Assembly: GCA_038373865.1 (NCBI GenBank)
Contig: JAXGGA010005165.1
Coordinates: 16,664 to 80,663, forward strand
Origin: Uloborus plumipes
Lineage: Eukaryota > Arthropoda > Arachnida > Araneae > Uloboridae
Reading direction: 5' to 3'
DNA length: 64,000 bases
A model generated the notes under the pieces. It did not search any database, had not been told where the DNA came from, and was given only the letters and a program-made list of their open reading frames with translations. Made by a program: the position numbers and the translations under genes. Within the stretch, counting starts at the first letter, position 1. Every line of letters begins with the position of its first letter. Positions 1 through 64,000 of this stretch are shown here, piece after piece.

Positions 1-554
1 TACAACTTTTTCTCGTCTATCACAAGATTTTCTGTTTTTTTCTTTGGTGGCAGGAATTTATTAGCAAAAATAAAAAAGAATTATGTCCCACAACTTGTGA
101 ACTAATATTTAAAATGGACATAATTAAAAATTTACTTAATACTTTTAATAGTATAATGGAAAAAGGAATTAGATGAGGATACCATTGCCTCAAGTAGGCA
201 ATGGCATAGTTAAGAAAAAAAGGGGAAGGGCAGGGGTGATAAGGCTAGTTTTAGCTCTTTTTTATTGTCAAAAAAGGAAAGTATCTGGGTTTCGAAGGAG
301 GATAGTTCCCTAAATCCCCTCTCCCCCTAGATTTGATCCCTGACAGTAAATGTCAAAAAAAAAAAAAAAAGAAATATTTCTTTAGAAAGTTGCTTTTTTT
401 TTTTCAATTTAAATTTCAGCACATGAATAACAAATTAAAAGTCTTTTATAAGAGGATACGGAATGTGTTATCTGAAACTCTCTTAAACTCTAGGGGGAAA
501 ACTTGACCTGTTGTATATTGTCTACATATGTGTGATGAGTTGAAGATAAAATTC
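1..554. other. intergenic, nothing recognised
   Basis: AT-rich sequence with an A-run near 355-370 and a T-run near 395-404. I see no coding frame, RNA gene or readable repeat termini. Confidence 0.5.
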
Positions 555-589
555 TACTTCCGTGAATTCTTTTCGGGGCCCCCAGAGTC

Positions 590-850
590 CTGGAGGCCCT
601 TAGCATTTGCGACATGCTAAATCTGCCGCCGTCTGATCTCCCATTGAGTGACTTCAATCTATTTCTAACTTTGAAGAAGAATCTCGGCGGAAGTCGAGTA
701 TTGCAGTCAAACAAATTCAGAGAGAGCTCAATGCAATGCTGATGTCAAACAAGCTGTGAAATATTTCTTCCGCATGCGAATAGTTGAGTTTTTCCTGGAT
801 TGATCTGCGAAGCTTGTCAAGCAGTATGACAGATGCATCAATATCTTTTG
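590..850 (+). pseudogene. mariner-family transposase C-terminal remnant
   Basis: Frame 620-718 reads through a block with PSDLPLSDFNLF followed by LKKNLGG. This is the signature around the last catalytic Asp of mariner (DD34D) transposases, whose usual form is SPDLxPSDxxLF...LKxxLGG. After a frame change, NADVKQAVKYFF and then, past an in-frame stop, KLVKQYDRCINI resemble the usual mariner C-terminus. No N-terminal DNA-binding part or first two catalytic residues are visible upstream, and no clean terminal repeat was found. It is a 5'-truncated, frameshifted fossil that cannot encode an active enzyme. The assignment rests on motif recognition only. Confidence 0.7.
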
Positions 851-2655
851 TACTTATATATAAAAATAAAGTTATGTTTTATCTATAACTCTCATTCTAT
901 TTTTTAACTTTCAGACATAACTCTGAGTACAATCAACAGGAGAAACATATTTTCCCGACTTACTTTTGTACGAAAGCACTTTTTAGGGTTTTGGTTGCGG
1001 GGGCAGTGTTAAGCCTACAATGTTTGTTTTTCTCACTAATTCCCAAATTACATTTATTAACCTAAACATATGAAGCATTTTCATTCATTGTTAGTTGTTG
1101 AAAGCACTGAGTAGAAATTTCTGCAATAAAAAAGATTATTTTTTGGCATGAAAGTGTATCGATTATTTTGTGCAGTTTGTACTGCAACAGCATAGATTTT
1201 ATCATTTGCAATAAAGCTGCTTTTAACAGTCGAGTCTCAATAGCTCGAAGCCCTCAAGAGCCGTCTAAAAGCTTTGAGTTATAGGAAGTTCCCGCAGCCT
1301 TCTCGAATGTTTAGGACCCCCCCCCCCCAAAAAAAAAAAAAAAAAAAATTGAAATAAAGGAATATTCAAGTTATCAAGACTGAACTGCATACAATTAGGT
1401 CAAAACTATACAATATAAGTCAATTGTTCGTAAAATCAAAATACTTTGCTTGGAAGAAAATTTATTATTGTTAAATCTTGCTATCTGGAGTAGTTTTCAG
1501 TAATAAATCAAATTTATATTTTATCAGAAATTAATTTTGCTATAAACTCAAATACATTTAAAAGTGGGTCAAGTGAAACTACTGTATCAAAAATCTTCAT
1601 GAGTAAAGCTTGACTATTTATTTTTGAAACACTCTCTGTTAAAAAAAAAAAAAAAAAAAAAAAGCATTCTCTTATTCTTTAATTTCACTTTGGAGATCAT
1701 CGTACCATTGGTTTTGAAACATTTACGGAAATAATTTAATTTGACGTAATTTTTGCTATTTATTTTACTGAGTCAAATGCTTGTTCTATTCGCTTGCTCT
1801 TATTAATCCTGAATTGCCATGTGTAAAACCCCATTAAGCTGCAGTTTTTTGCATTAATACGAATATCATAAAAATATCATTAGTTCATGTTAACTACAAA
1901 TTGATAACGTTGTCTGCTTCAGAAGTTGATGTATAAATACAGCACCGATAGGCCGACAGTAAGCGATTTGATTGGTTACTAAGTTTCTGCCCGTGACAGA
2001 TTTTCTGCAGTGTGAATTGACAACCGTTATTCCCGGGCCGGGTGACGTCACTCCGTGTCCGGGCCGTTTTCCGTCCGTCCGGGGCTAGTGTGAACCTGGC
2101 TTATCGAGCCACAAGTTTGATAAAAGTGAATAAAACTAATAAAATCAAAAGCATCAATATGTGCTTTGAATGTTTTTTTTTTCTTTTTTTCAATCACATA
2201 GGTATATTTTTATATCAATCACAAAGGCGCCTATATTTCTTAACAAGTTTAATATTTTACTTTCAGTTCAATTTCTTTCCGTAACTTTGACTAATTCTAA
2301 ATGTTGTCTGTTCCGACTTTTCTGTGACGTTTGCGTGGTTAATGTTTTTTTGTAAAAGAAATACGAAAAAAAAAAAATCTTTGCTTTTTTTTGTGAAAAA
2401 TTAGTTCAAAACCAGGTGAGAATTTTATATTGTGAACACGCCATTACACTTGACCTGTAGTTTTAAGCTGTCATTTTATATTCTGAACTTTTTCCGTTAG
2501 GGTTATCGTGGTGCTGTTTGTATAAACTTTCAACTGATTAAGAAACTACTGCAGTTTTTGCTTTTCACCTTTTGTAAATTTGAGAGGAATTTGTAGAAAT
2601 GCAGAAGGTTCTGTAAATAGTGTTTTTAATGACTTTGAATAATCTGTAAAACAAG
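851..2655. other. intergenic; homopolymers and one CpG-rich patch
   Basis: No gene is seen. A C-run passes directly into an A-run near 1318-1348, and an A-run lies near 1640-1662. At 2028-2095 a short CpG-rich patch contains the palindrome TGACGTCA (2043-2050) in otherwise AT-rich DNA. Repeated CCGG/CCGTCC steps suggest repeat debris as much as a promoter. Short open frames here look random. Confidence 0.45.
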
Positions 2656-2659
2656 TATG

Positions 2660-2815
2660 CCATTTGTAATTTTTCTAGTGGGTGAGGGGGGAGGGGGCTC
2701 AGAGGGAAAACAAACACAATGCAATTTCCTAGGAAACCAACAAAGACCATCTCTGCGTATAAATGTAATTATTTTTATTTTTACCATGGGGGAGGGAGTG
2801 ACCTTTGCACAGACA
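2660..2815 (-). repeat. diverged hAT-type MITE copy (same family as 6776-6948)
   Basis: Reverse-complement similarity to the MITEs at 6776, 7655 and 12077: a G-run block, then AACACAATGCAATTTC, then a TATAAATGTAATTA segment, then a second G-run block. Termini and TSD cannot be read, so this is an old copy. Confidence 0.45.
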
Positions 2816-3229
2816 ACAACCAACCACCAAATCTGTAGCTGGAGTAGAGTTAGTACGTAAGTACCAAAAAATTTTATGAAGAATTTTATGCCCTTTTCGG
2901 TGTTTTGAATGGTTTGTTTGCTTAGAATGAAATAACATTTAATGTGCTTAACCTATGTAAATTCTAGAGGAGTTATCATAATGTGAAACACTTGTCATAA
3001 TTTGAAAACATGCCAAGTGTTCTGCATTCATTGCTTCAAGCAAATAACCTTTTTCCTGATTATAGATGAGCTGGGTCGAAAGTGGATAGGACTTGCCGAT
3101 TTTCGAACAGCCAATAATGCAGTCTCCATATAACTAAATTCTATCCCACCAAATAGATTTAAGCTAACATTAGTCTATCTAACCGATATTTACCAAAACA
3201 AAGTTGCACATTTTATATGGTTTCTGTTG
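2816..3229. other. intergenic, nothing recognised
   Basis: Moderately AT-rich sequence with no coding frame, terminal repeat or RNA feature that I can identify. Confidence 0.4.
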
Positions 3230-3855
3230 CAGTGTGGTGGCACAGTGTGCGCTGCTCAGGGCAGTCTATCAAATTTTTGTCTTTTACTCTGTTTGGACGT
3301 GACCGTTTTTTTTTTTTTTTTTTTGATCGGTCAAAATGCTGACCTCTTGGCTGCTGGGCCCAGGGCAGGATCCACTCCTGCCAACCTCTTGTTATGCCAC
3401 TGTTCAACAAGGGCGTGTATAATGGGTTGGGCCCAGGGGGCCCGGGCCCCTCTCAAAATCAAGGGACATTGTCCCGAAATAGTTTTAAAATATGTTTTGA
3501 AAAGGGAAAGGTCCGGAATTTCTCCCCCTTTCGCAAAACATTGACAAAGATAATTTAAAATTGTAGTTAAGAGTCTCAACGCCAAAAATTTCCAGAAGAG
3601 CCCTCAAACCCTTTCTACCGCTTAAATTTCGAAAATTTTCCGAGAGAGCACCCTACCACTTCATTTTATTTCAACGAATTATTGCATAAAATTACGAATT
3701 TAAAACTTCAATGTCACAAAATTTTGTCGGGGCAGCTTCTGAATTCATACTTATTTCCTGACATCATTAAAGATAGTTTAAAATGGGTTTTCAAGACATC
3801 AATTTTAAAAATATTCCCAGAAGAGGGCTCCCAAACCATCGACCCTTTCCCTAAC
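3230..3855. repeat. hAT-type element debris
   Basis: 3230 begins CAGTGTGGTGGCAC and 3391-3405 reads CTTGTTATGCCACTG, an imperfect hAT-like terminal pair enclosing a T-run and a GC-rich block. Immediately after, CAAGGGCGTGTATAATGGG (from about 3409) looks like the start of another hAT-type element whose far end I cannot place. No convincing TSD was seen. Confidence 0.35.
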
Positions 3856-4908
3856 TAGTGATCCTGCTAGGCAGTTTTTGAAGGACGCAGCGCCCTGCCC
3901 TTTTTCAGATCGGCAAAATGCTTCCTGCCCTACTTTTAGTCCTCAAACAGCGCCCTGCCCTTTCAAAAACAGCAAAATCGCACCCTGTGTTTTAAAATAG
4001 ATGTTTCAAGCATCTCAAAGCCGATCGCGATATTGAGGATCGCAATTTCTTTTGACTACAGGGATCGTTGATAAAAACATGCATGCATTTCTTCGCCCAG
4101 AATTGCACCCTGAAAATGGCCCTTGAAGAAAAGGCAATCAAATCCCCATCCAAAGAGAATGAATGAGATTCCAAGAATTGAAAGTCTTATCAGTAAACAA
4201 GCATGTTTTCCCTTTTCTTCCTAATGTAGAAAAAGGTCCGTTCATCCCTGAGGGGGCAAGGAGAGTGAGAGAAATCATTGTTTCATTCCTCCCTATTCAA
4301 GCCCGATCCTTGATCTTCTGAGTATTTACTCTCAGAGAGGGAAGGTGGTGAATACTGCATAGTATTTTCACCTGTAAGGCAGGGGTGTCTGTTTCAGGAA
4401 AGTTGAAAGTACTTATTTCCCAGAAAACTCCCATTGTCCATGACTTGCCTAAAAAATCGCGAATGACGCCGAAAAGTACGCGATCTTGTAGATACCTTCT
4501 GCAAAAAGGAAATTTAAAGAGCAAGAAATAAAGAATACAGATTCCAGTAGAAAAATATGAAGACTAGTGACATGTTTCATTCAAAGGCAAGCTTTGTTAT
4601 TTGAATATTAGTCCTTCCTTTATAAAGTTATTCATTGAAAAAAGTTTGAACATCATGAGTCATAACCGAAGTCTTAAAACCCAAAGCCATTATCTGCTGC
4701 AAAGCAAGTAAATGTTTGTCTATTTTAAACTTTTTGAAACATGAGTGAAAAAAAAAATTAAGATAATGATAAGGAATTCAAAAGTAATAAATAAATAAAA
4801 TTAGCACATCCAATCTTGAAAATTTTAAGTTTCAAAGAAATAATGAGTGCCTGTCAACCAGCCATTTCCCCGGGAACTTGGTGAAAAAAAGTTCATTTTC
4901 AAATGCTT
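3856..4908 (+). repeat. left arm of ~1-kb inverted repeat pair
   Basis: This arm is matched in reverse complement by 9668-10696. The tips agree (TAGTGATCCTGCTAGGC here, TAGTGTTCCCGCTAGGC on the other strand at the far end), and many later blocks match in order, for example the GCGCCCTGCCCTTT motifs, AGAGGGAAGGTGGTGAATAC and GTTTGAACATCATGAGTCAT. The tip contains several copies of a GCGCCCTGCCCT motif at roughly 30-60 bp spacing. The TAGTG tip is hAT-like, but the 8-bp flanks (TCCCTAAC, TTCAACGT) do not match. It may therefore be one large element that lost its TSD, or two copies inserted in opposite orientation. Confidence 0.75.
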
Positions 4909-4920
4909 AAAAACAGGGTG

Positions 4921-5010
4921 TCAATGATTTAAATCAATTGATTTAAATCAGTGATTTAAATCGCAATTTAAATCAATTGATTTTTTTAAAAAAATCATTG
5001 ATTTAAATCC
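4921..5010. repeat. palindromic GATTTAAATC cluster
   Basis: At least four copies of the self-complementary 10-mer GATTTAAATC or close variants occur within 90 bp, separated by CAATTGATTT-type spacers. The segment could form cruciforms. Function unknown. Confidence 0.7.
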
Positions 5011-6519
5011 TTTTTTATTTTAATCCTTGTAAAATCCTCTTGGACAATTCCAATTTCATTATTTTTGACATTTTCTTTTAGAGCTTTGATTTCCATCTAA
5101 TAAATGGAAAAGTAATCATATTCAGCCCCCTCCACAGATAGTGGAAGGTTGCAGTCCAAATAATATGAATGCACAAATAGTATTTGTTTTGTCTAATATG
5201 GAAAATAAAGAAAATATATGCAGCTGCAGGGCAGGTGTTGCAAAGAGTAAATTGAGGGGGAAGGAACATGATAGGATGTGTGTGATATACTTTATTAGAT
5301 TTTATCCATTGTATTTAAAAAAGTTACCCTACCTATTGAAACTTATACATCTACCCATGAAATGTAGATATAAAACACTAAGGCAATTTCTTTTCTGCCG
5401 ATGCCAACGATTGTTTTGTTTACAGTTGCAATGGCCTCCAGTAATATTACTGGAAAAGAAGATATGTTGCAAAATACATTTTAAAATGTTACATCTTCAT
5501 CCTAATAACTACGAACATTGAGCACAAATTATTACTAAATATCGTTACATTTCATTATTTTTTTTAACATTTATCTATGATGTAACTTGGGTGGTGGTGG
5601 CATAATAAAAAAGTATAAACTAATCCTTTAAAGAAATTTTCAAATGTTATTTGTTACTTTGTCTTTTATGATGATTTATTTACATTATTTAAATGCAAAT
5701 TATTGCATATTAAATTAATTAAGACAAAAATAAAAATCAGCATTCTTAATTAATTTTTTAAACATAGAAATGACCACCCCCACCTTTGCCTTTTTCAACA
5801 AGCAAAAGAAACAATGAATCTAAAAAAACCCAATAAAAGCCTAAAAACCCGCCCGGGTTGGGTTTTTTGAAAAAAACCCGAGGTTTTTGCAACCCTGGAT
5901 CTACACCAACCAGTTCTAGCTGGTTGTATGAGCCACCTTGGCAGCTCTTTTTAATTTATTTTGAAATAGTAATTATGTTTAATTAATGAGAAGTTTGTAT
6001 GCAATGTCAAATGGAAATGCATTTATACCTCTCTTAAAATACATAAAACATTTGCAATTCTAAATTGGGTACTTTTTCATTATGCCGGCGCACAAATCTG
6101 GCCAAGCCGACTTTTTGGCGACAGCACACAAACAACAGAAAAGGTTACAAACAGCGAAGAATCCGTTACAAACAGCGAAGAATCCGTTAGATGTAGGTTG
6201 CCTCATTATTGACGACCATGTGGGCGACTTTATCGCTTGTGCTGGTAAAATAATTGTACTTTAAATTGACATATATTAACCAAATATTCCGGATTCAATT
6301 TGAATATTCTGTATTTGGCAAACTATGGTATTTGGTGCATTCCTGCTTTGTACTGAATTGTACTCGGTTATTTTAAAAAAGGCGTATCAAGTTTAAAAGT
6401 TTTGCGTCGTCTCCATGGAAACCGTACAAAAGAAAACGGTTCCACTCTTTTTTTTTAACGCACTGCTGTTGAAGTATTTCATTTATTTTATCTTATCAAA
6501 TTAGGCTTACGCTTTTATT
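5011..6519. other. no recognised gene; interior of 3856-10696
   Basis: The longest open frame (5141-5521, + strand, 126 codons) shows no domain or motif I recognise and sits in low-complexity DNA, so it is not called. A two-copy 21-bp tandem repeat (GTTACAAACAGCGAAGAATCC) lies at about 6146-6187. Near 5849-5885 there is a short palindromic block around CCCGGGTTGGGTTTTTT. Confidence 0.45.
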
Positions 6520-7092
6520 TATATCTGTGGCTTGGTTCTAAAAGGGCCAATGTCAATTTTTTCACATTCTGTGTTATTTACATCAAAAGTTTCCAATTTA
6601 GTGAAACTCGAATTCTACAAAGGCCAATGTCTAATATCAAACTAAAATTGGTTGTATTTCCATTATAATGTCAGCCAATGTCATATACGCACAATGTCAT
6701 AATATTTACATAAAATAGTAACAGGTTAAAAAATTTCATATGATAAAATAATATTTCTTTTCACTAACAGGCAAACAGGCCCGTCATTTAGGGGGGGCAG
6801 GGGGGTCAATTGCCCCCCCCCCTGGCTTTGAGAAATCAATGTATTTACATATAAGCGGGCGTGGTTTTTGATGTTTTCTGATGAAATTGCATTGTGCTTG
6901 GACCCTTTGCCACCCCCCCCCCTGGAAAAACTTGAAATGACATCCCTGCAAACAAATACCAAAAAATAATAAATAGAATCTTAATATAAGAAAGTTATAG
7001 CATTCTAAAAAATCTCAAATATCTTTCATCGCCTTTTTCTCTAACATTTTTGACTTAGGCCTAGGCCCTTTTAGAACCAAGTGACAGATATA
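6520..7092. mobile_element. TIR element with a nested hAT MITE
   Basis: The ends are inverted repeats of about 36 bp: TATATCTGTGGCTTGGTTCT at 6520, matched on the other strand at 7092 by TATATCTGTCACTTGGTTCT. Both continue into AAAAGGGCC. Inside, the phrase AATGTC recurs. A hAT-type MITE (6776-6948) is inserted in it. No transposase frame is present. The TSD is not clear and the superfamily is unassigned. Confidence 0.65.
6776..6948 (+). mobile_element. hAT-type MITE, copy 1
   Basis: Ends CAGGCCCGTCATTT and (reverse complement) CAGGGATGTCATTT are typical hAT-like termini. The flanking 8-mers CAGGCAAA and CAAACAAA agree at 6 of 8 positions, consistent with an aged 8-bp TSD. The body is flanked by a G/C-run block on each side. 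Related copies are at 7655-7831 and 12077-12238, with a diverged one at 2660-2815. Confidence 0.75.
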
Positions 7093-7654
7093 ATCATTAG
7101 GGTATGTCATAAAAATAAAAGTTTTTTTTTTTCGACTTGGTACACGCACTTTCCTATGTATTCACACATTTTGAGTTGATTGATAACAAAAAAAAAAAGA
7201 TTTTTAGAAAAAATTTTTAGCTACCGCGATTGTTCTCAGGATTTTTAATCTATTTATAAGCTGCTAAAAAAATTTAGTTTGATCTTACCTAGCACAAGAA
7301 AATATAAGTAATCCTGGTAATTTGATTTTAGGCTCTATATGTGGATTTAGCATGATTAGTTATCGTGCTGCTTGTTACTGAGGATGATTATCTGTATTAT
7401 TTGTCTTCAATAAGCATCAAAAGAAGTAAGTTTCAACATTTATTTTATTAAAGTTTTTCTTTGTTTTACCACTGCTTGTATCACAAGTCATGTAAAAAAC
7501 ATTTAAAACGAGTTAGTATATATTGTTTGTTAAACAAAAATTCAATTTCTTAAAGTATTCACATTAAATTGGCTTTAGAAAGCAATGAACGAAAATGTAA
7601 TTTATCTTATTTCTGCTTCTTTGAAGTGTCGATTAAGTCAGAGCCACATTTGTG
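7093..7654. other. nothing recognised
   Basis: AT-rich DNA between two mobile elements. No coding frame or structured repeat was identified. Confidence 0.4.
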
Positions 7655-7831
7655 CTGACCCGTCATTTAGAGGGGGCAGGGGGGTCGATTGACCCCCCCC
7701 CCCCGGCTTTGAGCAATCAATGTATTTACATATAGGTGGGCGTGGTTTTTTATGTTTTCCGATGAAATTGTATTGTGTTTGGACCTTTTGCCACCCCCCC
7801 CCCCCTGAAAAAACTTGAAATGACGTCCCTG
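7655..7831 (+). mobile_element. hAT-type MITE, copy 2, perfect 8-bp TSD
   Basis: Flanked by the exact duplication CATTTGTG (7647-7654 and 7832-7839). Termini are CTGACCCGTCATTT and, inverted, CAGGGACGTCATTT. Length is 177 bp. The long C-run blocks near both ends and the ATCAATGTATTTACATATA core match copy 1. The 8-bp TSD and CAGGG-like end are diagnostic of hAT elements. It has no coding capacity. Confidence 0.9.
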
Positions 7832-9059
7832 CATTTGTGGTGAAAGTAAGCATCTTGGTTGTTGCGAATACAGTCCTCTGGAAACTGATTTTATTGATGT
7901 TTATTAGTTTTATTATGAAACATATTAGTTATTATGTCCCCACTTTGTGCCTAAATTTGTAGGTAGTTTTGTAACTAATTATGCTCCAGTCATTTTGCAA
8001 ATATTGCACAATAAAGTGCAAATGCACAGTCCCCTGCCTAGTTATACTTGACTTACCCACTATCTTGCTGCTTCGGAAAACCACAAACTTCCATAGGCCC
8101 TCTTTCGAACCAAAGTAATAGATTCATTTTCTGAACAACAGAATTATACGAACATTTCAAAAAAACATGAGCGGGCAGATTCTGTGTGGAAAATGACGAG
8201 TTTTTAGAGAATCGTCATTTATATGTAACAACATCAGTTAAGTCTGAAATCAAAGCAATAGACGACACAATAGCGTACTTATCGTTGCAATATTACTGGC
8301 TGATTTTTGCGATTATTTTGTCGTTAAGTGGAAAAGTGCTTTCAGTCCACTTTACCCAAGATTTTTCTCCCGAAAGGAATATGGCACTATGCTAGAAGGT
8401 AAGCATTATTGGCTTGAGAGACATAATTTCAACGTTAGTGTTCACTCTAGAGGAAAAAAAGGGCAGGGTGCTGGTGTCTGAAAGGGGCACTATTTATTGC
8501 GAAAAGGACACTACTTCAACGCGGTGTTGCCCCCTCCCAGAGCTGGGGCACACCCCTTCAAATATTGTTGAACCCCCTCTAGGAATATGTACCTGTGCCC
8601 CTCCAAAAAAATTGGATAAATAGCCCTTTAGCTGCAAGATCAGATTCTTTGAGCCATATTTACTGCAATTAAAAATATTCTGATAAGAAATTGAAAATGC
8701 ATGTGGCAAAAGTATAGGAAATTTAGGGAACAAATGCATAGATCAACATATTGAGGGATAATTTAAAGTTCGCAAGATAAACCTCTTATTATTTCTTAAA
8801 AATTATTTCTTATAATAATATAAATTATGCCATTAAGTATTTTAGACGATAAAGAAAATGATGAATATTAATTAAATATTTCAAAAATAATAACATTTAA
8901 AACAAACATTAACTTGAAATATTATATGCTCATTTGTTTAATTTTAATATTTTTGAAAAAAATCAGTGATAACCAATAAGCAAATAATGACTAACTTGAA
9001 ATAATTCATAGACAAGTTTTGGAACAAGATAATAATTAAAATGAGAAATAAACAACCTA
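7832..9059. other. no recognised gene
   Basis: Short frames at 8186-8395 and 8414-8623 (+) have no recognisable motif. The second runs through C-rich phrases like those in nearby hAT debris. From about 8820 the sequence becomes very AT-rich and leads into a tandem repeat. Confidence 0.4.
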
Positions 9060-9600
9060 ATTAAATGTAGCACATATTGAAATAACTTCTAATTGTTAAG
9101 AAATTTCAAACATTTACAAGATGCAAAGTATTGAAATCTCAAACACTAGAAGTAATTATTTGCGAAACACGTCTTTAATGTTGTCATGTTTCAAAAAATT
9201 TATTTTATGATTTTTTGAAAATAAAACATAAAATAACCTTATCTTGAGTAGCATATGTAAAAAAAACTTCCGATAATCAAATACATTAAAGAATTTAAAA
9301 GATGCAAAAGGATTGAAATTTCAAACCCGAGAGGCAATTTTCCGCGAAATAGAGTTCATTGTTGACATGGTTTAAAAAATAAAGTAATTTATTAAAATAA
9401 AACACAAATCAAGCTAATATGAAGTAACAAGTGTCTAAAAACCTTCTGATTGTTAAAAATATTAAAATATTTACAAGATGCAAAAGGATTGAAATCTCAA
9501 ACACTGCAGGCATTTTTTTTTTTTTTTTTTGCAACGCACGTGTATTAAGCATATCGAAACATGTAAAAAAAATAGAAAATTGTATTGCTGGACAGTTAAA
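9060..9600. repeat. ~178-bp tandem repeat, three copies
   Basis: The phrase AAGATGCAAAAGGATTGAAA or a close variant recurs near 9117, 9299 and 9475 (spacings about 182 and 176), each followed by TCTCAAACACT-like text and then a GCGAAAnA block. Copies have diverged by substitutions and A/T-run length. Satellite-like; no coding. Confidence 0.7.
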
Positions 9601-9667
9601 AAAGAAAATCACAATTCAATGAATACCTATGGACATCAAGAACTATATTAACTTTCAAAAATTTTTT

Positions 9668-10696
9668 AAGCACTTGAAAATGAATTTTTTTTTACCAAGT
9701 TCCAGGAAAATGGCTGATTGACAGGCACTCCTTATTTTTTTTATTTAAAGTTTAACCATTTCAAGATCGAATCTGCTAATTTTATTATTTATTTTATTCA
9801 GAATAAAAAAGTCTCATCTTTTTTTTTTCACATGTTCCAAAAGACAAGCATTTACTTGTTATGCAGCAGATAATAGCTCTGAGTTTTAAGACTTCGGTTA
9901 TGACTCATGATGTTCAAACTTTTTTCAATGAATAGTACTAAAAAGGAAGGATTAATATTCAAATAACAAAGCTTGCCTTTGCTTGAATCTTAATTCTATC
10001 GTAATTCTTTATTTCTTGCTCTTTGAATTTCCTTTTTGCAGAAGGCATCTACATACAAGATCGCATACTTTTCGGCGCACGTGTCGGTCGCCATTTTTTT
10101 ATGTAACTCATGGATAATGGGAGTTTTCTGGGAAATAAGTACTCCTTCTATACTTTTCCTGGAACAGACACCCCTGCCCTACAGGTAAAAATACTAGGAA
10201 GTATTCACCACCTTCCCTCTCTGAGAGTAAATTCTCAGAAGATCAAGAATATGGCTTAAATGGGGAGGAATGAAACAATGATTTCTTTGACTCCCCTTGC
10301 CCCCTCACGGATGACAGGACCTTTTTCTACATTGGAAAGAAAAGGGAAAACATGCTCTTTTACTGATAACACTTTCAATTCTTGGAATCTTATTCATTCT
10401 CTTTGTCTGGGGATCTGATTGCCTTTTCTTCATGAGCCATTTTCAGGGTGCAATTCTGGGGACAAAGAATGCATGCACGTTTTTTCAACGATCTATGTGG
10501 TCAAAAGAAATTGCCTCGATATCGCGATCGGCTATACGATGCTTGAGACATCTTGTTTTATATACTGGGCGCAGTTTTGCTATTTTTGAAAGGGCAGGGC
10601 GCAGTTTGAGGATTAAAACTAGGGCAGGGCGCATTTTGCCGATCTGAAAAAGGGCAGGGCGCTGCGCCCTACAAAAACGGCCTAGCGGGAACACTA
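9668..10696 (-). repeat. right arm of ~1-kb inverted repeat pair
   Basis: Reverse-complement partner of 3856-4908, sharing block order over about 1 kb with indels in A/T runs. It ends in CCTAGCGGGAACACTA. The GC-rich AGGGCAGGGCGC motif occurs about four times near the outer tip. Confidence 0.75.
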
Positions 10697-10961
10697 TTCA
10701 ACGTTGTACTCATGGAATGTTTGCATACACTGAAATGAAGGAAATTGAAAATAAATTTGGAGTCTTTTTACAGGACACAAGTGTGGGGGCACCGAAAATG
10801 ATTTACGTGCAATATTCCACCAGCTCTGTTATTCTGGCAGTGTGTTGCATGTATTTCTGCCTTAGCTCTGGCTTAGAGGCAATAACTTACTGCTTAAAAA
10901 TCACTTAGTTTGGAAACTAATTTTTCAGTGAAGTAAACATTAGCTGTGGCCAGTTAAGCTC
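10697..10961. other. nothing recognised
   Basis: Short spacer between the inverted-repeat arm and the TTAA element. One 63-codon frame has no recognisable motif. Confidence 0.35.
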
Positions 10962-10965
10962 TTAA

Positions 10966-12397
10966 CCCATTTATGCCCAGTAGCCTAAAAACGGGACGCT
11001 TGTTTGTTACTGCAGACAAAGACATGTAATGCGTATATCCTTTTACTAAAACTGCTTTTCACAAGTGAAATATTCCTTCTTGAGAAAACCATATGAAGCC
11101 GCTAGCTGGACATTAGAGTTCATTTATTGACAGTTATTTTTAGGTAACTGAGTCAAACGACGATACGGCATGGGTAGTCTCAAAAAAGATGGTGTTTTTT
11201 GCAAACTTATTTTTCATAAAATTAAACTATTTTAAAATGATTTGCTTAAAATAGATCACAGAAGTCTTCCGTAATGTTACCGTGTTACCCCGTATTAGCC
11301 GGCATGCTGCAAAATTTGAGGGTCACCAGATTTCCTATGATCCGTACCTGATCCTTTCCGGCATGCCGGAAAAATCGAGGTTGGAAAAAAATAATTTAAT
11401 ACTATCACAAGAACACTAAAAACTTTAAAAATAATATAAGTTATGTACTTAATGTGCCAAGTACAAAAATCTAATCTGCACTTTTTATGAAAATGGAATT
11501 ATTGTTACCAGGTATAATTTGTTGTAACATATATTATCTAAATACATTGCTTTATGGTCATTTGTGGACTGGAAATATTGAAATGAAATTTTCGAAAAAA
11601 AAGTGCCTTCTATAGAGGCATAAAACATTAAGAAGTTATTTCTGCATTTGCCGCTCAGTGCAGATATCAGTTTTGTAACACGGTTGTATAGATCATTTTA
11701 TTAAAACAATTAAGCAATTTAACTTTGAAAAAATGTTAATAAATAGTAGCAAGATAACGCACCATCAAACCACCATAATTTGTTTCGTCTGGGAGATCTG
11801 AAATTCATTGGTTTGTTTTTGAGAAAGGTGTTTAAAATTATTTTTCCTTATAGTGGTTTGCTCTGTGGTTGAAACTGAGGAGAGAAATTTATTTTTGTTT
11901 TGTTGCAAAATGAACCTTAAACTATCCGGCATGCCGGAAAATTCGAATTTCCCGGCACCCGGCATGCTGGTCAACCTCACTTTTTCCGGCATGCCGGCTA
12001 ATGGGGGATAATAGGGTAGTTTGCAAAAATGATTATATTATTTTTGTATAATCATGCTCATTTGCTCATATATATGTAGGCCTGTCATTTAGGGGGGTCC
12101 TGGCTTTGAAAAATCAATGTATTTACACATAAGTGGGCGTGGTTTTTTATGTTTTCCGATGAAATTGCATTGTGTTTGTACCAGTACCTTTTGCCTCCCC
12201 CCCCCCCCCTCCTGGGAAAACCTGAAATGACATCCCTGTATATGCCCTGTGTCCCTTAAACGGGACATTGAATAACTTAATAAATATGGCAGCGGTGGTC
12301 TATTTGACGCCTAAAATGTATTTAAACCATTCCGAGTAAGAGTTTTAAGCAGATAAAAATTGAAAAAAATTGTTTGAAAAACTTGGGCATAAATGGG
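10966..12397. mobile_element. piggyBac-type TTAA element (non-autonomous)
   Basis: Flanked by TTAA on both sides (10962-10965, 12398-12401) and bounded by inverted ends starting CCCATTTATGCCCA on the left and CCCATTTATGCCCAAG on the complementary right end. TTAA target duplication with CCC/GGG ends is the hallmark of piggyBac elements. No transposase frame is present. A hAT MITE (12077-12238) is nested inside. An inner set of CCGGCATGCCGGAAAA palindromes (near 11300, 11930 and 11985) points to an additional, unresolved nested repeat. Relatives lie at 39238 and 40482. Confidence 0.85.
12077..12238 (+). mobile_element. hAT-type MITE, copy 3
   Basis: Starts TAGGCCTGTCATTT and ends AAATGACATCCCTG, with the same core as copies 1 and 2. 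Both flanks carry TATATG immediately adjacent, consistent with a TSD blurred by a TA-repeat target. The left G-run block is shortened relative to the other copies. Nested in the piggyBac-type element. Confidence 0.8.
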
Positions 12398-12401
12398 TTA
12401 A

Positions 12402-13190
12402 ATAGTAGTTGGTTAGATTTTTTATTTAGTCTTGATAACAAGTGGTTTAGTCTAGGGGTGCACAGCCTTTTTCAGTGAATAAGCAAACTACAAAGAAACC
12501 GACTTGTGCACCACTTTGCTTGTTCTACTAATTAATAAGAGTCATATTTAGCCGATAAGAAAAAAAAAATGTTTTGAGGAAAACCAGTGCCTTCCCCAAG
12601 GGAAAATGTTCACTCAGGAGAAATAAACATATTTAACATTTCTTGCGCAAAATCATATATTTGGTAATTTATAATTCTAATGCTTTTTTTTTTGTTAAAA
12701 TTTGTTTTTATATTCAGTATCTTGCTAAAAAACTCTGACTTTGATAATACTAACTAAGATAATTTCATACATGTGATTCTTCAGCCAATTGGCGGAAATC
12801 AGCCAATTTGATTGGCAAAACATAGTTCCAGTCTTTCTACCGATCTGCCTAAAATTTCCCATCCGCTCTAAAATTTTCATTCCATTTTAATTTCCACCAT
12901 CTCTAAACAAAGATAATGGGAGGCGACGGCGATCTACACAGCTTTAAGAGGGAGTATTCTTCGTTTGAATGGTTTTGGTTAGAAATTTTAATTTGAAACA
13001 ATAAAAAATTAAAAATTATAATAATTTTTTTCACTAAATGCATCTAATAACACTTTTGCCCGTCGAACTAACCAGTCATAACATGTCAAATATTTTCAGC
13101 CAAATTGTTTTGAAAGTAATCACATGTATGTAATTTAATCTCTCTGTACACCAAAGTATTATTTGTTGCTTTTCTCACTAAAGTTATGTA
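12402..13190. other. no recognised gene
   Basis: AT-rich sequence. A short CAGCCAATT...AGCCAATTTGATTGGC inverted phrase lies near 12782-12823. No gene evidence. Confidence 0.4.
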
Positions 13191-13555
13191 GGGTATACTG
13201 ACCAGTGACTGAGCACTTAAGCTTAATTTCGTTTTCAAAAATTAATAGCATCGTTAAAAATTGTAGCATTTGTCACAAGACAGTAAAAACGCTTTAGGTG
13301 ATATATGTAATTATTTTTAAAATATTGCGCTATTTTTTATGGTTCTTTATCAGGTTTTTTGGGGGGTCGAAAGGAGAAAAAGTACCTTGACCCAGCGAAT
13401 ACACCAAAACACAAACGCAGCATTTTCTAGCCATTTTCTTTTTAGAAATGCGTAGAATGATGATTCATCTCAGAAAAATGGCTTAAAAACATTTTTTAAA
13501 GAAAACTACGAGGTGTTCATTCACTGGAAGTGTTCATTCACTAGTCTGTGTACCC
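13191..13555. mobile_element. TA-flanked TIR element (Tc1/mariner-type MITE)
   Basis: TA dinucleotides flank inverted ends beginning GGGTATACTGACCAGTGA on the left and GGGTACACAGACTAGTGA on the complementary right end (about 22 of 28 positions agree). At 365 bp with no coding frame it fits a non-autonomous Tc1/mariner-type element, although a TA target alone does not prove the superfamily. Confidence 0.7.
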
Positions 13556-15256
13556 TATACACAAGGCAGAATTAAAACATTAAATATGTCGATTAGTGGA
13601 TGTAGTTAAAATATAAAAGTGTTAAATCTATTTTTATTTTGTTTGTGTGTTGTAGCCACATGTTAAGAGGGGGTGTAAAAATGCAGGTAATAAACCATGA
13701 AATAAAATTACTGTGAATTGAAAAAAAATCGATCAAAAAAATTCATTGAACGAATTATGAAAATCATGTCTAATTCACAATTAATCGTTCAATGATGCTG
13801 GGACTAATTTGAATATACTTAAGTTTTTGAGCAAAAACTACTGGCCAATGTTTTTTAGAGCAAAAGTTTGCATATTTATGAAGAAAAAAATAGGGATCAT
13901 GTATATATTTTTTTAATTTAACATTTTCTATGTTTTCTAAGAAAATAAAACTATCAACTATATTTTACTGTGTAAAATAGTGATTTTTTCCTGAAAAATT
14001 AAATAAGATTTTCTTCTGCAGCTACAAAATTTCTGAAAATTTAACGTCTCTTCTAACATGTTAAAATTAGTTGCAATTATGTATGTTTTGATAGTTACAT
14101 TGTAATTTAAGATTGATTATTCATTCAGTTATAAACATATGGACATAAAAAGCTTTTGGTGAACTGATCTTATAGTTTTAAGTATAATATCTCATATATT
14201 GTCTGATATCCGTCTGAGTGACAGAAACTGTCTTTTGTAAAATTTCGTATCATTTGAGACTTTGTTTTGTGAAAAAAACAAATTTAACTTCAAAAATATC
14301 TCATTCATATTTTTCAAAAAAGAACAGAAGCAGATGTTTAATCTTTTTCCGGTTGCACCAAGAAGATCATATTAATGAAATAAATTATTTTAATCATTGT
14401 TATATTAATCCAGTAAGTTATATTGAAGCTGTTCATTCCAGTGTATCTTTTAGCCAAGAATCTTTTACCTGAAATAATTTTTATTACCTAGAATCTTTTA
14501 ATATGAACTTTAAAGTGTGATGTTTTTTCTTCAATAACAAATAAAGTAACTTTTTTTAGTTTTATTGAAAACCCACACACACACATATATAGATAGATAT
14601 AACTATAAAACGAATTAATCTGCATAGTGTAGCTAGTTGCCTTTCCCGATGATAGAACGGCGGCCAATCAAATGAAAAGAAAGTCCGTCATACTATGACG
14701 AAAGGCACACACATGTCTATGATCGGGAAATGCTTTACAAGCATAAACATTTGCATTGTGACTTTGCAAGAAGAATACGCAAACCAAAATTTAAATAAAA
14801 TTTCAAAATCTATTTTGGAAAACCAAACAAATTTAGTGTTTGTTTTTTTTCCCCTTTCAATATCACATTGTGTTGCGGAACATGGCAAAGTGCTATTATT
14901 GCTTTAGGGCTGCAACATAAGATATCTTGAAAAAGTTCTGTGAATTCCCCAGAAGGTATTCCATATTTTATCAACATTGATTATGTTAGGTCTTTAATGT
15001 AATTCAAGTATTTGAAATGTGCAGGTATCTTGATGTTAACTATGTATTTTTCTCCCTTTTTTTGTTTTTGCTAAGTATTAGATTTTTCCCCTCCAAACTA
15101 TTGGTTTAATGATGACATGTAAATATATTTCTTATATTAGTATTCAGTCAAAATGTTTTTCTCAAAAGTTGAAAGTTTTGAAGTTTGTATCTGTGTTGAG
15201 GGGCATTGGGAGCTTATCAAGATCTGCTACTCTGCTGCCTTTTGGTTTATGTAAGG
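13556..15256. other. no recognised gene; short microsatellite
   Basis: A CA/TA/GATA-like microsatellite lies at about 14573-14600. Open frames at 14218-14472 and 14695-14907 have no recognised domain. No terminal repeats were identified. Confidence 0.4.
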
Positions 15257-15762
15257 CAAGGGCGGATACAAGGGAGGGGTGATGGGGATGATCGCCCCCC
15301 CCCTGCCCCCCTTGAGGGTTATTGCACCAGCAATATTTTGGAAATAAAGTCCTAAAAACGCAAGTGGGGGGTCCATCTTTGATGACGCTAGTGGAAGGGA
15401 TGGGGATCAAAGATTTTTCTTCATTAATTTTACGAAATTAAAGTTTCAAAAACTGCGATATTTGTCATTTGAAGATATGACTGGGGATGCTCTTAACATT
15501 CCCCCGGAAGTGTTAGAAAGTTGAAGTTCTGAAAACACGAAAATTAGATCTTTTGCAACGAAAAAAGGGAGGGAGATGCTTGGGGATTTCCTCTGTCTGA
15601 CCTTCCTTGAATGAAAATCTATATTTTAGTTGTTTTAAAACAAAGTAATGGGGCACCCCCCCTCCCCCAAATAAAAAAGCATGTTTGAAAATAGATACGT
15701 AGTAAGAGGCAAGTGAAAGAATTAATCGCTCCCTCCTTGAAAAATTTCCGTATCCGTCCTTG
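15257..15762. mobile_element. hAT-type element, perfect 8-bp TSD
   Basis: The exact duplication ATGTAAGG (15249-15256 and 15763-15770) flanks inverted termini CAAGGGCGGATAC and (complement) CAAGGACGGATAC. Length is 506 bp with C-run blocks near both ends and no transposase. A clear non-autonomous hAT insertion. Confidence 0.9.
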
Positions 15763-15770
15763 ATGTAAGG

Positions 15771-16408
15771 AATATTAAAAGAAAAATCTGTTTCAAGGAA
15801 TTTTAGGAAAGAATGAAAAAGAGACGATGGGGAGGTAAGGGCTCTTATTCAAAAAACTGTCATATTGGGGGGTCATATTGGGTATGTAGGGTAATTTCTA
15901 ACCTACATACTATTTTGTCATCCTTTTATGAACTCTATAAGCTTACAATTTAGAGTGACAAAGGAATTAAAAGTGCTTCTCGTGCATTTAGCATCATTAA
16001 GTTCAGTTATTCATGAAAAGTAATGTAAATATTAGAGGAGATGATTAAAAACTAATAATCAAAACCACATTTATAAGAAAAATTCATTCATATTTTTGTT
16101 AAAGTTAGTGCTAAAAAAAAGTGCTAAAACAAAGTGCTAAAAAAATTGGCATTGTAAAATATTTCATCCTCCAATTTTTTGGCACCAGCACTGAAAATGT
16201 AGGCCTTGGTATGACTGGGTAAATGGATTGGTCGTTCTTCGACTGTAACTATTTTTTCCTCTGTTGTCGGAAGGAAGATTGGAGGAAACCCCTCCCACAA
16301 AGGACCGTAATACAGAACCAGAAGAATGCCAGAGCATCTTTGAACAGCTATAAAACTAATTTATCTTGAAAAAAAAAATTTGTGTGAATCTTGCGGATGA
16401 ATGAATTA
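15771..16408. other. nothing recognised
   Basis: Includes a small AGTGCTAAAA repeat (three units, about 16109-16142). No coding or terminal-repeat evidence. Confidence 0.4.
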
Positions 16409-17224
16409 CAGTCAACCTGTCTGTCTTGAATTTCACGCGACAGAAGAAAACTTCAAGATACAGAGGTTGTGATAAAATGTTTAAAAATGTACAATTAGAA
16501 CAAATTCAAATACTTAGTAGATTGTTTTGCATTGATATTGTTGAATATTTTACTGCACGACAGACTTAGATAAAATGTAAAACTGTCTGCAAACTTAAAT
16601 AATTTCTTTAAAATTTTCTGCAAAAAAAAGTGGGCTTCTGAATCCTAAAGTGCTACCAACAACAAAAATATCAAGTTGTATGAAGTGCAGGTTCTACCAT
16701 GAGGTTGGTTGTCAATCCGTCATGATTAATGAATATGTCAGTTTCGTATGTAACAAGCTACTGCCCCACAATGAACAAAATCAAGACATATTTCAGATAG
16801 AAAACTTCCTAAATTTATAACTTTTTTAACAAAATGCAAAAATTTTCTGCAAACTTCGAATGTTTTCTGCGAACGGCGTTCGCGAGTTCGTCTATATTAT
16901 CTGGGTTTGCTGCACGACATGTTGGTAGCAAGTTAATTCATAAGTACGAACTTTAAAAAGAACCTTTAAGTACGAACATAGTCTTAGAATGATTGTGCAA
17001 AAGACGATTTTTGTCTCCAAGTTATGCCATTGATAAAGGTGGCTGGAGATGAAATTCAATAATGAGAGCTGTCAAAATTTGAGATGAAGAGGTTATCGGG
17101 AAAAATCATTCGAGATAAACATGAGAAAAAACCTAAAATTTATGCTGTAAAAGCAAGGAAATGAAAAATTTCGGCATAGAGAGGTTTTCGACCTAAGCAG
17201 GTTCTAGATCAACAAGTTCGACTG
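16409..17224. mobile_element. possible Tc1/mariner-type TIR element
   Basis: The left end TA|CAGTCAACCTGTC and the complementary right end CAGTCGAACTTGTTG share a CAGTC start. The right flank is TG rather than TA, so the TSD would have to be mutated. About 816 bp with no transposase frame. Less secure than neighbouring elements. Confidence 0.45.
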
Positions 17225-17569
17225 TGATGGGACTTTCTGAAGAAGAAAAACGTAAAATCTGGAATCTTTTAACATTATCAGAATCGCCTTTATCATGGAC
17301 CAGCAAAAAATGACATTGGAAGAGGAATAATGTTCAAAACGGACAATGGCATCTACTGTATTTTTTAATGTTCAACTATTTTAAGCCATTGTCTTCCTCA
17401 TTTATATTCATACTGAGAATCAATTTATCAACCTTCCTGAAAGTTTGATTTGCCTTGTGTAATAAATGAGATGTCTGAAACTAGAAAATTTATTATAACC
17501 AAAAGCTGTTATTGCTGAAAATATTCTGCATTTTCAATTTTTTTTCTGAAATGCATTTATTTTTTTCAG
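17225..17569 (+). other. presumed intron upstream of ZNF-A coding exon
   Basis: Ends in a pyrimidine-rich tract and CAG at 17567-17569, a good 3' splice site (ATTTTTTTCAG|ATATC). No coding is recognisable. The matching 5' splice site and first exon are not identified and may lie far upstream. Confidence 0.45.
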
Positions 17570-17872
17570 ATATCATCTGCAATGATTGAATGGCAAACAT
17601 AATATAGAAGACTATTTGATTATATTAAATATTTGTTTGTGAATAGATGCAAGTAAGAAATTAGTTCTGTGAGAAAGTTGAGCGACCTTCTGTGCATCAG
17701 ATGAACAATTTTTGGGACTTTTTTGGAAGATATAACAATATAACTAAAGTGTATGAAAAGTGACAGGATTTGCAAACGAATTGGATGGTTAAATACCTTT
17801 TCACGTATGTATAAGGTCATTGATGTGAGCTGAGTGTTGTGAAATTAATTGCAATTCTCTACTGGTGAAAAA
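17570..17872 (+). other. 5'UTR part of ZNF-A terminal exon
   Basis: Begins right after the acceptor with ATATCATCTGC. The ZNF-B exon begins ATATCATCAGC after its own CAG. Several phrases are shared with the ZNF-B leader, such as ATAATATAGAAGA versus ATAATGTAGAAGA and a CTACTGGTGAAAAA-like phrase just before the ATG. In-frame TAA at 17846-17848 closes the frame upstream, so translation should start at 17873. Confidence 0.65.
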
Positions 17873-18463
17873 ATGTTTGCTTGCGATGTTTGTGACAAAG
17901 TATTTCCCAACAGAAAATACCTCAGTACTCACATGCATATCCACACCACAGAACGACCGTATTCTTGTCTCGTTTGCGAGAAGGCTTTTAAAGCTAAGAT
18001 AACACTCAAGCGCCACATCGTGATCCATTCGGGAGAAAAACCGTACACTTGCGAGTTTTGTTCAAAAGGGTTTTATCGGAAAGCAGATCGAAACACGCAT
18101 TCCAGAATCCACACTGGCGCGAGACCGTACTCGTGTACCGTCTGCACCGGTACATTCCCGACAAGCTTGAGACTCAAACTGCATCTCAGGAGCCACAGCG
18201 ACGAGAGGCCGTTTCAATGCGAAGTGTGTCAGAAAGCGTTCCGCATGCGTGCAGATCTCGAGAAACATTCGAGAACTCACACGGGGGAGAAACCGTATTC
18301 GTGTGACGTTTGCAACAAGATGTTTGCCAGCAGGGGATACATCAAAGAACACATGAGGCTTCATACGGGAGAAAAGCCATTTGTCTGTGGAGTATGCTCG
18401 AAAGCTTTTGTTCGAAAGCAGAGACTTACGGAACATACCGCTATACACCTGCGAAGAAAATAA
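17873..18463 (+). CDS. ZNF-A: seven-finger C2H2 zinc-finger protein
   Basis: A 196-residue protein made almost wholly of C2H2 zinc fingers, hence probably a nuclear sequence-specific DNA-binding regulator. Seven fingers run in perfect 28-residue register: Cys pairs begin at residues 4, 32, 60, 88, 116, 144 and 172, and His pairs end at 24, 52, 80, 108, 136, 164 and 192. All zinc ligands are intact. Linkers are TGEKP-like (HTGEKP, HSGEKP, HSDERP). The protein ends four residues after finger 7. No KRAB, ZAD, BTB or SET domain is visible in this exon. An upstream TTG at 17849 is in frame, but ATG at 17873 is the first ATG after a stop and matches the paralogue's M-F-x-C start. The stop codon lies inside an AATAAA (18459-18464). 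Fingers 3 and 4 share NTHSRxHTGAxPYSC with ZNF-B. The target DNA cannot be told. Confidence 0.92.
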   Translation: MFACDVCDKVFPNRKYLSTHMHIHTTERPYSCLVCEKAFKAKITLKRHIVIHSGEKPYTCEFCSKGFYRKADRNTHSRIHTGARPYSCTVCTGTFPTSLRLKLHLRSHSDERPFQCEVCQKAFRMRADLEKHSRTHTGEKPYSCDVCNKMFASRGYIKEHMRLHTGEKPFVCGVCSKAFVRKQRLTEHTAIHLRRK

Positions 18464-19404
18464 AATCGTATTTCTCTGTACAACATTCTGAAAAAATTTC
18501 ATGACAAATAAGAACTTGGAAATTTTGCTCTTCAGAGTAGTGAAAAGACATTGAAAAATCTGTATTTATGTATAGCTTGTATTTATTCACTTGTAACTTC
18601 TCAGCTTTTAGTAATGTAGAAATTTTCCATTATCAGATAAATAATTTTAAAAAGACAGATGACAATGTTCATATTTTTCAAGAAATGATTCGGAGCCGAT
18701 GTTGTGAATAAATCGAAATTTTTAAACTGGTATTTTTGTGAATGAATTTTTGCTGCTAGAAAGCAAAATGCTTCAATGTTTGGTGATGGTTTTTATTGAA
18801 ATATTCTCCAATAATGAAATGGATGATAATGTATGCTGCAGTATTTAAGTTGGATATTATTGCTAAAAATCAATTTTCTAGAAAATATTTTTTTTTAGTC
18901 AAGTGGTATTCGAAAATTGTTCCTATCACTATTAATGAAAAGTAGCATTTTATGTACAAAATAAACAATAAAAGTATTTCAGTAATACTTAAAATTTAAT
19001 ATCAAGTTCTTTTATCATAGGACGAAGGCATAAAAGATGCTTAGAAACATGGTTTTGTCTGCCAACTTCAGGCAAACGGGGTACCTCTAGTTATATTATA
19101 AACAGCTTTTTATGTTTTTTATATGCTCGTTGGGTATATGTATTGAAATAATTACTCATTCAGTTTGTTATACATTTATCTATCACTAGAATAAAGTGTT
19201 TTTGCTCTTTGCAACCCAACTATTTTAACACAATTATAAATCCTAATGTAATGTACTTTGATTTACGCGGCATTGTCGAGGAAAATAACTGATGTGAAAC
19301 AAGGGTCTATTGCATGATAAAATGCACTTTCTTGTAGGTTATTATTCTTCATTTTTAAGAAGTCTTTGCTCCCCTTTCCAATGTAGTAATAGGTAGCTAA
19401 AGTA
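18464..19404 (+). other. ZNF-A 3' flank / probable 3'UTR
   Basis: AT-rich sequence with several AATAAA hexamers. One overlaps the stop (18459-18464), one is at 18707-18712, and more lie near 18959-18970. The real cleavage site cannot be chosen from sequence. Nothing else is recognised. Confidence 0.45.
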
Positions 19405-20015
19405 CAGTTCCCGCCACTAATAAAATCACTGGATTATAAAATCAGCCGCTTTATAAAATCAAATCTGGAGGAACAGAATCATTACTATATCAAAACATGT
19501 TAACACCATTCTTTAATAAAATCATTAGCTTAGCACCGTTTTATAAAATCAAGTTTTTGGAAAGTAAGTTAAAAACCCGGGGGGGGGGGGGGTTAGAGAA
19601 AGCAAGCTTTTTCTGTCTGAATAAAACCAGAATTTTCATTCTCTTCAAGGAAACAGAGGTTGATAGTTCATATAATTCAGTTTGAGTATAGATCGTTCGC
19701 TAGAAAAACACGCCTAAACGTCAAGATTTAAGAATGATTTTTTCTTTCATTATTCTCTTTCTCAAACAACAATGAGTCAATATTTTAAAACCGTTGTGTA
19801 ATTTTAAAAAATGTACTTTTTACATATGAGTTAAATTCAAATTGTGTTTTAATCAACTTAATTTCAAATATAGATAATAGTAATTTATTTATTTTTTATT
19901 TTGTTTTCACTTTAAAACCTTTTTTGTAATTTCATCCGCCAGTTTATAAAATAAGCCGCTTAATAGAATCAAATATCCTCAGAACAAATGTGATTTTGAT
20001 TAGCTGTGGGCACTG
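19405..20015. mobile_element. TA-flanked TIR element (Tc1/mariner-type)
   Basis: TA at 19403-19404 and 20016-20017 flank inverted ends CAGTTCCCGCCAC and (complement) CAGTGCCCACAGC. Sub-terminal phrases TTATAAAATCA and AAATCAGCCGCTTTATAAAA recur near both ends. 611 bp without a transposase frame, and a long G-run near 19580. Related phrases (ATAAAGCGGCTGATT) occur near 56389-56480, suggesting a second, unresolved copy. Confidence 0.75.
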
Positions 20016-20075
20016 TACCCAGAATTGAAAACTGCACCATGAATATGCAGCATGGAAAACTTCAGACGTTAATTG

Positions 20076-20550
20076 CAGGGGTGCCGACATTATGGCGCAA
20101 GTTGCGCCATCAAAATTTTTGGAGAGGATGTTTTGAAACTAATTTATTTATTTATTCATTTAAATTATTTATTTATTTATTTAAATTATTTATTTATTTA
20201 TTTAAATTATTTTTTGTTTAGTTTTTAATTTACATTGTTTACCGATTTTTCTAAATAAAAATGAATCATTAATTTATTTTTTAATTTAAATTATTTCTTT
20301 ATTATTATTATTTATTTATTTATTTATTTATTTTGTGTGTGTGCTTGGAATGTCTGGATGAGAAAAAAAAGATTATATTCTGCACATAATTAGTACTTTT
20401 AAAGCATTAATATATAAAAAAATGATAGTTAAAATTTAAAAAAATAAATAAAATAAAAGAGGGGTAAAAATAAAAAGCACTAGAGGGTTGTGAAAATTTT
20501 TGGGGTGGAATTTGCGCCATTGAGCTTGGGGGGGGGGGGGGGCACCCCTG
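20076..20550. mobile_element. hAT-type element with ATTT-rich interior
   Basis: Inverted ends CAGGGGTGCC...GGCACCCCTG are perfect over 10 bp. The flanking 8-mers GTTAATTG and GTTACGTG agree at 6 of 8 positions. Matching sub-terminal GCGCCAT motifs lie at both ends. The interior is an ATTT microsatellite expansion (about 20135-20335). No coding. Confidence 0.8.
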
Positions 20551-20734
20551 GTTACGTGCTGGACTGACTTGGAAAAGAAATGTTCAAAAGTTCTTGAGGG
20601 GTGTAGCCACACGTGTAAGGAAACTAGACAGTAAGAATAAGAAATGATAAAAAGGTATAGTTTTCAGTGAGGGGTCTGAAAAGAAATGATCTATAAATAA
20701 ATCACTGGGCTGTAACAGGTTAAAACGGTGGTTC

Positions 20735-21285
20735 ATATACGTACTAACTGCGTGGCCTGGCGTTGCACAGAAATAAAAACGATGTCAAGTAGTGCATGCT
20801 TTACACTCTCCCTAAATAACAAATAAAATTCCTCACCAAAAACAATTATTCCCGAATTGCTTTCTTCCTGTATAATTAATTGCAAAATTCTGAACGAAAA
20901 AATTGTTTTAGTATTTGGATCCCAGCCAAAAAAAAGTCCCTGCTAAAAACATCAATTAGAATTTTATTTGAAACACATTTGTAAAATGGCAACAGAAAAA
21001 GTAAAAGTCTTACTAAAAACAATTGTTAGAACTTTATTGTAACACGTATTCCAAATGGCAACGGAAAGAAATAAAAGTCTTTGAATTTTAAATACTTCAA
21101 AAAATTAATTAACATTTTGATTAATATCTCATCTAATCAAAGTTGTACAATTGCGCGGTTGGTCTTATTGTTTCCTTGGAAAATTTTGAATTGAATTTTA
21201 CCTTATTTGATTCTCTACTCTCAGCGGTTTTTGAGGAGTTCGAGCTTCAGACAGACGGGGACAGAGATTTTAATAATATTAACAA
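20735..21285 (+). repeat. retroelement-like fragment
   Basis: The opening phrase GCGTGGCCTGGCGTTGCACA and the closing TTCAGACAGACGGGGACAGA resemble the ends of abundant invertebrate non-LTR/SINE-like repeats that carry a CCCG..TTCG-type head and a GACAGA tail. Low sequence support; no reverse transcriptase is visible. Confidence 0.4.
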
Positions 21286-21600
21286 GGGCGTATTTTCGAC
21301 TAAAGACCATACTTAGTAGGTAATTTCTGGCTGCGCTGCAGCTAAAGTATAGTGGTTTAACTAGTTTCAACTTGCACTGGATGTTTATAGTTTTGATTCA
21401 ATTGCACTTGACATTTGATTGTATTTCTTTACATTGCGATACATGTTTGATTCATTAAAAATGGCAGCTAGATTGTTCATTACGTAACCTAGAAACCTTT
21501 ACTGGGGGTTATCAGGATACCTAGATTTAAAATTCTTAATTTATATTGCTGCTTAGTTTCTGTTTTTTCCTCTGCATTATCAACATTTTTTTCTTTTCAG
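21286..21600 (+). other. presumed intron end upstream of ZNF-B
   Basis: Finishes with a pyrimidine tract and CAG (21598-21600), followed by ATATCATCAGC, the same acceptor context as ZNF-A. No coding is recognised. The donor is not identified. Confidence 0.5.
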
Positions 21601-22120
21601 ATATCATCAGCTATATTAAATGGAAATGTACTTGAGAGATAATGTAGAAGATTGATTTATGTTAAATGACTTGCACATTTATTTTCATAGTCAAAATTGA
21701 AAAGTTTGTTCTATACCAAAATTTGAAAATATTTCATAAACAGCTTTCAAGGATTTTACGGTTTTCAAGGATACCAGTTTCTTTGAAAATTGACTGTGTA
21801 GGAGAAGTGAACATTTATAATATTAATTCTGCAGTGTCTTTTTTTGACTGAAACTGTACTGGTAAAAGAAAAATGTTGACTTTTGATGTTTGTTCTGATG
21901 AATTTTTGTCAAGATGCAAACTTAAGAAGCATTTTAAAATCAATAGCAGCGAAAAGTTTGTTCTATAGCAAGTTTGAAAATATTTCATAAGCAGCTTTAA
22001 AGGATTCTCCGGTTTCTAAGATACCAGTTTCTTCTATGTATTGACCAGGTTTAAGGAGTGAACATTTAAAAAATTAATTCTGTCGTTTCTTTTTTCTGAA
22101 ACTTTACTGGCAAAAGGAAA
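21601..22120 (+). other. ZNF-B 5'UTR with internal duplication
   Basis: About 250 bp is duplicated: 21698-21950 and 21950-22200 share GAAAAGTTTGTTCTATA, TTTGAAAATATTTCATAA and GATACCAGTTTCTT in the same order. The first copy ends in a dead first finger (see 21873-21968). The second copy supplies the present ATG and finger 1. The leader is therefore about 520 nt, against 303 nt in ZNF-A; the dead finger sits about 272 nt after the acceptor, near the ZNF-A start position. Confidence 0.75.
21873..21968 (+). pseudogene. degenerate first-finger copy (upstream ORF) of ZNF-B
   Basis: A 31-codon frame starting ATG with the same layout as ZNF-B finger 1 (residues CKLKKH are retained). The first zinc-binding Cys is replaced by Phe and the last His by Asn, and a TAG follows after EKFVL. 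It cannot fold as a classical finger. In a mature mRNA it would be an upstream ORF ahead of the real start at 22121. Whether it represses translation is not known. Confidence 0.75.
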
Positions 22121-23488
22121 ATGTTTACTTGCAATATTTGTTGCAAAGAATTTTTGTTAAAATGCAAACTTAAGAAACATTCAAAGATCCATAGTGGCGA
22201 AAAGCCATTTTCTTGCACGATTTGCTCAAAATCTTTTACTGAAAAGGGAACGCTCAAACATCACATGAGGCTCCATACGGGGGACAAGCCCTACTCTTGT
22301 GAATATTGTTCAAAAACGTTCAACAACAATTCAGATCGAAATACACATTCGAGAACGCATACCGGTGCTAAGCCATATTCTTGTACCATCTGCACCGGTG
22401 CGTTTTCGACTCTCAGAAGACTCAAGCAGCATTCTGTCAGGCACACCGGCGAGAAGCCATTTGCTTGCGAATTATGTGACAAAACGTTTCCACGACGCGG
22501 TGATGTCAATAAACATTTGAAGAGCCACACGGAGGAGAAGATATTGCATACATGCGAAATTTGTTCGAGGCAATTTGCTCAAATTAGATCTTTTAAAGAA
22601 CATATGAATACCCATACGGGAGACAAACCATTTATATGCAAAGTTTGTCCTGAAGCTTTTGCCCGAAAAAGACATCTCACTCAACACATGGCACTCCACA
22701 ATGGAAACAATCAGAGGAGAGTGCTGTATTCGTGCGAAATTTGTTCGAAAGAATTCACTCAGAGTGCGTATGTTACGGAACATATGAAGATACATACGGA
22801 AGGGAAGCCTTTTCTGTGTGAAGTTTGTCCGAAATCTTTTGCGCTGAAAAAGTATCTTGTTAAACATATGGCGCTCCACAAGCAGAACAACGCGGAAAAA
22901 TCATTTGTGTGCGAAGTTTGCTCGAAAGAGTTTATCCAAAGTTACTATCTTAAAAAGCATATGATTAGCCATACGGATGAGAAACCGTTTTCCTGCGATT
23001 TGTGCCTAAAAGCGTTTGCTCGACGTTCGGATGTTTATCGGCACATGGTGATCCACATGGATGTGAAGCCTTTTGAATGCGAAATCTGTTCGAAGCAATT
23101 TACTCAGAGTGGGTCTTTCAAAGGCCACATGAAGATGCATAATGGAGACAAACCGTACGGGTGCGATATTTGTTCGAAGTCTTTCGCTGTGAAAAAACAC
23201 CTCACTCAACATATGTCGGTCCACGAGCCGAAAAAGGTTCCCGAGAAACTGTATCCCTGTGAAGTTTGTTCGAAAGAGTTTACTCAAAGTCGATATCTCG
23301 CAGAACATATGTATCTTCATACAGAGGAAAAAACTTTTGCCTGTGAAGTTTGTCCGAAAGCTTTTTACCTGAGAAAGAGTCTGAATCGGCATATGAAAAG
23401 CCACAAGCAGTGTACAGGAGAAAAATCGAATTGGTGTGAAGTTTGCTCAGGAAAATGTTTCTTGAGTTTGCATTTGAACAAGACGTAG
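22121..23488 (+). CDS. ZNF-B: 15-finger C2H2 zinc-finger protein
   Basis: A 455-residue poly-C2H2 protein, probably a nuclear DNA-binding regulator. Fifteen intact fingers have Cys pairs starting at residues 4, 32, 60, 88, 116, 145, 173, 205, 233, 264, 292, 320, 348, 380 and 408. A sixteenth (from 439) keeps CEVC but its His pair is lost and a stop follows. Fingers 1-5 match ZNF-A 1-5. Fingers 6/7, 8/9, 10/11, 12/13 and 14/15 are five copies of one two-finger module; longer linkers follow fingers 7, 9, 13 and 15 instead of TGEKP. The first finger of each module reads F-x-Q-(S/I) at the helix start, while other helix positions vary. The start is ATG 22121, matching the paralogue's M-F-x-C. No extra effector domain is visible. 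Function beyond DNA binding is inferred. Confidence 0.92.
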   Translation: MFTCNICCKEFLLKCKLKKHSKIHSGEKPFSCTICSKSFTEKGTLKHHMRLHTGDKPYSCEYCSKTFNNNSDRNTHSRTHTGAKPYSCTICTGAFSTLRRLKQHSVRHTGEKPFACELCDKTFPRRGDVNKHLKSHTEEKILHTCEICSRQFAQIRSFKEHMNTHTGDKPFICKVCPEAFARKRHLTQHMALHNGNNQRRVLYSCEICSKEFTQSAYVTEHMKIHTEGKPFLCEVCPKSFALKKYLVKHMALHKQNNAEKSFVCEVCSKEFIQSYYLKKHMISHTDEKPFSCDLCLKAFARRSDVYRHMVIHMDVKPFECEICSKQFTQSGSFKGHMKMHNGDKPYGCDICSKSFAVKKHLTQHMSVHEPKKVPEKLYPCEVCSKEFTQSRYLAEHMYLHTEEKTFACEVCPKAFYLRKSLNRHMKSHKQCTGEKSNWCEVCSGKCFLSLHLNKT

Positions 23489-24190
23489 CTGTGATGAAGA
23501 TTATACAAGGCTATAGATGAGAGAAAAACAATCTTTGTTGAATTTGTTTTAACAATTAATTTGGTGTGAAGTTGGTTCAAGGAAATCTTTTTTGAGTTTG
23601 CGTCTGAACAAGACATAGCTGTAATGAAAAATATATGAGAATCTAGATGGGAGAATAGCAAAATTAGTTGAATTTGTTTCAAAGATCGAATTGGTGTGAA
23701 GTTTGTTCAGAAAAATGTTTCTTGAGTTTGCATCTGAACAAGACGTAGCTGTTATGAAGAGTGTATGAGAATCTAGATGGGAAGAAAACAACATTTAATA
23801 AGTTTAATTTTGTTTGAAAAATAATAGTGGCATGAAGTTTGCTCAGATTTTTTTTTTTTTTTTTTTTTTGAGTTTGCAGTTGAACAATATGTTGCTGTTA
23901 TAAAGAATATATGAGGATCAAGATGAGAGAAAAAAATAAACAAATTGGTGTGAAGTTTATTCAGAAAAATGTTGAATTTGCATCTGAACAAAATAAAGCT
24001 GTGATGAAGAGTGTATGAGAATTTAGATAGGGGGAAAACAACATTTGATAAGTTTGACATTGTTTGAAAAATCTAATTGGCATGAAGTTTGTCCAGGAAA
24101 ATGTTTCTTGAATTGGCATCTAAATAAAATGTAGCTGTAATGAAGAATATATGACAATCTAGATGGGACAAAAACAATATTTCTGTGAAG
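23431..24190 (+). repeat. ~130-bp tandem decayed finger repeats after ZNF-B
   Basis: The phrase TTGGTGTGAAGTTTG or a variant begins at 23431, 23561, 23691, 23827, 23945, 24077 and 24180. Spacings are 130, 130, 136, 118, 132 and 103. Each unit reads as the start of a finger (tryptophan/CEVCS) then a TTTGCATCTGAACAA block. That block seems to lack one base relative to the L-x-x-H-M-A-L-H end of the intact fingers. The first unit lies inside the ORF end; the rest are untranslated. Confidence 0.85.
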
Positions 24191-24598
24191 TTTGTTCAAA
24201 TGCGTTGCTGGAAAGAAATATCTTACTGACGACATGGCATTCCGTAAGCAACCCCTTATCAGGAAAATAAAAAGTATGCACGAGAAATTTGTTCACAAAT
24301 TTCTATTTAAACTGATGTCATGATTTCGAAAAACATTTGCTTACACAGTTGGGACAGAACTCATATCGGGGTTTACGTGTTTTTTATTCAAAATCATCCA
24401 CTCGAAAAAACATTCTTTCAGAATGTATGGCAACGCTCAAGTGAACGAGCATGGGGTGAAAACCGTTTTGTATGGGAATTTTTTTTCAAAGACATTTGCT
24501 CAAAGATTTGAAGAATGTACTCAGTAGAAGAACGTCTGATCTCTGAGTTTTCTTTCAAGGCTTTAGCTTTAAAAATATGTTGCTGGACTCATGTCAAC
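23489..24598 (+). pseudogene. decayed C-terminal finger array of ZNF-B
   Basis: Beyond the stop, finger-like residues persist in all frames: CEVCS starts in the 130-bp units. Around 24420-24500 a GENRFVWEF-type stretch recalls GEKPFVCE, followed by KDICSK. Stops and frame changes are frequent, so this is not coding. The trace ends at 24598, exactly where a hAT element starts. It may be transcribed as 3'UTR. Confidence 0.7.
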
Positions 24599-25172
24599 TA
24601 GAGTGGGCTGAAAATGACTTTCTTTTTTCGATGAAGGGTATTGATGAAAGGGGGGAGCAAAGTGGCGCAGAAAACATTAGAAAATGTTCGGTCAATTTCT
24701 TGATCTGCAGCAATTGTCTTGAAATTTGGAAAAAATGCATTTTTTTGTGATTTTTAGGATTTTTTCTTTTTTTTTTTTTAATTTAGCTCCGAACATCTAA
24801 AATTGCATTAATATGTGATAAACAATGTAGTTGTTTCTGATAAGTACGGCAAAAACAGCATTTTAACGTTTTGACAAAATTTATTTTAAAACGTAAAGAA
24901 TTATACCACAGACGTCAAATTTTTTTATTGAATTTCTATGCCCCCAATGGCACCTTTTCCGCCCTACTCGTTATCGAAAATAATAAAAAAAAATTTAAAT
25001 ATTTTGCTGAAAATCTTGAAAAAATTGCATTTTTTCCAAACTTCAATGCATTTGCGGAAGATCAAGAAGTTGACGAAAATTTTCAAATATTTTATGTGCA
25101 CTTTGCTCCCGCAATAGCATCTTTTCCGCAATACCCATCATCGAAATGAAAAGTCTTTTTCCGCCCATCCTA
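24599..25172. mobile_element. hAT-type element, long palindromic
   Basis: Flanks ATGTCAAC (24591-24598) and ATGTCAAT (25173-25180) match at 7 of 8 positions. Termini TAGAGTGGGCTGAAAA and (complement) TAGGATGGGCGGAAAA extend as inverted repeats for roughly 75 bp, both containing TTTCGATGAnGGGTATTG and GGAGCAAAGTG. 574 bp. The interior frame 24871-25149 is not recognised as transposase. Confidence 0.85.
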
Positions 25173-25180
25173 ATGTCAAT

Positions 25181-27440
25181 CCCCAAGTAACCACCTGTCC
25201 TGATAGCTGACACTCACTAACGAAGAAAATTTGTACTCAAGATTAATAAATATAATTTTTATAAACTAGTTTTTTAATCAGAGCTTTTTTTCCCCTCTTT
25301 TAGATGATTATTTAGTTTTTGCAGTAATGTAAATCAATTGGTTGTGGGACGGAGGGGGGTGGATAACTTCTCAGTTCCCCAAACATGGATCACATTCTTT
25401 AATTGTCGAGGCATGGGCCGGGGGGGGGTATCTTGTACTAATGTACTAAGATAAAATTCATAAAATTGTTTTGTAACACTTTTAATATTAATTCTTGACT
25501 TAACTAGTTCTTTTTATCCATCAAATTTCTTACTCTGCAAAAAAAAAATTCTTGTATGAGGATATTTTTTTTTCGTGGGGGGGGGGGGTAAAAGCTTACA
25601 TGTATTTCATATGAAGTCTTATTTTTGGCATACCTTTCAAAACTTAAAAACGACCACAAAACATACATCAATAATGTTAAGATTTTTTTTTAATTTTAAA
25701 TACCAACAATATGACTGGTTTACCTTTTTTTCAGTTGATTTTAAATATTTAAAATTGTGTTGCCTTTTTTTTTTTAATTTATTCTCAAAATATTGCGAAT
25801 TTTGATTATTTAGCCTTTTGGAAAACTTCACCGTTCATATCAGTTGATTTAACTTAATCCGCTGTCACCTTATTGAAAGTCAATTCATTGAAACAATTTG
25901 TGACAATTTCAACCCCTTTTAGTCTTGGCTCATTCATTGCCCTATTTACTGCAGATATTATAATAGGACCGTATAACACCAATACTTTGCATTTTTATAT
26001 TTATTTAATTGTTCTTGAATGATATCTAGAAGATAATAAAAATAGTGTAAGTGTTGATATCTGTTGTGTTGTTTTTTTTTTAAAATCACAAGCGTTAAAC
26101 TCTTTCTTGAGGTGGTGTTCACAAAAATTTCTTTTGCTGACCCCAATTACACCAAAAGTTAGCTAGTATGTTTCTAAATAACTGGTGAGAATTAATAGAG
26201 GAGAGAGTTAAATATTCAATCGAACTGTTCGCAGTAGTTTCGCCCTCTTGTTGTTATATTTTGTCTTATTATAGTATTTGGTAGCAAGACGTGCTGTTTA
26301 TATATTTAATTCCTGTGTTTGCAAGACTTTTTATTATTTTTCTCTTAATTAGATATTAAATTATTTTGACATCTAACAATGTTTTTGTTTATTGTTTGGT
26401 TGGCAGATCTTACCTTTTTTTTTTCTTTTTCGGAGCAACTTAGCAGAAACAAGGAGGATTTTTCGATTTCTATCAGAGGTAGCATTTCATTGGTGACATA
26501 CTAGAGCTTTTCAATAAAGAATTATCACAAATTAAAAAAGCATAATTTTAATCCTTTAAATGTGGATAGCACTTTTCATATTGGTTCCTGTTACATAAAA
26601 TCCTCATGTCACAATTTTTCTGAATATCAAATACAAATGTGACGACCAACAACAGGCTCTAGACCCAACTGGGCTGGTCCTAGTCAAATTAAAGACCCCA
26701 GTGAAGATCAATGACCCTCCTAAAGCCATCTACTCTATTGCTCTTTACCGCCTCTTCCGGTAAGCTGTTAGGGATTTCTCACTACCCTGCTAAAATAGTA
26801 ATTTTTTCGAATATCCAGATTAGGCTTCAAAGACGAAGCTTCCAAAGCCATGCTGGAAGCCGTTTTTGAGACAGTTTTAAAAATTGCTTCCGAAGTTTCT
26901 GCCATTTTGAGTGAAACGCGTTTGACGCAAAAAAAAAATCCAAGAATGCCCGTTCCTGACGAAAAGGATGTCTGTGTGGATGTTTATTCATTGTACCACA
27001 TCCTCCTTATATAGCTCTGATTGAGCTCTTAATGACTTCTTTACGTCTCTAGAGTCGAAAAAGCACTTCCTCTCATTCAGAGGCAATGGTAGAAGCTTCG
27101 GAGGCGATTTTGAAGAATGTGTTCAAAAATGTCTTCCAGCATATCTTTGAAAAAAGGGGAAAAAAATCTGATAGATTTTATGTACTAGGGACCAATTTGA
27201 AAAATACCATCAGCATTTGAAGGATTATTTTTTATTAAGTTTTATTAATTTGTAGTCATTCTATATTGAATATCCCAAGTATATTATAAGCTGTTGAGCA
27301 ATTTGAAAGAGGGAAAGGAATACAAATGAAGTTTAAAAATGCAAATGGATAGATCTGCCGTCGATATCGGTGAAATGAATTATTTCACTATGTAGCTGAA
27401 ACTGATTGATAAAACCAGTGGCTTTTGTAAAAAAGCTAAA
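25181..27440. other. no recognised gene
   Basis: G-run tracts near 25420 and 25577. At 26640-26775 a non-AT-rich phrase beginning GACGACCAACAACAGGC is probably a dispersed-repeat fragment, but I cannot assign it. Short frames elsewhere are featureless. Confidence 0.4.
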
Positions 27441-27452
27441 CAGTAATAAGGA

Positions 27453-27596
27453 TATGCAATGAGTTACCGCCCATAAGCCAGGGCTAAAGCAGAACTAAAG
27501 CAATTACACCCACAGCTCGGTATTAACATCCTGAGACTGCAGTTTCGTCCTTATTTTCCTCAGGATGTCAATACCGAGCTGTGGGTGTAATTGCTT
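27453..27596 (+). mobile_element. 144-bp insertion with 38-bp hairpin and 12-bp TSD
   Basis: Flanked by the exact 12-bp duplication CAGTAATAAGGA (27441-27452, 27597-27608). The 3' part is an inverted repeat: 27498-27535 pairs with 27559-27596 over 38 bp with a single mismatch, leaving a 23-nt loop. A TSD longer than 10 bp suggests target-primed reverse transcription (SINE-like) more than a cut-and-paste element. There is no tRNA head or poly-A tail that I can see. Confidence 0.8.
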
Positions 27597-27608
27597 CAGT
27601 AATAAGGA

Positions 27609-28578
27609 CATTAAGGGAATATCTTCAGAAAATCATTTGCTTTTCCTTCCTTGTCAAATCCCACCAAAGAATTGTTTCAAGTTCGTTTTCAAATTAAATC
27701 CACCAACGGTTTCGTCAGGTGTGCTGAAGTTAGAGAAGCTAAAAACCCACAATTTTCGAGAGTGTTGAAAAAACCCGGGAATTTTGGGGAACATTGGGAA
27801 TTTTGAATGTTAACAAACATTGCGATCTTTCATAGTTGTTATGCCTACTATATGAGTAAGAAATAAGACTCAATTGTTAATTGAACAGTTTATTTCAAAA
27901 ACCAGTCAAGAGACAAGCTCTAAAACTCATTAACTCTTATTTTACAAATTTTCTACAAAGGTTCAACATCCTAAACTCAAATGTTCATATTTAGATATTG
28001 CTTTCAGTAAAGTGTTGTAGTCGTGATTGATTAATTTAATGAGATGCTGTAAATGTTTTCTTAAAATTATAAAATTTGTCTTTTGACTGGTTTCTGAAAT
28101 AAACAATTCAATTGATATATGTACAACTTTCAAAACAGTACTATTATAACAAAGTGTCACTTTCTTGGGAGCTTCAAGAGAAAAAAAAATGCTGAAGCTT
28201 TAAAAAATGAAGTGAAAGATGCTGCTAAAAAAATTAAAAGCAGAATTTCTAAAAACTTAGAAAATTTCCAAAACTCTTGGGAATTTTCCCCAATTCCTTT
28301 TCTAAAAAACCCGATTTTTTCCCAGGAATAAACTAGGTTTTTTCCACGCTTTGCATCTCTAGCTGAGGTTCTCGAACACTGCCGTGCTAAGCGCAAAAGT
28401 GGTATCTGCAGTTAAAACCACTGTTATGCGTATATAAAATTGCAGTTTTTTTTTTTAATTCAAAAACTCTTTGGGCGCACTAGAAGTAAGAACGCCCAAA
28501 TCTTTCGGCGCGGGTGACTTTTGGGCAGAGCGAACATTTCACTTTTCCTACCGGGTAAGGTGAGGGGCAAAGGGTATT
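27609..28578. other. no recognised gene; GGCGC/CCCAAA repeat debris near 28475-28540
   Basis: At 28472-28540, phrases TTTGGGCGC, ACGCCCAAA and TTTTGGGC resemble the tandem unit at 35705-35870. The remainder is AT-rich without recognised features. Confidence 0.4.
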
Positions 28579-28711
28579 AGTCCAGGATCTGACAGCACTT
28601 CTGTAGGAATGTTTGAGTACGGATAATTTTTTTTCAAAAATGTTTAGTAGGTGCCCTAGGAAGTATTTTGGACTCGGGTGGACATTCGCCACTTGGTACG
28701 TTTTTTTGTTA

Positions 28712-28890
28712 TGACGTCATCAAAGATGGTGGCCACTCGCTCTCATAAATGCTATGTAAATGCCCAGCACATCTGTAGCACATTTAGATAGGGAGAATTT
28801 CTTTTCAAAAATGTTTAGTAGGTGTCCTAGAAAGTATTTTAGACTCGGGTGGACATCCGTCTCCTGGTACATTTTCCCGTTATGACGTCA
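28712..28890 (+). promoter_or_regulatory. paired TGACGTCA (CRE) + GATGGYGGCC blocks, left arm
   Basis: TGACGTCA at 28712-28719 and 28883-28890 is each followed 4-6 bp later by AGATGGTGGCC or AGATGGCGGCC. The first is the canonical CREB/ATF site and the second resembles a YY1 core. The mirrored copies are at 32516-32523 and 32691-32698. Binding is inferred from motif identity only. Confidence 0.45.
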
Positions 28891-30010
28891 TCAAAGATGG
28901 CGGCCGCTCGATCCTATAAATGCTCATATCTATATTATTACTTGACCGATTTGCATGAAAATTGCAAATTTTTTTACTAATTTGTCTGATGCTATTTGTC
29001 TTTAAGCTGCACTGTTAGAAATTTATTCGAAAAAATAATTGAAAATCAATTTATTGATTTTTTTTTCTTTTCTTTTTTTTTCCTTTTCTTTTATTTTCAT
29101 TTTTAACTACCAAGACTTAACCATAAAAAATGGTATTAACCCTTTTATTTTTACGAGAAAATGCTAATTTACCGCTTCTTGCATGCTAAAAGGTACAACT
29201 ATATTGCAAACCAGTAGAAAATCCTGCTGTCCAAGCTATAGCAAGGAAAATTTAAATTTAGTTAAAATAGTTGTGAATGAGAAGAAATATGAAAATGTAT
29301 TGTAGCAGTTTAGGAGAACTATTTGATCTCTTTTTACAATTCCGAAGTTGTTATTGATTATGATTTTTCTACTCTGAGAGATATTCGAAGAACCGCCTTT
29401 ACCATCCTGTAGTGCTAAAGGTACAATGTGCAAAAATATAATCTCAATTAATGGCCCGTGGCACTCTTTGCACTAGAAGGTGGCAAATTCTCAAAGTCAA
29501 TATTCTTCACATGAGGATACAGCTATAATCTTAGTTCATCTAAAAATTTACTGTATGACCCTTTTCGTATTACCTGCACTACGTATTATTTTGCTTGATT
29601 TACGAATTTGCTCTACGTATTCCAGTCGGATAATATACGTGGAATGTTTTCACCTGCTTTTCGGTGAATATTATGAACAAAAGTCGCGTAGAATCCATAA
29701 CTCCAGTGCTCCCCCAAAGTTTCTAAACACCAAATCACAGAATAACAGTATACTAGGAAAATAAAGCTAACACCATTATTCTCGAAGTCTGCTTCCTCTG
29801 CTATCACGCAATTTAAGTCCAGGTCTTTCCACGTTGTAAGATCAGTTTGTTTCCTTATTATGCCCTAAAGCTATTGTTTAGGACAGGCAGAGTAGCATCT
29901 TGAGAGATTTTAATAACATGTATAACAAACAATACTGCTACCTTGGCTCTACGCTCGTAGACTTTTTAGGGAAAAATTTGCTCTAACTGTCAAAAATTTT
30001 ACAGACTCTT

Positions 30011-30518
30011 TCACAGCCTTTTGCGACACTCCAAATATATGATCGAAATAATAATAATAATAATAAAAACAGGAACTGCTTCGGCAAGTTTTTTGTTTTT
30101 ATCTGTCATAACCTTTCGTGTAGAAAAGTTCACTATATAACAGGACTTTTCACCAGAATTGAACACATTTTCTTTTCTTATGTTACCGTAAGCTTGTTCT
30201 AGCTCTTTTAACAATGCACCTGTTTGTAAATTTAACAAATTCTTGTTCATTAAACATTGAATAGTTTTCAGATAGTTCATACTGAAAGAGCTCTTCCACG
30301 TCACAGGAACGAGCTAAAAGTTTTCGCATCATGAGGTGAGATCGGTGATGCTGACTGTTTGACTTCTTTTTACTGTCTTTCCTTGTAGTAGTACAAGCAT
30401 TTTGTGTTTTGTTGCAAGGAAATACTGCCAATATGGCGTTAAGAATGGAGCTTGAGCGATCTTGACTCTTTTTCCCTCGTATCGTATAAAGTACAGTCTC
30501 CAGTATGTCTTCAGTCAC
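30011..30518 (-). pseudogene. transposon protein fragment, frameshifted
   Basis: Two overlapping minus-strand frames (30518-30183, then 30304-30011) look like one protein broken by a frameshift. The first contains LARSCDVEELFQYELSEN, which resembles the SYELxPxPxSLF region that I recall from a widespread uncharacterised transposon-associated protein family in invertebrates. The C-terminal GCDTTS part of that family is found in the 42.8-43.5 kb pseudogene. The second frame continues with TGALLKELEQAYG and then degenerates into an isoleucine run from an AAT microsatellite (30047-30066). Start and true ends are uncertain, and the family assignment is from memory of motifs. Confidence 0.5.
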
Positions 30519-30962
30519 CAGTATTAAATAAGTTTAATATATTTTTCATTGTATCTTTTGAAGCCAGTGTTTTTGTCAGTGTTATGTATTGGGAAGTAGA
30601 TTAAACAAGTCTGTTTACAATGTTTAAATATTAACTTTCTAACAGTTCTTATTTAAACATTGAGACAGCTTTGCATCTAAGTTCAGAGTTTGCTTCTAAG
30701 AAAATTCATGGTAGATGTTCAAACCATTTCTCTTTTGGACAAAATCGTGGTTAGTTCCAATATCATGTCCGATTCAATAAACACATCGGATATTAGACCT
30801 TTTCAAAGAAATTTTTCTAAGCAGCATATTACAATTGTTGCCGTTCGGAATGCACCCAACCCCTTTACAATATTTGCAAACTTATCTGGAATGTTTATTT
30901 GAATATCACATACGATAACGTGTACACACCTTCGTCATAGGTTGCTGGTAGATAGTTCTGGC

Positions 30963-31147
30963 CAGTGGTGTACATAGCACCCCAAAACCCCCACGGAGCA
31001 GGGGGGGGCATGAGGTTTGAGGGCGCACCTTCCTGAAAAATAGCACTAAGAGTTACACGGGAAAAAAATTCTTATAGTTTAACAGGGAAGTGGTGGTGCA
31101 CTTACAAATATAGCAAGTGGGCGCACTTAAGACTATGTACGCGATTG
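30963..31147. mobile_element. hAT-type MITE, perfect 8-bp TSD
   Basis: The exact duplication GTTCTGGC (30955-30962, 31148-31155) flanks termini CAGTGGTGTACATAG and (complement) CAATCGCGTACATAG. 185 bp with a C-run and G-run block near the left end. Nested in the long-inverted-repeat element. Confidence 0.88.
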
Positions 31148-31510
31148 GTTCTGGCCCAGCTGGTTGAGGACACGATTGAAATTCATTTGAGTTGTGTAAA
31201 TAGTTGCATGGTAATTTATATGGTATAGATTCATTAGCAAAAATCAAAATTGTTGTTACTGTGGATTTTCTTCAAAACTGAATTTACAAGATGGTAAAAC
31301 CGGTTCTTCGAATGTTTTCAGAGGGGAAAATCATAATCAACAACAATCATCAGAACTGTGTAAAAGAATCAAGTAACTCTCCTAAACTGATACAACATGT
31401 TTGAATTTTCGTATTTCTTCTCATTCGCTCTCTGTTTTAACTAAGTTTAAATTTTCCTTGCATTGCTTGGACGAGCAGGACGTTTTACTATTTTGTAATA
31501 CAGCTGCATC

Positions 31511-32229
31511 CAGTGGCGTACTCAGGTGTTGGGCTGATAGGGCTGCAGCCCCCTCCGAAATTTCTGAAACGAATTTTTAAAATGCAAGCTTTCAGTTTTT
31601 TTTTTCTAAATTTCCCCCATTTTTTTTTTTGAAATACCAAAACGAGAAAAGCTTTTAGAACAGATAGTTAAGTGTAGGACAAAACTAAAAGATTTTTTTT
31701 GACATGTCTATTTTCTACTTTACTGTACGTCATGTTTATAGTTATCCTATCATTCCATTTTGTTCATTTTTATTGTAAATCTATGTTTTAGAAATACAAC
31801 ACACACACACACACAGTTAATGTTTTACGGTCATATAATTCTGCTAAATAAATTTCAGCAAATTGAATTAAAACCCAGTATTGGGAACAATAGTAAAATA
31901 AACTGCAAAATTAGCATTATTAGAGCGTTAATTTGCCAAGATATTGCAAACAAGTGTTTCAGCAACACCTCTTTCAATGAAGATTTTTTTTTTCAATTTA
32001 AATTTATCATTCTCTGTGTCTGTCAAAACGCTTTCTTCAAAATAATTTTAATGACAAAAAAGTTGTTTTTAATGATGTATTTTTGTCGACTTAAATAGGC
32101 ATTAAAGTAGAAATTCGAGACATTTACTTTTCTTAGCTACATTTCATGAGGTGCTCCCCCCACCTCGCTCGCAAAGAGTCTTGACTCAGCCCCCCCCCCC
32201 CTGAAATGATTTGTCTACGTACGCCACTG
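31511..32229. mobile_element. hAT-type element nested in right arm, perfect 8-bp TSD
   Basis: The exact duplication GCTGCATC (31503-31510, 32230-32237) flanks termini CAGTGGCGTACTCAGG and (complement) CAGTGGCGTACGTAGA. 719 bp. The frame 31760-32098 (+) has no recognisable transposase motif. An (AC)n microsatellite lies at 31799-31816. The uninterrupted homologous sequence in the left arm (about 29180-29200) gives the empty site. Confidence 0.92.
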
Positions 32230-32831
32230 GCTGCATCTTTTGGTATGCAAGCAGCGGTAAATTAGCATTTTCTCGTGAAAATAAAAGGGTTAACACCAAT
32301 TTTTATGGTTAAGTCTTGGTAGTTAAAAATGAAAAAAGAAAAAAAAAATCAATAAATTTATTTTCAATTATTTTTTCGAATAAATTTCTAACAGTGCAGC
32401 TTGAAGACAAATAGCATCAGACAAATTAGTAAAAAAAATCACAATTTTCATGCAAATCGGTCCAGTAGTAACATAGATATGAGCCATTATAGGATCGAAC
32501 GGCCGCCAACTTTGATGACGTCATAACAGGAAAATGTACCAGCAGGAGACGGATGTCCACCCGAGTCTAAAATACTTTCTAGGACACCTACTAAACATTT
32601 TTGAAAAGAAATTCTCAATTTTTAAATTTCCTGCAGAAGTGCTGGGCATTTTTTAGCATTTATGAGAGCCAAAATGGCCGCCATCTTTGATGACGTCATA
32701 GCAAAAAAATGCACCAGGTGGCGGATGTCCACCCGAGTCCAAAATACTTCCTAGGGCACCTACTAAACATTTTTGGAAAAAAGTTCTCCGTACTCAAACA
32801 TTCCTACAGAAGTGCTGTCAGATCCAGGACT

Positions 32832-33356
32832 ATATGTGCTTCATGAAAATTGTACCAAAAAAACACGTCCAATTAAATATAAAAATCTTGATTTTCCAAA
32901 GTCTGGTTAAGAGGAGGGGGAGGGGATGCAATTAACCCCTCTGAATAACTGGCTTGTGTTTGAGCGCCACCAATAAATTTTTCTTCGGTAATGGTGGACA
33001 GTTTTATATTTCGAAATGAAATTATTTTTATAAGGGCGAGCGGTGTTTTAGCTCTGTTTTAATCGTAATGCGTATTCTACTTTTTCTTGTGCGTGTGGGG
33101 AGGGGGATGATATTTCGTTTTCATTGTATTACGGGATCTGATTACTTCTGCACAATATATGCACTCATATGCGCAATGGTATTCTACAGCTTGCATATAA
33201 AAGCTTACAGTAGACAACTGCAGTCTATCGTTTCGGTACTTTTTCTGTAGAAGACTTGCACTCATCCATTTGAGCTCATTCGAAAAATTCTATCACATTG
33301 CATCCGAGCAGTTAGGTCAAGCCAACAGCATTAGCAGAGTATAGCTTTAACTAATT
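32832..33356. other. nothing recognised
   Basis: AT-rich with a G-run segment near 32912-32925 and another near 33098-33107. No gene or terminal-repeat evidence. Confidence 0.4.
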
Positions 33357-35275
33357 ACTAGCGGTACCCGCACGGCTTCGCCCGTTTTATAAAATTATTT
33401 TGTTTGTCTGTATATTTTCAGTTAACTTGGGTTATTCCTACAGTTATTTTGTTTTTCAAGATTTCTGCATATATTCGGTACATTAGAAAATTTGCACACC
33501 TTTGACAATCATTTCATTTCACACTGCAGGGTCCCCCGTACCTACCACAATTCGTGTTTTAACCGGGATAGGGTCTTGAAGAGTGCTCTGTTCTTTTTGA
33601 ACCAGAATAAGGGCCAAGCAACCCCTGGTCCAGTACTCCCAGAAGGTCTCGTTTCACTTGGAGGACTTTGTGAACAACGAACATTTTTAACGTCCCCCAG
33701 CCACCATTAGTGAAGACAGTGGATCTGTGATACACTGGGATCGAAACCGGGACCCTCCGGTTACGACGGCTAACCGATCGGGCTGTCACGGCCCACCTTT
33801 GACTTTCAGTTGATTAGGTTCTTTCACGTAAACAGCGGTATTTTTTGCAAGAGAAATGCTAAGAAAAAAAAAACACGGTTGCATGTGAAGTGGGGCTCAA
33901 TATTGATGGCGCTCGTCGGAAGAGTTAAAATATGGAAAATGGAATTCGTAGGAAATGTGGAGGGAAGCAAACACGATAAGCAAATCAAGTCTTTCATATG
34001 TCACTAAATTTGGCACATCATTTTTGGCTTGTAATTTGGCGAAATATCACTAAGTTGTTGTCAAATACAGACCAATTTATGACATCAAGTTCGTCCCATT
34101 ACTTTCGTGATTTTACTACTGCTGTAAGTTTCGTTAACTTTAAGGTTGGGAATTTCAAAAACGTTTGTTTTATTGGGTTAAATTCGTTTTAACAATTTGG
34201 TACTAAGAGAATGCGGTATTTGATGTAAATAAATTCAATTAATAATGAATCTAATAACGAACTGGAACTCGTACAAGTTCTAAACGAAAGGCAAATAGAA
34301 CATATTTCTTTCTGAAATTAGCATAAATTTAACTACTTTAATTACTTAAAAGGAAACGTTAGTATCGTAAATTACAGTCAGTAAATCAGGAGTAATAAAT
34401 TGGTATCACAGAAAGAATACTCAATTTTAGTTATAAATCAACTATAAATCCGTAAAAGTGTGATATAAAAATAAGATAAAAGAGAAAAGGAGAACAATTT
34501 GTTGCTTACAGAAACCAACAGAAGTCTTACCAAAGTTTAAAAGAAGAAGGAAGTTTTCTTTCCTAGCTTTAAAATCAAAATAATACATTTTCCGAAATGA
34601 AACATTTTAGAAAAAACGTTACAGTACCGCAATTTATACGATATTTCTATAATTTACCGAGTTTAAATTCACTTAAAAACTAAGAAAATAAAAGTGGACG
34701 ATTTTTCAATAGTTAAAACATTTTATTTGACTCATTTCAACAAGTCTTGGAGTTTAGATTGCTACAAAAACAAATACAATTTAAAAATTATTAAGGGAAA
34801 AAGAACAAAACAAACAAAAAATATAAAAACATAACCATGGTAACAACATGAAAACTTAGTTTACGTTTAGAAAATAAATTTAATTCCGCCCTAATTATTG
34901 ACTTTATATTCTCAAGCTAAGCCATTTAGAATTGTTTGTCTTGCTCAAGGTAAGCCTTCAATTCCGGAATTCGACAAACAATTAGTACAGCTCTTCTATT
35001 GCTCGTAGAACCTTCGAAATGTTACCATTTTTAGCAGAAAATTCTAAGCTTTCTAGACTAGAAAAGAACTAGAATAGAAAAAGAACTAAATAGAATTTTC
35101 GAAAAAACGCTTCGAAGTGCACACACCCATGATACAAACCAATTTTGTGCCAAATTTTATGAAAATCGACCGAACTGTTATGGTCCTACGCGTATCATAG
35201 ATAGACAGAAAAGAAGAAAGAAGGAAAGAAAGAAGTAAAGAAAGACAGACCCACCTTTAGCTTTATTAGTAGATA
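33357..35275 (+). repeat. retroelement-like repeat, copy A
   Basis: Starts CTAGCGGTACCCGCACGGCT, a head phrase common to abundant invertebrate non-LTR/SINE-like repeats. It ends in an AAGAAAG-rich, GACAGACCC tract and TTTATTAGTAGAT. A SINE is nested at 33507-33793. The middle part (34376-34680) is repeated in copy B at 35330-35590. No reverse transcriptase is recognisable. Confidence 0.55.
33507..33793 (-). mobile_element. tRNA-headed SINE, minus strand, 10-bp TSD
   Basis: The exact duplication CACCTTTGAC (33497-33506, 33794-33803) encloses 287 bp. Read on the minus strand from 33793, it begins with a tRNA-like head: A-box-like AGCCCGATCGGTTAGC, then a B box GGTTTCGATCCC (around 33737-33748). 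It ends with an A-rich ATGAAATGATT tail. A/B boxes at the head plus a TSD is the classic SINE layout. It was transcribed originally by RNA polymerase III and copied by a partner LINE. The body is not assigned to a known family. Confidence 0.8.
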
Positions 35276-35700
35276 TTAACGGTACCCCAACGGCTTTGCC
35301 CGTGGTATAAAATTAAACGGTCATTTGGTAATAAATCGATATCGTACAAAAAATACTCAATTTTAGTTATAATGCAACTATAATAAATTAAAAGTATGAT
35401 ATAAAAATGAGACAAAAGAGAAAATAAGAACAATTTTGCTGACAGAAATCAACAGGAATCTTGCCAAAGTTTAAAAGAAGAATGCAGTTTTCTTTCCTGG
35501 CTTTAAAAACAAAATAATACTTTTTTTTCGAAATGAAACATTTTAGAATGAACGTTGCAATGCCGCAATTTATACGACATTTTAAAAATTACCGAGTATT
35601 AGTTAAAAACTGTGAAAATAAAAGCAGACGTTCTTCTTCAACGGTTGAAATATTTCATTTAACCCATTTTAATAAGGCTTGGAGTCCTTGGATAAAAGCC
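35276..35700 (+). repeat. retroelement-like repeat, copy B (shortened)
   Basis: Abuts copy A: it starts TTAACGGTACCCCAACGGCT and then matches the middle of copy A (AATACTCAATTTTAGTTATAA, AAGTTTAAAAGAAGAA, ACATTTTAGAA, GCAATTTATACGA). Most of the 5' half of copy A is missing. Confidence 0.6.
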
Positions 35701-35702
35701 GT

Positions 35703-35870
35703 CGTGCGCAAAAGTCTTCGCGCCCAATGTTCCAGGCGCCCAAAAATCCGTGCGCCTAATCTTCCCGGCGCCCAAAAGTCCTCGCACTCAATGTTCCGAG
35801 CACCCAAAAGTCAATTGTTTCTGCGCTTTTAAGACCTCGCGCCCAATCTGCCGCGCTCAAACTTCCTGCT
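35703..35870. repeat. degenerate ~30-bp CpG-rich tandem repeat
   Basis: Four to five units of a GCGCCCAAAAGTCCTCGCGC-type motif with ATGTTCC or ATCTTCC between. Strikingly CpG-rich against AT-rich flanks. Similar words occur at 28472-28540. Confidence 0.65.
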
Positions 35871-36852
35871 TTGCCTTCAGTTGAATTCTACTATTTTCAA
35901 GTTTCATTCTCAACGAAATTTTATTATTTTTTAACGTTATAATCAATTATATACATCCTCTTTATATGTTTGCATAAATTATTATTTCACTTCATATATA
36001 TTTATATTTCTTATTTCCTTAAATTTTTCAGTGGTTTTTTTTTTTCTTTTTTTTTTCTTTTTTCTTCTGTTTCTCGTTTTCAGTTACCTTTGAAGTTCTA
36101 TCTTTTAAAGGCTAGATTTCAAAATTACGCACACTGTACTTCAACGAAAATGCGTAATCAATTAGTGCTTTACGAAAACCTTGCGATTTGTTTCAATGGT
36201 ATGCTAATAAATAGTACGTTTTGTAACTTTTATAGATTACGAGACAGAAAATTATATTTGATATAAAATTACGAGAAAACAATTTTCCGAAAATTCCCTC
36301 AAACCGCTAACGCAGAAAATCACTGCACTAAGGTCTAGGAAAAGGACTTGGACCAGTGCTGTTCTCTGACCCCGTTTACAATGTATTGCATGCACGTAAA
36401 GTGCTTCGATCACCAAATTAGGAACAGTGATTATCATGTCCAAACTCTGTTAGAATAAACTAAATACGTATGCTCGCGTCTTGATTAGCTGAATTCCTAC
36501 AGGATTACAGGAGATTTTAGGGAACCCAGCAATTGAGGCCTAATATTATCTTGGGCGTTTAGCGTTCGTTTAAAAGTGGCAGAGTTAAAGCTTTGTAATA
36601 TACTTTCTAAGTTTGGACAGCGGCTCTTTGTCTTAGATAAAATTTTCAATCTAACTCAAGTAATTACTCTAAGCTATTGCGTAAACTTTTGTTTTCAGTT
36701 CGTTTCATTGACTAAAATATTTCTTATAACGATACCTAAAATGTTCATCTGCCCCAAATCAAGCTTAATTTGCTGCATGCTCCCCCCCCCCCCTCCAATT
36801 GTTTTTTCTTTGCCTTTGTTTTTCACATATCGTTTTCTCTTTTTAGCACGAT
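35871..36852. other. no recognised gene
   Basis: Pyrimidine tracts at 36035-36090 and a C-run at 36782-36794. Frames 35970-36266 and 36576-36860 are featureless. Confidence 0.4.
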
Positions 36853-37462
36853 TTTATTAGTTTCACATGTGGGTTTGCTTGTTTGTATGTATGTAACTCT
36901 GAATAAAAGATAAAATTCAAATTATTTACAAATATAAAATAAATATATTTAAGACTACTATTAATACTAAAGAATAAACTATATTATTACATGTTGATGT
37001 ATTATAACTGTTTCAGTTGTTTGTGCATGTAGCTCTGAATAAAAGATAAATTCACGTGCTCTGCTAATATAAAAACAATATATTTAATACTATCATTAAT
37101 ACTAAAGGCTAAACTATATTACATGTTGATGTGTTATAAGTTCATGTAAATTTAGAGCGGATATTCAATAGTTTTGAAAATTAGAGGGAAATCAGTTAGA
37201 GTATCATGAAATTTAGTTTAAAAGCATATTTTTTAGTTTTTTTTAAACTATAATTTAAATTACATTAGTTTCACAAGTGGGTTTACTTGTTTGTATGTAT
37301 GTAACTCTGAATAAAAGATAAAATTCACGTTCTTTACAAATATGAAAGTAATATATTTAATGCTATTATTAATACTGAAGGCTAAACTATATTACACATG
37401 TTGATGTATTATAAGTGCATGTAAACTTAGGGGATATTCAATAATTTTGAAAGCGTATTTTT
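36853..37462 (+). repeat. three-copy tandem repeat (also inside 52496-55595)
   Basis: Three direct copies, at about 36853-37010, 37011-37180 and 37260-37462, share TGTATGTAACTCTGAATAAA, TTAATACTAAAG, AAACTATATTA and CATGTTGATGTATTATAA in order. A reverse-complement copy lies at about 54425-54690, within the Foldback-like element. Confidence 0.8.
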
Positions 37463-39233
37463 TTCAGCCTGTAATATGATCATTCAATTTAAATTAAAAA
37501 ATAGAATTCATTTTAATAATATTATTACCAATATTTTTCATAAAAAAAGAAATGGAATTATTTACACCATTTCTTATGATCGATTAGGTTTTTCCTTTGC
37601 TTTTTACACAGTGCTTAGTTGAGTTTAATTGCCTGAACATATATATGACAGAATTTCTAAAATTTTATGGCTTGCTAATGACGTCTATCTTATACATAAT
37701 ATAACGTTTTACATTTAAACAGCATTTAAACACTCAAATTAATTAGATAGCTACGAAACGGTTTAAGAATATGTGTAATACTATACTTTTTTATTTAATT
37801 TACGTGAAAAATGTTCCTACAGTTTAAAAAATATTAGAAAAGTCATTAAGCTTTTATCCTTTACCAATTAATTACTAATAGAGGATTAAACAAAAACATA
37901 ATTACCAAAAGTTTTTTTTTTAAACTTAATAGCTTTTTTTTAATTAATCATATTTTGAAACAACACAAGAGAGTAACTAGGCGACAGTAAAACTTAATGC
38001 AATGCATAGATATAAAGGCATTTGAATCAGCTCTCAAATTTGGCATAGAAAAGTTGTTCTTTATCCGAAACACTTATCTGCAATGTTTGCATCAACTTCT
38101 TTGATTATGCACTTATTTTTTAGCAAAAAAGCAATTTTATACGTCACATACTGCAACATGGTTTTAGACGTTTTTTCAGTACTTTACGCACGTTGTAAAC
38201 TACTTTTCCTGTTTTAATAAAGCTGATTTTTTAAAAAGGAATTTTTCCCTTACATTATTTCAGCGCTTCTTATCAGTTTAAAAGAGTTATAACTTTCTTT
38301 CTCAGAAGTTTTCGATAATATTTTTGGTCAATTTTTCTTTAATAGATTTTTTCCTTTCTTTTCAAGATTCATCTCTAAACTATAAATTCTGGAGCAGTTT
38401 TATTGCCTAACGTTGTCTTATTTAAAGAGATTGGAAACCACTAGCTATTGAGAGCTGTATTTAAATTTATTTCTTAAACAGTTTCCTCCAGAAAACTATT
38501 TTTCAAAATTATTTTCCTTATCCATGAGTTTTCAAGACACAGGGCACTTCTTCAAAAACTTCCACATTAAACGGTGGTATGATGAAAGTAATAGCCAAAA
38601 AATATTTTTATCTATCTGTTTTTTATTGCTTTCACATAAATTCCATGCTATCACACTTCCATGTTTGAAAGTTTAATTTTTTTTCCCTTCATTTATGAGC
38701 CAAGTCCTTAATTCTGGCGATAAACTATGAACGATGGAACTTTTTGCCCTAGATTTATTCCTTTCTACTTGAGGTATTCTAAAATCAATAAATTTAGTGG
38801 TTTTGAAAGTGCCAGTTGAATGGTTAATGGAACCCCATGGCATTCAAGCATCATTGCTTGCTTAATCATTCGTTCATTTTTCATTTGCAAATGCTTTCTC
38901 GTTCTTCGCGGAATTTTGGTAACAGCTACAAATAGATAGTGTATGCTACTGATGTTCATTGAAGAAAATGAAAATGTTTTTAGCGCAATCTGTGTCAAAC
39001 TGTCATTTCTCAGTTATAAATATATTTTTCAGATTACCATGATGACGAAAATAAGTCTATCTCGTTGTTTTCAATATTTGTTTACAGAGATTTAAATTCT
39101 TCGTTATGGTTACAAATCGTCTACAGCATCGGTAGGCAACCCGTCGGATCGACCGGTAGATCTCGATCGTTTGTTCAGTCGATCGCGACTATACTTTAGA
39201 ATTTGCTTTCTGTCTGAGTAGAAATGAAAACCA
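37463..39233. other. no recognised gene
   Basis: Long AT-rich stretch. Frame 38765-38998 (-) has no recognised domain. A short GC-rich CGATC-rich phrase (39140-39190) is probably repeat debris. Confidence 0.4.
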
Positions 39234-39237
39234 TTAA

Positions 39238-40325
39238 CCCATTTATGGCCAAGTTTTTTTTAACAATTTTTTTCAATTTTTATATGCTTAAAACTCTTAC
39301 TTGGAATGATTTACATACATGTTAGGCTTAAAATAGTTCGCCGTTGCCATATTTATTGAGTTATTTAACGTCCTGTTTATGGGATACTAGCCGGGTATCC
39401 GGCCCTGCCCGGGTTTCTGTGGGTGTAGGGTGGTTTATTGAAACTCATTCATAAATTTCCCAACACTAAAGTGCATATCTATAAACATAATAGCTACTTC
39501 TGTAAACAATGGTTATGTTATGAATAAACTATAAAAAAAAAATAATGCAAGCTAAAAAAAATAGCAAACTACAAATAATGTTTGAGTAAATAGGAAATGT
39601 TATAAGCTTGGTATATTAAAATAAATATATATTTACAGTATCAATCGCACTGAAATTAACCATTTCCAAATATTGCTCGTTAAATAAGTCCCATTATTAG
39701 TTTCTATCCTCGTGAGAACATTGGTGAGGTGAAAACATCTTATGTACCTAACTTAGAAATTTTTTTGACTATAAACACTTTCTATTCTCTAACTATTGCC
39801 AAAATCAATTCCCTTTTTATTTACCACGTTAGCGATTATTGGCATAAATGAATATAAAAATCCTAAGAAAGCAATAAATTTCATACTTACCCCAGTGAAG
39901 CCTAGGTTCAAAATTTTCACCATGATTACTATTAATATTGTTGTTGCATGGCAACCAAATTTTTGCAACAATGCACTGAAAATTTAATTATTTAATGGGG
40001 AAATTAAATGAAATTTACTATTTTCCATAATAACTTTTTTAAACTAAGCTTTTTAGAAATAAATTATAGCTTATCCTGCTCTCTGTTACTGTAGCTATCT
40101 ACCGGTGCAAAAATGGTTAAAATCGGTCCAGTAGTTTGGAAGATTACCCCGGACATACGTTTTCAAAAGTTGTCTTTTATGTATATAGATTTGGCAGATA
40201 TGTAAGCAAAATACGACCTTACTTGACTTTACTTCTGAAAAGTAACATTATAGAAGGCATCTGTGATCAAATTTTTAGCAAAACATTTTAAAATAGTTTA
40301 ATTTTATGAAAAATAAGTTGACCCT
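39238..40325 (+). mobile_element. piggyBac-type MITE copy, split by insertion, 3' truncated
   Basis: Starts after TTAA (39234-39237) with CCCATTTATGGCCAAG and matches the element at 40482 up to GTTTATGGG. It is then interrupted at about 39388-40190 by a retroelement-like insert and resumes with ATGTAAGCAAAATACGACCT. Homology stops near 40321, without the other TTAA end. Confidence 0.7.
39388..40190 (+). repeat. retroelement-like insert
   Basis: Begins TAGCCGGGTATCCGGCCCTG and ends ATCGGTCCAGTAGTTTGGAA ... GTATATAGATTT, a head and tail seen in many invertebrate RTE-like/SINE-like repeats. The insertion point is defined by the uninterrupted copy at 40630-40650. No coding frame is recognised. 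Confidence 0.55.
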
Positions 40326-40481
40326 TCCAAATTACCCTTCCATTGGATTTTACACCATTACTATCAGATTTTTCCTGAGAGATTCAGTTTTTCTTTTATT
40401 TTTTCTTTCCATCTCGCACAATGAAGTTGAAGAGCATTTTAACGTGTGATGACTTTCCTCAGAAATGTCATTTGGTTTTAA

Positions 40482-40999
40482 CACATTTATGCCCAAGTTT
40501 TTTTTTACATTTTTTTTTCCATTTTTATCTGCTTAAAACTCTTACTTGAAATGGCTTACATACATTTTAGGCGTAAAATAGATCGCCGTTGCTATATTTA
40601 TTCAGTTATTTAACGTCTTGTTTATGGGGCACTGGGCACATATGTGAGCAAAATACGACCTTCTTTGACTTTACTTTTGCAAAGTGACATTACAGAAGGC
40701 ATCTATGATCAATTTTAAGCAAATCATTTTAAAATAGTTCAGTTTTCTGAAAAATAAGTTCGCAAAAAAACTTACTTTCTGTGGCTACCCATGCTGGATC
40801 GTTGCTTGGCTGATTTGTTTGAAAATAGCTGTCAATGAATAAACTCTGATGTCCAAATAGTAGCTTTAACTAGTTTTCTCAAAAAGAAGGACTATTTAAT
40901 TTGTGAAAAACAGCTTTCGTAAAATGATTTACCCATTACAGGTTTTTGCATGCACTAACTAACAAGCGTCCCGTTTTTAGGCTACTGGGCATAAATGGC
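40482..40999 (+). mobile_element. piggyBac-type MITE, intact copy
   Basis: TTAA at 40478-40481 and 41000-41003. Ends CACATTTATGCCCAAG and (complement) GCCATTTATGCCCAGTAGCC. 518 bp with no coding. It shares the CCTAAAAACGGGACGCTTGT sub-terminal phrase with 10966-12397, so the three copies are one family. Confidence 0.85.
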
Positions 41000-41103
41000 T
41001 TAAAATCTGGAACAGAATTACGCTTAACGTCTAAATCAAAAGTTATTTAAAAATTGTGAACTTTTTAGAGTCACTGCAATTTTAATAGTCACTATTTTAT
41101 TAC

Positions 41104-44100
41104 TAGTCTAGTAAACGAAGGTCAAAATTAGGGTGAAAAAAACAAAAAAACATGCAGTTTTGCAAATTGGCATACAGGTACAGGAAGGTCTCCTGATGAA
41201 CATACTAAAAGTCCCCAGTGGTGAGGGGGGAGCTCGCAGCGCCACCTGGTGTTTTATGGGTGTTTTTTCAGTTTTCGTCTTATATCTCAAAAACTATTTA
41301 CTTGCGAGAAAAAATGTCAGTTAGTGAATTAAAGATCATAAAGTTATCTTTAAAACGCTTTTTTAGTTTTTATTATAGCTATAATAGTTGCCGATATATT
41401 GAGCTTCAAAGTTGGTTAATTTTTGAAAAACCAACTATTTTTTCCATCTTTTCTATTTTTGGAGCCGCCTCAGTGATTAATTTGATATGATTCTTTTCTT
41501 TTTTCGACCTGAAGTAGTACAGGTCATTAAGGCGATTTGATTTCTTGAAACGGGGAGGCAGGTTAGGGAGAAAGGAGGCGAGGAATGAAGGAAGACCAAA
41601 ATATGTGCTAGTTCACTATTTTTCCCTCAACCATAGTTCAGCAAACGAAGGCCCTAAGTAAGGGTGAAAAAATAATAATATAGTTTTAAAAATTGGCACA
41701 CAGGTACAGGAAGGTCTCCTGATGAACATACTAAAAGTCCCCGGTGGTGAGGGGGAGCTCGCAGCGCCACCTGGTGTTTTATGGGTGATTTTTCAATTTT
41801 CGTCTTTTATCTCAAAAACTATTGACTTGCGAGAAAAAAAATCAATTAATAAATTAAAGAGCATAAGATTATCTTTAAAACGCTTTTTTTGTTTTTATTA
41901 GAGCTATAATAGTTGCCGAGATATTGAACTTCAAAGTTTGTCATTTTTTGAGAAAACGACTATTTTTCCCCTCTTTTCTATTTTTGGAGCCGTCACTGTG
42001 ATTAATTTGATATTATTCTTTTCTTTTTTCGACCTCAAGTAGTGCAGGTCATTAAGGTGATTTGATTTCTTGAAACGGGGAAGCAGGTTGGGGAGGAAGG
42101 AGGGGAGGAATGAAGGGAAGAAAAAACTATGTGCAAGTGTACTTTTCACTATTTTTCCCTCTACCATAGTTCAGCAAACGAAGGCCCAAAATAAGGGCGA
42201 AAAAATAATAATATAGTTTTAAAAATTGGCACACACGTGCAAAACGGGCTTTTGATGAACGTTCTAAAAGTCCTCGGTGGTAGGGGGTGAGCTCGCAGCG
42301 CCACCAGGGATTTTGGGTGCGTTTTTTTCAGTTTTCGTCTTATATCCCAAAAACTATGCATTCGCCAGCAAAATCATCAATTGGTAAATTAAAGAACATA
42401 AAAATACATTTAAAAAGAATAAAGAATGAACTAGTATTTTATAACTGAAATAGATGGAATAGACTTGACATTTAAGTTCTAAACTCGTGAGATTTTGAAA
42501 ACCTATCTTTTTCTTTTCTTCTTTCTTTATTTTTTGGGACTGCGAAAGGCATATCAATCACTTTTTTCTTAACTTTCGATAGTGCTGTGCTATTTAAGTC
42601 AACTAAGGTCCAAGAAGACCTTAAATCATGTTATAAATAAAACGTATACCCTTCTGCAAAAAGGATAAATAATAAAAATAATGATAAAAAAGTCCAAACA
42701 TTGAAAAAATAGAATAATGCAAATAAAATAATGAAAGTGAACAGATGTAGAATAAATATAAACTAACATGAAAATGACATTGTACTCAAGTTAAATGGAT
42801 ACTTTCGTCGTCTGACTGTTCATCTAATGCGATATCCAATTTTGAACCGTTAAGGCAAATACCCTGGCAGTTTAAGCAAGCAATGCTGCAGTTTATCCTT
42901 GATTTTCTGCAGCCGCATCTTGCACCACATCCTTTTGTGCATGAAGAAAAAATCACGGAGAGAATGGAGTCAGGAGCAGGAAGCCTTGAAGTTGTTATAG
43001 GTTTCCATGATGTACCTGCTTTTTTCCATCCCCAGGCATCGGGTGGAAGTAATCTCCCCAACCACTTTTGAATCTGGTGATAAACTCTAAATGAATGAAA
43101 TTTTGCGGCATCTTCAGTAGGTGGGAAGGAAGCAAGATCAGGTTTTATTTTTCTTGCTGCTCTCTGAAAAGATATAAATCTCTGTTTATTCAGAGAAGTT
43201 ATATTTACTGGAGCCCCATATAAGGCTAAGAAAAATTATTGGCCTGCCTCCGCTACCTGCTCTGGGTAGAAAGGGGATTTGAGAACACTTCCGGAACGTA
43301 GCTCAATGATTGATTTTTTTGTAACATCTTTATGAATTTGGCTTTGCCTTTGTTATATGCAGCTGATGTTGTGTCACAGCCGGAGAAAGCATGGAGGAAG
43401 AGAATTTGATCTTTGAACTTGCAAGTGTTTTGTAATTCTTGTGAATAAAAAATTTTGGTGTTCACTTTATCTTTGCCTGGTTTGAAGAAAAGAATATTAT
43501 TATTACTTGGAGTCAAAGCTATTAATAAAACATTTTGAGCCTTCGTTTGCTGAACTATGGTAGAGGGAAAAATAGTGAAAAGTACACTTGCACATAGTTT
43601 TTTCTTCCCTTCATTCCTCGCCTCCTTCCTCCCCAACCAGCTTCCCCGTTTCAAGAAATCAAATCACCTTAATGACCTGTACTACTTCAGGTCGAAAAAA
43701 GAAAAGAATAATATCAAATTAATCACTGAGGCGGCTCCAAAAATAGAAAAGAGGTGGAAAATAGTCGTTTTCTCAAAAAATGACAAACTTTGAAGTTCAA
43801 CATCTCGGCAACTATTATAGCTATAATAAAAACAAAAAAAGCGTTTTAAAGATAATTTTATGCTCTTTAATTTATTAATTGATTTTTTTTTCTCGCAAGT
43901 CAATAGTTTCTGAGATATAAGACGAAAATTGAAAAATCACCCATAAAACACCAGGTGGAGCTGCGAGCTCCCCCTCACCACCGGGGACTTTTAGTATGTT
44001 CATCAGGAGACCTTCGTGTACCTGTGTGCCAATTTTTAAAACTATATTATTATTTTTTCACCCTTACTTAGGGCATTCGTTTGCTGAACTATGGTTGAGG

Positions 44101-44735
44101 GAAAAATAGTGAACTAGCACATATTTTGGTCGTCCTTCATTCCTCGCCTCCTTCCTTCCCAACCTGCCTCCCCGTTTCAAGAAATCAAATCGCCTTAATG
44201 ACCTGTACTACTTCAGGTCGAAAAAAGAAAAGAATCATATCAAATTAATCACTGAGGCGGCTCCAAAAATAGAAAAGATGGAAAAAATAGTTGGTTTTTC
44301 AAAAATTAACCAACTTTGAAGCTCAATATCTCGGCAACTATTATAGCTATAATAAAAACTAAAAAAGCGTTTTAAAGATAATTTTATGCTCTTTCATTTA
44401 TTAATTGATTTTTTTTCTCGCAAGTCAATAGTTTTTGAGATAAAAGACAAAAATTGAAAAATCACCCATAAAGCACCAGGTGGCGCTGCGAGCTCCCCCC
44501 TCACCACTGGGGACTTTTAGTATTTTCATCAGGAGCCCTTACTGTACCTGCGTGGCCAATTTTTAAAACTGCATGTTTTAGTGTTTTTTCAAATCCTTTA
44601 TTGACTAGACTATACTCTTTAAGCTAGTTATTACAAAGTTGCTTGAAACTACTGAAATAGTGTTAGGTCAAAAATTTTCAAAATACAAGTATATTATTTG
44701 CTTAAAAAATAATAAAATAGTGACTAAAATAATAT
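41104..44735. mobile_element. palindromic long-inverted-repeat element of ~535-bp units
   Basis: The left side has two full direct units (41111-41640, 41641-42175) and a partial third (42176 to about 42420). The right side (about 43540-44090, 44091-44612) has two units in reverse complement. Each unit carries ACGAAGGyC, a GAGCTCGCAGCGCCACC phrase, TTTTTGGAGCCG and CCATAGTTCAGC. Outer tips TAGTCTAGTAAACGAAGG (41104) and complementary TAGTCTAGTCAATAAAGG (44612) match. A further outer match (TAGTCACTATTTTATTA) is at 41084 and about 44710-44735. The centre holds a transposon pseudogene on the minus strand. No TSD identified. Confidence 0.75.
42786..43540 (-). pseudogene. transposon-associated GCDTTS-family protein, C-terminal part
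   Basis: Reading minus from 43540: LTPSNNNILFFKPGKDKV, then FLHAFSGCDTTSAAYNKGKA. After a frameshift near 43260 and one in-frame stop near 43237 comes ALYGAPVNITSLNKQRFISF, then PPTEDAAKFHSFRVYHQIQ, then WGWKKAG and PAPDSILSVIFSS. It ends in a Cys-rich tail (CTKGCGARCGCRKSRINC, CLNCQG). I recall this order as the C-terminal half of a widespread uncharacterised invertebrate protein family found in repeat contexts. The N-terminal half is missing, replaced by the inverted-repeat unit at 43540. The Cys-rich tail probably binds zinc. One frameshift and one stop make it non-functional as is. Confidence 0.7.
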
Positions 44736-45837
44736 TCTTGCATTTGGAAAAGATTTTGAGTTAGCATAACGCTATTTTAGTAGTTTAAAGCAACTGTGTA
44801 ATAACTAATAAGTATCAGCCTTTTTTGAAAGAGTTAACCTACAATTTCATGTCAGCATAGGGTCAATTTAACCGTGTAGGTTATAAATCCGTAAAGCATC
44901 GTGCCCACACACAACGGCGATTTCTCGTTCAGACCAAACTTAGAAAGTATATTTTCAGTCAATTTAGGTTGTCGACCGCTGGTCTACGTTTTGCGTACAT
45001 TCAAGGCTTAGCTCAAGCAATTTTTATTTTATTTTACTTATTTATTTATTTCTTTAATTTTTAAGTATTTATTTCATCTTATTTATTTTATTCCACATAC
45101 CACGTAGTGAAGGGACTCACTGACCCAAATAGGGAAAAGTACGGCGTAAGTGGGATCCCTCCCCTTAAACACTTATATTAATAATACTTTGCGCAAAAAT
45201 TCCTATTGCTATGTGTACTACTTCACGTTAAACTGTACAAGAAAGCTTAATGAACATAGAAAAAATACTAAAAACTAACCTTGAAACACTTCTTTGAAAA
45301 ATGTTGCTTGAACTCGCAAAAAAAAATTTTCTTGGACATTTTTTGACATAAGTATATGATCTAAAAAATTTCCATGAAACCCAAATATATGCAAAACCAA
45401 TCACTGTGATAAAATATAACATGATCAGTATAAAAGGTATAAACAGTGTATGCGTATTTCAGTTTTAAGGGGGTGGCCTACTTACCCCAGTGGCCCACTT
45501 ACTCGAACCAACCCTAATTATTATTTATTTAGTTTTGTGTTTGTGTATTAGTTTAATTGATTTTTTATCTCTTTAGACTTTTTTTAGTATGTTAGTACTT
45601 TTTCAATATTGCCGAGCTTGTTACAAGTATTTTACAAGTTTCTTTCTGCATGTGTGTAGTTTTCTCTTCTGGTATATTTTTAAAGTCTCTGTTTTACTTT
45701 TGCTTATTTAGGTAGGTGAGAGTGTGCTTAGAATAAGAGTTTTAATATGTATAAAAATAAAACACATGCTTGACTCGCCTTGTTCTAATATCGAAAAAGC
45801 AAGGAGAAACAACAATCAAAAACCACTACCTGTTGCT
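44736..45837. other. no recognised gene
   Basis: AT-rich, with an ATTT-rich stretch near 45028-45095. Frame 45228-45422 (-) is featureless. Confidence 0.4.
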
Positions 45838-45891
45838 TAGATTTTGATGTTGATGCCGTCCCTTCAACTGCATTATTTGAATTCGGGCACA

Positions 45892-46355
45892 GGACATCTC
45901 CGCCGCAACGTAGGACATTTCCGCCGCAAAGTTTAGCTCTATCTTCCTCCCCATGAGACATCTCCGCCGCGTCTCTCCCCGCCATTTCTTTACGACAGGA
46001 CAAATCCGCCGATTGAGCTGGTTGAGTGCAATATTTGGCAAAGTTTAAATTGATTTTCACTGCATTGTGTGTGTGTGTGTGTGTGTGTGTGTTTTTTTTT
46101 TCTTTCTTTTTGACTTTTTTTGCGATTTCCCCCTAAGTAGTCTGGGAATAAATTCCGTTTTTTAGATTAGGTCTTTGTCGCCAAAAGAAGATGTGTCGCC
46201 AAGATTGAAAATTTTAAGCCAGTAACCCCTTTCTAATCCTTGGAATATGGTGCGGCGGATTTGTCCTGTGCAAGGCAGAGGGGAGATAAGAGTCGCGGCG
46301 GAGATGTCCCATGGCAGGAAAAAGGGCGATAAAATTTGAGGCGGAGATGTCTTGT
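45892..46355. repeat. inverted cluster of GGACATCTCCGCCGC motifs
   Basis: Forward copies begin at 45892, 45913, 45957 (GACATCTCCGCCGC) and 45998 (GGACAAATCCGCCGA). Reverse copies lie at 46253-46266 (CGGCGGATTTGTCC), 46295-46309 and 46339-46352. The inner pair matches over about 19 bp including CAGGACAAATCCGCCG, so the block folds back around a 240-bp loop that contains a (GT)n tract (46067-46091). Open frames across it are repeat read-through. Confidence 0.75.
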
Positions 46356-46587
46356 TCCTTTGAAATTCTGCTCCGGTTGCCCAGGCTTCTCTTTGAGCAA
46401 AATAAGCAACTTTTGCCGAGATATCTAGCAATATTTCCTGAAGGAAGTTCTTTAAGCAAATGCCGTGCTTTTACTTTTGGCTTTTTGATTTAATGTAATT
46501 ATTTTGCAATATAAGTTTATATATTTGTATATCCAAAGAATGACAAAGCAATATAATACTTATTTTAAATTAGTATATATAATTATA

Positions 46588-47910
46588 CGGGTGATTCTCC
46601 AAAATCCGAACAAAATGATGTCCCCGTAGGACAGCACAAAAATTATTTGACCTAGAAAGTTTTTTTATTTTTTTAATTGCTGGAAATACTTATTCTGATG
46701 TTATTCAATTCATATTAAAGCAACTTTTCATTTATTTTTTTCTACAAAAATTTTTGAATAGCCAAAAAGTCACCTTTTTGCATGTCCCACCCTGTTTCTA
46801 AAATGTAAATAAATTATTTTAAAATTTTACGTGAACATTGCACAAATTCCACTTGTAGTGTTGAATTAAGTATAGTTATGAGAGTAATATAGTGTTGTTT
46901 TAGCTTATGTAAATGATGATATAATCAGGTAGATCATTTTGAAGTTTGTCCCCAGATTGCATGTCCCTCTCCTGGCCTACAAATTGGTTCAATTATTAAA
47001 GGCAAAAAGAAGGAATTTTGAATCTGCAGTACTATAGCAATGTTTATTCTCATCACTTCTTTGGACTCATAGAGTATTTTGTCTATAGAATGTGTCTGAT
47101 GTTCGTATTATTATTCCTTAGTTCAAAATGAGGTATGTAACATTTTCGATGTCCCTCTCCTGGCCAACATTTCTGTTCTAAATAAAATAAAAATAATAAT
47201 TCTGCCTGCATTGTGTAATTGAATTAAGAGGAATAAAAGAGAAAAAATACCATTATTTAACTTCTACATAATTCCGGGTAGAAATATCAGCCTTTTTTGA
47301 TTAAAATGTCCTTCTCCTGGCGCAAAAAAAAATGTCCCTCTCCTGGCGAAAAAAAAAAAAAATCACTCTAGCATTACTTTTAAAGCACTGGTAAAACATC
47401 CGGTAGAATAGATGGATTTATTTTCCAAACATTAGTTAAAAATATTAAAAAGGAGTCTCATTTATTTAAAAAAGTATTCATTTAGAAAATTTTGAACTTT
47501 ATTTTATGATTGTAAATCTCTTTCTTCAGATAAATATTAAATTTGTCGGATGCTGCATCTCTTATAACAGTGTTTGTTTAAGGAGGTTGTAAATTAGTTT
47601 TGCTTGTCAACAATAAACATAGTTTTTTCATTCATGTTGAAGTTCTTTCTTTGTTATTGTTGTAAAATTTCTGACAATCCTTGATAAAATTCATTTGTTT
47701 GCTCGCTTAGTGCTTCTTGTCACTCTGTCGGTTTGAAAAAATTGACCCCCCTTTCTTGGGGTGTAGCATACTTAAAGTGAGTTCCCTCTATTTTTCTCTT
47801 AATAAGCTCCTAACAAGGAGTAAGTATGATTTTTTAAAGATTGTTTTAAGCATTTTTATTTTTATAAGAGTTTGTGAGTCGAAAATGCCAGGTTTTTGGA
47901 GAATCACCCA
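46588..47910. mobile_element. TA-flanked TIR element with internal motif repeats
   Basis: TA at 46586-46587 and 47911-47912 flank CGGGTGATTCTCCAAAA and (complement) TGGGTGATTCTCCAAAA. 1323 bp. ATGTCCCTCTCCTGGC recurs at 46961, 47149, 47306 (one change) and 47332. No transposase frame is recognised. The TA target suggests a Tc1/mariner-like or similar superfamily. Confidence 0.75.
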
Positions 47911-47912
47911 TA

Positions 47913-48358
47913 CATGACTACAAAACATGACTTAGTAAGCAAAATATATGATTAACTCTTTAGTACATGCTAAGCCTAACCTAATGTAAAACATGACCCA
48001 TTTTTCCCCGCGCATGTTTTAATACCCTAAAAACTCATTTTTGTTGTTTTTTCTTCAACAATTCCGGAAGTTATTCCTGAAAATGTGCAATATGCAGTAG
48101 GTTAAAAACTTACTGTGTATATTCATTTAATTTTCTTTAAACACAGTCAAGCTCTTTAAAAAAAACTTAATCGCTAGAATCTGTAACTTTTAAGTAGAAG
48201 TTGCACCTTATGCTGCATATAAAATATTGCTTGGTGTCAATAATACATAATAATGGCAACGCAGAAAGAAAATTTTATTTGCACATTTTTTAAAGATTTT
48301 TTTAAATATATATAAACCTGACCCCCATATTACCCCCACCGCTGTGTATAAATGGATG
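47913..48358. other. nothing recognised
   Basis: AT-rich spacer between two TA-flanked elements. Confidence 0.4.
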
Positions 48359-48360
48359 TA

Positions 48361-49938
48361 CAGTCATAGAACAAAAAAACGAAACACTGAATTATTCGGC
48401 TGCTATACCTGCTAAGAACAAAATAAAGGTATCTTTTAAAACGGATGAAAGCCTTCTTTAAAACTATGTGAATAAAGTTTTGATAAGGGGCCAGATACAA
48501 AGTGAAATGAACACAAAGTCTGAATTTTCAAATAGGAACCCCTACATTTGGTTACATAATTAGATGCGGGGGGGGGGGGGTTAAAAGTAAGCTGGGTAGC
48601 AAACGGCATTACTTTAGGACCAGTAGAACAAAAGTTATGACCGAACAAAAATTTCGGGACCACCACCACACTTAAAATGCTACTTTTAAGGTCAAGGTAT
48701 ACAAAGAGTGGACAAATCATATTTTTCAAAGAAATTAACTAAAGCTAATCGCTATAATACGTTTGCTTTTGGGTAATTAACTAAAAATTCTTGGGTTTTG
48801 TCAAAGTTATAATATTTTTGGAAACTTGAAGAGAAAACCTTACTGTTAGAGTGTAAGGAAAAATTGCAACATTCCATCTTTTTGATTAAACAAAGATATA
48901 TGCATACTTTTAGCTGCGCTTGAATTCATGCAACACATATCTTCTGGAGAGAGGTTACGTTTTAAAAGTCTTTGTCTTTATATGAACTACTGTATTAGGA
49001 TTGGCAATAATGTTAAAATCGTGACTCAGAATTTAAAAAAACGTCTAATCGTTTCAAATTATTCCGAAAAACCCTCCAAGATGCCACATTTTTTCTGTGA
49101 AAATCCAGTATCCACGTAAAAAGTTTTCTGAATTACTGCATGTTGCATGAAAGCAGACTTCTCACTAATGGACAAAAAATTAGATTGTCTACCACTTTTA
49201 AATATACTAAGCAGTTTTACTAACCCTTTCTCTTTCTACCTTTATAAAAACGCTGAGTATATTTATTCTACAACTGGTGGATAAGCATATTCCCCTTTCT
49301 TTCAATTGAAATCCACTGTTGTGTCAGTTTGCACAATTGTATATGGTCCCTAAAAGTGGTTCTTCCAGCATATCTTAAAAACCACTGGATCTTTTGAGCT
49401 CCCATTTTTGATTCTCTTTTGAAACCACTTCTAGATTGTTTCTCCATCAAAATATTATATGGTTCCAGATCCTCATTTTTTTCAAATATTAATTTCATAG
49501 TTCATAAAAATTCAAAATTTGATCTGAGAGGAAGTCAATGACGTGTTTATTGTTGGGTTGGTTTATACTTTGATATAAAAAAACAATCTTTGCCGTACAT
49601 AACGTGGTTTAGGTATTATATGCCCAAGTATCAAAAATATTTTTAACATTACGGGACGGTTTTTTCTCAGTTCAATTGTGAAGCAACGGCTGGAGCAAAT
49701 TTGATACGATTTGGTGTACAAAGTTAAATAACGTTGCTGATTACAAATATGCGATAAAAAAGGGGGGTTTTCGTAGAAAATTTTAAAGTTGATGCCAATT
49801 TTTATATGAAGACGACATCTCAAAAACAATTTACTAATAAAAATTTTTAGAGCTCATTATTCCTGACAAAATAACATATTACACGTGTCTCTAGTGTTAA
49901 TAGTCTTCGAATACGAGCGAGTGTTTTTTCTATGACTG
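48361..49938. mobile_element. Tc1/mariner-type element, decayed
   Basis: TA|CAGTCATAGAACAAAAAAAC at the left and the complementary CAGTCATAGAAAAAACACTC|TA at the right. CAGT ends with TA targets and a 1578-bp length fit Tc1/mariner. Short minus-strand frames (49829-49563, 49498-49268) fill the right half, but I cannot identify DDE motifs in them, so any transposase is beyond recognition. Confidence 0.75.
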
Positions 49939-49940
49939 TA

Positions 49941-51455
49941 CGTATAGTATGTTTGTTCTTCTTACAAATCCGGTTTTCGTCGGATTTTCATTTAACTTAG
50001 CACAGAGGTTCCTTGATGCACTAGAATTCACATAGGCGGGGTTTTAAAATTTTGAAAAAATCCAAAAGCTCAAAATTCCAATTTTTTGTCTCAAAATGGC
50101 GCTTTTGTTTCAATTTTGAATATATAGAGAAATAGAGATAAGCCTTTAAGCATACAAATTGATAAAATTTAACGCATTTAATTATGAATATTTTCTAACA
50201 AAGATTGCGATTAACAATGAATTATCATTTTAAGGCTCACTTATTTCATTTTAGAATGAAGCAAGTTAAACATAATGAAATACCGGGCAACGTCGGGTAA
50301 TAAGCTCTTTAAATATAATGTAAAATAAATACAAAAGCTCGAACAAAACACTTAAATATTCATAAATTAAATAAATAAAGTTGAGCTCAAGTATGAGGAC
50401 ATTTTTAGATAATTAAGCAAAAGTGTCCGAAATTACTCCAATAATTTTCATTTCAGAAATTAATAAGCTAAGTTTATGGAAAAAAAGTCACTTTGTAGAC
50501 GTGAAGGAAAATAAAATTTTCTTAACAACAAAGTAATTAAGTCATAAATATTCTAATATTGATGAATAAATTGATCTGCTTAAACTATTAAGAACGTTAT
50601 TCTGATAATATGGCTTTTGATGTGTGGTGAAAAATAGCTTTTGGTTCATTTCCGATATTACAATTTTAACTTCCACTTTAGTCTGCAAAAAGTTTTTAAT
50701 ATATAATAAAAGAAAATCAATTTAGGAAAGGGGCAATTTAAACTAAATTACGTTCCATTAACATGAAGAAAGAATGATGCTTTTTATTGTTAATTTATCA
50801 GTCAGCGACAAACTTGGAAATAGCTAAATTCCCGAATTAAAATAAAGTAGTTCTGAAACAAATATTTCTAAGATACATGAGATAACTTCTCCGCATGTCG
50901 AGCTATCCGAGTTTTACAGCATACAGTAATCTATTCAATTGGTCCCTTTTTCGAAAATAAACCAATTATCCAAATTTTTCACTATCAGAACGTATCCGAT
51001 CTCGTTTGAGCCATACAGTTGAAATTCTGCTTTAGCTCAAAAGTAAACAGAGCTCATGATTTTTTAATACCAGCTTAAGAGTTGTCTATTCAAGAAATTG
51101 TTAGTTGGTGACAAGAGGGAGAAAAGGGAGTAACAAGAAGTGTAACATTACACTATTTTTTTCACTCTAGGTTTATGAAAATACCATGGCACATGACAAG
51201 GGTGGAGGGGGAATTACACTTTGTAACAAAGAGAGAGAGAGAGGCCAAAAAAGGTTTTTAAAAAGCGTGACATAATTGAAAGACATACCCAAAAGCGGAC
51301 GAAAAAAAGGGCAGATGACAGTCACCGCAATATAATATTCGATTTACGCAATTTTCGACCGATTCTGGCTCTTGTTTAAAATTTCCGCACGCTTTATGCA
51401 TGGCGCAAAACTAGCGTAATTAATAAATCAAGCGTTCTGGGAGAAATAACAATGC
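49941..51455. other. no recognised gene
   Basis: Contains a retro-like end phrase ACCGGGCAACGTCGGGTAAT (50282-50301) and a short GA microsatellite (51230-51243). Nothing else recognised. Confidence 0.4.
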
Positions 51456-51463
51456 CTCCTTAC

Positions 51464-51623
51464 CAGGGCTGCGGAGTCGAACAGAAAATGACCCGACGCG
51501 AGGAATTTTCGAGCATTTCAACTCCTTGGAGTTGTAAAGCTTTCGAGTCCAAACTCCAACTCCTTTTCTCCAAAATAAGTCTAACTCTGACTCCTCTTTT
51601 CCAATTCCGACTCCGCAGCCCTG
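51464..51623. mobile_element. hAT-type MITE, perfect 8-bp TSD
   Basis: The exact duplication CTCCTTAC (51456-51463, 51624-51631) flanks CAGGGCTGCGGAGTCG and its complement (18-bp near-perfect TIR). 160 bp. The interior is rich in GACTCC/GGAGT-type words in both orientations, giving a strong fold-back. Open frames across it are spurious. Confidence 0.93.
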
Positions 51624-51631
51624 CTCCTTAC

Positions 51632-52486
51632 ACTAAGGACGAACCCAGCTTTCTGGTAGTGGCGTTGGGTCACTTCCGGGTGTTAGGAATATAAGTACTT
51701 TTTTAATATAACTCCCTCTAAAAGGAGTTTCGAACGTTGTTGTTTTATTTGAGAACTTTTTTTTTTTCTTTTAATTCCGAATTTTGTTTACCATTGCGAA
51801 CAAAGATTTCAACAATAGGCTGCCTATATTTCTTTACTAAATAACACACTTAAATTATTTCGAAAAATATTATACTTTATGCTTATAACTTTTTAAAATT
51901 GAATCATATTAGACGTTTTATCCCATTTTTGTACAATTAATCGAAATCATGTTTTTTATTCAAGACACTTCACATAATTTAATGTCATTAACTCATTGTC
52001 TCAATACTTAACGACTTTATAAACTTCATTTAATTTATCTTAGCGCAAAAACTCACTTTAATTTCTTTTAAAAATTTAAAACAAATTTAACGAGTTAATC
52101 TCGTTTACTCGAACTTAAACTTGTATAGATAAATTTTTACTGTTAACAATTTCGTCAAATCTAATCAGCGTTTTCAGCTTCTGCTGGAAAATGTTTTTAT
52201 AATAACGTTCCCCAGTTACTAATATGAAAAGTTTTTTAAAGAATTCCTGGTTACTAAAACTCTAAAAAGGTTTCTTTAATACAATTTATGTAATTCTCCT
52301 CAAAATTTGGTGAGTGTTTTTCCTTGTTTTGGAATAAAATCTATCTTAATTATAACTGACGTTCGAGATTTATGATCAGAAGTACGTCTAGCAAATGCTA
52401 GGGCCGTTTTCTAGAAAAAATAATAGAGCTCGTTTAATACGGACGGTCAAAATTAACAAAATTTGTTTCTATGTATTAGCCATTAT
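51632..52486. other. nothing recognised
   Basis: AT-rich, without coding or terminal-repeat evidence. Confidence 0.4.
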
Positions 52487-52505
52487 TCGTAACGGTATAC
52501 GCCCA

Positions 52506-53075
52506 AAATGTCGCGGCCGAAATGTCGCGGGCCAAAATGTCGCGGCCAAAATGTCGCCGAGCCAAAATGTCGCGGGCTAAAATGTCGCGGGCAAAAATGT
52601 CGCCGGTCCAAAATGTCGCCGAGCCAAAATGTCGCGGGCTAAAATGTCGCGGGCCAAAATGTCGCCGGTCCAAAATGTCGCCGAGCCAAAATGTCGCGGG
52701 CTAAAATGTCGCGGACAAAAATGTCGCCGGTCTAAAATGTCGCCGAGCCAAAATGTCGCGGGCTAAAATGTCGCGGGCCAAAATGTCGCCTGTCCAAAAT
52801 GTCGCCGAGCCAAAATGTCGCGGGCTAAAATGTCGCGGGCCAAAATGTCGCCGGTCCAAAATGTCGCCGAGCCAAAATGTCGCGGGCTAAAACGTCGCCG
52901 GTCAAAAATGTCGCCGGGCCAAAATGTCGCCGGTCAAAAATGTCGCCGATCAAAAATGTCGCCGGTCTAAAATGTTGCCGGTCAAAAATGTCGCCGGTCC
53001 AAAATGTCGCAGGTCAAAAATGTCGCGGGCAAAAATGTCGCCAGTTCAAATGTCGTCAGACAAAAATGTAGAAGG
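52506..53075 (+). repeat. left tandem array, 62-bp higher-order unit
   Basis: Units AAAATGTCGCCGAGCC, AAAATGTCGCGGGCT, AAAATGTCGCGGGCC and AAAATGTCGCCGGTCC form a 62-bp higher-order repeat. GAGCC starts at 52559, 52621, 52683, 52745, 52807 and 52869, an exact 62-bp step. The inner third (after 52890) is simpler and more diverged (CGCCGGTC-type units). Confidence 0.93.
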
Positions 53076-54424
53076 TCCGATATTGATACAGTTAGTATCA
53101 AAAATTAAAATATATGAAAAGGCTTTTTTACACCGAATTAGCAAAAAATTGCTAATTGCTGTTGATGAACGTGTGCGTTAACGATAGTATGGACTAAAAT
53201 TTTTGAAAATACCAAAAAAAAATTTACCCTTTCGGCTTGTAACTGTTTCGAGCGCTTTCCAAGAAACAAATAGTTTTCAAACAAGCGTACGTTATTTATT
53301 TACAATAGTTTATTTCACCGTAACTCGCTATCTACCAACTTAAAAACGAATAGATTAGCAGCCCAAGCCAAGTTTAATTGATATCGAAAGGAAAATTTGT
53401 GTGTTAAAAAAGAAGTTGAAGAACAGTGAAATGAATAAGACAGATATACAATGTTTGAAACTTGGTTTCTGTTAAAATTTCTTACATGATCGAAAGCAAG
53501 TCTATATTATTTAAATAATAGAGGTCTTTTTATTTTCTTCTTCATAAGATGTGTAAAAGAAAGTATTGGATCAGTGAAAAATTGTCAATTTGGAAGAATT
53601 TACACTTTCTGACGTGTGAGGAATTCAATTTTATCGTTTATTTTTTTTAAGGGAAAATGTGTAAGTGTGTATCTGCGTGACCCATTTTTTGGGGGCTACT
53701 CTACCACAAGTTTCACTTAGTGGGTGAATTAGAATGAAATTTGGTACATACATGTACCAACCAATATGTGATTCAGTGCTGATTGGTTTTTGCCGCCACT
53801 TCTTCCAAGCTTTTACATGCAAGAATGTAATGGAACGTTTTCAGCATAGCGTGATTAATGTCTGAAGAAGGTTCAGACGAAATAAAATAAAAATTTGCCC
53901 ATAGGAAGCCTTCAGAAGATACGCCACATCATCGAGGAAGCAGAGCAATTGAACTTTTTATTTTCCATTATTTGTGAGTGATGTATATCAAGAAGTAATG
54001 CAAGTATTCAGACAAAATTTTGTTTGTAGAATGGTCTTAAAGGGAGAGATGCTTATTCATTTCTGGCGTTAATCAGCTCAGACATGGTTCTGTACCTTCG
54101 TTACAATCAGTATTTAAATGTGGAGTTGAATATAATACCATTTTTTCTCTTGACATTTCACCTCCCCTTCCACCACTCAGTTGTTACAAAGAAAGCAATA
54201 ATTCCATGAACTAATTTGATTTCAAACGTCCCCAAACAACTCTTAAAGAAAATGTTCTATAAGAAAATTGCCAGCTACGCGGTGATTAAACGATATTCCG
54301 TTTTTGCAAAAAAAATGCCTTTACAGCAAATTTATTTGTTTAATTTCTTTGTGTGAAAAAAAAAGAAATAATCCTAAATATAGTTTAACAAAACTAAAAA
54401 ATACGCTTTTAGAGTAAATCAAAT

Positions 54425-54690
54425 TCAAAAGAAGATTTTGAAAACTGTTGAATATCCGCTAAGTTTACATGCACTTATAATATGCATTTTGTGGACGATC
54501 GATGCCCAACTCAGAACTGATGTCAAATGCACTTATTATACATCAACATGCAATATAGTTTAGCCTTTAGTAATAATAATGGTATTAGACATATTACTTT
54601 TATACGTTTGTAAAGAACGTGAATTTTATTTTTGACTCAGAGTTACATACATACAAACGAACAAACAAAAAAACCTACTTGTGAAACTAG
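54425..54690 (-). repeat. reverse copy of the 36.9-37.5 kb repeat
   Basis: The complement carries TATGTAACTCTGA, CATGTTGATGTATAATAA-like and AACTATATTGCATGTTGATG phrases in the same order as the tandem copies at 36853-37462. It sits in the interior of the Foldback-like element. Confidence 0.75.
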
Positions 54691-54996
54691 TAAAAGCGTA
54701 TTAAAAAAGGAAGAAATTTAGCGTCCCTGGGCCCTAAGTACAGCCCTGAAAAAACTATGGCATTATTTTGGTACTGAAATAATTTAAGCTTTTGAAGAAA
54801 TCAATTTAGTTACATTTTTGTTAATAACTTAAGCTAATTTTCTAAGCTGCTACGTTTAAAAAAAGTTACTAAACAGGTGTATTTATCATATCGTGACAAG
54901 CTTATTAGTAAAATTGAGCTACATAATTAAGCTGCATTGAATTTATGAATTACTGGAAACATTCAATCTGTACTATACACTTACGTCATTTTGGAA

Positions 54997-55585
54997 CGGA
55001 TATATTTTGGACCGGCGACATTTTTGACCGGTGACATTCTGGACCGGCGACATTTTTGACCGGCGACAGTTTGGACCGGCGACATTTTAGACCGGCGACA
55101 TTTTAGACCGGCCACATTTTTGATCGGCGACATTTTGGCCCGACGACATTTTCGACCGGCGACATTTTCGACCGGCGACATTTTTGACCGGCGACATTTT
55201 GGCCCGCGGCATTTTGGGCAGGCGACATTTTGGACCGGCGACATTTTGGCCCGCGACATTTTAGCCCGCGACATTTTGGCTCGGCGACATTTTGGACCGG
55301 CGACATTTTGGCCCGCGACATTTTAGCCCGCGACATTTTGGCTCGGCGACATTTTGGACCGGCGACATTTTGGCCCGCGATATTTTAGCCCGCGACATTT
55401 TGGCTCGGCGACATTTTGGACCGGCGACATTTTGGCCCGCGACATTTTAGCCCGCGACATTTTGGCTCGGCGACATTTTGGACCGGCGACATTTTTGCCC
55501 GCGACATTTTAGCCCGCGACATTTTGGCTCGGCGACATTTTGGCCGCGACATTTTGGCCCGCGACATTTCGGCCGCGACATTTTG
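54997..55585 (-). repeat. right tandem array (inverted partner)
   Basis: Reverse-complement counterpart of 52506-53075, with the same unit types and order from the outer end inwards. The higher-order organisation is most regular between about 55210 and 55560. Confidence 0.92.
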
Positions 55586-55604
55586 ACCCCAAACCATTCG
55601 TAAC

Positions 55605-56600
55605 ATACATGCATAAGTGATACTGTCAAAAAATAATTATAAATGCTTACCCGCGTTCATCTACAAAATAATTACTGTTATTCAGTATTGCTAATACACC
55701 TATGTAATTTAAACATTACATTGTAGAAATAATTCAGAAACGTTTTTGGAATATAATGGGAAGCTAATGTTCCAGCCATGTTAGTGAAAGAATCAGGAAC
55801 CTATAGCATAAATCTCAGCTATATTTAGAGCTATAGCTTGGCGTCTTACCGATTGACCAAGAAATTTCCTGATTCAATTGCAGCTCAGCCAATCTAGTCT
55901 GGACGTAATTCGAATGAGGATGAAACTTTTAATAATAGCGGTGAGCACATTTTGACATTGGTAGTTGAAAATACTTTCTGTACAGAGAGATACTGCATCC
56001 ATGAAACTCGTAGCAATTCAGGAAACTTTTTTGAAAAAATACTTGTTTTTAAGAGACCACTGGTGGAAACTTGCCAAACCTGGCATGATGTACGAAATAA
56101 ATTTGTGGCTTTCTGAATTTTCTTACAGTGCAGTTGATTCAGAAATATTTAACTTATTTCTTAAAATTGAAGGTTTCTGGAAAAACAGAAACGTTAGAGA
56201 ATAATGAACAATTGCGGTACAGATTGTTATGCTCAATAGATCCATGTAAAATAATAAGCGTTTTCTTCTGTATACATAAAGGGCCTTCTGTCGCCTTCTA
56301 AAATGATGAATCGTTTCTTCGAAATAAATTTGCGTATAGTGACCGCCGCTTATATGAATCACGCTTGCTCTAAGCAGTTTTGATTCAATAAAGCGGCTGA
56401 TTTATTAAATCGGCTAGTTTAATAAAGCAGGATTTTATTCTAGTTTTGACGATTTGATTCAACAAAGCGGTTGATTCAATTATTCACGCATTCAATTCAC
56501 CGACGTCAACTACATACAACTCTGAGCATTTTCAATGAAGAGGTCAGTAATTTTTGTTCATCATTTCTAAGCCATGACTTTCGCTTTAGTGCACGTACTG
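55605..56600. other. no recognised gene; fragment of the 19.4-kb element family
   Basis: Near 56385-56490, AATAAAGCGGCTGATTTATT-type phrases resemble the sub-terminal parts of 19405-20015, and GTGACCGCCGCTTATATGAA (56340) could be its tip. The other end was not found. The frame 55965-56204 is featureless. Confidence 0.4.
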
Positions 56601-56938
56601 CGCTGTAAAAAAAAACTAAAGCCACTGAGTACTACCAGAAAATTTTTGCGAAATTGAAATTCTATAAGCTTTTTTAGTAATGATACAGCTGCTTCTTAAG
56701 TGACATTATTTAAGAAAAATCTGTATTCTTTAAGAAAAAAACTGTAATACCAATAGGAAATCTCTATTAAACTGGGCTTACCATAGTCTTTCCTAGTAAC
56801 GGTACAACGATTTTTTTTTCGTAAAATTGGCAGCGTTACTTAAGAAAAAGCTGTACCGTTACTCGAAAACTAAATGCAAGTCCAATTTATTAGAGATGCT
56901 TTTAGTAGTACTGCAGTTTTTTTTTTCATTGACAGTGT
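56601..56938. mobile_element. MITE-like inverted-repeat element
   Basis: Left CTGTAAAAAAAAACT...ACTGAGTACTACCAGAAAA and complementary right CACTGTCAATGAAAAAAAAA...ACTGCAGTACTACTAAAAG are inverted. The interior repeats TTAAGAAAAA and GTAACGGTAC-like words. The TSD cannot be read. The superfamily is unknown. Confidence 0.5.
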
Positions 56939-58000
56939 ATGCTTAAAAATTTTCAGTGTAATTAAATAGTTAACCAAACTTTCTAAACGAATATACTGTT
57001 CATTTAATCCATATTCCTTAAGCCTTGATTGTATTGTTTACGGTTCAACTAAATTTGTTGTTTGCAAGAGCCTCATAATTATTTACCCTCATAAAAAATA
57101 AATGAGGCAGTGTGAAGTAAAATGATGCAAGTGAAAGTCTTCAAATTTTGAGTAAAACGCGGGTTCAAATCATTGCTATTATTGAAACGATCTTCTACAT
57201 CATGCTAAATAACCAAAATTATATTTTAAGTTCTCTCACTATCGTAGTAACTTGTAATTTTAATGACGGTGAAATATATAATATGAGTTTAATGTAAAGG
57301 TATCTAAATTTTTTTTTTAAATTAGATTTTAAAAACATCTGTGGTCAAACTTAAAATAAATCGAGCAAAAGTCTCCCTATGGAATTATGTTTCTGCTCTT
57401 AATGGGAGGGGAAAGCATCGTTAGTGCCATCATATACAGCGCAGGATTTCTCCTGAAATTATTCCTTAAAAAAAATAATTGAAGTTCTCTACTTCATTTT
57501 GCAGCAGTTTTTCAGAAGTTTTAATGAGATTTGGCAACACGAACACATTAAAAAGTTCATCGTTATTAGGCACACATTGGGAATGAAAATTTACGTACGA
57601 TTACGAATTAAAGAAATTGATAGGAGAACTGGATTCGAATTCGTAAGTTTTTATCTACCAAGTCTTTTTATCGATTTCAGCAGATAATAAGAATATTCTT
57701 ATTTTTTTTTTTACGTACGAACTTGGCTAATTTTCCTGAATGACTCCGTATTATACGTCAATGACGGCTTGTGACTCATTTAAATGGAAATTCACAAAAA
57801 GGTTTTTGAAAAATTGAGTCGCGACATTTGTTATTTTTTAAACATGGTTTACTTTTATTTCACTTCTAAATTTATTTATTTATTTCACTTACATAATACT
57901 TTTTTACGCTTAGCAAATCAGTAACCTTTTTGTTAAACAACAGGGTGTCGTATACCTTAATGCTTTCGATTCAGAGCGTGGTTTGAGTTAGAGCTCTTTT
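56939..58000. other. no recognised gene
   Basis: AT-rich. The frame 57499-57687 (+) shows no domain. Confidence 0.4.
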
Positions 58001-58405
58001 AGAGGACAGGCTGACTTGTCCGACATTTTGGTTCCAAGACACCCTTGGATCCAGCCTTGTTACTGGTATTTGAAACACATTAATATTATACCTGGTTGCT
58101 CTGGCGTAAAATAACTTATGATTAGTTGGATAAAGCACCATATTAGGTAAATTTAAAAAGATAACTTCTTTCTCGAATTTAAAAAGAGTTTATTGGGAAA
58201 TGTTTCACGAAATTGGGTCTATTTTCATATTGCACTTGTTTTAAGCCTGAGTTTATGAAATGTTTTTGTCGTATAGACAAAATAGTCAAATATGATACAA
58301 TTCAATTTAGCTTCCACTTTTCTTCAATGCGATTTGAGTACAGATACCAGTGGTTCCACGCCCACTGTTTTGGAACCAAAATGTCGGATGAGTCAGCTCC
58401 CCTCT
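58001..58405. repeat. inverted-repeat pair (MITE-like)
   Basis: GAGGACAGGCTGACTTGTCC plus GACATTTTGGTTCCAA (58001-58036) is matched in reverse complement by 58369-58405 (about 85% over 35 bp). The loop of about 330 bp contains a short open frame without known motifs. Confidence 0.65.
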
Positions 58406-58609
58406 TAGTTTGAGTGCTTGTCCTCTCTCTACTCATATCGCTTCTTAAGAATGGTGTTTAAGGCATTTTCATGCATGAAAAATAAATCAGTGAGGAAGGC
58501 AGGCGCTATTATAAAGGCCTCCCCCCCCCCTTTCCAAGCAACCAAATATAGCCTAAAACTCCTTTTCTAGTGCCCTATAAATCTGAAAAGTTTAATGCTG
58601 AAATAAATT

Positions 58610-59940
58610 GCCTTTATTTTTCTACATTCATTGCATCCCTCAAGATTTTTGATTAGGAAAAACTACGTTAACACAAAAGATTTTTCTTTCGCTTGTTATA
58701 AAACTCGTAAGATTCACTTCACTAATTTTCAAAAACTCATCATAATCTCCTTTTTCGATCAACGAATAAAAAAAGTAATAATAATAATAATAGACATAGT
58801 AATCGTAATAACAATGAATAACTTTAAAAGTATAATATATTATTTTGCCAACCAGCCCAAGAAGGATTAATTTCATCCATTTTTCTTCCATTCATTGCAA
58901 AGGTCAAGATTTTGATCCGAAAAATTAACTCTGAAAATTAGCATTTATTCTTTTGTAATTAAATCGCAGTAAAGTATAATTCATTTAATTTCTAACACTC
59001 ATCAAAACATATAAATGCTTTTATCTAAAAATAATAATAATAACAACAACAAACATATTAATAACAAATAAATAAATGACTAAATTATCACTAAAAATCC
59101 AACAGATTGTTTGTATAATCATTCAAAGCAAGACTATGACTTGGGATGGTAACACTTAATCTTTTGTCATTTAATCAGAGGAAAATAGTTACTTTCATTT
59201 TCCTGCTCTCAGTATAACCTCCAGGAATTTTTAGTGAAAATTAATATATAAATACATTACTACTAAAACTCTTATTCATTCTTTCACTAATCACTCAATG
59301 CAGGAACAATTCTTCTTTTTTTTTTTTTTCAACATTCATTGTTACATTGAAATTTTTATTGAAAAAATTAAATCAATACTACTGTACAATTTTCTTATGT
59401 AAAAGCTTCCGCGTATTTACGCATGCGTCAGATCTTCTCTGATCTTACCAAAATAGGGGTGGTAGGTAAAATAACAATAAAGGGAAGAATAATAAAAAGC
59501 ATTTTTAACCATATCAAACCACGTAGAACGATGCTAATATCAAATGCATAGTTTAGTTGAATGTGTCAAAAGGGTAGCAAAAATGCACGTTTTTATTTGA
59601 AAACTTTGGAAAGTTCCTACTCATAACCCATCACCCCTTTTTTAAGTGGAATGTTCCCGAGTGCTAAGCGCGGTTTTCAAGGACTGACGGTAAAGATAAT
59701 ACTTAGTTTTTTGTTATTGAATCATAGCAAAATAATTACTTTCATTTTCACCCTCTCATTATAACCTCCAGATATTTTTGATCTAAATGAAATAATTTAT
59801 TCCATGAATAAATTACCCACAAAATTATGATTTACTCTATTGCTAATCAATCAAAGCTTGATTATTTCCATCTATTTTTCCACCATTTATTATAACCTTC
59901 AAACATTTCAATTAAAAATAACTACGTCAAAATCTAAGAG
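58610..59940. repeat. diverged tandem repeat, ~133-bp period
   Basis: A motif of the form CATTnATTnTAACCTCCAnn followed by ATTTTTGATTAAAAA recurs near 58625, 58745, 58891, 59205, 59333, 59750 and 59882. Spacings are close to multiples of about 133 bp. Copies are heavily diverged and interspersed with AAT microsatellites (58780-58793, 59030-59050). Non-coding. Confidence 0.55.
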
Positions 59941-61246
59941 TATCAATTTTTCTAATTAATGAAAAACAACTGTAATTAAATGAAACTAAAACTTTTTTCA
60001 CTGTCTTCTTAGACAAAAGTTCAAAAAATAACACTATCGATACGAGTATCGATGTAAAACTGAGTGAAATCTGAAGAGGCTTTGAAAGTGAAATATTTTA
60101 CTTTTACTGTAAGACTTGTAGTACTTTTAATTCCAGTCGAAATAAAGTTCCTGGATAAGAACTTTCCAAATGCAAACCCCTAGGGTTATAAATTGAGAGG
60201 GAAATTTTGAAGAAAAAGTTTATTTTCATCACTTGCTTTTATCTTCTTTCTTTGCTGTAGGGTAAAGTGAAAAGGATTCTTAAGTGACTCTTTATGTTTA
60301 TGACTAGCTTGAAAAACATCAGATTTCTCATTTTTTCCCTGTCTTTTTTTTATTAGATAAGATGTTAAGAGAATAGCATCTTACATTTTTCATTTGAATA
60401 GGCTTTTACTTTCGATACCAATTTTATTCATAATCTTACAATAGAAATATTTGTTGTTTTTTTTTATACTCACAAAGTGAGTTACAATTTTTTGATTATA
60501 TGTAAAAAAAAGCCATCAAGAGCTTTTACTTTAAAAGAAAAAACCTCCAGAAGTAACGCTTCCAAACTAGACTTTGAGATCGCGTTTAAGAAAAAGAATA
60601 AAATGGTAATTGCAAAAAAAAAATGATACTTTGAATGACAAAATTATGTACGATTTACGAGAAAATTATGATGCTCCTTACAATTAAAGAGGCACAGAAC
60701 TTACGCAAAGTATTTCATTCATCTATTAATGAAATTATTACATATTGAGGAATTTTCTAAAAAGGCATTGGCCCCGTCTCCAAATAGCAAAAATCAGATT
60801 TCAATCTCAAACATTATTTCTTTTAGCTTGTGCGCTTTACTACGGCAGAACTTTCTCATTTTGTTATCAACTTCCATGATTTACCCCTCATTTTAGAGCT
60901 TATGGTGCCGGCTATTGACAAACAATAGAACCACTGTCTGAAAATTGCTTTCTTGTTAAAAAAAAAAACTTTTCTTTCTGCTTTTTATTACACATTACTT
61001 CCACGAATAAGCAACCGAAAACTAAGATGCAATGGCATGGATGGATAGAACGCTGCATCAGAAACGTGAAGATAATGAGTTTGATCCAACTACGGGTTTT
61101 GTCCCTTTTGGTTGACTTTTTTTTTCACCGCGGTAATTTTATTTCAAATTTCCAAGAATATATGACTGAAACTCATTGTAGGATTTAAAACCACAGTGTC
61201 TCTATTACATTAAAACCGGAAAAGATAATCCTTATTTTAGCTTGAA
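59941..61246. other. no recognised gene
   Basis: AT-rich sequence with several A-runs. No coding, RNA or terminal-repeat evidence. Confidence 0.4.
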
Positions 61247-61248
61247 TA

Positions 61249-63405
61249 GGGGAAGACCGCCTATATTGGACCCCCTAAGAACAGGATGCCTGTGTCGCTC
61301 AATGTGAAGCAAAACAGAAATGCAAAATAGGGCACCGTAAGCTAAATTTAATCAGGAACCGCCCTAGGATCTTATATTTTCTGAAAATATGAAAATTATT
61401 TTTTTAAAAATTATTTTATAAAAAGTTGCAAAAGTCCAATTTAGGAATATATGCGCCTAAATTGAACCATGCGCTTCCTAAATTGGACCGTACGAAGAAA
61501 TCATAGAATAATTTATATTTGAACTATACAGCTTTTTTCCAGGATTTGCAACAGAATTTCTTTTGCTTCGGCCTCACTTAGGCAGTGTTGATAAACTCGC
61601 TGATGGCATTTCATACACCTACTCATATTTTGCACTTCATCTCTATGACAAATATTGCAATAACGATTGTTTTTTGCAGGTTCTTGCTTCTTCTTGTGTG
61701 ACTTTTTCTGCTCTATACCTCTTTTATACGGCGTTAGAATGATTGCTGAGATAGCCTTCCTTTTCGTTCTTTCTATTTTTTAGGCAAAGGTGATATGTGA
61801 GCCGGCTTTACAAAATCATAGTTAGAGTTGACAATCATGTTTGGATGAGAACTATCCGTCGATTCTGCAGAACTTGTACTAGTTTAAGTCGTAGCTAGTT
61901 CTTGTACATGGTATACAACTTACAGCGAAAATGTAACCTGTTCAGTGTTCACTTTGAGTAGTTTTATCTGGACTACTTGCATCTAATTCTGTTGCAGCCA
62001 AATCAATGTCATTAAACACATGTCAATTAACAGGCTAAACTCATGTTCTTTAGAATCAACTCACAGCTTTTGCCTTGATTGTGGTTTGCCCATAAGAGTT
62101 ACCAAACAGTTCTCCTGTGAGATATTGGATGATGGATCTTATTGGGATGTTCTCGCATCCATGTATCACATGCTCGATTAAAATATGTAGACAGAGACTG
62201 AATAAAGACCACATCTACGTGTATGATGAGCTTAAAGAGAAATTATTATTACATCGTTCTCGTTAGCCAAGTTTATTGCATCAATGCTCTTTATGTAAGT
62301 GCTGTGCCTATCCGTTGATAGAAAGACATTCTTTTTACATTGCTTGGATTAACAGTTTTGATGAAATGTTGTACCAATTGTGGGAATTATCGTTTGTGAT
62401 CTAACCTTTTTTCGAACAAGCATATTGCTCACCATGGAAGCTTTTATAATAAGTTCATACATGGAACGTAATCTTTTGAAAATAATCACAAGGAGCTTGC
62501 AATTCTGTTGCACTCCTGTAGCAAATAACCAGTGTATTTCAACCACGTTCACTACTCAATACTGCTCCAACCTGCTGTTTATCTCTATACGTCAATATAT
62601 CTTGGGGCTTTTGGACAATGAAAAGACCGGCTTCATCAACATTTAACATTTTAGTGGCATATAAATTGTTTTCTATTAAAATCATTTTAAAAATATCGAA
62701 GTATTTCATATTTTTCTCTCGATAAACCAGCATACATTTTATTCAAGTTAATAAATACGTTTCACAACCTGAAACTGCAACTTAATGGATGAAGAGAAAA
62801 AAAAACATACATTTTAAGAAGTTGCAGCTTCTACTTGATAAAAATGTGCTTGATAAAAAAGTTTAAATGAATATCATGAATAAGTGTTAAAGTATGCTTA
62901 AAATAATTTTAACTAAGCTATTAAATAAGACTAGTCACTCATTTTACGTTACGATTAATAAAATGTATTATTTAAAGTCATGTTCTTAAATTGGACCACC
63001 GGTCCAATATAGGAAAATTTTTTCGGTCCAATAAAGTGAAACACGCCATTTTTTATTCTTCAGATCATTGCTCTGTCAAAAATTACCACAATCGGGCATA
63101 TAAATACATCAATGTAATCCTTATTAAACACAGATTATAATACTGTAACAGCATTTTACGGCAATTCACAAGTTTCTGAGTTATCCTTTTAGGAACAAGT
63201 CCACAAAATAAGATTTCGCACGTTTTCAACACAAACCAAGCCGTAACTCACGCTAAACAGTTTGAAGACTGATGAAACTTCATACACATTGGTTTTTTCC
63301 CTAAAACTTCATATTTTTACTGTTAAAATGTAGCACATATCTCAGTACTAGATTTTAAGCCCGAGGTTCAATTTAAGCAGTGGTCCAATATAAGCGGTTT
63401 TCCCC
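61249..63405 (-). mobile_element. pogo-like DNA transposon, decayed
   Basis: TA at 61247-61248 and 63406-63407 flank inverted ends GGGGAAGACCGCCTATATTG and (complement) GGGGAAAACCGCTTATATTG, followed by GACC. Sub-terminal GGTCCAATATA/TAAATTGGACC words occur several more times (61455, 61482, 62990-63010, 63030), as expected for transposase-binding sites. 2157 bp with a minus-strand transposase pseudogene inside. Confidence 0.88.
61513..62760 (-). pseudogene. pogo/Tigger-like (DDE_1) transposase pseudogene
   Basis: Minus strand, in order: 62733-62539 contains MLNVDEAGLFIVQKPQ and QQVGAVLSSERG, the first-Asp region of pogo-type DDE transposases (usual form NxDETGxxxVQKPxK...GERG). The next frame, 62552-62349, continues at the usual position. 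A piece near 62330-62230 reads VFLSTDRHSTYIKSIDAINL, then ANENDVIIISL, matching the second-Asp DxHxSH region. Stops follow. From about 61775 to the stop at 61513-61515 an open C-terminal stretch has a Lys-rich segment and a Cys/His cluster (CNICH...CMKCHQRVYQHC), like the PHD-type finger at the end of arthropod pogo-like proteins. The N-terminal HTH part is not recognised. Several frameshifts and stops: inactive. Confidence 0.82.
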
Positions 63406-63407
63406 TA

Positions 63408-64000
63408 ATATTTCTTAAATGCTTTATTATTATTATTATTATTATTATGGCTGGTTTCTCTATACTTCATAAAAAAAACAAAGGTAAGGCGAGGTTTCAT
63501 TTTCTTTGAAAACAGCGCAAAAGGAAATATAAATAATGTAATTTTTGAATTACTGCTGTCTAGCGCGTAAGCTTCGCGCGGCTCAACTACTTTTAATAAT
63601 TGAGCATTAAAAAAAAACATTTTATTATACCTTGCATTATTTCACCATTCAGAGTCTTCCAATAATCCAATCGGTTAATAATCCTTGAGCGACGTATGAT
63701 TTTATGAAAGAATGAACGGAAAAACAACCGTCCTATTCACCGAAAATAAGCACTCTTCTGAAATCACTATCGAAAATATGGTCTTGGTTTTATATTATGA
63801 TTGTAAATCACAACTCCAGACAACTGCATTTGACAAGAATGCCAATAGCAATGCCATTTAAATGAGAAATGGTTTTAAGGCTTTTCATGTGGTATATTAT
63901 TGCTGCAATGTAATAAGAAATCCGATATTCTCAAATTTTAAAATTAAAGCCTTATGATATATCCAAAGAGTAGAAATCTTCTTTGAATAGTAATCGAAAT
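63408..64000. other. nothing recognised; (ATT)n microsatellite
   Basis: An ATT microsatellite lies at about 63425-63449. No gene is seen to the window end. Confidence 0.45.

What the first reader, a model, noticed from the sequence alone, without database searches (positions are those of the whole stretch)
52487..55604. Foldback-like element with CpG-rich tandem-array arms and a perfect 9-bp target duplication
Seen: ATTCGTAAC directly repeated at both outer boundaries; two about 0.57-kb arrays of the same 15-16-bp unit in opposite orientation; both tips start GGT; the outermost 120 bp are nearly identical between arms. Known: Drosophila FB elements have long inverted repeats of short tandem units and 9-bp TSDs and are linked to Mutator-like transposases. 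Inferred: a non-autonomous member of this group with a CpG-rich unit in an AT-rich genome, possibly an undescribed family.
Basis: partly seen in the sequence, partly recalled or inferred. Interest (0 to 1): 0.78.

Follow-up and report, generated by a model that had tools for sequence, protein, structure and literature searches.

The report
A thousand-copy foldback jumping gene
This is one copy of a common jumping gene that carries no transposase of its own and whose two ends are mirror-image blocks of a short GC-rich repeat; it makes a clean 9-letter duplication where it lands, so it is a real family of a known kind.

Summary
The element is 52494-55595 (3,102 bp) with a perfect 9-bp duplication, ATTCGTAAC, at 52485-52493 and 55596-55604. 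Its arms are inverted arrays of a 15-16-bp unit, 94% alike over 568 bp and identical for 203 bp. The outermost 11 bp are not inverted: one end is GGTATACGCCC (A1), the other GGTTTGGGGTC (A2).

The window's own 1.42-Gb genome holds 1,000 A1 and 976 A2 tips at up to 2 mismatches. Of 26 copies tested, 21 have perfect 9-bp duplications and one a perfect 8-bp one. Of 50 interiors examined, 49 carry the same spacer in one polarity. A nested copy gives a filled/empty-site comparison. So this is a mobile, non-autonomous foldback family with a recent burst.

No transposase was found in any copy examined, so assignment to Mutator-like elements (Phantom/Muta type) is inferred from the 9-bp duplication, the unit-and-tip layout shared with Tm1 and Muta1, and a FLYWCH-MULE transposon in the same genome with a similar unit. 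Verdict: a new member of a known kind. The less ordinary point is that arms appear to exchange sequence in some lineages while the two tips stay different.

The parts
52485..52493 (+). left copy of the 9-bp target-site duplication, ATTCGTAAC
   Evidence: exact repeat of 55596-55604, only two occurrences in the window; same behaviour in 21 of 26 copies
52494..52504 (+). A1 tip GGTATACGCCC, outside the strict inverted repeat
   Evidence: 1,000 matches of tip plus first unit in the genome, <=2 mismatches, control 0; convergent A2 partner for 73 of 100 listed
52505..53068 (+). left arm: tandem array of the 15-16-bp unit, AAAATGTCGC plus a 4-6-bp linker, with 62-bp higher-order repeats
53069..54986 (+). 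AT-rich spacer shared by the family in one polarity; longest stop-to-stop frame inside it 69 aa
54987..55584 (-). right arm: the same array in inverted orientation
   Evidence: 94% identical to the left arm over 568 bp; TRF
55585..55595 (-). A2 tip, GGTTTGGGGTC read inward
   Evidence: 976 matches of tip plus first unit in the genome, <=2 mismatches, control 0
55596..55604 (+). right copy of the 9-bp target-site duplication, ATTCGTAAC

Best explanation
This is one copy of a high-copy, non-autonomous foldback DNA transposon family. Shown: defined ends, a 9-bp target duplication, about 1,000 tips of each kind, one shared spacer, and an empty site. Inferred: a MULE transposase of the FLYWCH/Phantom-Muta type, supplied in trans, binds the conserved core of each 15-16-bp unit, so each arm is a ladder of binding sites. 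It cuts at the 11-bp tips and joins the element to a 9-bp staggered target cut. Also inferred: the arms lengthen and shorten by exchange between units (hence the 62-bp repeat and varying arm lengths) and can copy sequence from arm to arm, while the A1 and A2 tips stay different because the transposase needs one of each.
For: Tips: 494+506 A1 and 505+471 A2 sites, reversed-pattern controls 0. Of 100 listed A1 tips, 73 have a convergent A2 within 20 kb by a nearest-partner rule (one of these, in C143, is a wrong partner); convergent A1/A1 pairs within 6 kb 0, divergent pairs 0; lengths cluster near 2.9 and 3.6 kb. Duplications: 21 of 26 perfect 9 bp, one perfect 8 bp; mispaired control 1 of 650, and that one reuses a flank listed twice. 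Same spacer in 30 of 30 A1 loci and, after a second look at four, in 19 of 20 further copies. Empty site: the joined flanks of a nested copy span the junction in 27 of 29 distinct copies, 15 without gaps and 12 identical round the junction. Mutator link: Tm1 has asymmetric 7-bp tips, 13-15-bp units, mostly 9-bp duplications and a Phantom-type transposase (PMC3169594); Muta1 has 8-9-bp duplications, 12-bp units with 3-4-bp spacers and transposes in yeast (PMC5225508). In this genome L039 encodes FLYWCH+MULE; its near-copy L038 has asymmetric tips and a 9-bp duplication; both carry units differing from this family's outer unit at one base in 14.
Against: No transposase lies in any inspected copy, three long ones of 5.6-6.0 kb included. 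None of 55 of the at least 129 MULE-domain places, nor 2 further places found with the L039 protein, has AAATGTCGC arrays in the partial flanks read. The L038/L039 units point the opposite way relative to the element ends, and L039 itself shows no target duplication. Four of the 26 duplication tests failed: one imperfect, one with no match, one 7 of 9, and one paired with the wrong tip by my rule. Of 100 listed A1 tips, 27 have no listed partner.
Confidence: 0.8

Rival explanations
1. The same mobile foldback family, but moved by a transposase of a different group that also makes 9-bp duplications, such as Rehavkus (PHD finger) or Merlin.
For: No transposase of its own has been found. Rehavkus is listed with 9-bp duplications, 26-400-bp terminal repeats and a minisatellite in arthropods and annelids (PMC6446971, passages). 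Merlin's 8-9 bp is recalled.
Against: Asymmetric tips plus 13-16-bp unit arrays are documented for Phantom/Muta-type elements, and L038/L039 plus a more distant MULE locus in this genome carry units of that size near their ends. I did not search for Rehavkus or Merlin transposases.
Confidence: 0.13
2. A foldback of the P-element kind (Galileo) or hAT kind.
For: Galileo has long internally repetitive inverted repeats with multiple transposase sites (titles and abstract starts).
Against: Duplications are 9 bp in 21 of 26 and 8 bp in 1; Galileo's 7 bp and hAT's 8 bp are recalled.
Confidence: 0.04
3. Two unrelated local satellites, or an inverted segmental duplication, with a chance 9-bp repeat.
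For: Tandem arrays alone are common, and a 9-bp match has a 0.1-0.6% chance with loose edges.
Against: About 1,000 tips of each kind, shared spacer, duplications and an empty site.
Confidence: 0.01

Closest known systems
Tm1 (Meloidogyne), Mutator/Foldback, Phantom-type transposase (PMC3169594)
   Same: Asymmetric non-inverted tips, generally one of each per element; arms of 13-15-bp tandem units; mostly 9-bp duplications; many transposase-less copies; no obvious coding potential in the first elements described.
   Different: Different tip and unit sequences; longer arrays here (about 570 bp in the window copy) with a 62-bp higher-order repeat; about 1,000 copies against 61 analysed there; no autonomous copy found here; the histone hairpin was not looked for.
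Muta1/Muta5 (Aedes aegypti), Muta1 called a type-2 Foldback MULE (PMC5225508)
   Same: 8-9-bp duplications; 8-10-bp terminal motif followed by tandem 12- or 15-bp units, in Muta1 12 bp plus 3-4-bp spacers giving a 15-16-bp period; hundreds of non-autonomous derivatives.
   Different: 145-151-bp arms with 9 units; autonomous copies known; transposition of Muta1 shown in yeast.
L038/L039 FLYWCH-MULE transposon of the same genome and its short relative at window 45885-46358
   Same: Asymmetric GG-type tips, 9-bp duplication in L038 (none in L039), sub-terminal units GACATTTCCGCCGC against GACATTTCGGCCGC here.
   Different: Three or four spaced units per end, pointing the other way; different spacer; L039 encodes an open 463-aa transposase.
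Drosophila FB and Tetris (PMC4079207); sea-urchin TU elements (recalled)
   Same: Long inverted repeats made of tandem units; 8-10-bp duplications in Tetris; 9 bp in FB (recalled).
   Different: Unit lengths and sequences differ (about 220 bp in Tetris); TU duplications are 8 bp (recalled).

Membership tests
Foldback-type DNA transposon (structural class) | long inverted repeats built of short tandem units | tested here: met
Foldback-type DNA transposon (structural class) | mobile: defined ends, target duplications, dispersed copies, empty site | tested here: met
Mutator-like element (MULE), Phantom/Muta clade | 8-11-bp, commonly 9-bp, target duplication | tested here: met
   21 of 26 at 9 bp, 1 at 8 bp
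Mutator-like element (MULE), Phantom/Muta clade | family contains or is mobilised by a MULE transposase, FLYWCH-bearing in many Phantom elements | tested here: inconclusive
   none inside inspected copies; none of 55 of at least 129 MULE places plus 2 others is flanked by these arrays in the partial flanks read; a FLYWCH-MULE element with a similar unit exists
Mutator-like element (MULE), Phantom/Muta clade | mobilisation of this element by that transposase | not testable with these tools
   needs an excision or transposition assay
Tm1-like sub-TIR architecture | one A1 and one A2 non-inverted tip per element | tested here: met
   73 of 100 listed A1 tips paired with A2; 0 convergent A1/A1 within 6 kb
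Galileo / P superfamily | 7-bp target duplication (recalled) | tested here: not met
   0 of 26 copies match over exactly the 7 bp next to the tips
Rehavkus | PHD-finger transposase | not tested
   no search for this protein was run

The most novel reading that the evidence does not exclude
A polarised foldback transposon. The two long arms rewrite each other by sequence transfer, but the 11-bp tips are excluded from, or purged after, that transfer because the transposase needs one A1 and one A2 end. In three of nine complete copies the A1 arm carries the repeat pattern that in the other six is seen only on the A2 side, while its tip is still different.
Probability: 0.4. Interest if true: 0.55.

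Novelty: new member of a known kind. Interest (0 to 1): 0.4.

Why it matters
It adds a large, recently active foldback family with clear ends to an unnamed eukaryotic genome, with about a thousand natural copies in which the number and order of transposase-site-like units vary. That makes two points testable: why foldback arms grow (more binding sites, or a by-product of exchange), and why some Mutator-type elements keep unequal tips when the inverted repeats behind them become alike. Foldback elements also seed satellites, as argued for Tetris (PMC4079207).

Tried and rejected
Local satellite or chance repeat: rejected by genome copies, duplications and the empty site. Autonomous copy among long members: C112 (6,036 bp), C449 (5,915), C790 (5,565) and C518 (5,341) are the same family with extra sequence inside and no transposase-like frame that I could see; C210 and C283 are truncated or interrupted family copies; C215 keeps three units and then leaves the family. 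Autonomous copy among MULE loci: none in the parts read. Arrays in viral contigs: 18 stretches with one or two matches each, so no array. Array-derived reading frames as a way into public proteins: one hit, a 136-aa protein on an 888-bp ENA contig; the opposite strand gave none. Papers printing the unit: 55 papers hold at least one of six short strings; 40 were listed and none of those titles is about a transposon. Other paper searches.

Arms within an element are not in general closer than between elements (mean identity of 8 copies 0.909 within, 0.907 A1-A2 between, 0.937 A1-A1, 0.951 A2-A2), so I do not claim general within-element homogenisation, only transfer in some W-type copies. Scripts were waits; script 73 timed out and was redone.

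Full report
What is in the window. The element spans 52494-55595. It is bounded by ATTCGTAAC on both sides, which occurs nowhere else in the window. The left arm is an array of AAAATGTCGC plus a 4-6-bp linker on the + strand (linkers counted); the right arm is the same array inverted. AAAATGTCGC occurs 32 times left and 30 times right. The two arms align over 568 bp at 94%, with an exact 203-bp run directly behind the tips. TRF also finds a 62-bp higher-order unit, made of four 15-16-bp units that differ in their linkers. The eight-base anchor AATGTCGC recurs at 14-16-bp spacing in the arms of five copies (269 intervals). The first 11 bp at each end are not inverted copies of each other. The spacer, 53069-54986, holds no stop-to-stop frame over 69 aa.

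It is a dispersed family. The window lies in a genome held here as 1.42 Gb in 25,906 contigs. A pair of units 6 bp apart occurs 9,497 + 9,166 times, with 0 in the reversed control. The A1 tip with its first unit occurs 1,000 times and the A2 tip 976 times at up to 2 mismatches, controls 0. I used the 100 listed A1 places and 96 of the 100 listed A2 places, leaving out four A2 places on contigs past the end of the A1 list; all listed places are exact matches, so partners with mismatches are not seen. Of the 100 A1 tips, 73 have an A2 in convergent orientation within 20 kb. There were no convergent A1/A1 pairs within 6 kb, no divergent pairs, one A2/A2 pair and three same-direction neighbours; the A2/A2 pair and two of the neighbours lie in the nested C143 cluster. 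Lengths cluster near 2.9 and 3.6 kb. At about 3.3 kb each, a thousand copies is roughly 0.2% of the genome (my arithmetic).

It moves. Both flanks were read for 26 copies, the window included. Twenty-one have perfect 9-bp duplications and C94 a perfect 8-bp one. Among 650 mispaired flank combinations one matched, because the same C143 flank is listed twice. At C143 one copy sits inside another at the edge of its arm. Removing it and one 9-bp repeat gives a 91-bp joined sequence. It spans the junction in 31 of 33 loci, or 27 of 29 distinct copies; 15 of these align without gaps and 12 are identical over the 20 bp round the junction. The gapped ones, mostly of the other subfamily, differ by a few bases (2 or 6) beside the junction. 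Four copies are identical over all 91 bp and the window's own copy differs at one base. The 21 perfect duplications show a symmetric bias: T at position 1 or A at position 9 in 2 of 42 against about a third expected (p = 2e-5, chosen after looking).

One spacer, two subfamilies. All 30 fetched A1 loci carry the window's spacer in the same polarity (plus strand only; both strands, 30 plus and 0 minus). One of the 30, L088, is seen through the copy nested in it. Of 20 further interiors, mostly long or unpaired copies, 16 matched at once, three of them only over part of the piece (L134, L146, L149). Three of the remaining four (C518, C210, C283) proved to be the family with insertions or truncation; one (C215) keeps three units and then leaves the family. 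There are two subfamilies: W, that of the window, and C2, whose spacer is about 0.6 kb longer. Pairwise difference is 0.95% within C2 (55 pairs), 2.95% within W (66 pairs) and 5.8% between, after six damaged or interrupted copies and the overlapping locus L088 were left out. I read that as a recent burst.

How it probably works. The nearest described elements I met are Tm1 (passages and first part of the Discussion read) and Muta1 (passages and Discussion read). Tm1 has asymmetric 7-bp tips, 13-15-bp units and 8-10-bp duplications in 45 of 53 complete elements, with a Phantom-type transposase. Muta1 has a 10-bp terminal motif and 12-bp units with 3-4-bp spacers, and jumps in yeast with 8- or 9-bp duplications. 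The period and layout here match closely. In the same genome the MULE domain has 129 matches, a lower bound. L039 encodes a 463-aa FLYWCH + MULE protein with relatives named from aphids, phylloxera, a scale insect and Diabrotica. The ends of L038/L039 carry GACATTTCCGCCGC units; L038 has a 9-bp duplication and L039 none. This family's outer unit read the other way is GACATTTCGGCCGC. The best ungapped match reached a score equalled in 1 of 300 shuffles and 0 of 574 control pieces, but the units face the opposite way relative to the ends, so this is a lead. Two other MULE loci, 25-27% identical to the L039 protein, have a different 15-bp unit near one end, tandem in L161 and about 30 bp apart in L166. 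I therefore infer a FLYWCH-MULE enzyme acting in trans.

What is missing. No copy with a transposase was found. I read partial flanks of 55 of the 129 MULE places (30, 19, 6) and of 2 more places found with the L039 protein. None has AAATGTCGC arrays there. Most tips in the genome remain unlisted, so an autonomous copy may exist.

Arms and tips. In nine complete copies every A2 arm carries the CGAGCC repeat variant. On the A1 side only W, C10 and C16 do. Among 29 A1 loci, 10 of 15 W-type arms carry it and 0 of 14 C2-type arms do. The simplest reading is that A2-type arm sequence was copied to the A1 side in some W-type lineages, stopping short of the tip. In all nine copies the two tips remain different, though they were chosen by those tips. 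Mean arm identity is not higher within elements than between them overall, so this is a claim about some lineages only. In Tm1, an element with A2 at both ends lacked a target duplication, which fits a need for one of each.

Membership and novelty. The foldback structure and 9-bp duplication were tested and met. The MULE membership rests on architecture and a relative in the same genome, and is inconclusive by the transposase test. I file it as a new member of a known kind, most likely a Phantom/Muta-type foldback MULE family. Repbase and Dfam could not be searched; the text searches showed no paper naming this unit among the titles seen.

Noticed in passing
window 45885-46358: A 474-bp miniature element whose ends match those of the L038/L039 FLYWCH-MULE transposon (86% and 78%), flanked by TTTGAATTC / TTTGAAATTC: a second, related Mutator-type family in the same window.
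   Followed up: partly
window 36856-37452: About three tandem copies of a roughly 135-bp module, 80-91% like parts of this element's spacer (54375-54667) but without the arrays: spacer material shared with another repeat.
   Followed up: no
window 17849-18463 and 22100-23488: Two open frames of tandem C2H2 zinc fingers.
   Followed up: no
window 41104-44589: Nested direct and inverted repeats, up to 95% over 1,058 bp, with two frames of 149 and 136 aa without Pfam match.
   Followed up: no
L161:187-235 and L166:421-497 (C7910, C12479): Beside two other MULE loci, a different 15-bp unit, GTCCGCTCTGGCCAC and close variants, so MULE families here may each have their own unit.
   Followed up: partly
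P0001 (ENA, 888-bp contig): A 136-aa predicted protein that looks like a read-through of a related 16-bp array, hinting at a relative in another sample.
   Followed up: no
G000:C143:25762-34140: Cluster of nested copies of this family, one inserted at the arm/spacer edge of another.
   Followed up: yes
window 47303-47358: Two 26-bp units AAAATGTCCCTCTCCTGGCG..., sharing AAAATGTC with this family's unit; may be a remnant of another such family.
   Followed up: no
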